Shown: positions 1-39,477 of the stretch, piece by piece
Layout: each line of letters begins with the position of its first letter
Numbering within the stretch: position 1 is the stretch's first letter
Source: Actinomycetota bacterium
GTDB lineage: Bacteria; Actinomycetota; Acidimicrobiia; Acidimicrobiales; WLNW01
DNA: 39,477 bases
Assembly: GCA_009699605.1 (NCBI GenBank)
Contig: WLNW01000011.1
Location: 1-39,477 of the forward strand
Direction: 5' to 3'
Notes under the pieces: generated by a model
Database searches by the model: none
Told to the model about the DNA's origin: nothing
What the model saw: only the letters and a program-made list of their open reading frames with translations
Program-made: the position numbers and the translations under genes

Positions 1-1088
1 ATCCAGTCCTGCTCGACGCGCTGCATGAACAGGTCGGGGACCCAGTTGGCCAGGTTGAGGCTGTGGGCGCGGCGCATGGAATCGCCGGTGTTGTCGCGCA
101 GTTCGAGGAAGTCTTCGATGTCGGCGTGCCAGGTCTCGAGGTAGACGCACGCGGCGCCCTTGCGCTTGCCGCCCTGGTTGACCGCGGACACCGAACAGTC
201 GAGGGTCTTGAGCCACGGGATGATGCCGTTGGATAGGCCGTTGGTGCCCCGGATGAGCGAGCCCTTCGACCGGATGCGGTGATACGCGAGGCCGATGCCG
301 CCGGCGAACTTCGACAGCTTCGCAACGTCGGTGTAGCGGTTGTAGATCGACTCGAGGTCGTCTTCGGGGGAGTCGAGCAGATAGCAGCTCGACATCTGCG
401 GGTGCGCGGTGCCCGAGTTGAACAGGGTGGGCGAGGACGGCAGGTAGGACAGCGAGCTGAGGAGCCGATAGAAGCGGATGGCTTCGTCGGGGCTCTGCGA
501 GAGCCCACAGGCCACGCGGAGGAAGAAGTACTGCGGGGTCTCGATGACCTTGCGCTCGCTGGGGTGACGCAGCAGGTACCGGTCATAGACGGTGCGCAGG
601 CCGAAGAACTCGAACAGGGCGTTGTTGTCGGCGACGACCGCGTCGTTGAGCTTGCGGAAGTTCAGCGTGACGAACTCGGCGATGTTGTCGGCCACCAGGC
701 CGAGGCGGTGACCGAGCGAGATCGACTGGCTGAACGAGTAGACGTCCTGGTTCTGGACCTCTTTGTCGATGTAGGTGCTGAGCAACCGGGCCGCGAGTCG
801 GGAGTAGTTCGGCTCCTCGACGATGAGCGCCGCCGCGGTGCGGATGGACAGCTCGTCGAGCTCCTCGGTGGTGGCGCCGTCGCAAAGGCCGGAGATGGTG
901 CGCGTGGCGATGCGGAGTGGCTCGACCCCATCGAGCCCGTCGGCACAGCGCTGCACGGCGCGGACGATCTTGTTCACGTCGACGGCCTCGGAGTCGCCGT
1001 TTCGCTTGCGGACGCGCATGGTGGACGATCCGCTGGTAGACGCGTTGGCAGGTGTCGTAGCGTCGAGCCGATCATCCGTGATGGTCAT
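1..1088 (-). CDS. nrdA: Ribonucleoside-diphosphate reductase, large (alpha) subunit; 3' part outside the window
   Basis: Reduces ribonucleotides to deoxyribonucleotides for DNA synthesis in the cytoplasm. About 362 residues are visible and the gene runs off the left edge, so roughly half of a usual NrdA is present. After a short Ser/Thr-rich leader, residues from about 24 (MRVRKRNGDSE) form an ATP-cone regulatory domain to about 110. The catalytic barrel follows, with SPTLFNSGTAHPQMSSCYLL, whose Cys is a redox cysteine, and FAGGIGLAYHRIRSKGS, both typical of class I alpha subunits. The start at 1088 is chosen because GGAGG lies 8 nt upstream; the inner ATG at 1019 has no comparable site. A good promoter lies at 1143-1172. 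The missing C-terminal part leaves the exact subclass open, and no nrdB is visible. Confidence 0.93.
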   Translation of the reverse strand, partial: MTITDDRLDATTPANASTSGSSTMRVRKRNGDSEAVDVNKIVRAVQRCADGLDGVEPLRIATRTISGLCDGATTEELDELSIRTAAALIVEEPNYSRLAARLLSTYIDKEVQNQDVYSFSQSISLGHRLGLVADNIAEFVTLNFRKLNDAVVADNNALFEFFGLRTVYDRYLLRHPSERKVIETPQYFFLRVACGLSQSPDEAIRFYRLLSSLSYLPSSPTLFNSGTAHPQMSSCYLLDSPEDDLESIYNRYTDVAKLSKFAGGIGLAYHRIRSKGSLIRGTNGLSNGIIPWLKTLDCSVSAVNQGGKRKGAACVYLETWHADIEDFLELRDNTGDSMRRAHSLNLANWVPDLFMQRVEQDW

Positions 1089-1142
1089 CCAGGGGCCTCC
1101 GAAAGCGCGCAGCAGACCAAACGAGGTCCGCGGGGGTCCCCA

Positions 1143-1172
1143 ATTACAACCGTGAAATTCCACGCGTGTCAA
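1143..1172 (-). promoter_or_regulatory. Sigma-70-type promoter for nrdA
   Basis: Reading on the minus strand, TTGACA (1172-1167) is followed by an 18-bp spacer and TGTAAT (1148-1143). That is a perfect -35 and a 5/6 -10, about 55 bp before the nrdA ATG. The match is unusually good for such GC-rich DNA. The -35 lies inside one arm of the inverted repeat 1165-1196. Confidence 0.6.
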
Positions 1173-1196
1173 GACCTTCGGCTCGTACTTGACACG
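1165..1196. repeat. Inverted repeat in the nrdA/esterase divergent gap, possible operator
   Basis: CGTGTCAAG (1165-1173) and CTTGACACG (1188-1196) are perfect 9-bp inverted arms separated by 14 bp. Each arm contains a TTGACA-like -35, one pointing to nrdA and one to the esterase side. A related TTTGTCACG follows at 1199-1207. This is either an operator for a dimeric regulator (an NrdR-type site is not recognisable by consensus) or two back-to-back -35 boxes that happen to form a palindrome. Confidence 0.4.
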
Positions 1197-1306
1197 GGTT
1201 TGTCACGTTGCGGCGATGGAGTCGCCTCCTGGCGTTTTCCCTGGTCACGGATTCGGACGCGCGAACCGCGAAGGGTGGTCGTCGCGAGGCGCTACGGTGC
1301 CCGGTT

Positions 1307-1939
1307 ATGCAGGGTGCACCCCTCCGCTCCCGGGTCCGTCGGGCTGCCAAAGGCGAACCGCCACGCCTGCTCCTGCTGGCGCACGGCTACAGCTACCACC
1401 CCGAGGAGATGCTGGCCTACGGGACCGTGATCGACCCCGAACGCCGCTTCGCGCTGGTCGCGCCCCGTGGACCCATCGAACTGCCCAACGGTGCGGCCGC
1501 TTGGTCTATACCGAAAGACCGGGAGCCGCCCCCATTCATCAAGGCATCAGATGCGCTTTCAGCCACTCTCGATGCGGCGTGCGCGCGCTACGGGGTCGCC
1601 CGCGCCGACGCAATCGTGGGCGGTTTCTCCCAGGGCGCGATCATTTCGTTCACCCTGGCGCTCGACCCGTCGACCGTGCGCCCCGCGGCCGTGATCAATT
1701 GGTGTGGTGGGCTCCCGGTCGGCCGGGGGACTCCGATCGACCTCGATCGCCTCGAGACGCTCCCCGTGCTCTGGCAGCTCGCCGCACGCGACGAGGTCGT
1801 GCCACCCGAGTTCTCTCGCGCCGGCGCCAAGACGGCGCTCGCGCACGGCGCCGCGCTCACCCGACGGGAGTACGACATCACCCACGCCATCTCGGTCGAG
1901 ATGCTCGCCGATGCGCGTACCTGGCTGGCTGCCCGATAG
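1307..1939 (+). CDS. Alpha/beta-hydrolase, phospholipase/carboxylesterase family
   Basis: Probable serine esterase of the cytoplasm, about 210 residues, the usual size for the carboxylesterase/phospholipase family. Seen: LLLAHGYSYHPEEM as the oxyanion-hole region, the nucleophile elbow GFSQG, a candidate acid in AARDEVVPP and a candidate His in DITHAIS near the C-terminus, in family order. The ATG at 1307 is preferred over the upstream GTG/ATG codons because the extra N-terminal residues read like untranslated sequence. It is divergent from nrdA and ends 12 bp from the convergent next gene, so it is probably a single-gene unit. The substrate cannot be told. Confidence 0.78.
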   Translation: MQGAPLRSRVRRAAKGEPPRLLLLAHGYSYHPEEMLAYGTVIDPERRFALVAPRGPIELPNGAAAWSIPKDREPPPFIKASDALSATLDAACARYGVARADAIVGGFSQGAIISFTLALDPSTVRPAAVINWCGGLPVGRGTPIDLDRLETLPVLWQLAARDEVVPPEFSRAGAKTALAHGAALTRREYDITHAISVEMLADARTWLAAR

Positions 1940-1951
1940 ACCCGAGCCCGG

Positions 1952-2920
1952 TCAGCGGCCGGTCCACGCCTGCAAGAACCGGGCCACGAGCTGCTCGAGG
2001 GTGGCCGCATCGGCCACACCGGCCTCGGTCTTGTCGAGGAAGTGCCAGCCGTTCGTGGTCAGGGCCTGCTGCACGCGGATCTTTTCGATGGGGACGCGGC
2101 GGCCGGCCATCGTGGCGAGCACCACGTCAGCCGACGTGATCGGCTCGAGCTCAACGAGCTCGAGCTGACCGCTGGCCCGCGGACTTGCGATTGCCAAGCG
2201 GGTGCCCGCCTCGAGCGCGAGCACGAGGTCGTAGGAATCGGCACGCTCGAGCATGGTGTCGAGCGCCGTCTTGTCGGTGGGTGGCGTGAGCGCCGCGGCC
2301 GCCACGTCGAGCGTGGACGAGATCGACTCGAGGTCGCGAGCGTCGAAGCTCTCGCGGCGCACGAACGTGCGGGCTATCTGGGCGAGCGCGACGAGGCCAC
2401 CCGTGGTGCGCTCGGGTCGATCGACCCCGACCCGCAGACTGCCCCACGCACTCGGCCCACCGATCTCGGCCCACGTCGCACCACCGCGCCGCACGATGCA
2501 CGACCAGTCGATCACGCCACCACACGAGGTCTCGAGCGTGGCGCGCCGATCGCTGCGGATGATGATGACGAGCGGCGTGCGAGCGAGCGTCTCGGACAAG
2601 CTGTCGAAGGGATCGGCGCCGCCCGACGACTGGGCGCCCAGTCGCGCGAGGTCGGCCCACGACCGCGGGGTAAGCCACGCCTCGGCGTCGATGCCGCCAC
2701 CCGACCGAAGTCGGGCGAGCGTGGCCCCCGGGTCCTCGACGCGCACCGTGAGGGACGCGTCGCCCAGATCGGCGCACACGTCGGCCATCTCGGTGGCGCA
2801 CAACAGCACCTTGGTGGCCACGTCGTCGAGAGGCCGCTGGTCGTTGTCGCGCGTGGCACGGAGCGCGAAAGTGGACGCCACGAGAGCGACGAGCCCGACG
2901 ACCATGACCACCCGTTTCAT
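1952..2920 (-). CDS. Exported solute-binding-like protein
   Basis: A 322-residue protein with an N-terminal signal or anchor segment (MKRVVMVVGLVALVASTFAL) and a mature part that looks like a type 2 periplasmic binding fold. The phrases VLLCATEMADVCADLG, DAEAWLTPRSWADLAR, TPLVIIIRSD and SLRVGVDRPERTTGG resemble extracellular solute-binding domains of actinobacteria that are often joined to a VWA domain; no VWA domain is present here. No transporter genes are beside it. It starts 38 bp after ileS ends on the same strand and may be co-transcribed. The open frame continues upstream into ileS, but the ATG at 2920 gives the only sensible signal peptide. The ligand is unknown. Confidence 0.6.
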   Translation of the reverse strand: MKRVVMVVGLVALVASTFALRATRDNDQRPLDDVATKVLLCATEMADVCADLGDASLTVRVEDPGATLARLRSGGGIDAEAWLTPRSWADLARLGAQSSGGADPFDSLSETLARTPLVIIIRSDRRATLETSCGGVIDWSCIVRRGGATWAEIGGPSAWGSLRVGVDRPERTTGGLVALAQIARTFVRRESFDARDLESISSTLDVAAAALTPPTDKTALDTMLERADSYDLVLALEAGTRLAIASPRASGQLELVELEPITSADVVLATMAGRRVPIEKIRVQQALTTNGWHFLDKTEAGVADAATLEQLVARFLQAWTGR

Positions 2921-2958
2921 CGCGCAGCACGGTAGTCGCCGGCCAACGCTCGCTCGGC

Positions 2959-5900
2959 TCAGGTGGTGGTTGTCACCTCGACGGCCAAGCTGACGTTGTC
3001 GGTGTCGACGCGTCCGACGTGCACGCGCCGGCTTTCGGGCAGCGGCCCGACGATGAGCTCGACGGCCAACACCTCGGCCTGCACCGATTCGCGGTGGGTG
3101 GCGAGTGCGGCGACCACCTTGGCCGGCGCGTCGACCCACACTCGGATGCGGTCGGTGACGACGAAGTCCTCGTCTTTGCGGGCCTGTTGCACGAGCCGGA
3201 TCACGTCGCGGGCGAGCCCCTCGGCCTCGAGGCTGGGGGTGATGGCCACATCGAGGGTGACAACGGCGTCGTTACTGCGCAATGCGGCCGCGGTGACACC
3301 GTCGGGCGACTCGAGCGCGAGCTCGAACTCGTTCGGGGCCAGCGTGTGGCCGGCGACCGTAACCGTGCCGTCGTCGTTCGAACTCCACGCGCCCGAGCGC
3401 GCACCGGCGAACACGTTCTGCATGTCCTTTCCGAGACGCTGGCCGAGCAGCTTGCCGTTCGGGCGGAGGATGAAGGTCGCGTGCGCGGCGAGATCGGCGG
3501 ACAGCTCGACCCGCTTGACGTTGACCTCGTCCTCGATGAGATGGGTGAGTCCCGCAAGAGAAGCGGTATCGGCCCCGGCCACCACCAGAGATGCCAATGG
3601 CAAGCGCACGCGCAGCCCTGCGTCTTCGCGGAGGCGCAACGCGGTCGAGCACACGTCGCGCACGCGGTCCATGGCGGCCACGAGCTCGTGGTCGGCCGGC
3701 AGCGCGTGGGCATCCGGCCAATCGGCCAGGTGGATGGATGCGGTGGCGTCGGCGGAAGACTCCGAAGGTGCTGCGGTGAGGCCGCGATAGATCTCCTCGG
3801 TGACGAACGGCAGCAAAGGCGCACACAGTCGGGTCAGGGTGTGCAACACGGTGTAGAGCGTGTCGTACGCGTTGCGCTTGTCGGCGTCGTCGCCGCCGGC
3901 GGGGGCCCAGAAGCGATCGCGCGATCGCCTGATGTACCAGTTGTTGAGCGCGTCGAGGTACAGGGTGATGTCGGTGCACGCGCCGGCGAGGTCGTACGCG
4001 TCCATGCGAGCAGTGACCGCGTCGACGAGCTCGCGCGTCTTGGCCAACACGTAGCGATCGAGGAGCTGGGGCGAGTCGGCGCGGTACTCGGCGCGATATC
4101 CGTCGACGTTCGCATAGAGCGTGAAGAAGGAGTACGCGTTCCAGATGGGGTTGATGACCAACCGCACGGTGTCGCTGATGCCCGAGCCTTCACGATCGAT
4201 GCGGAGGTCGCCGCCGCGCAGGATGGGCGAGGCCATGAGGAACCAACGCAGCGAGTCGGAACCGATGGTCTCGAACACCGCCTCGGGGTCGGGGTAGTTG
4301 CGGAGCCGCTTGGACAGCTTGCGTCCGTCCTCGTCGAGCACGACGCCGTGACAGATGCAGTTCTTGAACGCCGGACGGTCGAACAACGCCACGGACAACA
4401 CGTGCATCGTGTAGAACCAGCCGCGCGACTGTGCGATGTACTCGACGATGAAGTCGGCCGTATTGTTGTCCACCCACTCCTTGTTCTCGAATGGGTAGTG
4501 CGCTTGCGCGAACGGCATCGCGCCCGACTCGAACCAGCAGTCGAGCACCTCGGGGACGCGGCGCATCATCGAACGGCCGGTGGGGTCGTCGGGGTTGGGA
4601 CGCACGAGGTCGTCGACGAACGGGCGGTGCAGGTCGGTGACGGTGACGCCGAAATCAGCCTCGAGCTCGGCGATGGAGCCGTACACGTCGATGCGCGGGT
4701 ATTCGGGGTCGTCGCTGCGCCACACCGGGATGGGCGCGCCCCAGAAGCGGTTGCGCGAGATCGACCAGTCGCGCGCGTTCGCAAGCCACTTGCCGAACGC
4801 ACCGTCACGTACGTGATCGGGGATCCAGTTGATCTCTTGGTTGAGCTCGACGATGCGATCGCGGAATGCGGTGACCTCGACGTACCAGCTCGACATGGCG
4901 CGGTAGATGATGGGCGTGTCGGTGCGCCAGCAGTGGGGATAGTTGTGCTCGATCGTGTCGTGGCGCACCACGCGGCCGAGTTCCTTCAGGTGGCGGATGA
5001 TCTTCGGGTTCGCATCGAAGACGTTCTCGCCCGCCCACTCGGGTACGTCGTCGGTGAAGCGACCCTCGTCGTTGACCGGCACGACGAGCTCGATGAGGTT
5101 CTCGTTGGAGACGCGTTGGTCGTCCTCGCCGAAGCCCGGCGCGATGTGCACGACGCCGGTGCCATCGTCGACGCCGACGAAGTCGGCCGCCAGGACGCGG
5201 AACGCATGCGGTTGATCGGCGAAGTACGGGAACAGGGGCGTGTAGCCGCGACCCACAAGACTTGCACCGGTGAACGAGTCGATGAGTGTGGCATCGGCGA
5301 ACTGCGCGGCGTAGCGCTCACGCGCGTTCGTGCTGAGCACATAGCGCACACCATCGAGCTCGAGCATCACGTAATCGATGTCGGCGCCGACTGCGAGCGC
5401 GAGGTTCGCCGGCAGGGTCCACGGTGTGGTGGTCCAGGCGAGGATGCGTGTCTCGGGTTCGTCGGCCGGAGCACCGGGCAACGGGTCGAGGGTGAACGCA
5501 ACGGTGAGCGCAGGATCCTGGCGCGGCCGCGTCGCATCGTCGAGGCGGATCTCGAAGTTCGACAGCGGGGTCTCGGCGCCCCACGAATACGGCATCACGC
5601 GGTACGCCTCGTACACGAGGCCCTTATCCCAAAGCTGCTTGAACGCCCACATGACCGACTCCATGTAGGGCAGGTCCATGGTCTTGTAGTCGTTGTCGAA
5701 GTCGACCCAGCGCGCCTGGCGCGTGACGTAGTCCTCCCACTCCTTCGTGTACCGCAGCACCGAGGTACGACAGTGCTCGTTGAAGCGCTCGATGCCGTAC
5801 TCGGTGATGGCCCGGCGGCCCGACATCCCGAGCTCCTTCTCGGATTCCATCTCGGCGGGGAGGCCGTGGCAGTCCCAACCGAAACGGCGGTCGACGCGCC

Positions 5901-6156
5901 GACCCTTCATGGTCTGATAGCGCGGGACGACGTCCTTCACGTAACCGGTGAGCAGGTGGCCGTAGTGCGGCAGGCCGTTCGCGAACGGCGGGCCGTCGAA
6001 GAAGATGTACTCGTTGTCGCCGCCCGGCCGCGACGACACCGACTGTTCGAAGGTCTTTGCGGCCTCCCAGTCGGCCAAGATGCGGCGCTCGATCGCGGGG
6101 AAGTCGGGCTTGGGCTCGACTTTCGGATACGGCGCAGCATTCGGGGCATCGGACAT
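2959..6156 (-). CDS. ileS: Isoleucyl-tRNA synthetase, type 2 (eukaryote-like)
   Basis: Charges tRNA-Ile with isoleucine and edits mischarged valine. The 1065 residues are full length. Seen: the class I signature PHYGH at 63-67, GWDCHGLPAE, the CP1 editing region at about 190-400 (ILAWTTTPWTLPANLALAVG, GTGVVHIAPGFGEDDQRV), WSISRNRFWGAPIPVW, and KLSKR at 613-617 followed by LRNYPDPE. The KLSKR plus NYPDP signature and the long C-terminal region fit the type 2 enzymes of eukaryotes and some bacteria, a group known for weak sensitivity to mupirocin. The ATG at 6156 is 119 bp from the divergent thioesterase gene. I looked for a T-box leader in that gap and found no specifier or T-box sequence. Confidence 0.97.
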   Translation of the reverse strand: MSDAPNAAPYPKVEPKPDFPAIERRILADWEAAKTFEQSVSSRPGGDNEYIFFDGPPFANGLPHYGHLLTGYVKDVVPRYQTMKGRRVDRRFGWDCHGLPAEMESEKELGMSGRRAITEYGIERFNEHCRTSVLRYTKEWEDYVTRQARWVDFDNDYKTMDLPYMESVMWAFKQLWDKGLVYEAYRVMPYSWGAETPLSNFEIRLDDATRPRQDPALTVAFTLDPLPGAPADEPETRILAWTTTPWTLPANLALAVGADIDYVMLELDGVRYVLSTNARERYAAQFADATLIDSFTGASLVGRGYTPLFPYFADQPHAFRVLAADFVGVDDGTGVVHIAPGFGEDDQRVSNENLIELVVPVNDEGRFTDDVPEWAGENVFDANPKIIRHLKELGRVVRHDTIEHNYPHCWRTDTPIIYRAMSSWYVEVTAFRDRIVELNQEINWIPDHVRDGAFGKWLANARDWSISRNRFWGAPIPVWRSDDPEYPRIDVYGSIAELEADFGVTVTDLHRPFVDDLVRPNPDDPTGRSMMRRVPEVLDCWFESGAMPFAQAHYPFENKEWVDNNTADFIVEYIAQSRGWFYTMHVLSVALFDRPAFKNCICHGVVLDEDGRKLSKRLRNYPDPEAVFETIGSDSLRWFLMASPILRGGDLRIDREGSGISDTVRLVINPIWNAYSFFTLYANVDGYRAEYRADSPQLLDRYVLAKTRELVDAVTARMDAYDLAGACTDITLYLDALNNWYIRRSRDRFWAPAGGDDADKRNAYDTLYTVLHTLTRLCAPLLPFVTEEIYRGLTAAPSESSADATASIHLADWPDAHALPADHELVAAMDRVRDVCSTALRLREDAGLRVRLPLASLVVAGADTASLAGLTHLIEDEVNVKRVELSADLAAHATFILRPNGKLLGQRLGKDMQNVFAGARSGAWSSNDDGTVTVAGHTLAPNEFELALESPDGVTAAALRSNDAVVTLDVAITPSLEAEGLARDVIRLVQQARKDEDFVVTDRIRVWVDAPAKVVAALATHRESVQAEVLAVELIVGPLPESRRVHVGRVDTDNVSLAVEVTTTT

Positions 6157-6275
6157 GGGCCAAAGGCTACCGGGGAGCCTGCGCGGCCTACGATCCAGAT
6201 TTCATGCTTTGGTGCTGGGTCGGTACGCCTCGCGGCGCACTCCTCCGGCCGGGCATGTCGACATGAAGGGCTGCG

Positions 6276-7088
6276 GTGCTCACCAAAGGTTTCAAGGACA
6301 ACTTGTCGTCGTGGTTCGAGATCGCGGCCCGTCACGAGGGCGACTTGCGCATCACCACGTGGGTGCCGGTCCGCGACGACCTTCGCGGCGCCGACGGCGC
6401 CCTCCGTCTCGCTGCACTCACGTTCGCCGTCGACTCGGCGGTAGGGATGAGCGCTGGGTTCTCGGCTCTGCCGAACTGGGTGGTCACCACCGACATCGAC
6501 CTGCGAATCTTCGCCGACGCCCGCGTCGGGCCGGTACGCACCGAGGCCCACACCTTGCGCGCTGGTCGCTCGCAAGTGCTGGCCGAGGCCCGTCTCTATG
6601 ACGAGGGCCAGGGTGACCTCCTCGTCGGTCACGCCACGGCGAACCACGGAGCGCTGTCACCAGAGAACGGCGCACCCCTCGAACTCTTCCCCGTAGGCGA
6701 GATCCTCCGGCAGTCGTCCTCGCATGCGGGGGTGCGGCCGCAGATGAGCGACACATTCGGTGCACGCGTGGTCGAGCCGGGCATCGTCGAACTCGACATG
6801 GTCGACAACGCCCGAAACCCTTGGGGCATCCTCCACGGTTGCCTGCACACGCTTCTCGCTGAGGACGCGGCTCGTTCACTGGTCGACGGCCGCATCACTG
6901 GCGTGTCGATCCGATTCATGGCTCCGGTGCGCGTCGGCCCGGCGCGTGCGCACGCCACGTTGCTGGCCAGCTCGGCCAGCTCGGCCGGCTCGGTCACCGT
7001 GCGCGTCGAAGTGCGCGACCCCGGTGCGCATGATCGCCTCGGCAGCCTCGCGCTCATCACCGTGCACCCCGAGGCAAACGTCCGCTGA
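6276..7088 (+). CDS. Double-hotdog thioesterase, PaaI-like
   Basis: A 270-residue protein with two hotdog folds in tandem: one at about 10-130 and one at about 150-262. The second contains ARNPWGILHGCLHTLLAEDAA, the typical HGG-like helix of PaaI/4HBT acyl-CoA thioesterases with G replaced by C, and VSIRFMAPVRVGPARAHA as the following strand. The first repeat lacks the clear active-site helix and may be structural. It probably hydrolyses an acyl-CoA. The start is GTG at 6276 with AAGGG 5 nt upstream; an ATG at 6263 is out of frame. It faces ileS, and no CoA-pathway genes are beside it. Confidence 0.75.
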   Translation: MLTKGFKDNLSSWFEIAARHEGDLRITTWVPVRDDLRGADGALRLAALTFAVDSAVGMSAGFSALPNWVVTTDIDLRIFADARVGPVRTEAHTLRAGRSQVLAEARLYDEGQGDLLVGHATANHGALSPENGAPLELFPVGEILRQSSSHAGVRPQMSDTFGARVVEPGIVELDMVDNARNPWGILHGCLHTLLAEDAARSLVDGRITGVSIRFMAPVRVGPARAHATLLASSASSAGSVTVRVEVRDPGAHDRLGSLALITVHPEANVR

Positions 7089-7107
7089 ACGCGCTGGTCG
7101 GCCACTT

Positions 7108-7147
7108 GTTGCGCGATTCTGCCGCTCCTGGCGGTGCGAGCGCGCAA
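7108..7147. repeat. 40-bp imperfect palindrome, copy 1 of a dispersed pair
   Basis: Arms TTGCGCG (7109-7115) and CGCGCAA (7141-7147) enclose a second small stem, CCGC with GCGG. It lies in the 131-bp gap between two convergent genes. It matches the reverse complement of 36933-36972 at about 28 of 40 positions without gaps, including the first 17 bases with one change. It could be a bidirectional terminator or a REP-like element; there is no U-tract. Confidence 0.5.
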
Positions 7148-7219
7148 AGAGTTACGCCGTCGCCTAGGACACGAAGCAGCGGACGTTGACGCGGGTCGTC
7201 CATTGCACCACTCGATAGG

Positions 7220-8401
7220 TCATGACCCCGGATCGTAGGTGACCATCGACACGTCGATCCCGCCGTTGGACGTGGCGAACTTCTCGACGAGTGGCAGGCG
7301 CACCTGCCCGGCGAGCACCATGTCGGACACGAGCAGTCCGAGCGACCAGCCGGGGAGCTGCTCGCGTACCGCAGTACCGAGCGCCGCGTAAAGGTCGCGC
7401 AGGTCGCGCTGTCCCCCGACACCGGCACCGGATCGTGGTCCGCGTTCACCGATGCGTTCGCCGTAGGGCGGGTTGGTGAGCAGCAGCCCGGGGAAGTCGA
7501 GGGTCGTGAGGGACGAGATCGTGAGCGACAACGCCGCGTTGCGCACCTGGATGAGGTCGGCCACGCCGGCGCGTTCGGCGTTGGCCAGAGTGGCGCGCGC
7601 TGCACCGGCGTCGCGGTCGGCGGCGATGATCGGCGGAACGTCGCGTCGCCGCACACGATCGGTGGCGGCCTTGATGACCCCTGCGTTCACGCTCGCCCAG
7701 GTGCCCGGTTGGAACGACGCCCAGCGTTGGAACGCGAACGTGCGATTCGCGCCCGGCGCGTAGCCGCATGCGGCGAGAGCGCCTTCGATCGCGATGGTGC
7801 CCGAGCCACAGAGCGGGTCGACGAGCGGGGTGTGGCCGGTCCATCCCGAGGCGCGCACCATGGCTGCGGCGAGCGTCTCGCGCAGCGGTGCCTTCGCGAC
7901 CTGCTGGCGCCAACCGCGGCGGTGCAGGCTCTCGCCGGAGCTATCGACGCTGATGGTGACCTTGTCGTGGGAGAACCGCACAACGAACAGCTGCACACGG
8001 TCAGGGTCGAGAGTGTGCTCATCATCTTCGATCACCGGTGTCGTGCCGGTGACCCGATGCAGTCGTTCGGCGATCGCGTCGGTGTGATACAGCTTTGATT
8101 TCGCGGCCGTGACGCGAAAGACCGGCGTGATGCCATCGGTTAGATAGAGGTCCCACGGCAGGGACGCGGCGCGCGCCTCGAGTTCGGCGAAGGACTTCGC
8201 GACGAAGGTTCCGAGGCGGACGATGACGCGGGTGGCCAACCTGGTCCACACGTTCGCCAGGTACAGCTCGCGGTCGGTGGCCCGGAACGGCACACCGCCG
8301 TGGATGGGTTTGCCGGGGCGCAATCGCAGTTCACGCCACTCGTCCGCGACGAGCTCTTCGAGCCCTGGAGGACAAACCGCGAGGCAATCGTGCACGTGCA
8401 C
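7220..8401 (-). CDS. THUMP-domain class I SAM-dependent RNA methyltransferase (RlmL N-half/TrmN type)
   Basis: Probably methylates guanine N2 in rRNA or tRNA. The 393 residues divide into an N-terminal THUMP region (about 1-160, with ATDRELYLANVWTRLATRV and FRVTAAKSKLYHTDAI) and a Rossmann methyltransferase domain. The SAM-binding motif DPLCGSGT is at 195-202 and the catalytic NPPYGER at 310-316. This matches the N-terminal half of E. coli RlmKL, and the RlmK half is absent. The start is GTG at 8401, with another in-frame GTG at 8395; neither has a strong ribosome site. It is divergent from the LLM gene at 8467. Confidence 0.88.
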   Translation of the reverse strand: MHVHDCLAVCPPGLEELVADEWRELRLRPGKPIHGGVPFRATDRELYLANVWTRLATRVIVRLGTFVAKSFAELEARAASLPWDLYLTDGITPVFRVTAAKSKLYHTDAIAERLHRVTGTTPVIEDDEHTLDPDRVQLFVVRFSHDKVTISVDSSGESLHRRGWRQQVAKAPLRETLAAAMVRASGWTGHTPLVDPLCGSGTIAIEGALAACGYAPGANRTFAFQRWASFQPGTWASVNAGVIKAATDRVRRRDVPPIIAADRDAGAARATLANAERAGVADLIQVRNAALSLTISSLTTLDFPGLLLTNPPYGERIGERGPRSGAGVGGQRDLRDLYAALGTAVREQLPGWSLGLLVSDMVLAGQVRLPLVEKFATSNGGIDVSMVTYDPGS

Positions 8402-8466
8402 AGCGTAGGACCGTGGCCCCGATGGCCTACCATCGTGCGGTCGAAGCGACTGAGAGAAGGATGGTC

Positions 8467-9447
8467 ATGGCTGCCATCACGTATTCCTGTGCGATGCCGC
8501 CCGGTCCGAACTGCGTGGAGTACGCGCAGCTTGCTTCCGACCTCGGCTACGACCGCATCTGGCTCTACGACTCCGCTGCGCTGTACCAGGACGTCTGGGT
8601 GTGGTTGGCGCGCATCGCCGACCGTACCGACATCAAGATCGGTACCGCCGTCGCCGTGCCGAACCTGCGCCACGTGATGACCACCGCGTCGGCCATCGCG
8701 ACCCTCGAGCACCTCGCGCCGGGCCGCTTGTCCTGTGGTTTCGGCACCGGTGCCACCGCTCGCTACGTGCTGGGCAAGCCGGGCCTTTCGTGGGCCGCCA
8801 CGCGCCGCTATCTCGAGCAATTGCGCGCCCTGCTCGCCGGCGACGTCGTCGAGATCGACGGGGCAATGACGCAGATGATCCACTACGAAGGCTGGGCGCC
8901 GAAGCGTCCCATCGAGGTGCCGCTGATCCTGTCGGCGCTCGGTCCGAAAGGCGTGCAGATCGCTCGTGATGTCGCCGACGGGCTCATGTTCATGAACGGT
9001 CCGGTCAGCGGGTTCGACACCGCGATCCAGATGACGTCTGGCACCGTGCGCGACGATGGCGAAGACCTCCAATCGTCGCGCGTGCTCGAGGCCATCGGGC
9101 CGTGGTCCGCGGTGATGTACCACGGCGCATGGCAGATGAACCCCGACGCGGTGAAGAACCTGCCGAACGGTTCGGCCTGGCTCGAGACGATCGAAGCAAT
9201 GCGACCCGAGGGCGAACGCCACCTCGCCGCGCACGAAGGGCACGTGACCGAGCTCACCGATCGCGATCTCGTTGCGCTCACCGCGAACCCGTTGCTCGGT
9301 GCCATGGGATGGGTTGGTACGCGCGACCAGATCCGCGAGCGCGCCGAGACCGCGGTGGCCGGTGGCGCCACCGAGATCATGTATACGCCGGCTGGCCCTG
9401 ACGTCGCGCGGGAGTTGCGTGTGTGGGCTGACGCGCTTCGCTCGTGA
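8467..9447 (+). CDS. LLM class flavin/F420-dependent oxidoreductase
   Basis: A luciferase-like monooxygenase/F420-reductase fold of 326 residues. Seen: the N-terminal strand AAITYSCAMPPGP, ASDLGYDRIWLYDSAALYQD, the GTAVAVPNLRHVMTTASAIATLEHLAPGR-type segment that marks the family, and PLILSALGPKGVQIARDVADG. The usual cofactor is F420 or FMN; sequence alone does not decide. The ATG at 8467 is preferred because AGAAGG lies 6 nt upstream, whereas the ATG at 8461 abuts that site. Its TGA overlaps the GTG of the next gene by 4 bp, so the two are translationally coupled. Confidence 0.85.
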   Translation: MAAITYSCAMPPGPNCVEYAQLASDLGYDRIWLYDSAALYQDVWVWLARIADRTDIKIGTAVAVPNLRHVMTTASAIATLEHLAPGRLSCGFGTGATARYVLGKPGLSWAATRRYLEQLRALLAGDVVEIDGAMTQMIHYEGWAPKRPIEVPLILSALGPKGVQIARDVADGLMFMNGPVSGFDTAIQMTSGTVRDDGEDLQSSRVLEAIGPWSAVMYHGAWQMNPDAVKNLPNGSAWLETIEAMRPEGERHLAAHEGHVTELTDRDLVALTANPLLGAMGWVGTRDQIRERAETAVAGGATEIMYTPAGPDVARELRVWADALRS

Positions 9448-10655
9448 CTAACGCGTCGGTGCCGAAACGCCGGTGGATCAAGAGCAGGGTCGCTCGGCGG
9501 ACACTTCGCGGCACCATCGAACTGTTGGTGTTCCTGCTCGTCTTCGTCTACTTCGGGTTGCCCGCGATCACGAACGCCCGCAATGCGCTGAACAAGCTCA
9601 GCGAAGTCCGCGCGACGTTCCTCCTGATGGGGTTCGCGTTGCAGGCGCTGTCGCTCGCCGCCTACGCACAGCTCACGCGGGCTGCGCTGCCTCGCGGTTC
9701 TGTATCGCTGGGCACGTTGTTCCGCATCCAGCTCACCACCAAGGCGATCACGAACGTCGTACCCGGGGGCAGCGCCGCCGGGTCCGCTATGGGCTATCGC
9801 ATGATCACCCTCGCGGGCGTGCCCGGCGCCGATGCCGGGTTCGGTCTCGTCGCCGCGAGCGTGGGCTCCGCAGTGCTCCTCAACGCAATCCTGTGGCTGA
9901 CCCTGCTGGTGTCGATCCCCGCGGCGGGGTTCCGTCCGATCTACGTGACCATGGCGCTCGCTGGCGTGTTCCTGCTCGCGGCGTTCGGGGCGATCGTGCT
10001 CGCGCTCGTTCGTGGACAACAGCAGGCCGAACGCGCCGTGCGCTCCATCGCCCGCCGCACGCGTTTCCTCAACGAGGATCGCATCGGATCGCTCGTGACC
10101 CGACTCGCGTCGCGGTTGCGCGAGTTGCTCGCCGACCCGCCCCTCATGCGACGGGTCGCCGTGTGGGCGACCATGAACTGGCTGCTCGACGCGGCGTCCT
10201 TGTGGCTCATCCTGCGCGCGTTCGGCACCACCGCGCGCCTGGACAGCTTGCTCGTCGCGTTCTGCATTGCGAACGTCTCGGCCGTGATCCCCATCACGCC
10301 GGGCGGCCTCGGAGTTCTCGATGCCACCCTCGTCGCGATGCTCGCGCTGTTCGGGTATGGCGACGCCGCCGGCCTCGCGGTTCCGCTCTATCGCGTCGCG
10401 CAGTACTTCCTACCGATCCCCGTCGGCTTCGTGAGTTACCTCACGCTGCGCGCCGGGCCGTGGCGTATCGACCGTGCGAAACCGCTCGGCGGTTTGCGCG
10501 AGGAGACCGCCGAGATGGTTCGCTCGGGCGAGTCGGTCTATGACTGGGCGGAACGGGTCGGTCGTCGATCGGGGCCACCGATCCCCGCGGGTCCGGTCAC
10601 CGCGGACGAGCCCGAGCCCCCGCCCCCTCAGGACGGCATCGACCTCGCGCGCTGA
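9444..10655 (+). CDS. Lysylphosphatidylglycerol synthase TM-region/UPF0104-type integral membrane protein
   Basis: A 403-residue membrane protein with about 8 hydrophobic segments, from IELLVFLLVFVYFGLPAI to YFLPIPVGFVSYLTL. It shows the family hallmarks NVVPGGSAAGSAMGYRM and IPITPGGLGVLDATLVAML. This is the flippase-like membrane domain seen in MprF and in stand-alone UPF0104 proteins; the catalytic lysyl-transferase domain is absent. A Pro/Glu-rich cytoplasmic tail ends the protein. The GTG start overlaps the stop of the LLM gene (GTGA). A role in lipid translocation or envelope assembly is inferred from the family. Confidence 0.82.
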   Translation: MTNASVPKRRWIKSRVARRTLRGTIELLVFLLVFVYFGLPAITNARNALNKLSEVRATFLLMGFALQALSLAAYAQLTRAALPRGSVSLGTLFRIQLTTKAITNVVPGGSAAGSAMGYRMITLAGVPGADAGFGLVAASVGSAVLLNAILWLTLLVSIPAAGFRPIYVTMALAGVFLLAAFGAIVLALVRGQQQAERAVRSIARRTRFLNEDRIGSLVTRLASRLRELLADPPLMRRVAVWATMNWLLDAASLWLILRAFGTTARLDSLLVAFCIANVSAVIPITPGGLGVLDATLVAMLALFGYGDAAGLAVPLYRVAQYFLPIPVGFVSYLTLRAGPWRIDRAKPLGGLREETAEMVRSGESVYDWAERVGRRSGPPIPAGPVTADEPEPPPPQDGIDLAR

Positions 10656-10689
10656 CGCTTCATCGCCACCCCGAGCGGGTCGGGCCCAC

Positions 10690-11781
10690 TCAGTCGGTGG
10701 TGAAGCGGTAGCTGAACGCGCCGGGGGGCGCGCCGTTGCGGCTCGAACGTTCGGCGGTGAACTGGCGTTGGTACCAGGTGGGATACGGGCGCACCGGTTC
10801 GCTCGTTGCGTCGAGCAGCGCTACCTCGTCGGGGGAGAGCGTCCACGTGGCCGCGGCGAGGTTGTCGGCGAGCTGTTCGGTGGTGCGGGCGCCGATGATC
10901 ACCGAGGACACCTCGGGTCGCGACCGCAACCAGTTGAGCGCGACCTGCGCCACCGACGCGCCACGGGCGTGCGCGATCTCGCGGGCCACGTCGAGCGTCG
11001 CGTAGCCGCGCTCGACGTCGATGTGCCCGACGCCGAGCTCGCCGATCATTCCGCGTCGGGTGTCGCCCGGCGCGTCGGCATCGCGCATGAACTTGCCCGA
11101 CAAGAACCCACCAGCCAGTGGACTCCACACGAGGACGCCCACCCCTTGATCGGCACACATGGGCAGCAGCTCGTTCTCAAGCTCGCGCGCTACGAGGCTG
11201 TAGTACGACTGCGTGGCCACGAATCGTTCGAGCCCGAGCCGCTGGGAGATACCGAGCGCCTTCGTGATCTGCCACGCCGCGAAGTTCGAACACGCGACGT
11301 AGCGCACCTTGCCGGCGCGCACGAGGTCGTCGAGCGCGCGCAGCGTCTCGTCGAGCGGCGTGCATCCATCGAACCCGTGCACGTGATAGATGTCGATGCG
11401 GTCGGTGCCCAGGCGGCGCAAGCTGTCCTCGCATGCCCGCATCACGTGCCAGCGCGATTGCCCGGCGTCGTTGGGGCCGTCGCCGACCCGCGAGTGCACC
11501 TTGGTCGACACGAGGACCCGGTCGCGATCGGGGCCGAGCGCGAGGCCGAGCAGCCGTTCCGACTCGCCTTTGGAATAGCCGTTGGCCGTGTCGAAGAGGT
11601 TCACGCCGGCATCGAGCGCGCAGCGCACCTGTTCGCGCGCCGCGTGCTCATCGATGGTGGCGACCCAGCCGCCGGTAGCCGCGCCACCGAAGCCCATGGT
11701 GCCGAGGGCGAACGCTGACACCCTGAGCCCCGACGCGCCGAGGAAGCGATATTCCATCGGGGTTTCCGCGGTGTCACTCAC
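10690..11781 (-). CDS. Aldo/keto reductase
   Basis: An NADP(H)-dependent TIM-barrel oxidoreductase of about 363 residues. Counting from the GTG at 11781, the catalytic tetrad is Asp64 and Tyr69 (FDTANGYSKGESE), Lys94 (VSTKVHSR) and His135 (YHVHGFD). The cofactor region VSSVIIGARTTEQLADNLAA lies near the C-terminus. Two starts are possible: GTG 11781, which overlaps the upstream stop as GTGA, and ATG 11757 (MEYRFLGASGLRVS), where most family members begin. I list the GTG because of the coupling but it has no strong ribosome site. It is the last gene of the minus-strand group 10690-15946. The substrate is unknown. Confidence 0.87.
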   Translation of the reverse strand: MSDTAETPMEYRFLGASGLRVSAFALGTMGFGGAATGGWVATIDEHAAREQVRCALDAGVNLFDTANGYSKGESERLLGLALGPDRDRVLVSTKVHSRVGDGPNDAGQSRWHVMRACEDSLRRLGTDRIDIYHVHGFDGCTPLDETLRALDDLVRAGKVRYVACSNFAAWQITKALGISQRLGLERFVATQSYYSLVARELENELLPMCADQGVGVLVWSPLAGGFLSGKFMRDADAPGDTRRGMIGELGVGHIDVERGYATLDVAREIAHARGASVAQVALNWLRSRPEVSSVIIGARTTEQLADNLAAATWTLSPDEVALLDATSEPVRPYPTWYQRQFTAERSSRNGAPPGAFSYRFTTD

Positions 11782-12761
11782 GACAGTTGCGGCAGGACCT
11801 TGTCTTCGTAGAGCTGCAGCGACTCCCACGCCTTGTCGATGGGCATGCCCCCGCACATCGGGTGCAGGTTGAACGAGAACTCGGGCCCGGTGGCCTTGGC
11901 CTGCGCCACGATCTCGTCGGGGGTGACGAAGCGGTACATGCCCTCGGCGCGCAGCTCCTCGACAGTGGTGGCGTGCGAGTGCACGGCCGACTTGATGTCG
12001 GGGGTCTGCCAGCTCGCGTAAGTGCTGGTCTCGTGGAAGAGGTGATGGCCAAGCTCGGCCCACGCCTTGTCGGGATCCTCCACGATGAAGTGGTGCTCGA
12101 ACCCGACGCCCGGCATCATCGCGAAACCGGGCCAACCCTCGAGCTGGCACTGCTCGTAGTAGTACGCCATGAGCTCGGGCACCGGGGCGGCGAAGAAGAT
12201 CGGCAGCTTGAAGCGGGCGGCTCGACGCGCGGCCGGCTTCGACGTGCCGCCGAGCATGAACGGCGGCGTGGGCTTGCTCACCGGGATGGGCGTGACCTGC
12301 ACGGTCGTGCCGCGGTACTCGAAGGGCTCACCGGTCCAGGCCTTGAGCATGGTGTCGATGCACTCGTCCATGAGCTTGCCGCGATCGGCCCAGTCCTTGC
12401 CGTGAGCGGCGTACTCCTCGGGCCGATAGCCGATGCCTGCGATGACGCTGAGGCGACCGCCGCTCAGCAGGTCGAGCACCGCGATGTCCTCGGCGATGCG
12501 CAGCGGATCGTGCAACGGTACGAGCAGCGCCGAGATCGACACGCCGATGTTCTTCGTGCGGGCGAGCACTGCGCCGGCCGTGATGAGCGGCGAGGGGCTC
12601 CAGCCGTTGGCTGCGCCGTGGTGCTCCTCGTGGCTGATCGCCATGAACCCCAACTTGTCGGCCCATTCGGCCATGTCGATGCCTGCCTTGTAGCGAGCAG
12701 ACATCTCGTTGGGTTCGAGGCCGGGCTGGATGAAGTTGAGCCGCATGATCGCGATGGGCAT
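11778..12761 (-). CDS. LLM class flavin-dependent oxidoreductase
   Basis: A second luciferase-like enzyme, 327 residues. Seen: ADKLGFMAISHEEHHG near the N-terminus, SALLVPLHDPLRIAEDIAVLDLLSGGR, AGIGYRPEEYAAHG and PPFMLGGTSKPAARRAAR, a standard family layout closest to the FMN-dependent group. ATG at 12761 has GGGAG 8 nt upstream. Its stop overlaps the aldo/keto reductase start, so these two oxidoreductases form a coupled pair. The 83-bp gap before it separates it from the acyl-CoA synthetase on the same strand; I see no clear promoter or hairpin there. Confidence 0.85.
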   Translation of the reverse strand: MPIAIMRLNFIQPGLEPNEMSARYKAGIDMAEWADKLGFMAISHEEHHGAANGWSPSPLITAGAVLARTKNIGVSISALLVPLHDPLRIAEDIAVLDLLSGGRLSVIAGIGYRPEEYAAHGKDWADRGKLMDECIDTMLKAWTGEPFEYRGTTVQVTPIPVSKPTPPFMLGGTSKPAARRAARFKLPIFFAAPVPELMAYYYEQCQLEGWPGFAMMPGVGFEHHFIVEDPDKAWAELGHHLFHETSTYASWQTPDIKSAVHSHATTVEELRAEGMYRFVTPDEIVAQAKATGPEFSFNLHPMCGGMPIDKAWESLQLYEDKVLPQLS

Positions 12762-12844
12762 GACGGACGCTCCCGATTGACGTGTTTGCCCAGGACACTA
12801 GCCACGAAGGACCTGACGGTCACCAACGCCCTGAGACACACCGG

Positions 12845-14479
12845 TCAGCGGGCGGTGGGCAGCACGTGGTCGGCGAATCGCTCGCGCAGGGTCTTCTTCG
12901 AGAACTTGCCAACGGAGGTCTTCGGCACCTCGTCGATGAAGACGACCTCGTCGGGCATCCACCAGGCCGCGACCCGACCTTTCAGAAACGCGAGGACCTC
13001 TTCGGAGGTGAGGGTCTCGCCCTCGCGCACGACGACGCATGCGAGCGGGCGTTCGGTCCACTTCGGGTGGGCGACCCCGATGACGGCGGCCTCCTTCACC
13101 TTGGGGCACGCCATGATCTCGTTCTCGAGATCGGTGGAGCTGATCCATTCTCCGCCCGACTTCACCAGATCCTTGGTGCGGTCGACGAGGAACAGGTAGC
13201 CCTCCTCGTCGGCAACCGCGATGTCGCCGGTCTTCAGCCACCCGTCGTCGGTGAAGGATTCCTGGGCGCGGTCGTCGTTGTAATAGGTCGACGCGACCCA
13301 CGGCCCGCGCACCTGGAGCTCACCCCGGGACTCGCCGTCCCACGCGACGATTTCGCCGGTGTCAGGGTCGGCGAGGCGGAACTCGACGCCCATTGCCACG
13401 AGTCCCGCGCTGGTGCGCAGTTGCGCGAGCTCATCGTCGGTGCCGTTGCGAAGATAGGACTTGATGGTGCACACCGATCCGAGTGGGCTGGTCTCGGTCA
13501 TACCCCACGCCTGCAGGATGGGCAGACCGACCTTCGCGCGGAACCCCTCCGACAACGCCTTGGGCACCGCCGACCCGCCGCACGCGATCACCCGGAGGCT
13601 CGATACGTCGCGTCCGTCGAGCTCGGCGAGCACGCCCATCCAGATGGTGGGCACACCGGCCGCGAGCGTGACGCGCTCGCTCTCGATGAGACCGGCAATG
13701 GTCTTCGCGCTGAGGTCGGGGCCAGGCATGATCAACGTGGCACCGGTGGCCACTGCGGCATGCGCGAGGCCCCACGCGTTCGCGTGGAACATCGGCACGA
13801 CCGGCAGGATGACGTCGGTCTCGCTCACGCCGAGCATGTCGGTGGTCATGGCCGCCATGGTGTGCAGGAATATCGACCGGTGCGAGTACACGACGCCCTT
13901 GGGGTTTCCCGTGGTGCCGCTCGTGTACATCATGGCCGCCGCCCGGTGCTCGTCGGCCAGAGGCGCGAATTCAATCGGTTCGACCGACGCGAGCAGCGTT
14001 TCATAGTCGTGGACCTGAGGCGCGACGACGTTGTCGGGTATGGCCCCCACGCCGTCGTCCATGACCACGATGTGCTTCACGTTGTTGAACGTGCCGACGA
14101 GCGGCCACAGCAGCGCGCACAGCGACTTGTCGACGAAGATGACCTCGTCCTCGGCGTGGTTCACGATGTAGGTGAGCTGTTCGGGGAAGAGCCGCAGGTT
14201 CAAGGTGTGAGCGACCCGGCCGGTGCACCCAGGGGCGAAGTACAGCTCGAGGTGGCGGGCGCTGTTCCAGGCGAACGTCGCGACCCGGCCGTCGGACGAG
14301 ATGCCGAGTGCATCGAGCACCGCAGCGAGGCGTCGGGTGCGAGTTGCCCACTCGCCGTAGGTGGTTCGCTCGATGCCACGTGGGGTGTTCGAGACGATCG
14401 TCTTCTTCGGGAATAGGCGTTCGGCCCGGGAGAAGAGGTGATCGAGTCCGAGTTGGTGATCCTGCATCAAGCCGCGCAT
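12845..14479 (-). CDS. Long-chain fatty acyl-CoA synthetase (AMP-binding family)
   Basis: Activates a carboxylic acid to its CoA thioester through an acyl-adenylate. The 544 residues are full length. Seen: the P-loop-like MMYTSGTTGNPKG at about 183-195, the aromatic-site segment QAWGMTETSPLGSVC, GWLKTGDIAVADEEGYLFLVDRTKD, and the C-terminal catalytic Lys525 in KTSVGKFSKK. Start: ATG 14479 begins MRGLMQDHQLGLDHLF, the usual opening of actinobacterial members, with GGGAG just upstream. ATG 14494 and the far 14542 are less likely. It lies 63 bp downstream of the MFS exporter on the same strand. The acid substrate is unknown; medium to long chain is inferred from the family. Confidence 0.9.
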   Translation of the reverse strand: MRGLMQDHQLGLDHLFSRAERLFPKKTIVSNTPRGIERTTYGEWATRTRRLAAVLDALGISSDGRVATFAWNSARHLELYFAPGCTGRVAHTLNLRLFPEQLTYIVNHAEDEVIFVDKSLCALLWPLVGTFNNVKHIVVMDDGVGAIPDNVVAPQVHDYETLLASVEPIEFAPLADEHRAAAMMYTSGTTGNPKGVVYSHRSIFLHTMAAMTTDMLGVSETDVILPVVPMFHANAWGLAHAAVATGATLIMPGPDLSAKTIAGLIESERVTLAAGVPTIWMGVLAELDGRDVSSLRVIACGGSAVPKALSEGFRAKVGLPILQAWGMTETSPLGSVCTIKSYLRNGTDDELAQLRTSAGLVAMGVEFRLADPDTGEIVAWDGESRGELQVRGPWVASTYYNDDRAQESFTDDGWLKTGDIAVADEEGYLFLVDRTKDLVKSGGEWISSTDLENEIMACPKVKEAAVIGVAHPKWTERPLACVVVREGETLTSEEVLAFLKGRVAAWWMPDEVVFIDEVPKTSVGKFSKKTLRERFADHVLPTAR

Positions 14480-14542
14480 CGTGCTCCCTGGCATGTCGTG
14501 AGCCGGAGTCTTGCGCGTTTGGTCAACGAGCGGTGTTCGCAC

Positions 14543-15946
14543 CTATGCGTCGGCGAATTTGGGGCGTCGCACGAGAAAGCCGAGGGCGAAGCAGATCGAG
14601 CAGCCGATGATGGTGACGACGAGTGACTCGCGCAGGCCGCGTGTACCCGTGCTCCCGGCGATGAACGTGATGGCCAGCGCCGTGCCGAACGTGGTGCCGA
14701 TGCGCTGCACCATGAAGTTGACGGAGCTCCCGACCGCGTGGCGCTCCACAGGTATATCGAGCAGCGTCGTTGCGATGTACGACGGGAACACCAGGCCGGT
14801 CGAGAGGCCGAGCAGCATGGAGCCCGGCACGATCGCGGTCCACAACGCAGGCTCGTTGCCCATCGCGAACCACAAGAAGACCGACGTGGCAATCGTGCCG
14901 AGCGACCCGACCAAGATGAAGCGCTGATGGCCGAACTTGTGCGCTACCCGGCCGCTGAGCACCCCGGTGAGCCCGGAGAACAACGAGATCGGGGCGGTCG
15001 ACACACCGGCTTTGAAGACGGTCCAGTGCCATACGTTGATCGCGTGCTGCACGAGCGCCCAGTTGAGCGCGAACCACGCGAGCGCGATCACGAACGTGCC
15101 CGCGACGCCGACCCGGACGTTGTGTATTCGGAACAGGTCGAGTTGCAACAGTGGGGCCTCCCGTCGCTTGCAGCGAAGGATGAACCACGTGAGGATCGCC
15201 GTGCCCACGACGAAGCACAGCCAGGTTTTCGCGCCGAGCCAACCCCAGCCGGGTTGGGTCTTGCGTTGCACCACGCCCAACGTGATCGTCGAGACGCCTG
15301 CCATGATCAGGAACACTCCCGCGAGATCGGGCATGCGCTTGGTGCGGTCGGTCGCCGTCTCGGTGAGCACCCGCGGGCCGATCAGCAGCACCAGGAGACC
15401 GATGGGGATGTTGATCCAGAACGCCCATTGCCACCCGCCGCGGTCGATCACGAATCCACCAACCGACGGGCCGAGCGCGGCCGACACGCCGCCGGTAACT
15501 GACCACACGCCGATCGCCGTGGCGAGCTTCTCGGGAGGAAACGCCGAGATGAGGAGTGCCGCGCCGGCCGGCGTGTAGGCGGATGAACCGAGCGCTTGCA
15601 CCGTTCGGCCGACCATGATCCACGCGGGGCTCGGGGCGAGCGCGCCGATGAACGAACCCGCGGTGAAGATCGCGATGCCGATCAGCATCATCTTTTTGCG
15701 ACCCAACCGATCAGCGAGCACGCCACTCGGCACCAACGTGGCCGCACTGACGATGGTGAACAGGTTGTTGATCCACGAAAGCTGGGCGGCTGACGCGCCG
15801 GGGAACGCCTTGCGGATCTCGGGGAAGGCCACCGACATGATCGACAGGCCGATTCCGGTGAGCACCGCAGTGCTGATGACCATTGCCAGCACCAGCCACG
15901 CGTGGCGCGCCGCCGCACCCGACGGCTTCTGGACCGAGGTCTCCAT
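14543..15946 (-). CDS. MFS transporter, DHA2 (EmrB/QacA-like) 14-TM family
   Basis: Proton-driven exporter of the cytoplasmic membrane, 467 residues. About 14 hydrophobic segments run from HAWLVLAMVISTAVLTGIG to LVVTIIGCSICFALGFLV. Seen: loop 2-3 motif GVLADRLGRKKMM, QALGSSAYTPAGAALL, and the motif C-like stretch TGGVSAALGPSVGGFVID, typical of drug:H+ antiporters. The ATG at 15946 is the first gene of the minus-strand group 10690-15946. The clustering with acyl-CoA synthetase and oxidoreductases suggests export of a lipid or small aromatic compound, but that is only inference. Confidence 0.88.
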   Translation of the reverse strand: METSVQKPSGAAARHAWLVLAMVISTAVLTGIGLSIMSVAFPEIRKAFPGASAAQLSWINNLFTIVSAATLVPSGVLADRLGRKKMMLIGIAIFTAGSFIGALAPSPAWIMVGRTVQALGSSAYTPAGAALLISAFPPEKLATAIGVWSVTGGVSAALGPSVGGFVIDRGGWQWAFWINIPIGLLVLLIGPRVLTETATDRTKRMPDLAGVFLIMAGVSTITLGVVQRKTQPGWGWLGAKTWLCFVVGTAILTWFILRCKRREAPLLQLDLFRIHNVRVGVAGTFVIALAWFALNWALVQHAINVWHWTVFKAGVSTAPISLFSGLTGVLSGRVAHKFGHQRFILVGSLGTIATSVFLWFAMGNEPALWTAIVPGSMLLGLSTGLVFPSYIATTLLDIPVERHAVGSSVNFMVQRIGTTFGTALAITFIAGSTGTRGLRESLVVTIIGCSICFALGFLVRRPKFADA

Positions 15947-16011
15947 CTCCGGGCACCATAGGTGCCGCTGGGTCGGATGCGCTAAGGCGCAGCGCGTGCG
16001 AGACTCGGTCG

Positions 16012-16920
16012 ATGGGGGACGAGCTGTTCATCGACGCCGCGATCAACGGCGTCGTGCGTAAGGACGACAACCCGAACGTCCCGCGTAGCGCCGACGAGAT
16101 CGTCGATGACGCGGTCGCGTGCTTCGACGCCGGCGCCGCTGTGGTTCACCCGCACGAACCCGACGGCGCCACGAGCAACGTCGACGTCGACGCGTACGCC
16201 GAGATCTTCGCCCGCGTGCTCGCCGAAGTGCCGGGCGCGTTGCTTTATCCGACCGTCGGTGGCAAAGGCACCTGGGACGAGCGATGGGGCCACGTCGTCG
16301 CGCTTGCCGAACGCGGCCTCACCCAGATCGGGCCGATCGACGCCGGCTCCACCAACCTCGGAGTTCGCCTGCCCGACGGCCGGCCGGCACCGAGTGAGTC
16401 CGTATACGACAACAGTTACGCGTACATAGCGCACCTGATCGATCTGTGCTGGGAGCACCAGCTCGCGCCGACATTCGCGATCTTCGAGCCGACCTTCCTG
16501 CACACCGTGGTCGCCTACTGGGAGGCCGGCCAGATGCCGCCGGGTGCGTGGCTCAAGTTCTACATGGCCGGGCACGGCGGGTATCCGGGTACCGGGCGCA
16601 ACGGCATGAAGCCGGCCCGTTTCGGCCTGCCACCCACCGAGAAGGCGCTCGACGCGTACCTCGAGATCCTCGGGGAGTGCCCGATCCCTTGGGGCGTCTC
16701 TGCGATGGGCTCTGACCTGTTCGTGTGCGGCATCGCCGAGCTCGCGGTGAGCCGTGGCGGGCACCTCCATGTAGGGCTCGAGTCCTACAACGGTGACCGC
16801 ATGCCGACCAACGTCGAGTTGGTGGAAGAAGCGGTCGCTTTGGGGCGGCGTCACGGTCGAGCGCCCGTGCCCACGTCCCACGCACTCGCCTGGCTGGGCT
16901 TGCGTAGTGTCGCGTCATGA
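16012..16920 (+). CDS. BKACE-family enzyme (beta-keto acid cleavage, DUF849)
   Basis: A TIM-barrel, Zn-dependent Claisen-type enzyme that condenses a beta-keto acid with acetyl-CoA and splits it; the best known member is 3-keto-5-aminohexanoate cleavage enzyme. 302 residues. Seen: AAINGVVRKDDNPNVPRSADEI and GAAVVHPHEPDG, which holds the HxH metal pair (His46, His48), then FYMAGHGGYPG and GVSAMGSDLFVCG, and GGHLHVGLESYNG near the end. The actual keto acid is not predictable. The ATG at 16012 is chosen from family length; the open frame upstream overlaps the divergent MFS gene. Its stop overlaps the next gene (ATGA), starting a tight operon. Confidence 0.83.
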   Translation: MGDELFIDAAINGVVRKDDNPNVPRSADEIVDDAVACFDAGAAVVHPHEPDGATSNVDVDAYAEIFARVLAEVPGALLYPTVGGKGTWDERWGHVVALAERGLTQIGPIDAGSTNLGVRLPDGRPAPSESVYDNSYAYIAHLIDLCWEHQLAPTFAIFEPTFLHTVVAYWEAGQMPPGAWLKFYMAGHGGYPGTGRNGMKPARFGLPPTEKALDAYLEILGECPIPWGVSAMGSDLFVCGIAELAVSRGGHLHVGLESYNGDRMPTNVELVEEAVALGRRHGRAPVPTSHALAWLGLRSVAS

Positions 16921-17558
16921 TCCTCGAACTCGCGCCCGATGATTTGCTCGCCACCACCCGCTCGGTTCGCAAGCGGCTCGACTACGACCGGCCGGTGCCG
17001 CGCGACGTGGTCGAGAGCTGCGCCCAGCTTGCGTTCCAGGCCCCGAACGGCAGCAACCAGCAGAACTGGGGCTGGGTGTGCGTCGACGACCCGGCGTTGA
17101 AGGTCGCCATGGCCGACCTCTATCGCCGCGGCATGCGCGACCACATCGATCGCGACCGCACCGGTGAGAGCCCCTACAACCCGGGCGGCGACGCACGTGC
17201 CCAGGAGCGCATGAGCGAGTCGGTCATGTTCCTGCACGATCGGATGCAGGACGCGCCCGTGCTGCTGGTGCCCACCATCGAAGCTCGTCTCGACGGTGCG
17301 TCGACCTTCACGCAGGCCAGTCGCTGGGGATCGATCCTGCCCGGCGTGTGGAACCTGATGCTTGCGCTGCGGTCGAGAGGGCTCGGCAGCGCCTGGACCA
17401 CCGTGTCGCTCTACCGCGAACGCGAGATGGCCGAACTGCTCGGCATCCCGTACGACCACAACACACAAGCGGGGCTGTTCCCGATCGGTTACACGATCGG
17501 CACGCAGTTCAAGCGAGCCGATCGCGGCCGCTCGCATCTTCGCTGGAACGGTTGGTAG
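16917..17558 (+). CDS. Nitroreductase-family flavoprotein
   Basis: A FMN-dependent NAD(P)H oxidoreductase of 213 residues. Seen: ATTRSVRKRLDYDRPVPRDVV, the family's opening RSxRxF-like signature, then AFQAPNGSNQQNWGWV for flavin phosphate binding, and LPGVWNLMLALRSRGLGSAW in the C-terminal half. The substrate is unknown; members reduce nitro groups, enones or flavins. It starts by ATGA overlap with the BKACE gene and ends 2 bp before the next LLM gene, so all belong to one transcript. Confidence 0.85.
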   Translation: MILELAPDDLLATTRSVRKRLDYDRPVPRDVVESCAQLAFQAPNGSNQQNWGWVCVDDPALKVAMADLYRRGMRDHIDRDRTGESPYNPGGDARAQERMSESVMFLHDRMQDAPVLLVPTIEARLDGASTFTQASRWGSILPGVWNLMLALRSRGLGSAWTTVSLYREREMAELLGIPYDHNTQAGLFPIGYTIGTQFKRADRGRSHLRWNGW

Positions 17559-17560
17559 CC

Positions 17561-18472
17561 ATGACCGAGCCCGACACGCTCGCGGAACCGCCGCCCCTCG
17601 GCCGGTTCGGCTTGTGGACCTTTGCGCTCGACCGCCAGCCGTGGTCGCGGGCCAAAGAGGCCGCGGCCGAGATCGAACAGATGGGCTGGGACGCGATCTG
17701 GGTCCCCGAGGCCACCAATCGCAACGCGCTGGTGAACAGCACGTTGTTGCTGGGCGCCACCGACCAGCTGGTGGTGGCCACGGGTATCGCGCCCATTCAC
17801 AACCGCGACGCCGTCGCGTCGGCCAACGGCCAGCGCACCCTCGACGAAGCGTTCCCCGGGCGGTTCCTCTTCGGCCTCGGCGTGAGTCATCAGTGGCTCG
17901 TCGAAGACGTGCGCGGCGGCCACTACACGAAACCGCTCGCCACCATGCGCGCCTACCTCGAGGCCATGGACGCGGCGCCGTTCTCCGCGTACGCGCCGTC
18001 CACACGCGGCCGCCGGGTCATCGCGGCGCTCGGGCCGAAGATGCTCGAGCTCGCCGGCTCGCACGCCGACGGCGCCCACCCGTACCTCACGACTCCCGAG
18101 CACACCGCGTCCGCCCGATCGATCCTCGGCGCGAAACCGATCCTCGCGCCCGATCAGAAGCTGGTGATCGAGACCGACCCGGCCGAGGCTCGTCGAGTCG
18201 CGCGCATGCACCTCGCGGGCTACCTGGCCCAGCCGAACTACCAGAACAGCTTTCTGCGCCAGGGCTTCACGCGCGACGACATCGACAACGGCGGGAGCAA
18301 CCGGTTCATCGACGCGATCGTCGCGTGGGGCACGCTCGAGCAGGTATGCGCGCGGGTGCGGGCGCACCTCGACGCGGGTGCGTCGCACGTCGCCGTGCAG
18401 CTGCTTCCAAGCAACATGGGCGACCTCCCGCTCGCGGAGTACCGCCTACTCGCGGACGCACTACTGCGATGA
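17561..18472 (+). CDS. LLM class F420-dependent oxidoreductase
   Basis: A third luciferase-like enzyme, 303 residues, of the type annotated as TIGR03620-like F420-dependent LLM oxidoreductases. Seen: FGLWTFALDRQPWSRAKEAA, EIEQMGWDAIWVPEATNRNAL, VVATGIAPIHNRDAVASANGQRTL in the cofactor region, and FGLGVSHQWLVEDVRGGHY. ATG 17561 is 2 bp after the nitroreductase stop; the longer frame to 17348 would lie inside that gene. The stop overlaps the ATG of a 16-codon mini-ORF (ATGA at 18469). Confidence 0.86.
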   Translation: MTEPDTLAEPPPLGRFGLWTFALDRQPWSRAKEAAAEIEQMGWDAIWVPEATNRNALVNSTLLLGATDQLVVATGIAPIHNRDAVASANGQRTLDEAFPGRFLFGLGVSHQWLVEDVRGGHYTKPLATMRAYLEAMDAAPFSAYAPSTRGRRVIAALGPKMLELAGSHADGAHPYLTTPEHTASARSILGAKPILAPDQKLVIETDPAEARRVARMHLAGYLAQPNYQNSFLRQGFTRDDIDNGGSNRFIDAIVAWGTLEQVCARVRAHLDAGASHVAVQLLPSNMGDLPLAEYRLLADALLR

Positions 18473-18519
18473 GCGCGATCCCCGCCGAACTGCCGATCTC
18501 CGAGGAGCACACGTTATGA
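18469..18519 (+). CDS. Mini-ORF of 16 codons linking two genes by ATGA overlaps at both ends
   Basis: It reads MSAIPAELPISEEHTL then TGA. Its ATG (18469-18471) overlaps the stop of the LLM gene, and its stop (18517-18519) overlaps the ATG of the epimerase. The epimerase ribosome site GAGGAG lies inside it at 18502-18507. It may work only as a reinitiation relay that keeps ribosomes on the message across the 43-bp gap; a functional peptide is not claimed. Chance is possible for so short a frame, but two exact ATGA overlaps make a coupling role attractive. Confidence 0.35.
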   Translation: MSAIPAELPISEEHTL

Positions 18520-19610
18520 AGGTCCTGGTCATGGGCGGCACGCAGTTCAACGGGCTCGCACTCGTGCACGAGTTGGTGCGCACCGGTCACGACGTCACGA
18601 TCCTCAACCGGGGCAAGACCGCCGCGGACATCCCTCGCTCGGTGCGCCGGCTGATCGGTGACCGCACCGATCACGAGCGCATGCGCGAGGTCTTCCGCGG
18701 GGAGGAGTTCGACTGTGTTCAGGACATGAGCGCGTACCACCCCGAGGACGTGCGCCTCATGGTCGAGCTGTTCCGCGGGCGGACCGGGCACTACATCTTC
18801 GCGGGGAGCACGGTCATCTACTCGCCGTCGGGCGTGCTGCCCATCAGCGAGGACCATCCGGTCGATCGGGGGCCGCGCCAGAACGAGTACGGCCTGCACA
18901 AGTTGTTGTGCGAGGACGAGCTCATCCGCGAGCACCGCAGCACGGGCTTTCCGGCCACGATCGTGCCGTTCTCCATGGTCTTCGGGCCGAACAACGTGAT
19001 GCCCGATCGCGAGCAGCGGATGTTTGCCCGCCTGCTACAAAAGCGGCCGGTGTTCATCCCGGGCGACGGCTCCACGCTCGGCCAGGTAGGTCACGTCGAT
19101 GACCAGGCACGCGCGCTTCGCATGATGATGGGCCGCCCGATCACCTTCGGCAAGCGGTACAACCTCACCGGCGGGCAGTACCACAGCGACAACGGCTACG
19201 TTGACACGTTCGCCGACGTCGTGGGCATCGAGGCCCGCAAGGTGTTCATCCCATCATCGGTGATGGACGATCTGTGGGACGGCCGCGTGCGGCTCGACGA
19301 AGGTCGCGCGGCGACTGCGCTGATCGACATCCGCACGAGCGACGACGCGAAGGCGCGGGCGGCTGAGTCGCGTCGCATGTTCATGTTGTCGCGTCTCATC
19401 CAGCGACTCGCCCCGAACCTGCATCGGTGGAACTCGAGCACGCTGTTCTCGATCGAGCGCCTCAAGATCGACATCGGATGGGTGCCCGAGTACACGTTCC
19501 CGGCAATGGTCGAGCAGACCTATGCGTGGTTCCGACGTGCGGGGCTCGACGTGAGCCTCGAGTTCGACTGGACGTTCGAGGACGCACTGCTCGCCCACCT
19601 GGAGCGATAG
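18516..19610 (+). CDS. NAD-dependent epimerase/dehydratase (extended SDR)
   Basis: A nucleotide-sugar-type or related epimerase of 364 residues. Seen: the Rossmann opening MKVLVMGGTQFNGLALV at 1-17, the strand VTILNRGK with a following Arg/Lys that suits NADP or NAD, FAGSTVIYSPSG with the catalytic Ser/Thr, and NEYGLHK, which supplies the YxxxK pair. The opening GGTQFNG resembles chloroplast RNA-binding/epimerase-like SDRs. ATG 18516 has GAGGAG 8-9 nt upstream. It is the last gene of the plus-strand operon and ends 11 bp before the convergent PhyH gene. Confidence 0.85.
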   Translation: MKVLVMGGTQFNGLALVHELVRTGHDVTILNRGKTAADIPRSVRRLIGDRTDHERMREVFRGEEFDCVQDMSAYHPEDVRLMVELFRGRTGHYIFAGSTVIYSPSGVLPISEDHPVDRGPRQNEYGLHKLLCEDELIREHRSTGFPATIVPFSMVFGPNNVMPDREQRMFARLLQKRPVFIPGDGSTLGQVGHVDDQARALRMMMGRPITFGKRYNLTGGQYHSDNGYVDTFADVVGIEARKVFIPSSVMDDLWDGRVRLDEGRAATALIDIRTSDDAKARAAESRRMFMLSRLIQRLAPNLHRWNSSTLFSIERLKIDIGWVPEYTFPAMVEQTYAWFRRAGLDVSLEFDWTFEDALLAHLER

Positions 19611-19621
19611 CGACTGCAGGC

Positions 19622-20515
19622 TCAGTCGCGGGGCCAGGCGAGCGGGCTGGCCCGATCGTCGAGCGGGTCGCCGACGTGCAGGTGCGCATGGTGCGGCTTC
19701 GGGAAGCCGCCGGCCACCGGCACGAACGTGGTGCCGTCGCCCGCGTAGCGCACAGAGATGGCGCGACGGCGTTGGGTGGCGCTCGCGTTCGCGTAGGCGC
19801 CGTGGATAGTGCGAGCGTGGTGCACGGTGATGTCGCCCGGCTCAGTGTCGAAGTTCACGATGCGCGCGCGGCCGATCTGTTCGGGTTGGTCGTCGTCGTA
19901 GTCGGGGACTTCGGCGCCGATCGTGTCGGGCAGCGTCATCGTGGTCACGAACATGTTCGGCTTGTACCGCGTGCGATCACGATGGGAGCCGACCACGAAG
20001 CGGACCGCACCCGACTCGGCGCGCACCGAGTCGAGCGGCACCCAGGTGGTGCACACGAGTTCGCCCGCGAGATGGAAGTAGGCCATGTCCTGGTGGAACG
20101 CGGTCTTCTCGTGGGTGCCGGGTTCCTTGACGAGCACGCTGTCCTCGTACAGGCGGACCTGCGCGCTGCCGAGCAGGCGCGACACGATCGGGCCGAGGGG
20201 TGAGCGCGTCGCGAACGCCAGGAACTCGGGTTGGTCGCACCAATGGTCGGTCCCGGCCTTGAAGTGACCGCGCGGCACGGGCGCGGCGCGCACGTTCTCG
20301 TCGACGAGCCGGACCGCGCCAGCGTGGCGCTCGAGATCGTCACCCATTGTCGACAGGTTGGTTACGGCGGCGCCGCCGAGCGCATCTTCGAGCGGCCCGG
20401 CCATGGACTCGAGCAAGGCCTGGGGTAGCACCTGGCGCAGGCACACGACGCCGTCGCGCCAAAAGGTCGCGACCTCGTCGTCAGTGATCGGCCGGAGCGG
20501 TGCTGTCGGTTTCAT
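19622..20515 (-). CDS. Phytanoyl-CoA dioxygenase (PhyH) family protein
   Basis: A non-haem Fe(II)/2-oxoglutarate dioxygenase of 297 residues. Seen: the HxD iron ligands His141 and Asp143 in TAFHQDMAYFHL, the distal His238 in HARTIHGAYAN, and Arg in RRRAISVRY that would bind 2-oxoglutarate. The substrate is unknown; members hydroxylate acyl-CoAs, ectoine or natural products. The ATG at 20515 lies inside the last 35 bp of the upstream coiled-coil gene on the same strand, in another frame. The shared region has no strong ribosome site. Confidence 0.86.
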   Translation of the reverse strand: MKPTAPLRPITDDEVATFWRDGVVCLRQVLPQALLESMAGPLEDALGGAAVTNLSTMGDDLERHAGAVRLVDENVRAAPVPRGHFKAGTDHWCDQPEFLAFATRSPLGPIVSRLLGSAQVRLYEDSVLVKEPGTHEKTAFHQDMAYFHLAGELVCTTWVPLDSVRAESGAVRFVVGSHRDRTRYKPNMFVTTMTLPDTIGAEVPDYDDDQPEQIGRARIVNFDTEPGDITVHHARTIHGAYANASATQRRRAISVRYAGDGTTFVPVAGGFPKPHHAHLHVGDPLDDRASPLAWPRD

Positions 20516-21068
20516 CCGCCGATTCTGCCTCGGCCACGGGGGCATCTGCATCGGCTGGCTCGTCGTCGGCCGCCGGAGCGGCGCTGGGCGCGGGATCGGC
20601 TGGCGCGTCGTCGGCTGGCGCGTCGTCGGCTGGCGCGTCGTCGGCTGGAGCGTCGTCGGCTGGCGCGTCGTCGGTTGGCTCGTCGTCGGCCGGAGCGCCG
20701 TCGGCCGCCGGAGCGGCGCTGGGCGCGGGATCGGCCTCGCCGTTGCGGGCGCGCTCCCAGGCGTCGATTGCGGCGCGGTAGGCGGCCGCGGCCTCGGCGC
20801 GCTGCTCGGCCGTGGCCTTGGTGTCGTTTTCGAGGTTGCGCACCCGGCTCGCGGCATCGTCTTTGACCTTGGCCGCTTTCTGGACACGGCGTTCGGCCTT
20901 CTCGTTCTCGGCCTGGGCGCCGAGGCGGGCGTTGAAGAGGCGGAGGGCGTCGTTGGTGGCCTCGTCGACCACCAAGGGGCCAGTGAGGGGTGCACTGGGC
21001 ACTCGGCTTCCGGCAGTGCGGTTGCGGGGACCGCGCGGGGGCGGTGAGGGGCGTCGTTCGTCGGCCAT
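20481..21068 (-). CDS. Hypothetical acidic Ala/Asp/Pro-rich protein with coiled coil and DDAPA repeats
   Basis: I do not recognise the family. The 195 residues have a basic, Pro/Arg-rich N-terminus (1-30), a charged helical segment of about 35-108 (EATNDALRLFNARLGAQAE, KAERRVQKAAKVKDDAASR) that should form a coiled coil, and a low-complexity acidic tail from about 110 with seven DDAPA-like pentads flanked by two copies of DPAPSAAPAAD. No signal peptide or membrane segment is seen. The tail is expected to be disordered. It overlaps the PhyH gene by 35 bp and may be its operon partner. It could be a surface, scaffold or nucleoid-type protein; nothing decides. Confidence 0.55.
   Translation of the reverse strand: MADERRPSPPPRGPRNRTAGSRVPSAPLTGPLVVDEATNDALRLFNARLGAQAENEKAERRVQKAAKVKDDAASRVRNLENDTKATAEQRAEAAAAYRAAIDAWERARNGEADPAPSAAPAADGAPADDEPTDDAPADDAPADDAPADDAPADDAPADPAPSAAPAADDEPADADAPVAEAESADETDSTAPADH
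20564..20735. repeat. Coding minisatellite: seven 15-bp units between two identical 37-bp repeats
   Basis: On the plus strand the unit GGCTGGCGCGTCGTC is repeated from 20598 to 20702 (seven copies, three exact, others with 1-4 changes), encoding DDAPA on the minus strand. Identical 37-bp direct repeats flank it at 20564-20600 and 20699-20735. All units keep the reading frame of the coiled-coil gene, so copy-number change would lengthen or shorten the tail without a frameshift. Confidence 0.85.
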
Positions 21069-21147
21069 CGTGCCATCATGTCAAGCCGCGACGCCACTGC
21101 GGTGTCATCGGGCGAAACCCGGCAAAACAGATCAGGGGAGACAACGC

Positions 21148-21594
21148 ATGGAGTTGTGGGAGCTCACCGCACGGGAGGCCATACGCGACCTCGTCGCCCG
21201 CTACAACGCAAACGGTGACACCGGGCGGTTCGCCGAGGTTCTCGAGCTCTTCGCCGAGGATGCGGTGATGGAGGTGCCCGAGCGCTACGAGGGCCGCGAT
21301 GGCATCGCCACGCTCTTCTCGGGCACGCAGTCGAACGTCAAGGAGCTGGGCTCGGGTGGCAAGCGGGTTTATATCCGTCACAACACGTCGACCCACCAGA
21401 TCGACCTCCTCGACTCCACGCATGCCAAGGGTCGTTGCTATTACTTCGTGATGATGCCGCACGGCGTCGACCACTGGGGTCGCTACGTCGACGAGTACGA
21501 GATGCGTGACGGACGCTGGGTGTTCACCCATCGCAAGGTGACCATGGACGGGTACGTCCCCGGTGGCATGGGCGCCCAATCGGTGGGCGAGTAG
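21148..21594 (+). CDS. SnoaL-like/nuclear transport factor 2 fold protein
   Basis: 148 residues with the NTF2-like cone fold. Seen: TAREAIRDLVARYNANGDTGRF and LELFAEDAVMEVPERYEGRDGIATLF, the typical helix-and-strand opening of SnoaL_4-like proteins, then HNTSTHQIDLLDSTHAKGRCYYFV and RDGRWVFTHRKVTMDGYV. Family members act as isomerases, dehydratases or ligand-binding proteins. ATG 21148 has AGGGGAG 8 nt upstream. The stop TAG shares one base with the GTG of the PIG-L gene, so the two form an operon. Confidence 0.8.
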   Translation: MELWELTAREAIRDLVARYNANGDTGRFAEVLELFAEDAVMEVPERYEGRDGIATLFSGTQSNVKELGSGGKRVYIRHNTSTHQIDLLDSTHAKGRCYYFVMMPHGVDHWGRYVDEYEMRDGRWVFTHRKVTMDGYVPGGMGAQSVGE

Positions 21595-22307
21595 TGCCGG
21601 ACCTCGTCGATCACCCGCGCCGCGTGCTCGTGGTCGTGGCCCACCCCGACGACATCGACTTCGGCATGGCCGGCACCATGGCGGTGCTCACCGGTGGCGG
21701 CAGCGAGGTCGTGTACTGCCTCGTCACCTCGGGCGAGGCCGGCGGCCCCGACGAGCTGTCGCGCGACGCTCTGCGTGATCAGCGCGAGGCCGAGCAACGA
21801 GCGGCTGCGGCGATCGTGGGGGTGACCGACCTGCGGTTCTTGCGCTACGCCGATGGTCGGGTCGAGTGCACCCTCGAGCTTCGACGCGACATCAGCCGGG
21901 TCATCCGCGAGGTGCAGCCCGATCTCGTGGTGTCGCTGTCCAGCGTTCGCGACTGGGATCGCGTGTACTTCAGCCATCCCGATCACCTCGCCGTCGCCGA
22001 GGCGACGGCATGCGCGGTGTACCCCGATGCGCGCAACCCGCATGCCCACACCGAGCTCCTGGCTGAGGGGCATCAGCCGCACACGGTCCAGCGCATGTGG
22101 GTGTCGGGGCTCGAGCCAAACCGGTTCGTCGACATCACCGACCACTTCGACCGCAAGCTCGCAGCGTTGCAGGCCCACGTGTCACAGGTGGGCTCGCGTG
22201 CGGATCTGGCCGACACGCTCCGCTCGTGGGCGGCGGCCAATGCGGCGAAAGGTGGTCTCGAGGAGGGGCGCCTCGCCGAGATGTACCGCGAGATCGACAC
22301 CCGCTGA
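21594..22307 (+). CDS. PIG-L family deacetylase
   Basis: A Zn-dependent N-acetylglucosaminyl deacetylase fold, 237 residues. Seen: VVAHPDDIDFGMAGTMA with the metal and base residues His17, Asp19 and Asp20, and SHPDHLAVAEA at about 127-137 with the third metal-binding His. This family includes MshB (mycothiol synthesis) and Mca-type amidases. The length is shorter than the roughly 290-300 residues of MshB, so I do not assign a gene name. The start is GTG at 21594, overlapping the preceding stop by one base. Confidence 0.84.
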   Translation: MPDLVDHPRRVLVVVAHPDDIDFGMAGTMAVLTGGGSEVVYCLVTSGEAGGPDELSRDALRDQREAEQRAAAAIVGVTDLRFLRYADGRVECTLELRRDISRVIREVQPDLVVSLSSVRDWDRVYFSHPDHLAVAEATACAVYPDARNPHAHTELLAEGHQPHTVQRMWVSGLEPNRFVDITDHFDRKLAALQAHVSQVGSRADLADTLRSWAAANAAKGGLEEGRLAEMYREIDTR

Positions 22308-22325
22308 CCTGCCGGGTAGTGGGTG

Positions 22326-22757
22326 TCAGTCTTCGCCCGACGGGCGTTGGCGTGTGCGTTTGACGTCGCTGCGCTTGCGCTTCGTCTCGACGCGGCGCTT
22401 CTTCGCGCCTCTCGAAGGTTTGGTGGCCACACGATGCTTCGGCACGATCAGCGCTCCGGCGAGCTTCTCGCTCAGTCGTTCGAGCGCGAGCTCGCGGTTC
22501 TGGAGCTGCGATCTGCGGTCGGACGCAACCACGCGCACGGACTCACCGAGGGTTTCGAGGAGGAGTTCGCGCTGGCGCGGGCCGAGCGACGCCGAACCAG
22601 CGATGTCGAACCGCACCTCGGCTTTGCTGTTCGTGGTGTTCACGTGCTGGCCGCCCGCGCCGCCGCTCGCCGAGAACCGCCATTCCAGCTCGTCGAGGAG
22701 GATCATGCAGCTGCGGTTGATGCGCAGCACGCCGCTCGCGGCTGCGTCGGAGGTCAC
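22326..22757 (-). CDS. arfB: Peptidyl-tRNA hydrolase ArfB (ribosome rescue)
   Basis: Releases nascent chains from stalled ribosomes that lack a stop codon. 143 residues, the normal ArfB size. Seen: ELEWRFSASGGAGGQHVNTT with the catalytic GGQ at 35-37, SKAEVRFDI, and a long basic tail (KKRRVETKRKRSDVKRTRQR) that in ArfB sits in the empty mRNA entry channel. The start is GTG 22757, overlapping the isochorismatase-like stop as GTGA; ATG 22704 would be shorter by 18 residues. Confidence 0.9.
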   Translation of the reverse strand: MTSDAAASGVLRINRSCMILLDELEWRFSASGGAGGQHVNTTNSKAEVRFDIAGSASLGPRQRELLLETLGESVRVVASDRRSQLQNRELALERLSEKLAGALIVPKHRVATKPSRGAKKRRVETKRKRSDVKRTRQRPSGED

Positions 22758-23374
22758 GATTGCCAGGCCGCGAGCACGTCGTCGGTGGTGGTCACGGTCG
22801 CGATGTAGCTGAGCGTGTTGGCGAAGACCTGATCGACGTACTCCGCGGGGGTCCCGGCGACTGCGTCGCGCGGGATGACCACTTGATACGACCGGTTCAC
22901 CGCGTCGAAGGCGACGTTCGGGATGGCGACGTTGACGGAAACGCCGACGAGCACGATGGTGTGGATGCCTTCGTTGCGCAGCAGCGAATCGATTTCGGTT
23001 CCTTGGAACGGCGAGAGCCCGTGCTGGCGGGGCAGCACGATGTCGTTGCCCTTCACGCCGATCTCGTCGAGCGGCTCGACCGCTTCGGCGCCCATGACGA
23101 GCTTCACCGGTGAACGCTTGGCGCCGTGGAACAGGCGGGCGTTGGTGTTCGACCCCCACATGTCGGGCTGGTGCGCCGCGGTGGCATGGATGACTCGCAC
23201 TCCGACGGCACGGGCTCCCTCGGCGAGGCGGGCCACATTCGGGATCATGGTCACCTTGGCCGCCGCAGCCATCTCGGGAAGTGCGGACAGATCGCCGATG
23301 ACGCCCTTCTGGCACTCCTGGAGCAACAGAACAGTGTGCCGTGAATCGACGATCGAGCGCAGGTCGGGTGCCAT
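22754..23374 (-). CDS. Isochorismatase-fold protein lacking the cysteine-hydrolase triad
   Basis: 206 residues with the isochorismatase-like alpha/beta fold: VLLLQECQKGVIGD at the N-terminus, VHATAAHQPD-like strand, HGLSPFQGTEIDSLLRN, LVGVSVNVAIPNVAFDAVNRSY and VVIPRDAVAG. In cysteine hydrolases of this fold the Asp (IDMQ), Lys and Cys form the triad. Here the Asp place is Glu20, the Lys place is Arg/Gln at 116-117 and the Cys place is Ala150. A group of actinobacterial homologues shares this look, so the change is probably not decay. The function is therefore unclear. It is coupled to arfB by a 4-bp overlap. Confidence 0.8.
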   Translation of the reverse strand: MAPDLRSIVDSRHTVLLLQECQKGVIGDLSALPEMAAAAKVTMIPNVARLAEGARAVGVRVIHATAAHQPDMWGSNTNARLFHGAKRSPVKLVMGAEAVEPLDEIGVKGNDIVLPRQHGLSPFQGTEIDSLLRNEGIHTIVLVGVSVNVAIPNVAFDAVNRSYQVVIPRDAVAGTPAEYVDQVFANTLSYIATVTTTDDVLAAWQS

Positions 23375-23441
23375 GGGCGCAACCTAGCGCCCGGTCGGCT
23401 GGGTCACCTACGGTGGGGACCTGCGACTACAAGGGGACTCC

Positions 23442-24377
23442 GTGCGCACAGATCCTGCAACGCCGAGCAAAGGCACACCGACCGACGCCGAGCTCGGCAT
23501 CGACGTCCGACCTATCGCCGGCGTCATCGGCGCCGAGATCCACGGTGTCGATCTCGCCCATCCGCTCGACGCGTCCATCGTCGCGGCCATTCGTGACACG
23601 TTGCTCAAGTGGAAGGTGGTGTTCTTCCGCGATCAGCACATCTCGCAGGCGCAGCACCTCGCGTTCGCCCGGGCGTTCGGCGAGCCGACTCCCGCACACC
23701 CCACGTTGCCCGCAATGTTCGCCGACTTCCCCGAGATCTTGCAGCTCGACAACCAGGTGCACGCACGAGTCGACGCACCCAACATCGAGAGTCGGTGGCA
23801 CACCGACGTCACGTTCCTGCCGGCGCCGCCGATGGCCTCGATTCTGCGGGGCGTAGTTGTGCCCTCGTACGGTGGCGACACGCAGTTCGCCAACCTTGTC
23901 ATGGCCTACGAGACCTTGTCCGCTCCACTGCAGGCGCTCTGCGACACGCTCCATGCCGTGCACCTCAACGCGTTGCCCATCTCGCGCGGCGAGATGTCGA
24001 GCGAGCTCCGTGGTCAGTTCATGTCGCGTGAGATCCGCGCGGTGCATCCGGTCGTGCGGGTGCACCCCGAGACCGGTGAGCGTGCGCTGTTCGTCAACCA
24101 CAACTTCACCGACTACATCGTCGAGTTGTCCCGCCGCGAGAGCAGGCACCTGCTCGCGATGCTGTACGAGCACATGTCTGATGCATCGCTGACCTGTCGG
24201 TTCCGTTGGGAACCGGGCAGCATCGCCTTCTGGGACAACCGCGCCACCGCGCACATGGCACCCACCGACACCCCTCGAGGCATGCACCGTTCTATGGAAC
24301 GCATCACGCTCAAGGGTGACCTCACCGTGGGCCCCGACGGATTCATCGGACGGGCTCTCGAATCCACCACGGCCTGA
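23442..24377 (+). CDS. TauD/TfdA-family Fe(II)/2-oxoglutarate dioxygenase
   Basis: Hydroxylates an organic acid or sulfonate, releasing CO2 and succinate. 311 residues. Seen: GAEIHGVDLAHPLD near the start, WHTDVTF with iron ligands His120 and Asp122, ATAHMAP with His271, and RSMERITLKGD with Arg287 for 2-oxoglutarate. TauD and TfdA cannot be told apart by these motifs. GTG at 23442 has AAGGGGA 5 nt upstream, a strong site that fixes the start. It lies 5 bp before the tyrosine phosphatase gene, same strand. Confidence 0.87.
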   Translation: MRTDPATPSKGTPTDAELGIDVRPIAGVIGAEIHGVDLAHPLDASIVAAIRDTLLKWKVVFFRDQHISQAQHLAFARAFGEPTPAHPTLPAMFADFPEILQLDNQVHARVDAPNIESRWHTDVTFLPAPPMASILRGVVVPSYGGDTQFANLVMAYETLSAPLQALCDTLHAVHLNALPISRGEMSSELRGQFMSREIRAVHPVVRVHPETGERALFVNHNFTDYIVELSRRESRHLLAMLYEHMSDASLTCRFRWEPGSIAFWDNRATAHMAPTDTPRGMHRSMERITLKGDLTVGPDGFIGRALESTTA

Positions 24378-24382
24378 TCCTC

Positions 24383-25138
24383 ATGCTCGAGGGAGTCGTC
24401 AACTTCCGCGATGTCGGCGGGTACCGCACCACCGACGGCGCAACGGTTCGAACCGGTTGGATCTATCGCGCTGCGCACTTCGGCGGGGCCACCGACGCCG
24501 ACCTCGCCATGTTGGCCGAACTCGGCGTGCGATTATTCGTCGACTTCCGCGGTCCGGGCGACATCGAGGCCGACGGCCACAACCGCATGCCGCCGGGCTC
24601 CAGGCTCGTGTCGATCCCCATGTTCGATCCGGCCGGTGCGAACGACATCCGTACGATGTTGAGCGAAGGGACCGCAGCCGAGATCGAGGCTGCGTTCGGT
24701 GGTGGCCGGGCTCACGAGGCGATGCTTCGCGGGGCGATCGCGCTCGTCACTCAGCCCGATCGTGTCGCAGGCTATTCGTTGATGATGCGAGCGCTCATCG
24801 ACGCCGAGACCCCAGCGGTCATCCATTGCTCGGCTGGCAAGGACCGAACGGGATGGGGCGCCACCCTGCTCCTGCTCCTGCTCGGCGTGAACGAGGCTAC
24901 GGTCATCGAGCACTACCTCGAAAGCAACCAGCATCGTGCCCTCCGCCCTGCGGTCACGACCGCACCGAAGGTCGATATCGAACTGCTGCGTCCGTTCTTC
25001 GAGGTCCGATCGCAATACGCGCGCGGCGCGCTCGACGCGATGCACGCCACCTATGGCGGGATCGAGCAGTACGTGCGCGACGGGCTGGGCATCGACGATG
25101 TCGACGTCGCTCGCTTCCGCGCGCGGATGCTGGGGTGA
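24383..25138 (+). CDS. Tyrosine/phosphoinositide phosphatase (MptpB-like, Y_phosphatase3)
   Basis: A 251-residue phosphatase. Seen: NFRDVGGYRTTDGATVRTGWIYR, the usual opening of this family, FVDFRGPGDIEADG, and the P-loop HCSAGKDRTG with nucleophile Cys149 and Arg155. The extra Lys and Asp in the loop (AGKDR) are typical of MptpB-like enzymes that accept phosphotyrosine and phosphoinositides. There is no secretion signal, so a cytoplasmic or leaderless role is likely. It sits 5 bp after the TauD-type gene. Confidence 0.88.
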   Translation: MLEGVVNFRDVGGYRTTDGATVRTGWIYRAAHFGGATDADLAMLAELGVRLFVDFRGPGDIEADGHNRMPPGSRLVSIPMFDPAGANDIRTMLSEGTAAEIEAAFGGGRAHEAMLRGAIALVTQPDRVAGYSLMMRALIDAETPAVIHCSAGKDRTGWGATLLLLLLGVNEATVIEHYLESNQHRALRPAVTTAPKVDIELLRPFFEVRSQYARGALDAMHATYGGIEQYVRDGLGIDDVDVARFRARMLG

Positions 25139-25221
25139 AACTGACACGCTCCTGCTGACCGTCGATTGACGCCCCAGTGTCACCGTCATGGGCGGCGGCG
25201 TCGTGCACGCGGCAGAGTTGA

Positions 25222-25659
25222 TCAACCGATGATGATCGCGTGCACGCGGCCTGGCCCGTGCACGCCCACGGTGAGCGTCATCTCGATGTCTGCGCTGCGC
25301 GACGGACCGGTCACGAAGACGATCTGACTCGGCATCGCGCCCGGCCACCAACGAGCACGCTCGCGCAAGACGTCGCCGGGCGTGTCGACGATGGTGGATG
25401 CATCGATCACGAATGCGCATCGATCGGGCAACAAGCTGGCGGCACGAGCGTTACGCGAACTGTCGATCACAATGCTGCCGGTTTGCGCGATCGCCGCGGT
25501 CGCGTGCACCAGGTCCGCGGTGGGCGTGGGGTCGGCGCGCTCGTCGAGCGATGTGATGCGCTCGGAGGTACCGCCGATTGCGTGCCAGGCATCGCAGAAC
25601 CCGTCGATGCCGCGCCGCGGCACGGAATAGTGCACCGGTGCGGGCAATGCGGGCGTCAT
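25222..25659 (-). CDS. lutC: Short LutC-like LUD-domain protein
   Basis: Third gene of a lactate-oxidation (LutABC) operon. Only 145 residues against the usual 200-240, and the part retained is the C-terminal LUD core: ADLVHATAAIAQTGSIVIDS, CAFVIDASTIV, PSQIVFVTGPSRSADIEMTLTVGVHGPG. The ending SADIEMxxVxGVHGP is typical of LutC. The ATG at 25659 overlaps the lutB stop as ATGA. No reading frame upstream restores the missing N-terminal part. It may be a natural short form; see the findings. The gap to the convergent phosphatase (83 bp) holds a weak TGACAC/GTGTCA pair only. Confidence 0.8.
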   Translation of the reverse strand: MTPALPAPVHYSVPRRGIDGFCDAWHAIGGTSERITSLDERADPTPTADLVHATAAIAQTGSIVIDSSRNARAASLLPDRCAFVIDASTIVDTPGDVLRERARWWPGAMPSQIVFVTGPSRSADIEMTLTVGVHGPGRVHAIIIG

Positions 25660-27041
25660 CGACGCACCCGAGGAACGACGCGGTCGCGGGTCCACGCGCC
25701 CGCCCAACCTGGCGCGCGACGGGCGAGCTTCGGCACTCGCGAACTGAGCCGGAGAATCGCCCGGACGACGTGGATGCTGATCCGGTAGCTCAGCGGATGC
25801 GCCCACGCGACCGACCACAGCCGAAACGTGACGCGGCGCAGGCGTGATGCGTCGCCCGGAGCGTCGCGGTGGCGTTCTCGGAGCAGCAGATCGTGGAGTG
25901 GTATGCGAACCGGACACACCTCGGTGCACGCGCCGCACAACGTGCTGGCCTCCGACAGTTCGCGAGACGCCGGGTCATCGGGGCGCAACAACGGCATGAG
26001 CACCGCGCCGATCGGCCCGGAGTACACCGTGCCGTACGCGTGACCACCGATGTTGCGATACACCGGGCACACGTTCAGACAGGCCCCGCATCGGATGCAC
26101 AGCAGAGCGTCGTCGAATTCGGTGCCCACGATCGCTTCACGGCCGTTGTCGAGCACGATCACGTGCACTTCGTCGGGCCCATCGAGCTCGTCGTCGCGAC
26201 GAGGGCCGCTGATGATGTTGGTGTACACCGACAATGCCTGGCCGGTTGCCGAACGTGCGAGCAGCGCCAACATCACGTCGAGTTCGGCCCACGTGTCAAC
26301 GATGCGCTCCATGCCCATGATGGCCACGTGTACACGAGGCAAGGATGTGCACATCCGCCCGTTGCCTTCGTTCTCGACCAAGCAGACAGATCCGGTCTCG
26401 GCGATCGCGAAGTTCACACCGGTGATGCCGATGTCGGCCCGTAGGAACGCCTCGCGAAGTCGGGCGCGGGCGTACGCAGCCTCGGCATCGACGTCGGGTT
26501 CGATCGGGCGACCGGCATCGGTGGTGAACAGTTCGGCCACGTCGAAGCGTGACTTGTGGATGGCCGGCACGATGAGATGTGAAGGTTTCTCGCGGGCGAG
26601 CTGGATGATGAACTCCCCGAGGTCGGTCTCGACCACCTCGTGCCCTGCCGCCTCGAGCGCGTCGTTGAGATCGATCTCTTCACTCGCCATGGACTTGCCT
26701 TTGGCGATGCGCACCGGCGAGTGACCGGCGGTCGCTTGTGCGTCGGCGAGGTCGAGCACCACCCGCACCGCGTCCGCGGCGGTGCGGGCCCGGTGCACGA
26801 TGATGCCGTTCGCCGTTGCCCGGGCCGCCCATCGGTCGAGCAGCTGGGGCAGGGTGTCGATGGCCCGGCGCCGGATGGCGTGCGCGGAGTCGCGCACGGC
26901 GTCTGGATCAGCGAGCCCGTCGAGCGCGGTGGAGCGGTTCGCCGCGAGCAGACTGGTGGTGTGACGCACCGCGGCACGCACCCGATCGTTGCGCAGCTCG
27001 CGATCGGCGCGAGTGACGAACCGGACCGCCACGTCATTCAT
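25656..27041 (-). CDS. lutB: LutB-like iron-sulfur protein (L-lactate oxidation)
   Basis: Electron-transfer subunit of the LutABC lactate dehydrogenase complex. The 461 residues have an N-terminal LUD domain (about 60-290, with VRIAKGKSMASEEIDLND, ADIGITGVNFAIAETGS, NEGNGRM) and two 4Fe-4S sites, CIRCGACLNVCPVY and CGACTEVCPVRIPL. The C-terminal helix-rich tail is also usual. Start ATG 27041 overlaps the lutA stop by 8 bp, and lutC follows by ATGA overlap, so all three are one unit. The Lut complex converts L-lactate to pyruvate in the cytoplasm. Confidence 0.93.
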   Translation of the reverse strand: MNDVAVRFVTRADRELRNDRVRAAVRHTTSLLAANRSTALDGLADPDAVRDSAHAIRRRAIDTLPQLLDRWAARATANGIIVHRARTAADAVRVVLDLADAQATAGHSPVRIAKGKSMASEEIDLNDALEAAGHEVVETDLGEFIIQLAREKPSHLIVPAIHKSRFDVAELFTTDAGRPIEPDVDAEAAYARARLREAFLRADIGITGVNFAIAETGSVCLVENEGNGRMCTSLPRVHVAIMGMERIVDTWAELDVMLALLARSATGQALSVYTNIISGPRRDDELDGPDEVHVIVLDNGREAIVGTEFDDALLCIRCGACLNVCPVYRNIGGHAYGTVYSGPIGAVLMPLLRPDDPASRELSEASTLCGACTEVCPVRIPLHDLLLRERHRDAPGDASRLRRVTFRLWSVAWAHPLSYRISIHVVRAILRLSSRVPKLARRAPGWAGAWTRDRVVPRVRR

Positions 27042-27783
27042 CGCCGCGCACCGTGAGCTGTTCGGCTAGGTGGCGGAACTGCAGCGGCAACCTTCGTGTG
27101 CGTGCTCGCGCCTCGAGGTGCATCAGGCAAGACAGGTCACAACCCACCACGGTGGTGGCGCCGGTGGCGGAGAGCGAGTCAAGTTTCTCGTCGGCCATGG
27201 CGACCGAGACCGCGGGCAGCTTCACCGCGAAGGTTCCACCGAAGCCACAGCACAGATAGCCCTCGGTGGGTTCGCGCACCTCGTGGCCGGCGGCGCGCAA
27301 GGCGGCACGCGGCGCGTCCCGTTCGCCGAGTTCACGCTCGAGGTGACACGAGCCGTGATAGGCCACCGGTTTGTCGCGGTCGCCAGCCGCCGGTGGCGCG
27401 GAGCCAGCGGCGAGCGCCTGTGACAGCTCGATCACCCGTGCGGCGACATCGCGGGCGCGCGTCTCGTCGGCCGTTCCGGCAAAGAGCGCAGGCCAGTGCC
27501 GCGACATCATCGCGGTACACGAGCCCGACGGCACCACGATCTGACCCTGCGACTTCGCGAGCGCACGCACGGTCGGGCGGGCGACGCGTCGCGCCTCGGA
27601 CTCATACCCCGCGTTGTACGCAGGCTGGCCACAGCATGTCGTGCGCCGTGCGATGGTCGCGGCGACGCCGTGGCGGGCCAACACCTTGAGAACGCGAGCC
27701 GCCAGCGTGGGGCGCAACGTGTCGGCGAGACACGTGGGCAAGACGTTCGTCAACGCAGGGGACTCGTGCTCGAAGGATGGCAT
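27034..27783 (-). CDS. lutA: LutA-like CCG-domain protein (L-lactate oxidation)
   Basis: First gene of the lut operon, 249 residues with two CCG domains: RRTTCCGQPAYNAGY in the first half and GYLCCGFGGTFAVK in the second, which bind an unusual Fe-S cluster in homologues. VPSGSCTAMM and AYHGSCHLERELG provide the further Cys residues. The ATG at 27783 gives about 10 residues before the usual NVLPTCLADTL opening. The start lies 26 bp from the divergent hydrolase gene, so the two promoters must overlap. No lutP-type permease or LldR-type regulator is in the window. Confidence 0.92.
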   Translation of the reverse strand: MPSFEHESPALTNVLPTCLADTLRPTLAARVLKVLARHGVAATIARRTTCCGQPAYNAGYESEARRVARPTVRALAKSQGQIVVPSGSCTAMMSRHWPALFAGTADETRARDVAARVIELSQALAAGSAPPAAGDRDKPVAYHGSCHLERELGERDAPRAALRAAGHEVREPTEGYLCCGFGGTFAVKLPAVSVAMADEKLDSLSATGATTVVGCDLSCLMHLEARARTRRLPLQFRHLAEQLTVRGDE

Positions 27784-27809
27784 CGAGCACCAACGCTACG
27801 CTCTCGGAC

Positions 27810-28529
27810 ATGCCGAATGCAGACCACATGCTCGCCACATCCGACGGGCCGATGCGCCTCTACGAATCAACGCCCGATGGCGCCGCGACCAGAGCGGTCA
27901 TCGTGGTCATGGAGGCGTTCGGCGTGAACGCGCACATCGAAGAGGTCACTCGTCGCGCCGCCGCGGCGGGCTACCACGCGGTCGCGCCTGACTTCTTCCA
28001 TCGTTCCGGCGGTGGCACTGCGGCGTACGACGACTTCGGCACGGTGATGGCCAAGTTCGCCGACCTGAGCGACGACGGCATCCTGGTCGACGTCGATGCT
28101 GCACTCGAACATCTTCGGGCTGCCGGCTTTGCCGACGGCCAGATCGCCATCACCGGCTACTGCTTCGGTGGCCGCGTCACGTTCCTCACCGCGGCCCGGC
28201 GCGCGCTCGGCGCAGCGGTCACCTTCTACGGCGGTGGCATCGTGCGCGCCGGCGGGTTGCCGTTCCCCTCGCTCTTTGCCGAGGCCGCCACGCTGCAGAC
28301 GCCGTGGCTCGGCTTGTTCGGCGATCTCGACAAGGGCATCCCGGTCGAGGACGTCGAGCAGCTCCGGGCTGCACTTGATGCCGCGAAGCCCGTCGACTTC
28401 GCCATCGTTCGCTACCCCGACGCCGACCATGGGTTCCACTGCGATGACCGCCCCGCGGTCTTCAACGCGGCCGCGGCCGCCGATGGCTGGGCCCGCACCC
28501 TCGACTGGTTCACCACCCACTTGGCGTAG
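27810..28529 (+). CDS. Dienelactone hydrolase family protein
   Basis: An alpha/beta-hydrolase of 239 residues. Seen: VVMEAFGVNAHIEEVTRRAA with Glu35, the place of the helper Glu36 in Pseudomonas dienelactone hydrolase; nucleophile Cys118 in ITGYCFGGR; the Asp in LFGDLDKGIP (172 or 174); and His207 in ADHGFH. The Cys-Asp-His triad is intact. Family members open dienelactones in chloroaromatic breakdown or act as general hydrolases. The ATG at 27810 is preferred; an ATG at 27777 lies inside lutA and 27828 is also possible. Confidence 0.88.
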   Translation: MPNADHMLATSDGPMRLYESTPDGAATRAVIVVMEAFGVNAHIEEVTRRAAAAGYHAVAPDFFHRSGGGTAAYDDFGTVMAKFADLSDDGILVDVDAALEHLRAAGFADGQIAITGYCFGGRVTFLTAARRALGAAVTFYGGGIVRAGGLPFPSLFAEAATLQTPWLGLFGDLDKGIPVEDVEQLRAALDAAKPVDFAIVRYPDADHGFHCDDRPAVFNAAAAADGWARTLDWFTTHLA

Positions 28530-28547
28530 TTCTTCCTGCCGAGGTTG

Positions 28548-29483
28548 TCAGGGTTCGAGGACAACCTTGATCGCGCCTGCGGCACGGTCGCGAGCCACGG
28601 CGAAGGCTTCGACCGCGGCGTCGAGTGGGAAGCGGTGGGTGATCAGCGCGCTACCGATTTCGGGGCGATCGGCGAGGATCGAGGCCGCGACCTCGAAGTC
28701 GCGTGACGGCCCGACCCGGCCGTACATGCTCGAAGGAACCAGCGTGATCTCTTTCATGCTCAGCATCTGCCCAGGGAGCTCGGTGCCCGAGTCCCAGTAG
28801 GTGCCGACGAGCACCACGGTGCCCCCCGGCCGGCAGCGTTCGACGGCCTCGGCGAGCGCACTGGAGGTACCGGCGGCTTCGATGACCACGTCGTATCCGT
28901 CGGTCATGGCCGCGCCCGCACCGAGCTGTTCGGCGGCGGCGCGTTGGCGGTCGTGGCGTACGGCGATGTCGACGGTGGCGCCCGCGGCCTGCGCTGCGGC
29001 GAGGGAGGTGAGGCCGATGGTCCCACCACCGATGATTCCGACGCGCTGGCCTCCCATGACGCCGCCCCGACGCACACCGTGCACCGCAACCGCAAGCGGT
29101 TCGATGAGACACGCGTCGGCGAGCGACACCCCGCTCGGCAGGAGCACGATCGCCTCGGCCGGGACGATGCATTCGTCGGCCATGCCGCCGTCGCTCGAGA
29201 CGCCGAGCACCATGGCCGGACCGAGGACGCACAGGTTGTACGCGCCGCGCACGCACGCCTCGCACCGTCGGCACGGCTTCAACGGCTCGACCGCCACCGG
29301 TCGTCCGTCGGGCAGGGTGCCGGCGAACTCGTGGCCGAACGTGGCCGGCAGGTTCCACACCAATAGGTGGAGATCCGAACCGCAGATGCCTGACGATGCG
29401 ACCTTGACCCGGACGCCGTCGGCGGTGGGCGACGGTACGTCGACCACGGCGGGCATTGCGTCGATGCAACGAACGGCGCGCAC
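28548..29483 (-). CDS. Zinc-dependent medium-chain alcohol dehydrogenase
   Basis: An NAD(P)-dependent MDR dehydrogenase of 311 residues. Counting from GTG 29483 (VRAVRCIDAMPAVVDV): catalytic zinc ligands Cys34 (SGICGSDLH), His51-Glu52 (FGHEF) and Glu128 region (LIEPL); structural-zinc cysteines 71, 74, 77 and 85; and the cofactor loop GIIGGGTIGL. All key residues are present. The GTG is 5 bp after the SDR stop, so the two are co-transcribed. ATG 29456 is a less likely start since it would cut the first strand. A short form of the family, with a slightly trimmed C-terminus. Confidence 0.88.
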   Translation of the reverse strand: MRAVRCIDAMPAVVDVPSPTADGVRVKVASSGICGSDLHLLVWNLPATFGHEFAGTLPDGRPVAVEPLKPCRRCEACVRGAYNLCVLGPAMVLGVSSDGGMADECIVPAEAIVLLPSGVSLADACLIEPLAVAVHGVRRGGVMGGQRVGIIGGGTIGLTSLAAAQAAGATVDIAVRHDRQRAAAEQLGAGAAMTDGYDVVIEAAGTSSALAEAVERCRPGGTVVLVGTYWDSGTELPGQMLSMKEITLVPSSMYGRVGPSRDFEVAASILADRPEIGSALITHRFPLDAAVEAFAVARDRAAGAIKVVLEP

Positions 29484-29488
29484 CGCCG

Positions 29489-30292
29489 TTACCAGACCAG
29501 GCCGACGCCGCCGTTGGCGCGGAAGGTCGCGCCAGTGGCGAACTTCGACGCGTCGGACGCGAGGTAGTGGATGAGGTGGGCTTGGTCGATGGCCTCGCCG
29601 ACGCGACCGATGGGCGACATCTCGGTGTTGCGGTCGAGGTAGACCTGAAGCTTCGTCTGGTCGACGTTTCCCGCTTCGTCCTTGCGGCCCTGCGCGTTGA
29701 AGTTGGTGGGCGTGCTGCCCGGCGCGATGGAGTTGACGCGAATGCCGTACGGGCCTGCTTCGATGGCCAGCTCGCGGGTGAGCATGGCCACCGCGGCCTT
29801 GGTCATCGCGTACACCGACACGTTCGAGTTGGGGTAGTCGATCGCCGCGGAGGCGACGTTGATGATGCTGCCCGAGCCCTGCGGAATCATGACGCGCAAG
29901 GCGGCCTGGCAGCCGAAGAACACGCCCTTCTGGTTCACCGCGATGACGCGCTCGAGGATCTCCTCGGTGACATCGACGACGAGGTCGGTGTTCATGATGC
30001 CGGCGATATTGCCCATGATGTCGAGGCGGCCGAACTCGGCGACCGCGCGGTCGACGAGCGCCTCGACCTCGGCCTTGATGGCCACGTTGGTGGCCTGTGC
30101 GACGGCTTTGCCACCTTCGCCGCGAATCTTGGCCGCGACGGCTTCGGCCGCGGCGATGTCGACATCGCCGAGCACCACCGCAGCGCCGGCGCTGGCCAGC
30201 AACTCGGCCGAGCATGCGCCGATACCTGAGCCGCCGCCGGTGAGCACCGCGACGCGTCCAGTGAGGTCATAGTCCTTGTATGGATCGATCAT
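29489..30292 (-). CDS. Short-chain dehydrogenase/reductase
   Basis: 267-residue classical SDR, NAD(P)-dependent. Seen: TGGGSGIGACSAELLA (cofactor loop at 18-25), GDVDIAAAE whose Asp favours NAD, NIAGIMN in place of the NAG motif, INVASAA with Ser148, and YAMTK with Tyr161 and Lys165. PGSTPTNF after the active site is typical. With the MDR enzyme just downstream it may carry out two oxidation steps on one alcohol substrate; this is inference. Confidence 0.92.
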   Translation of the reverse strand: MIDPYKDYDLTGRVAVLTGGGSGIGACSAELLASAGAAVVLGDVDIAAAEAVAAKIRGEGGKAVAQATNVAIKAEVEALVDRAVAEFGRLDIMGNIAGIMNTDLVVDVTEEILERVIAVNQKGVFFGCQAALRVMIPQGSGSIINVASAAIDYPNSNVSVYAMTKAAVAMLTRELAIEAGPYGIRVNSIAPGSTPTNFNAQGRKDEAGNVDQTKLQVYLDRNTEMSPIGRVGEAIDQAHLIHYLASDASKFATGATFRANGGVGLVW

Positions 30293-30319
30293 GGCGGCAA
30301 CCTAGCTCAGGACGTTGAC

Positions 30320-30757
30320 GTGTTCCCGCGGGAGCAGCGCGCCTGCGACGACGAGGCATCTCTTCCACATGATGTGGCGGCAATACGGTCCCTGGCCCTG
30401 CACCGGCCTCTGCTCCGGCTGTCGACCGTGCCGTTGGTGGTCATGGCGAACATCGCTGCGGGTTGCTCGGGAGGGGGCGATGCCCAGTCGACCGCCACTG
30501 GTTCGTTCACCGGCGCGGCCGTCCCGCCTTCGAGCACCACGTCGAGCACGACCTCGACCTCGCCCTCCGCCACCCTCGCGCTGCCCACCACGCCGGCACC
30601 TCCCTCGGCGCGAACGGCAAGTCGATAGCTGGGCTACAAGTACAGCGCCATGTGGACCATCGACTCGCTCGGCTGGCAGGGGCTCAGCCCCGAGGCCATC
30701 GTGGCGGCTATCCGCGCCGCCGGCATGCAGCCGGGCACCGTGGCCGACGTGATCTGA
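30320..30757 (+). pseudogene. Remnant of an exported polysaccharide deacetylase-like gene
   Basis: From GTG 30320 (or 30374) the frame encodes a lipoprotein-type signal (LSTVPLVVMANIAAGCSGGG, Cys in a lipobox-like AAGC) and a Ser/Thr/Pro linker (SSTTSSTTSTSPS), then a TAG at 30626-30628. The same frame continues to TGA 30755-30757 with LGYKYSAMWTIDSLGWQGLS, which closely resembles the late part of NodB-type polysaccharide deacetylases (GYxxxMWTxDSxGWxG). The bulk of the catalytic domain is missing. Just before the TAG the next frame reads SLGANGKSIAG, so a deletion with frameshift is likely. This is the only content of the 30293-30763 gap. Confidence 0.5.
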
Positions 30758-30763
30758 CCACGA

Positions 30764-31321
30764 TCACTCGGGCGGTGGCAGCTGCTTCAGCAAGAGCTCG
30801 CGGATCTGGGGCGTAAGCGTGTCGGCGATGAGCTGGATCTCGTCGGGCGACCAGATCGCGGTGGGGATGTGCGGATAGCCCACATCAAGGAACTCATAGG
30901 TCTCGTGGCCGCTGATGCGGGCGATGGCGCGAGCAGAACCGATGAGCTCGGTGTGCACGACGCAGGCCGTGGGTATACCGGCCCACTCGAGCTCGACGGC
31001 GTCCCGCAAACTGCGGGCGCTGCAGCTGCCTCAACCACCGAAGCCGGTGATGGCGACGGTGGCTCCTTCGGTGAGGCGGGCCCAGTCGTCGGGATGGGGC
31101 GCGATCGACACGCTGCCTTTGACCACCTTGACCACGCCTGCGAGGTCGTCGGTGGCCATGAGGTTGCGGGCGATGGCGTCGAGCATGTCCTCGCCGCGGC
31201 CGAGCCCGTTGGCCACGAGGCCGAGCACCTGACCGCTGAGGCTGTTCGGGCGCGGCGCGAGCAGCTTGGTGTCGCCGCCCCCGATAGGGCCGCTCGATGG
31301 ATCGAGTCCGATGATGGCCAT
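30764..31321 (-). CDS. UGSC-family selenoprotein (in-frame UGA = Sec97)
   Basis: One 185-residue gene read through a UGA at 31033-31031. Up to the UGA it encodes 96 residues from MAIIGLDPSSGPIGGGD to TVAITGFGG. After it come GSCSARS and 81 more residues (LRDAVELEWAGIPTACVVHTELIG ... LKQLPPPE). Across the UGA the motif is G-G-U-G-S-C-S: Sec97 and Cys100 in a UxxC arrangement like thioredoxin-type redox sites, with Cys120 further on. It fits the UGSC-containing (seleno)protein family; its biochemical function is not known to me. Codon use and GC are the same on both sides, no ribosome site precedes a second start, and a SECIS-like hairpin follows the UGA. Gene ends in a true TGA at 30764. It lies 22 bp after the upstream partner gene. 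If read as two genes, each would be a fragment. Confidence 0.85.
30999..31020 (-). promoter_or_regulatory. Candidate bacterial SECIS element
   Basis: On the minus strand, nucleotides 11-32 after the UGA fold into GCG-CCCGCA, loop GUU, UGCGGG, a bulged A, and CGC: nine pairs with one bulge. A bacterial SECIS needs a short upper stem with a G or GU in the apical loop about 16-37 nt after the UGA; here the loop is at 20-22. The position and loop fit SelB recognition. Confidence 0.65.
31031..31033 (-). other. Recoded UGA (selenocysteine) codon
   Basis: UGA in frame with both halves of the UGSC gene, followed by GGC AGC TGC (Gly-Ser-Cys). It is the 97th codon. No other stop occurs between 31321 and the end at 30764. 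Confidence 0.8.
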
Positions 31322-31343
31322 GAGGAGACCTTACGCCTTCCGT

Positions 31344-32342
31344 TCAGAGTTGTGCGGGCTCGATGACCCGCGTAATGGCGTGCGCGAGGTGCGGCATCAA
31401 CAGCCACGTCTCGGCCATGCCGGCACCGCCTGCGGCGACGACGAGGATTCCTTCGGGGTAGCCGATGTTGCAGAAGCGGTCGTCGGGGCCCGACGTGGGT
31501 TCGTGAATGCGTTCCCACAGGTAGTGCTGCAGGTCGGCCTTGGACCAGCCCTCTTCGATGAAGTACCGGTGATGTTCCTTACCGACGATAGCCACCACGT
31601 TGTGATCCTGGCCCAGCCACTTGTCGCCGCCGATGCCTTTGCTCCGCATGGTCTTGACGATCGAGTTCGCGATGTCGACGCACGTGCGGCTGGTCATGTC
31701 GGTGGCGGGCACGAAGTTCATGAACGACGCGACGGTCACCGTGGACTGCTCGGCCGCGAAACCGCGCTGCACGTGCAACGGCACCCAGTCGCTGGCTTCT
31801 TCGTTCTCGGCGAAGCAGAACGAGTACCGCATGGGTGAGCTGAAGCTCGCTCGATCGAGGAAACCCGGAATGGCCCGACATACGTTGCGGATGACGAGCC
31901 GCAACGCGCGCCCGATCGTTGCGTTCGGACGGAACCCCGGCCCCAAGCAGCCCTGGCCGCTGGCCACGCCCCACTCGTTGCGGACCGGGCCGTTGATGAT
32001 GACGGTCTGCACCGCGCCTGACAGCGTGCCGGTGGTGGAGTGGCAGTTGCCCATCTCGTCGAGGTGGGCGCGCACCGCCGCGACGACTGCGGGGAAGTAC
32101 TCGGGCCGGCAGCCGGCCATGACCGCGTTGATGGCTGCGTGCTCGGCGGTGACCACCACGGCGCGCGTGGGCACGGAGCCGAGGATCTCGTCGGGTTCGA
32201 GCCCGGCGAGGGTGAGGAAGCGCTGCACCTTCTCGGCTGTGGGTGGTACGACCGGAAGGCCGTCGGTCCAACCGCGCTCGTAGTAGTCCTCGAGCAACTC
32301 GTCGTAGTCGGCGTAGGTGTGTGGTTCAGCCGCGAGCGTCAT
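31344..32342 (-). CDS. Conserved Cys-rich protein of unknown function, partner of the UGSC selenoprotein
   Basis: I do not recognise a named family, though the pattern looks conserved. 332 residues, no signal peptide or membrane segment. Notable stretches: GWTDGLPVVPPTAEKVQRFL, VMAGCRPEYFPAVVAAV, GNCHSTTGTLSGAVQTVIIN, ASGQGCLGPGFRPNATIGRA, SFCFAENEEASDWVPLHV and RFCNIGYPEGILVVAAGG. Seven Cys (78, 100, 132, 155, 176, 221, 291), several next to Gly/Pro turns, is high for GC-rich actinobacterial DNA and suggests metal or redox chemistry. ATG 32342 lies 18 bp after the zinc permease stop and its own stop is 22 bp before the UGSC start. Together they look like a two-component unit, perhaps with the Sec protein reducing or feeding the larger one; that is inference. 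Confidence 0.7.
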   Translation of the reverse strand: MTLAAEPHTYADYDELLEDYYERGWTDGLPVVPPTAEKVQRFLTLAGLEPDEILGSVPTRAVVVTAEHAAINAVMAGCRPEYFPAVVAAVRAHLDEMGNCHSTTGTLSGAVQTVIINGPVRNEWGVASGQGCLGPGFRPNATIGRALRLVIRNVCRAIPGFLDRASFSSPMRYSFCFAENEEASDWVPLHVQRGFAAEQSTVTVASFMNFVPATDMTSRTCVDIANSIVKTMRSKGIGGDKWLGQDHNVVAIVGKEHHRYFIEEGWSKADLQHYLWERIHEPTSGPDDRFCNIGYPEGILVVAAGGAGMAETWLLMPHLAHAITRVIEPAQL

Positions 32343-32360
32343 GTCGCGACGCTACCGCGA

Positions 32361-33212
32361 TCACGCAGCCGCCACAGCCTGGATAGCCCGGCGCCGCGTG
32401 GTCCACCGGGACGCGCCGACTACGCCGTACGTGGCAACGAACAACATGGCCGACGCCAGCACGATCGACGCGCCTGCGGCGAAGTCCCATTCGGCGGACG
32501 CGGTGAGTCCGAGCACGCCACTCGCGGCGCCGTAGGCCGCGCCGGCCAACATCGCCGTGCTCACGCGCCGGGTGACGAGGCGTGCGGTCATTGCCGGCAC
32601 GCTCAACAACGCGACCGCGAGGATGGTCCCGACGGCCGGGATGGTGGCCACCACCGTGGCCGCCACCGCGAGCAACAGGGCGAGGTCGAGCAACCGTGGG
32701 TAGCCCTGCGCGGCCGCTCCGTCGGGATCGAAGGCGCGGAACACGAGTTCTTTGTGTGCGCCGGCCAGCGCGCCGAGCACGACGAGCCCCACGACCGAGG
32801 TGATGACCACGTCGCGGTGATCGACGGTGAGCACCGAACCGACAAGGATGGCCGTGAGGTCCTTCGAGAAGCCGTCCTGAGTCGACTGCAGCATGACGCC
32901 GAGCCCGAACGATCCGGCGAGCGCGACGCCGACAGCGGTGTTGTTGTCGAGGTTCTGATCGCCGGTGGTGATGTAGATCACGACCACGAGCAAGGCCGCG
33001 AACGCGAGTCCACCGACGAGCTCGCTTAATCCGATGATCGACGCGAACACGATGCCGGGGAAGGTCGCGTGGGCGACAGTGATCGTGAAGAAGGGCAAGC
33101 GGCGCAGCACCACGTGCGCACCTACCGCGCCGCACAACGCACCCACCAGCACGGCTTCGAGCAGCGCGCGCTGCAGCAGGCCCGAGTCGTACAGATCGAG
33201 GAGGTGTCTCAT
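32361..33212 (-). CDS. Zinc/manganese ABC transporter permease (second)
   Basis: A 283-residue inner-membrane permease of the ABC-3 (ZnuB/TroC) family with about 8-9 hydrophobic segments. Seen: LRRLPFFTITVAHATFPGI, GTILAVALLSVPAMTARLVTRR and GLTASAEWDFAAGASIVLASAM, all in family positions. ATG 33212 overlaps the stop of the first permease (ATGA), so they are coupled and probably form a heterodimer. The open frame upstream to 33437 lies inside the first permease and is not used. Confidence 0.88.
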   Translation of the reverse strand: MRHLLDLYDSGLLQRALLEAVLVGALCGAVGAHVVLRRLPFFTITVAHATFPGIVFASIIGLSELVGGLAFAALLVVVIYITTGDQNLDNNTAVGVALAGSFGLGVMLQSTQDGFSKDLTAILVGSVLTVDHRDVVITSVVGLVVLGALAGAHKELVFRAFDPDGAAAQGYPRLLDLALLLAVAATVVATIPAVGTILAVALLSVPAMTARLVTRRVSTAMLAGAAYGAASGVLGLTASAEWDFAAGASIVLASAMLFVATYGVVGASRWTTRRRAIQAVAAA

Positions 33213-34090
33213 GTCGCGACCGCGGCGAGCGTGCGCCTGCGGGCCATGCCGGTGCGCAACGCCTGCGCGATCGCCACTACGGCAAAGAGGGCGGTGAGCA
33301 CGACGACGATCGTGGCTCCGGCGGCGAGGCGTATGCCGTGGTGCACCGACGCGTCGTAGCTGATGACGAGGCCGAGCCACGCGGCCAGCGCGCTGATGCC
33401 GACGGCGCTCATCATCAGGGACTGCAGCCGCGAGCACAGCAGACGGGCCGTTGCCGCAGGCGTGATGAGTAAAGCGACCACGAGTGCCGTGCCCACCGCG
33501 CGGACTGCGGCGACCACCACCAGCGCGACGACGAGGTTCACGGCGAGGTCGATCCGTAGCAGCGAATAGCCCATTGCTTCGGCACCGGTCTCGTCGAACG
33601 CGCGCAGCAGGAGTTCCTTGCGGATCGCGACCAGCACCCCGAGTGCGACGACGGCAACGGCGGCGGTGGTGATGATGTCGGCAGTATCGACCGCGAGGAC
33701 GCGTCCGAAGAGGAGGGTGGTGAGATCGGCCGAGTAGCTGCGGTGGCGTGAAACCACGATCACGCCGATCGAGAACAGGCTCGCCAGCACCAACGCCATG
33801 AACGCGTCCTGGTCGATGCGGGTGCTGCGTGCCGCGAACGTGAGCAGCGTCGCGGCAACGGCACCGGCGATGAGCGCCCCGACGAAGAGCGATTCACCCG
33901 CGACGAACGCGATTGCAATGCCGGGGAACACGCTGTGGGTGAGCGCGTCGGTCATGAACGACAGTCGGCGGAGCTGCACCACGACGCCGACGACACCGGA
34001 AAGCGCGGCGAGCAAAAGCGAGATCACGAGCGCGCGCTGCATGTACGCGGGTGCGAACGGTTCGGTGAGGAAGCGGATGATTCCGAGCAC
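33209..34090 (-). CDS. Zinc/manganese ABC transporter permease (first)
   Basis: A 293-residue ABC-3 family permease. Seen: VVQLRRLSFMTDALTHSVFPGIAIAF, the family's most conserved stretch (LRRxxFxxDALxHxxxPG), AVGTALVVALLITPAATARLL and about 8 membrane segments. It ends in a cytoplasmic basic tail (ALRTGMARRRTL). The start is GTG 34090, 18 bp after the ATPase stop. A second permease follows; systems with two different permeases are common in the manganese/zinc TroCD-like group. Confidence 0.88.
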   Translation of the reverse strand: MLGIIRFLTEPFAPAYMQRALVISLLLAALSGVVGVVVQLRRLSFMTDALTHSVFPGIAIAFVAGESLFVGALIAGAVAATLLTFAARSTRIDQDAFMALVLASLFSIGVIVVSRHRSYSADLTTLLFGRVLAVDTADIITTAAVAVVALGVLVAIRKELLLRAFDETGAEAMGYSLLRIDLAVNLVVALVVVAAVRAVGTALVVALLITPAATARLLCSRLQSLMMSAVGISALAAWLGLVISYDASVHHGIRLAAGATIVVVLTALFAVVAIAQALRTGMARRRTLAAVAT

Positions 34091-34108
34091 GAGCGTATGG
34101 GCCGGCGA

Positions 34109-34861
34109 TCAGTGGGTGGAGAGCAGCGCCGTGCCCTCGGCCAGCATCACGGCGTGATGGCCGTAGGTGGCCTTCAACGTGTCGGCGGTGAGCGCGTCGT
34201 CGAGGCGCCCGAAGGCCACCTGGTGACGGTTCAGCAGGCACGCGTGCCCGCACGCGAGGTGGGCGACGGAGATGTCATGGGTGGCCATGACCACGGCCGT
34301 ACCTGCAGCACGTAGGCGGCCGAGGACCTCGATGAGCACGTCCTGAGTGACGGAGTCGACGCCGTTGAACGGCTCGTCGAGCAATAGCAGCTTGGCGTCC
34401 TGGGCAATCGCGCGGGCGATGAGTACCCGCTGGCGCTGGCCACCTGAAAGCACGCCGAACGAGTCGTTTGCCCGGTCGGCCAGGCCCACCTGTTCGAGTG
34501 CATCGAGCGTGGCGGCGCGGTCGACGCGGCCCGGACGGCGGAGCCAGCCGATCCGGCGGTAGCGGCCCATGAGCGCGACCTGTTGCACCGAGATCGGGAA
34601 CCGTGCGTCGAGATGGTCAATCTGGGGCACGTAGGCCACCAGCGGCCGGGCCTTGGCGGGTGTGGTGCCGAGGACCTCGACGAAGCCGCTCGACGCCGGG
34701 ACGAGCCCGAGGATCGCCTTGATGAACGTGGACTTCCCGGCACCGTTCGGACCGATGAGCGCCACCGAGTCGCCGGGTTGCAGCAACGCGTGCACGTCGC
34801 GCAGCACGACCTCACGGTCGTAGGTGACGCATAGGTCGTGGACGTGGAGGGCGTTGGTCAT
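34109..34861 (-). CDS. Zinc/manganese ABC transporter ATP-binding protein
   Basis: Energises metal uptake from the cytoplasmic side. 250 residues with all ABC motifs: Walker A GPNGAGKST at about 38-46, Q-loop AYVPQIDHLDARFP, signature LSGGQRQRVLIARA, Walker B LLLLDEP and the switch His in MATHDIS. The opening LHVHDLCVTYDREVVLRDV is usual for ZnuC/MntB-type proteins. ATG 34861 overlaps the lipoprotein stop by 4 bp. Confidence 0.92.
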   Translation of the reverse strand: MTNALHVHDLCVTYDREVVLRDVHALLQPGDSVALIGPNGAGKSTFIKAILGLVPASSGFVEVLGTTPAKARPLVAYVPQIDHLDARFPISVQQVALMGRYRRIGWLRRPGRVDRAATLDALEQVGLADRANDSFGVLSGGQRQRVLIARAIAQDAKLLLLDEPFNGVDSVTQDVLIEVLGRLRAAGTAVVMATHDISVAHLACGHACLLNRHQVAFGRLDDALTADTLKATYGHHAVMLAEGTALLSTH

Positions 34862-35790
34862 CGGAGGCTCGACGCAATCGTCTGGGCGTTGTGGCGCATC
34901 ATCGTGAGGTAAGTGGCCCCGTCGGAGCCCGCCGGGCCCAAGCCGTCACCATAGAGGGCGTCGTCGCCCTCGACGACCTTGACCCCGGCGTCGGCCGCGA
35001 TCGATGCCGCGGTCTTGGCCGGCAACGAGCTCTCGGAGAACACCGCCTTGACCCCTTCAGCCTTGATCGCGGTGACCAGGTTGCGGAGGTCGGAGGCGGA
35101 CAGGTCGGCGGAGGTGTCGAAGCTGGGGATGATCGATCCGACGAACGTGAGCCCGTAGCGGTCGACGAAGTACCCGAACGCGTCGTGGTTCGTCACGAGC
35201 TTCTTGTTGGTGAGCGTGTCGATGTCGGCCGCGATCTCGGTGTCGAGGGAGCGAAGCGCCGCGACGTAGGTCGCGAGGTTGGCGGCGTACACCGACGCGC
35301 CGGCCGGGTCGGCTGCGGTGAACGCTGCGGCGATCGTGGTGACCATGCGCGTCGCGTTGCGGGGGTCGTGCCAGATGTGCGGGTCGCCGTGATCATGAGC
35401 GGCGTCGCGGTCCGCCGCCGGGAGGTCGCGCACGGTGATCCCCTCACTCGCGTCGGCCACCGTGGCCTTCGTGCCGCTCGAGCGGATCGTGTCGTCCAGC
35501 CATTCCTCGAGGCCGACGCCGTTCTTGACGATCACCCGCGCCTTGGCAATGGCGTCGAGGTCGGCCGGCGCCGGTTCGTAGTCGTGGGGGTCGACGTTCG
35601 GCTTCAGTAGGCCGTAGATGCCCACCCGCTCGCCGCCGATGACCGCGGCGAAGTCGGTGAGCACCGTGGTGGTGGTCACGACCTGGAGCGGGGCGTCGGG
35701 GTTCGATGATTGGCGCGACCCGCCTGCGTCGGCACCACACGCGGCGACGAGCGAGGTCGCCACGAGCGCCATGACCAGCAACCGACGCAT
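34858..35790 (-). CDS. Zinc-type metal ABC transporter substrate-binding lipoprotein
   Basis: Captures the metal outside the membrane. 310 residues from ATG 35790 (AGAGGA 6 nt upstream); the ATG at 35820 would add 10 residues and spoil the signal peptide. The signal MRRLLVMALVATSLVAAC ends in a lipobox with Cys18. Metal ligands by family position are His69 (DPHDYEP), His138 (GDPHIWH) and His202 (TNHDAFGYF). Three His ligands, with His rather than Glu at the third, favour zinc over manganese. The His-rich loop (AAHDHGDPH) is short. It is the first gene of the operon and has a promoter with two operator-like boxes upstream. Confidence 0.9.
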   Translation of the reverse strand: MRRLLVMALVATSLVAACGADAGGSRQSSNPDAPLQVVTTTTVLTDFAAVIGGERVGIYGLLKPNVDPHDYEPAPADLDAIAKARVIVKNGVGLEEWLDDTIRSSGTKATVADASEGITVRDLPAADRDAAHDHGDPHIWHDPRNATRMVTTIAAAFTAADPAGASVYAANLATYVAALRSLDTEIAADIDTLTNKKLVTNHDAFGYFVDRYGLTFVGSIIPSFDTSADLSASDLRNLVTAIKAEGVKAVFSESSLPAKTAASIAADAGVKVVEGDDALYGDGLGPAGSDGATYLTMMRHNAQTIASSLR

Positions 35791-35804
35791 CACGTTCCTC
35801 TCGG

Positions 35805-35819
35805 TGGGATTGATTCTCA
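35805..35819. promoter_or_regulatory. Fur/Zur-type operator, box 1
   Basis: TGGGATTGATTCTCA is a 7-1-7 palindrome of the TGAGAAT-n-ATTCTCA type, five of seven pairs matching. It lies 15 bp before the lipoprotein ATG, over the expected transcription start. Confidence 0.55.
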
Positions 35820-35848
35820 ACTCTAGCCCTAGTGGGAATGAATCTCAA
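35820..35848 (-). promoter_or_regulatory. Promoter of the zinc transporter operon
   Basis: On the minus strand, TTGAGA (35848-35843), a 17-bp spacer, and TAGAGT (35825-35820): 5/6 and 4/6 matches to the sigma-70 consensus. The start of transcription would be near 35812. The -35 overlaps box 35833-35847 and the expected start falls in box 35805-35819. Confidence 0.5.
35833..35847. promoter_or_regulatory. Fur/Zur-type operator, box 2
   Basis: TGGGAATGAATCTCA differs from box 1 at two symmetric positions only and lies 28 bp away in the same orientation, about 2.7 helical turns. It overlaps the -35 of the transporter promoter. With box 1 it suggests repression by a Fur-family protein such as Zur when metal is ample. 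Confidence 0.55.
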
Positions 35849-35872
35849 CCAGACCTGTCGTAGCTTCTCGCT

Positions 35873-36898
35873 GTGCACCCCATCGACGACGAACCATTCG
35901 ACGCGGCAGCCGTGGAGGCCGGCGCATGGCCGCCGCCCTACGGGGTGGGGGATGTGCTCGGCACCTACGGCGAGGTCACCGCGCACAAGCGGGCTGCGGT
36001 CCTCGCCATGCTCGTCGCAGCTGGCGCGGGTGGGGTGCGCTCCTTCAACCTCGGCGAGACGCTCTTCGAGGGCTACCCGGCATATGGCTCGCGCACCTAC
36101 TCGCTCGACGTGCACGGCAGCGGCTTCGCGTCCACCGAGCACGCCGAAACCGAGCGATCGCGTCCGTGGGGCCCGAACCGCCTCACCTCGCTCGAAGAGC
36201 GCGTGTCGTTCAGCTTCAACCTCGGCGCGAAGATCAACGGACTTGCGCACTGCGGTGTGGGCGATCTGCTCTACGGCGGCCGCTCGCTCGCCGCGCTGGT
36301 CGGCGGTGGTTCACGAGCGCTCGACACGACCACCTTCGGCCCACCCCTCGTGACGCGCGGGCTCTTGTTCGACGTGCTCGGGTACTACGTGGCACAGGGT
36401 CGTCACGATGCGATCTCGCACACGGCCGAAGGACAGGCCCTCGTGCGCGACGACCACCGCATCACGGTCGAGGACCTCGAGGCGTGCGCCGTGTGGGCTG
36501 GCCTCGGCCAGATCGAAGCGGGCGACGCAGTGCTGCTGCACACCGGTTGGCGACGTTTGCTGCACACCGATCCGCAGCGGTATCTCGGCGCGAACCCCGG
36601 TGTGTTCCTGCGCGAGACGCGCTGGCTCGCGCAGTTCCGCCCCGCGCTCGTCGGTGCCGACACCTGGTGCTTCGAGACGATCGACCCCGCCGTCACCGGG
36701 CCACTCGTGACCCCATGTCATCAGGAGCTGTTCGTACGTTTCGGCATCCGGCTCGGTGAGTCACTCGCGCTCGACGAACTGGCCGACGCCGGCGTAACGC
36801 AGTTCGTGTTCTGCCACGCACCACTTCCCGCGGTGGGCGCCATTTCATCGAACGCGCCGGCCATCGCCCTGGCCCCGGAACTTCCGTTTCGGCCATGA
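35873..36898 (+). CDS. Cyclase family protein (kynurenine formamidase-like)
   Basis: A metal-dependent hydrolase of the cyclase superfamily, 341 residues. Seen: EVTAHKRAAVLAMLVAAG, SFNLGETLFEGYPAYG near the N-terminus, INGLAHCGVGDLLYGG (His126, Asp131), which in this longer subgroup takes the place of the HxGTHxD metal motif, and AGDAVLLHTGWRRLL plus FCHAPLPAVGAISSNAPAIALAP at the end. Substrates of the subgroup are mostly unknown. The start is GTG 35873, with no strong ribosome site. It is divergent from the zinc transporter and shares its 82-bp control region. Confidence 0.82.
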   Translation: MHPIDDEPFDAAAVEAGAWPPPYGVGDVLGTYGEVTAHKRAAVLAMLVAAGAGGVRSFNLGETLFEGYPAYGSRTYSLDVHGSGFASTEHAETERSRPWGPNRLTSLEERVSFSFNLGAKINGLAHCGVGDLLYGGRSLAALVGGGSRALDTTTFGPPLVTRGLLFDVLGYYVAQGRHDAISHTAEGQALVRDDHRITVEDLEACAVWAGLGQIEAGDAVLLHTGWRRLLHTDPQRYLGANPGVFLRETRWLAQFRPALVGADTWCFETIDPAVTGPLVTPCHQELFVRFGIRLGESLALDELADAGVTQFVFCHAPLPAVGAISSNAPAIALAPELPFRP

Positions 36899-36932
36899 CA
36901 CGACACATCCACAGGTCATCCGGACGAGCTTG

Positions 36933-36972
36933 TTGCGCGGAATTCCCGCTCAGGTCGGCAAAATCGCGCAAC
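36933..36972. repeat. 40-bp imperfect palindrome, copy 2 of a dispersed pair
   Basis: Arms TTGCGCG (36933-36939) and CGCGCAA (36965-36971) extend outward to 12 pairs with one G-T (GCTTGTTGCGCG against CGCGCAACGAGC). It sits in the 108-bp gap between two plus-strand genes. The reverse complement matches 7108-7147 at about 28 of 40 positions. It could terminate transcription of the cyclase gene or be a REP-like repeat. Confidence 0.5.
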
Positions 36973-37006
36973 GAGCCCGACCGAGGGCTGGCTAGGGTCC
37001 GCGGCC

Positions 37007-38182
37007 GTGGATGATCGTGCTGAGCTCACCGATGTGGCGGCGGCCGCGCGCCTGCTGAAGGCGCCCGAGACACAGGTCGATCCGTTTCCGGCGTACGACA
37101 CGTTGCGCGACCAGTGTCCGGTGCAGGTGGGGAGCAAGTCGTGGGTGCTGCTGCGCTACGACCACGTCCGGGCCGCGTTGGCGGACCCCGAGCAGTTCTC
37201 GTCAAACGTGCGCGACAGCGAGAACCCGGCGTTCCGGCATTCGCCGTTGGTGTTTGACGATCCACCGCAGCACACGCACGTGCGGCGCGTGCTCGCGAAG
37301 ACGTTCACGCCGCGTCGCATTGCCGAGGCCGAACCGTGGGTACGTGCCCTCGCACATGAATGCATCGACTCGATGCTCGCGCTGGAGGCGACACGCGGCG
37401 AACCGACCGACTTTGTCGAGCACTTCGCCGATCCGCTCCCGGTGCGAGTCATCGCGACGATGCTCGGCATCTCGACCGAGCGCCACCGGGACTTCAAGCG
37501 CTGGTCGAACGATCGCAGCTACGTCGTCTACAACTTTCGCGGCGCGCCCACCCCGGCACTCGAGCGAGCGATCGAAGGCGTGGCCGCCCAACACGAGTTC
37601 TTCGTCGACGTCGCCCGCCGACGCATGCACGATCCCGGTGACGATCTCATCTCGGCGTTGCTGCACACCGAGGTCGACGGTGACCGCCTCGCGACCGACG
37701 AGGTCGCAGGCGTGTGCTCGGTGCTGCTGTCGGCGGGAAACCTGACGACGACGAGGTTGCTCGGAAGTCTCGTGGCGCGTCTCGCCGCTGACCAGGCCGA
37801 GTGGGCCCAGGTGCGGGGCGACGCGGCGGCGCGCGACCGGTTCGTCGAGCAGGTTCTGCGCGTCGATAGCCCGGTGCAGACCCCCATCCGCAAGACCACG
37901 ACCGACATCGTGATGTCCGGCAAGACCATCCCGAAGGGCACGTTCGTCACGATCGGGATCGGCGCCGCGAATCGTGACGACGCCGGCGCCGACCTCCCGC
38001 ACCTGTCCTTCGGCCATGGCATCCACTACTGCATCGGCGCGGCGCTCGCCCGGCTCGAAGCATCGGTGAGCCTCGAGGTGCTCGCGGCGCGCGCACCGCG
38101 CTTTCGGCTCGATGGGGCAGCGGTGCCCGAGGTGGGTATGTCGCACCGCGGGTACGCCGTGTTGCCGCTGCGCCTCAGCTGA
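37007..38182 (+). CDS. Cytochrome P450 with an incomplete E-R-R triad
   Basis: A soluble bacterial-type P450 of 391 residues. Seen: LRYDHVRAALADPEQFSSN, FDDPPQHTHVRRVLAKTFTPRRI (C-helix), the I-helix SAGNLTTTRLLGS and the haem loop FGHGIHYCIGAALARLE with Cys342 as the thiolate ligand. Two conserved parts are altered. The K-helix reads VEQVLRVDSPVQ, so the Glu of ExxR is Gln282. Between AANRD and HLSFG there are only 7 residues, where homologues have about 18, so the PERF/meander Arg is missing. The reading frame is clean. GTG 37007 is the start. The substrate is unknown; see the findings. It overlaps the convergent CoA transferase by 8 bp. Confidence 0.88.
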   Translation: MDDRAELTDVAAAARLLKAPETQVDPFPAYDTLRDQCPVQVGSKSWVLLRYDHVRAALADPEQFSSNVRDSENPAFRHSPLVFDDPPQHTHVRRVLAKTFTPRRIAEAEPWVRALAHECIDSMLALEATRGEPTDFVEHFADPLPVRVIATMLGISTERHRDFKRWSNDRSYVVYNFRGAPTPALERAIEGVAAQHEFFVDVARRRMHDPGDDLISALLHTEVDGDRLATDEVAGVCSVLLSAGNLTTTRLLGSLVARLAADQAEWAQVRGDAAARDRFVEQVLRVDSPVQTPIRKTTTDIVMSGKTIPKGTFVTIGIGAANRDDAGADLPHLSFGHGIHYCIGAALARLEASVSLEVLAARAPRFRLDGAAVPEVGMSHRGYAVLPLRLS

Positions 38183-39410
38183 CGCTCGCCTCGCCGAACG
38201 CCCCGGCATCGTCGAGCGCGGCGATCTGTGCGTTGTCGAGCCCGAGCACCTCGCGCATCGCCCATTCGGTGCTTGTGCCGATCGGCTCAGCGGGGGTGGT
38301 GTCGATGCCGGTACGGGAGAACCGCAGCGGGAGCACTGGCGCCAACCACCGGGTGGGCTCGGCAAGATCGGGGTGGCGCAGCCGTTCGAGCGTGCCGCGG
38401 TGCGCGATGTGCGGATCGGTGCGTGCCCACCACGGCGGGTTCACCGGCGCCGCAGGAATGCCGACCGCGTCGAGCTCGGCGCACACCTCGCCTGCGGTGA
38501 ACTGCATCGTCCACGCGGTGACGAACGCGCCGACGATGTCGCGATTGCGGGCCCGTTCGTGGTGGTCGTCCCAACGCGGGTCGAGCGCCGCTCCGCCGAG
38601 CAGCGGCTGCAGGCGCTTCCACTGATGCGTCGCGGGCGCGGCGATGGCCACCCAGCCGTCCTTCACGGCGTAGGTGTCGAACGGAGCACCACGCGGGTCG
38701 CCATTGCCGAACCGTTCCGCCATGCCTTGCTCTTCGTACTGGTCGATCGGCTCGTCCCACATCAGCGCGACCAGTGCATCGAGCATCGCGACATCGATGA
38801 ACTGGCCCTCGCCATCGAGGTCTCGCTGACGCAGCGCGGCCAGCACCCCGAGTGCCGTCCAAATGCCGGGGACCTGGTCGCCGAGCGTCGCACCACTGCG
38901 CGTCGGCGGACCGTCGGCAAACCCGGTCTTCGCCATGAGGCCCGAGAGTGCCTGCACGATCGGGTCCATCGCCGCACGATCACGGTAGGGACCGTCGCTG
39001 CCGTACCCGGTGATCGACGCGTACACGAGCCGTGGGTTCGTGTCCCGAAGGTCGTCGTAGCCGAGTCCGCGTCGCGCCATGACCCCGGGAGCGAAGTTCT
39101 CGACGAGCACGTCGCTCTCGCGGGCGAGCATGCGCAGCACGTCGGCGCCCGCCTGGGTGCGCAGGTCGAGCCGCACGCTCCGCTTGCCGCGCTGTTTGCG
39201 CAAGGGGCTCAGCGGGATGTCGCGCGGCGTCTGCTGGGTGTCGGACTCGCCGAGCGGGCCCACGAACGGACGGGTCATCCAGGTGACGTCGCCCTTCGGC
39301 TGCTCGACGCGTATGACCTCGGCGCCGAGGGATGCGAGCCAGAACGTGCACGTGGGGCCGGCGATGATGTGGGTGACATCGAGCACGCGTATTCCGTCGA
39401 GTGGGCGCAT
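38175..39410 (-). CDS. CaiB/BaiF (class III) CoA transferase
   Basis: Moves CoA between carboxylic acids through an aspartyl-CoA intermediate. 411 residues from ATG 39410 (MRPLDGIRVLDVTHIIAGP); the upstream ATG 39443 would add 11 residues not usual in the family. Seen: LGAEVIRVEQPKGD, KRSVRLDLRTQAGADVL, NFAPGVMARRGLGYDDL, and RDRAAMDPIVQALSGLM with the catalytic Asp. GWVAIAAPATHQWKRL and VGIPAAPVNPP are also typical. Its last 8 bp overlap the end of the P450 gene. The 67 bp between its start and the window edge show no feature I can support. Confidence 0.92.
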   Translation of the reverse strand: MRPLDGIRVLDVTHIIAGPTCTFWLASLGAEVIRVEQPKGDVTWMTRPFVGPLGESDTQQTPRDIPLSPLRKQRGKRSVRLDLRTQAGADVLRMLARESDVLVENFAPGVMARRGLGYDDLRDTNPRLVYASITGYGSDGPYRDRAAMDPIVQALSGLMAKTGFADGPPTRSGATLGDQVPGIWTALGVLAALRQRDLDGEGQFIDVAMLDALVALMWDEPIDQYEEQGMAERFGNGDPRGAPFDTYAVKDGWVAIAAPATHQWKRLQPLLGGAALDPRWDDHHERARNRDIVGAFVTAWTMQFTAGEVCAELDAVGIPAAPVNPPWWARTDPHIAHRGTLERLRHPDLAEPTRWLAPVLPLRFSRTGIDTTPAEPIGTSTEWAMREVLGLDNAQIAALDDAGAFGEASVS

Positions 39411-39477
39411 GGGCGCAGCTTCGCACGTGACCGCTCGGACCACTGGGGTTGCCGTCGCGTGATCCGCACCATCACGG

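Follow-up and report, generated by a model that had tools for sequence, protein, structure and literature searches.

A selenocysteine codon in a UGSC-family gene of an acidimicrobial genome, its constant partner gene and a remote relationship to GrdB and PrdB

Standard gene calling divides a short stretch of the window (the whole 39,477 nucleotides of DNA analysed here) into two small open reading frames on either side of a UGA codon. Are these frames one selenoprotein gene and, if so, what might its product do? An earlier note on this DNA had joined the two frames into a selenoprotein of the UGSC family, which has been known since 2008; published descriptions of the family give no function and assume a thioredoxin-like fold (PMC2398784). 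With 255 sequences in the GOS survey, it ranked among the most abundant selenoprotein families (PMC2398784). The analysis reported here goes beyond the earlier note in an adjacent partner gene, nine further paralogues and a link to glycine and proline reductases. The source genome is a 3.45-Mb MAG that is 96% complete, and the features of the locus are listed in Table 1.

Table 1 Features of the UGSC locus and its surroundings in the window
Feature	Position	Strand	Remarks
Short-chain dehydrogenase	29489..30292	minus	Downstream of the pair; named by similarity to an annotated SDR; catabolic context
UGSC-family selenoprotein gene	31321 to 30764	minus	185 residues including Sec97; ATG 31321-31319, terminal TGA 30766-30764
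SECIS-like hairpin	30999..31020	minus	Stem of 6 and 3 bp around a bulge; spans +11 to +32 from the UGA; GUU loop, +20..+22
In-frame UGA, predicted selenocysteine	31031..31033	minus	First residue of UGSC; from translation and homologue alignment
Partner gene, uncharacterised family	31344..32342	minus	332 aa; immediately precedes the UGSC gene, with 22 bp between them
Mn/Zn-type ABC transporter	32361..35820	minus	ZnuA-like binding protein, ATPase and two ABC-3 permeases; upstream of the pair

One reading frame across the UGA

Mechanical ORF calling reproduced the two short frames of the earlier note, 96 residues (31321-31031) and 81 residues from TTG 31009, and the note was also correct in placing seven codons between the UGA and this next start. 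Translated with TGA as selenocysteine (Sec), the minus strand gives one protein, ...ITGFGG-U-GSCSARSLRDAVELEWAG..., in which Sec97 stands in the context GFGG-U-GSCSARS. The PF24696 (UGSC) profile matches it at 125.7 bits against a cut-off of 25, over residues 19-178 and thus on both sides of the UGA, which bears out the single 185-residue protein, the family assignment and the UxxC motif that the note had proposed. Its read-through gene therefore stood, and the strand, which it had left unstated, is minus. Membership of the UGSC family (PF24696, NF041046; PMC2398784) is direct, with the UGSC motif and a UGA or Cys codon at the same place; the score against the NCBIfam equivalog NF041046 is 83.8, below the cut-off of 125, so the window protein represents a divergent subfamily.

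The best homologues are found in Acidimicrobiia MAGs. All 22 of 22 homologues on assembled genome contigs have the same UGA, followed by conserved protein, and the alignment suggested in the note has Sec or Cys at the site across the family, conservation on both sides and no stop at the UGA. Of 32 aligned family genes, 31 have TGA at the site and the remaining one has TGC. A misread TGC at 31031-31033, which the note had asked to have checked, is excluded because the UGA recurs in 31 of these 32 genes from many independent assemblies. In close pairs of UGSC genes, nonsynonymous substitutions are few compared with synonymous ones both before and after the UGA; for one pair (L029 and L034), dN/dS is ~0.04 on each side (dN 0.038 and 0.048, dS ~0.9-1.1). 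The same genome encodes all four components of the Sec machinery that the note required outside the window: selA (contig C193, 395 bits), selB (contig C33), selD (contig C168, 377 bits) and tRNA-Sec with anticodon TCA (UCA in RNA; contig C3). C33 and C193 share exactly 149 bases at their ends, which makes selA and selB neighbours.

The nine-pair hairpin with a GUU loop lies 11-32 nt past the UGA, where the note had put it, with the sequence GCG-CCCGCA-GUU-UGCGGG-A-CGC and one bulged A; as is characteristic of bacterial SECIS elements, the stem-loop is just 3' of the UGA and G starts the loop. Taken alone, the window hairpin is only mildly unusual (an equally long stem arises there in ~4% of synonymous recodings). 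Whole-window fold energy was ordinary and not significant as SECIS evidence, so stems were compared at a fixed position. A stem of at least 5 bp at the exact position occurs at 55 of 63 distinct Sec sites versus 1 of 11 Cys sites (Fisher p = 6e-7), and the serine codon bearing the loop is AGT (~4% of all serine codons here) at 52 of 63 Sec sites versus 1 of 11 Cys sites (Fisher 5e-6), both p-values being optimistic because the sites are related. In the 8-pair helix, 86% of cells are paired, compensatory changes are present, and covariation exceeds every slid register, scoring 0.303 versus 0.126 in shuffles (0/500). As judged from these alignments, evidence for a SECIS role is weak for the window alone and strong across the family.

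Two separate small genes, or a pseudogene carrying a TGC-to-TGA error, with no selenoprotein in either case, would also yield the two ORFs of a standard call. We consider this very improbable, given that the UGA is kept in tens of independent assemblies, that purifying selection acts on both sides of it, that the hairpin is specific to Sec sites and that the Sec machinery is complete in the genome. The window gene is almost certainly a genuine selenoprotein of the UGSC family, and we have scarcely any doubt that UGA 31033-31031 is decoded as Sec through the hairpin in the coding sequence that follows, by the genome's own SelA, SelB, SelD and tRNA-Sec.

A partner gene at the UGSC loci

Every UGSC copy in the source genome with enough flanking sequence has a partner beside it, and these partners form a single family of 330-420 aa (typically ~340 residues). 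The partner had no match in Pfam, NCBIfam or PDB sequences, nor among PDB folds, and no partner gene was found in phages; conserved residues of the family include D27, R145, C176 and E179. It is probably the 'Unknown_1' of a UGSC/'Unknown_1' fusion noted in 2008 (PMC2398784). We found no constant partner described in the UGSC literature beyond that remark; the remark aside, the obligate partner, the relationship to GrdB and PrdB, the predicted non-thioredoxin fold and the copy expansion are absent from the UGSC papers that were found.

Across 119 genomes of the class, the partner directly adjoins 86 of 91 UGSC genes in the same orientation, upstream in 52 and downstream in 34, with spacing usually <130 bp; some of the five unpaired genes are contig-end truncations. 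UGSC genes occur in 41 of the 119 genomes and partner genes in 41, with both in 40. Distance matrices of the two proteins correlate (Mantel 0.69; best of 500 permutations 0.17), a value to which shared species history contributes. The pair also occurs in haloarchaea, Alphaproteobacteria, Betaproteobacteria, Arthrobacter and other actinobacterial classes, the last of which repeat the pairing at 12 of 13 loci when weak or degenerate UGSC matches are counted. Plasmid-borne pairs were found in haloarchaea, Roseovarius, Paracoccus, Variovorax, Acidovorax and Arthrobacter, and fused UGSC-partner forms in Variovorax boronicumulans, Vibrio and Sporomusa.

Of the ten UGSC genes in the source genome, nine have UGA and one has Cys; the maximum in any other genome of the 119-genome class sample is seven. 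Eight UGSC-partner pairs are present and a ninth has one gene on each of contigs C117 and C146, which share a terminal overlap of exactly 149 bases; the Cys copy (CGSC, contig C83) has the partner fused at its C-terminus. In the pair analysis, each of the source genome's copies that were compared resembles a copy from elsewhere more than it does most of its siblings, the sole alike siblings being L054 and L055 (55%); the copies are therefore mostly old subfamilies and not recent duplicates.

Several loci depart from the simple pair. In Halalkalicoccus jeotgali (L207) and Halorientalis litorea (L211), a single UGSC gene lies between two partner-family genes. In Vibrio europaeus (L209), Sporomusa termitida (L210) and genome G244 (L222), MGTS replaces [U/C]GSC in fused or neighbouring forms, a branch in which the redox residues are lost and the partner is kept. 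One contig (L226, G287:C272) carries four partner-family genes and no detected UGSC gene. Given the MGTS branch and this contig, the partner may also act where UGSC chemistry is absent. Partner proteins were also considered as selenoproteins and rejected: when the rows with one TGA were re-scanned, only L127 had a TGA in the aligned region, at its very end, consistent with a normal stop.

Predicted fold and remote homology to GrdB and PrdB

In the AF2 model of the UGSC protein (pLDDT 91.2), five parallel strands form a beta-alpha-beta fold and the UGSC motif opens a helix. A Foldseek search with this model returned weak flavodoxin/Rossmann matches and no thioredoxin in the top 50, and no convincing PDB relative was found by sequence. 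The thioredoxin fold is accordingly rejected on the model and the Foldseek result, and the predicted fold is flavodoxin-like.

Profile comparison points to a more specific relative. With hhalign, UGSC profiles align to the Sec domain of PF07355 (GrdB/PrdB) at 92.3 and 95.6%, matching U, C and GIPT each to its counterpart, although the profiles are shallow (Neff 3-5). Controls gave ≤0.7% for shuffled columns, 0.4% for reversed profiles, 0.1% for the partner and ≤3.7% for non-UGSC proteins; randomising both catalytic columns left 60-89%, and the region after UxxC alone gave 92%. The shared segment of ~80 residues comprises a strand, UxxC at the N-terminus of a helix, ExxGIPT, a second strand and P-x-P-(L)G. 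UGSC further resembles GrdB in having a putative second subunit and in the putatively substrate-specific copies that multiply within a genome (compare PMC10838667); a link to thioredoxin reductase is seen at some loci. In contrast to GrdB, it lacks the N-terminal domain, goes unrecognised by PF07355 and occurs in presumably aerobic lineages and haloarchaea. GrdE was rejected as an identity for the partner (hhalign 0.1%), and since the partner has no similarity to GrdE, no pyruvoyl chemistry can be assumed. Because the window protein has no PF07355 match, the source genome has no PF07355 or PF09338 genes (that is, no grd genes) and the partner is not GrdE, the profile alignments argue for remote homology of UGSC to the GrdB/PrdB Sec domain and not for membership of PF07355.

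Other proteins of the class do match PF07355, and these continue through an in-frame TGA (GVDVVLLT-PV-U-PLC-TRTV...GLATV...EFPLGRPLG). PrdB-like proteins of the class (L186-L197) run through the TGA, mostly within PxUPxC, past the end of the PF07355 match and are likely to be unannotated selenoproteins.

Genomic neighbourhoods and a proposed reaction

In the window, the transporter and the pair probably form one operon because they are tightly spaced on the same strand; this linkage was not seen in relatives L029-L050 and is not conserved. Annotated neighbours of the pairs are catabolic and include CoA-transferases, thiolases, SDRs, P450s, tricarboxylate/TRAP transporters and hydantoinases. 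A thioredoxin-reductase-like CxxC flavoprotein is encoded ≤3 genes from the pair in 7 of 17 plasmid loci, all Cys-type: Variovorax SRS16, Roseovarius THAF8, Arthrobacter (with trxA), V. boronicumulans, Haloterrigena, Halosolutus and Neorhizobium. This linkage is absent from the window and from the loci of other actinobacterial classes (0 of 13), and a thioredoxin reductase gene is 1 of 615 neighbours in the class. Operons for glycine reductase (grd) carry trxB and often trxA (PMC2897892, PMC10536192). In the Sec-type actinobacterial set, the pair is adjoined at 11 loci by a small CxxC protein that resembles the NifU C-terminal-like domain (PF01106) and differs from it in its motif, C-x-x-C-V-[ML]-[PA], usually ending in -P. 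On an Arthrobacter sp. ERGS1:01 plasmid (L206, 9006-9821), UGSC is fused to a NifU-like domain with CSDCVMP, which matches the stand-alone NifU-like neighbours in Acidimicrobiia.

We lean towards a reading of UGSC and its partner as a two-subunit reductase in which the partner holds the substrate for attack by a selenolate and dithiols then reduce the resulting Se-S bond. The Sec-decoding features, the constant pairing, the fusions, the remote homology and, in some lineages, the linkage to thioredoxin reductase or NifU-like genes are the observations behind it; complex formation, the chemistry and the direction of the reaction would follow by analogy with the published scheme for glycine and proline reductase (PMC10298544). 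Weighing against it are the lack of PF07355 and PF09338 genes in the source genome, the dissimilarity of the partner to GrdE, the shallow profiles, the restriction of thioredoxin reductase linkage to Cys-type plasmid loci, and the MGTS branch and four-partner contig described above. UGSC would be the nucleophile-bearing subunit, presenting U-G-S-C at the N-terminus of a helix in a flavodoxin-like alpha/beta fold, and the partner would hold and activate a small substrate, probably a carboxylate or an acyl-CoA-pathway intermediate. The Sec selenolate would attack carbon and break a C-N, C-O, C-S or C-halogen bond to expel the leaving group, after which the UGSC cysteine would cleave the Se-C bond to give a selenenylsulfide, and thioredoxin with thioredoxin reductase, or the NifU-like CxxC protein, would reduce this back. 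Divergent pairs in different catabolic clusters could then be substrate-specific versions, comparable to the multiple protein B complexes of glycine reductase. Precedents include grd-like operons assigned to C-F cleavage of fluoroacetate and a strain with eight grdB genes (PMC10838667).

The earlier default, a general thiol-disulfide or peroxide oxidoreductase of thioredoxin-like type with the partner as protein client or scaffold, would account for the UxxC motif and the thioredoxin reductase neighbours at some loci, and the 2008 GOS paper called a thioredoxin-like fold likely (PMC2398784). We regard it as unlikely, since the model is of the parallel five-strand flavodoxin/Rossmann type with no thioredoxin in the Foldseek top 50, and a housekeeping redoxin would hardly be expected to have a dedicated, constant partner, to exist in ten divergent copies or to lie in catabolic neighbourhoods. 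Just as unlikely, in our judgement, is a metal- or Fe-S-dependent lyase, dehydratase or dehalogenase in which Sec or Cys ligates a metal, a NifU-like protein gives the cluster and a Zn/Mn transporter the metal. Such an enzyme would fit the NifU-like neighbours, the Arthrobacter UGSC-NifU fusion and the ZnuA-type transporter genes that adjoin the pair in Acidovorax as well as in the window. However, the invariant UGSC residues are U-G-x-C only and neither protein has a conserved multi-Cys ligand set; the transporter linkage is found in only two loci, and the C-terminal CxxC domains of NifU can serve as thiol carriers as well.

For the two-subunit reductase, a broader formulation is more tentative and, in our estimate, slightly short of an even chance: the pairs may constitute an unrecognised class of Sec/Cys reductases, distant cousins of glycine and proline reductase in aerobic actinobacteria, proteobacteria and haloarchaea, in which the place of the pyruvoyl subunit is taken by a substrate-binding one for which Pfam, NCBIfam and the PDB offer no detectable relative, and which may have expanded and specialised by substrate for environmental organics, possibly for reductive amine or halogen removal. 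A partner, a plausible superfamily and a likely reductant together give a testable enzyme hypothesis for UGSC. If it is true, glycine-reductase-type selenium chemistry, with its unusual Se-C bond cleavage, would extend beyond anaerobes.

Sec-type pairs also occur on plasmids. In Acidovorax sp. T1, the pair lies on a conjugative plasmid, the IncP plasmid p2-T1 (L202), near an IS1071 transposase and with a gene for a ZnuA-type binding protein just downstream of the partner; at the UGSC gene, the partial gene table has only an overlapping 97-aa hypothetical protein. On plasmid pFER4 of Paracoccus ferrooxidans (L212, 7399-14146), a UGA-type UGSC gene beside the partner is annotated as two hypothetical proteins, and selB lies ~3.3 kb downstream on the same plasmid. 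Because this record, the one partly annotated plasmid record examined here that has a Sec form and CDSs listed on both sides of the UGA, splits the gene into two small hypothetical proteins, Sec-type UGSC copies are easy to miss.
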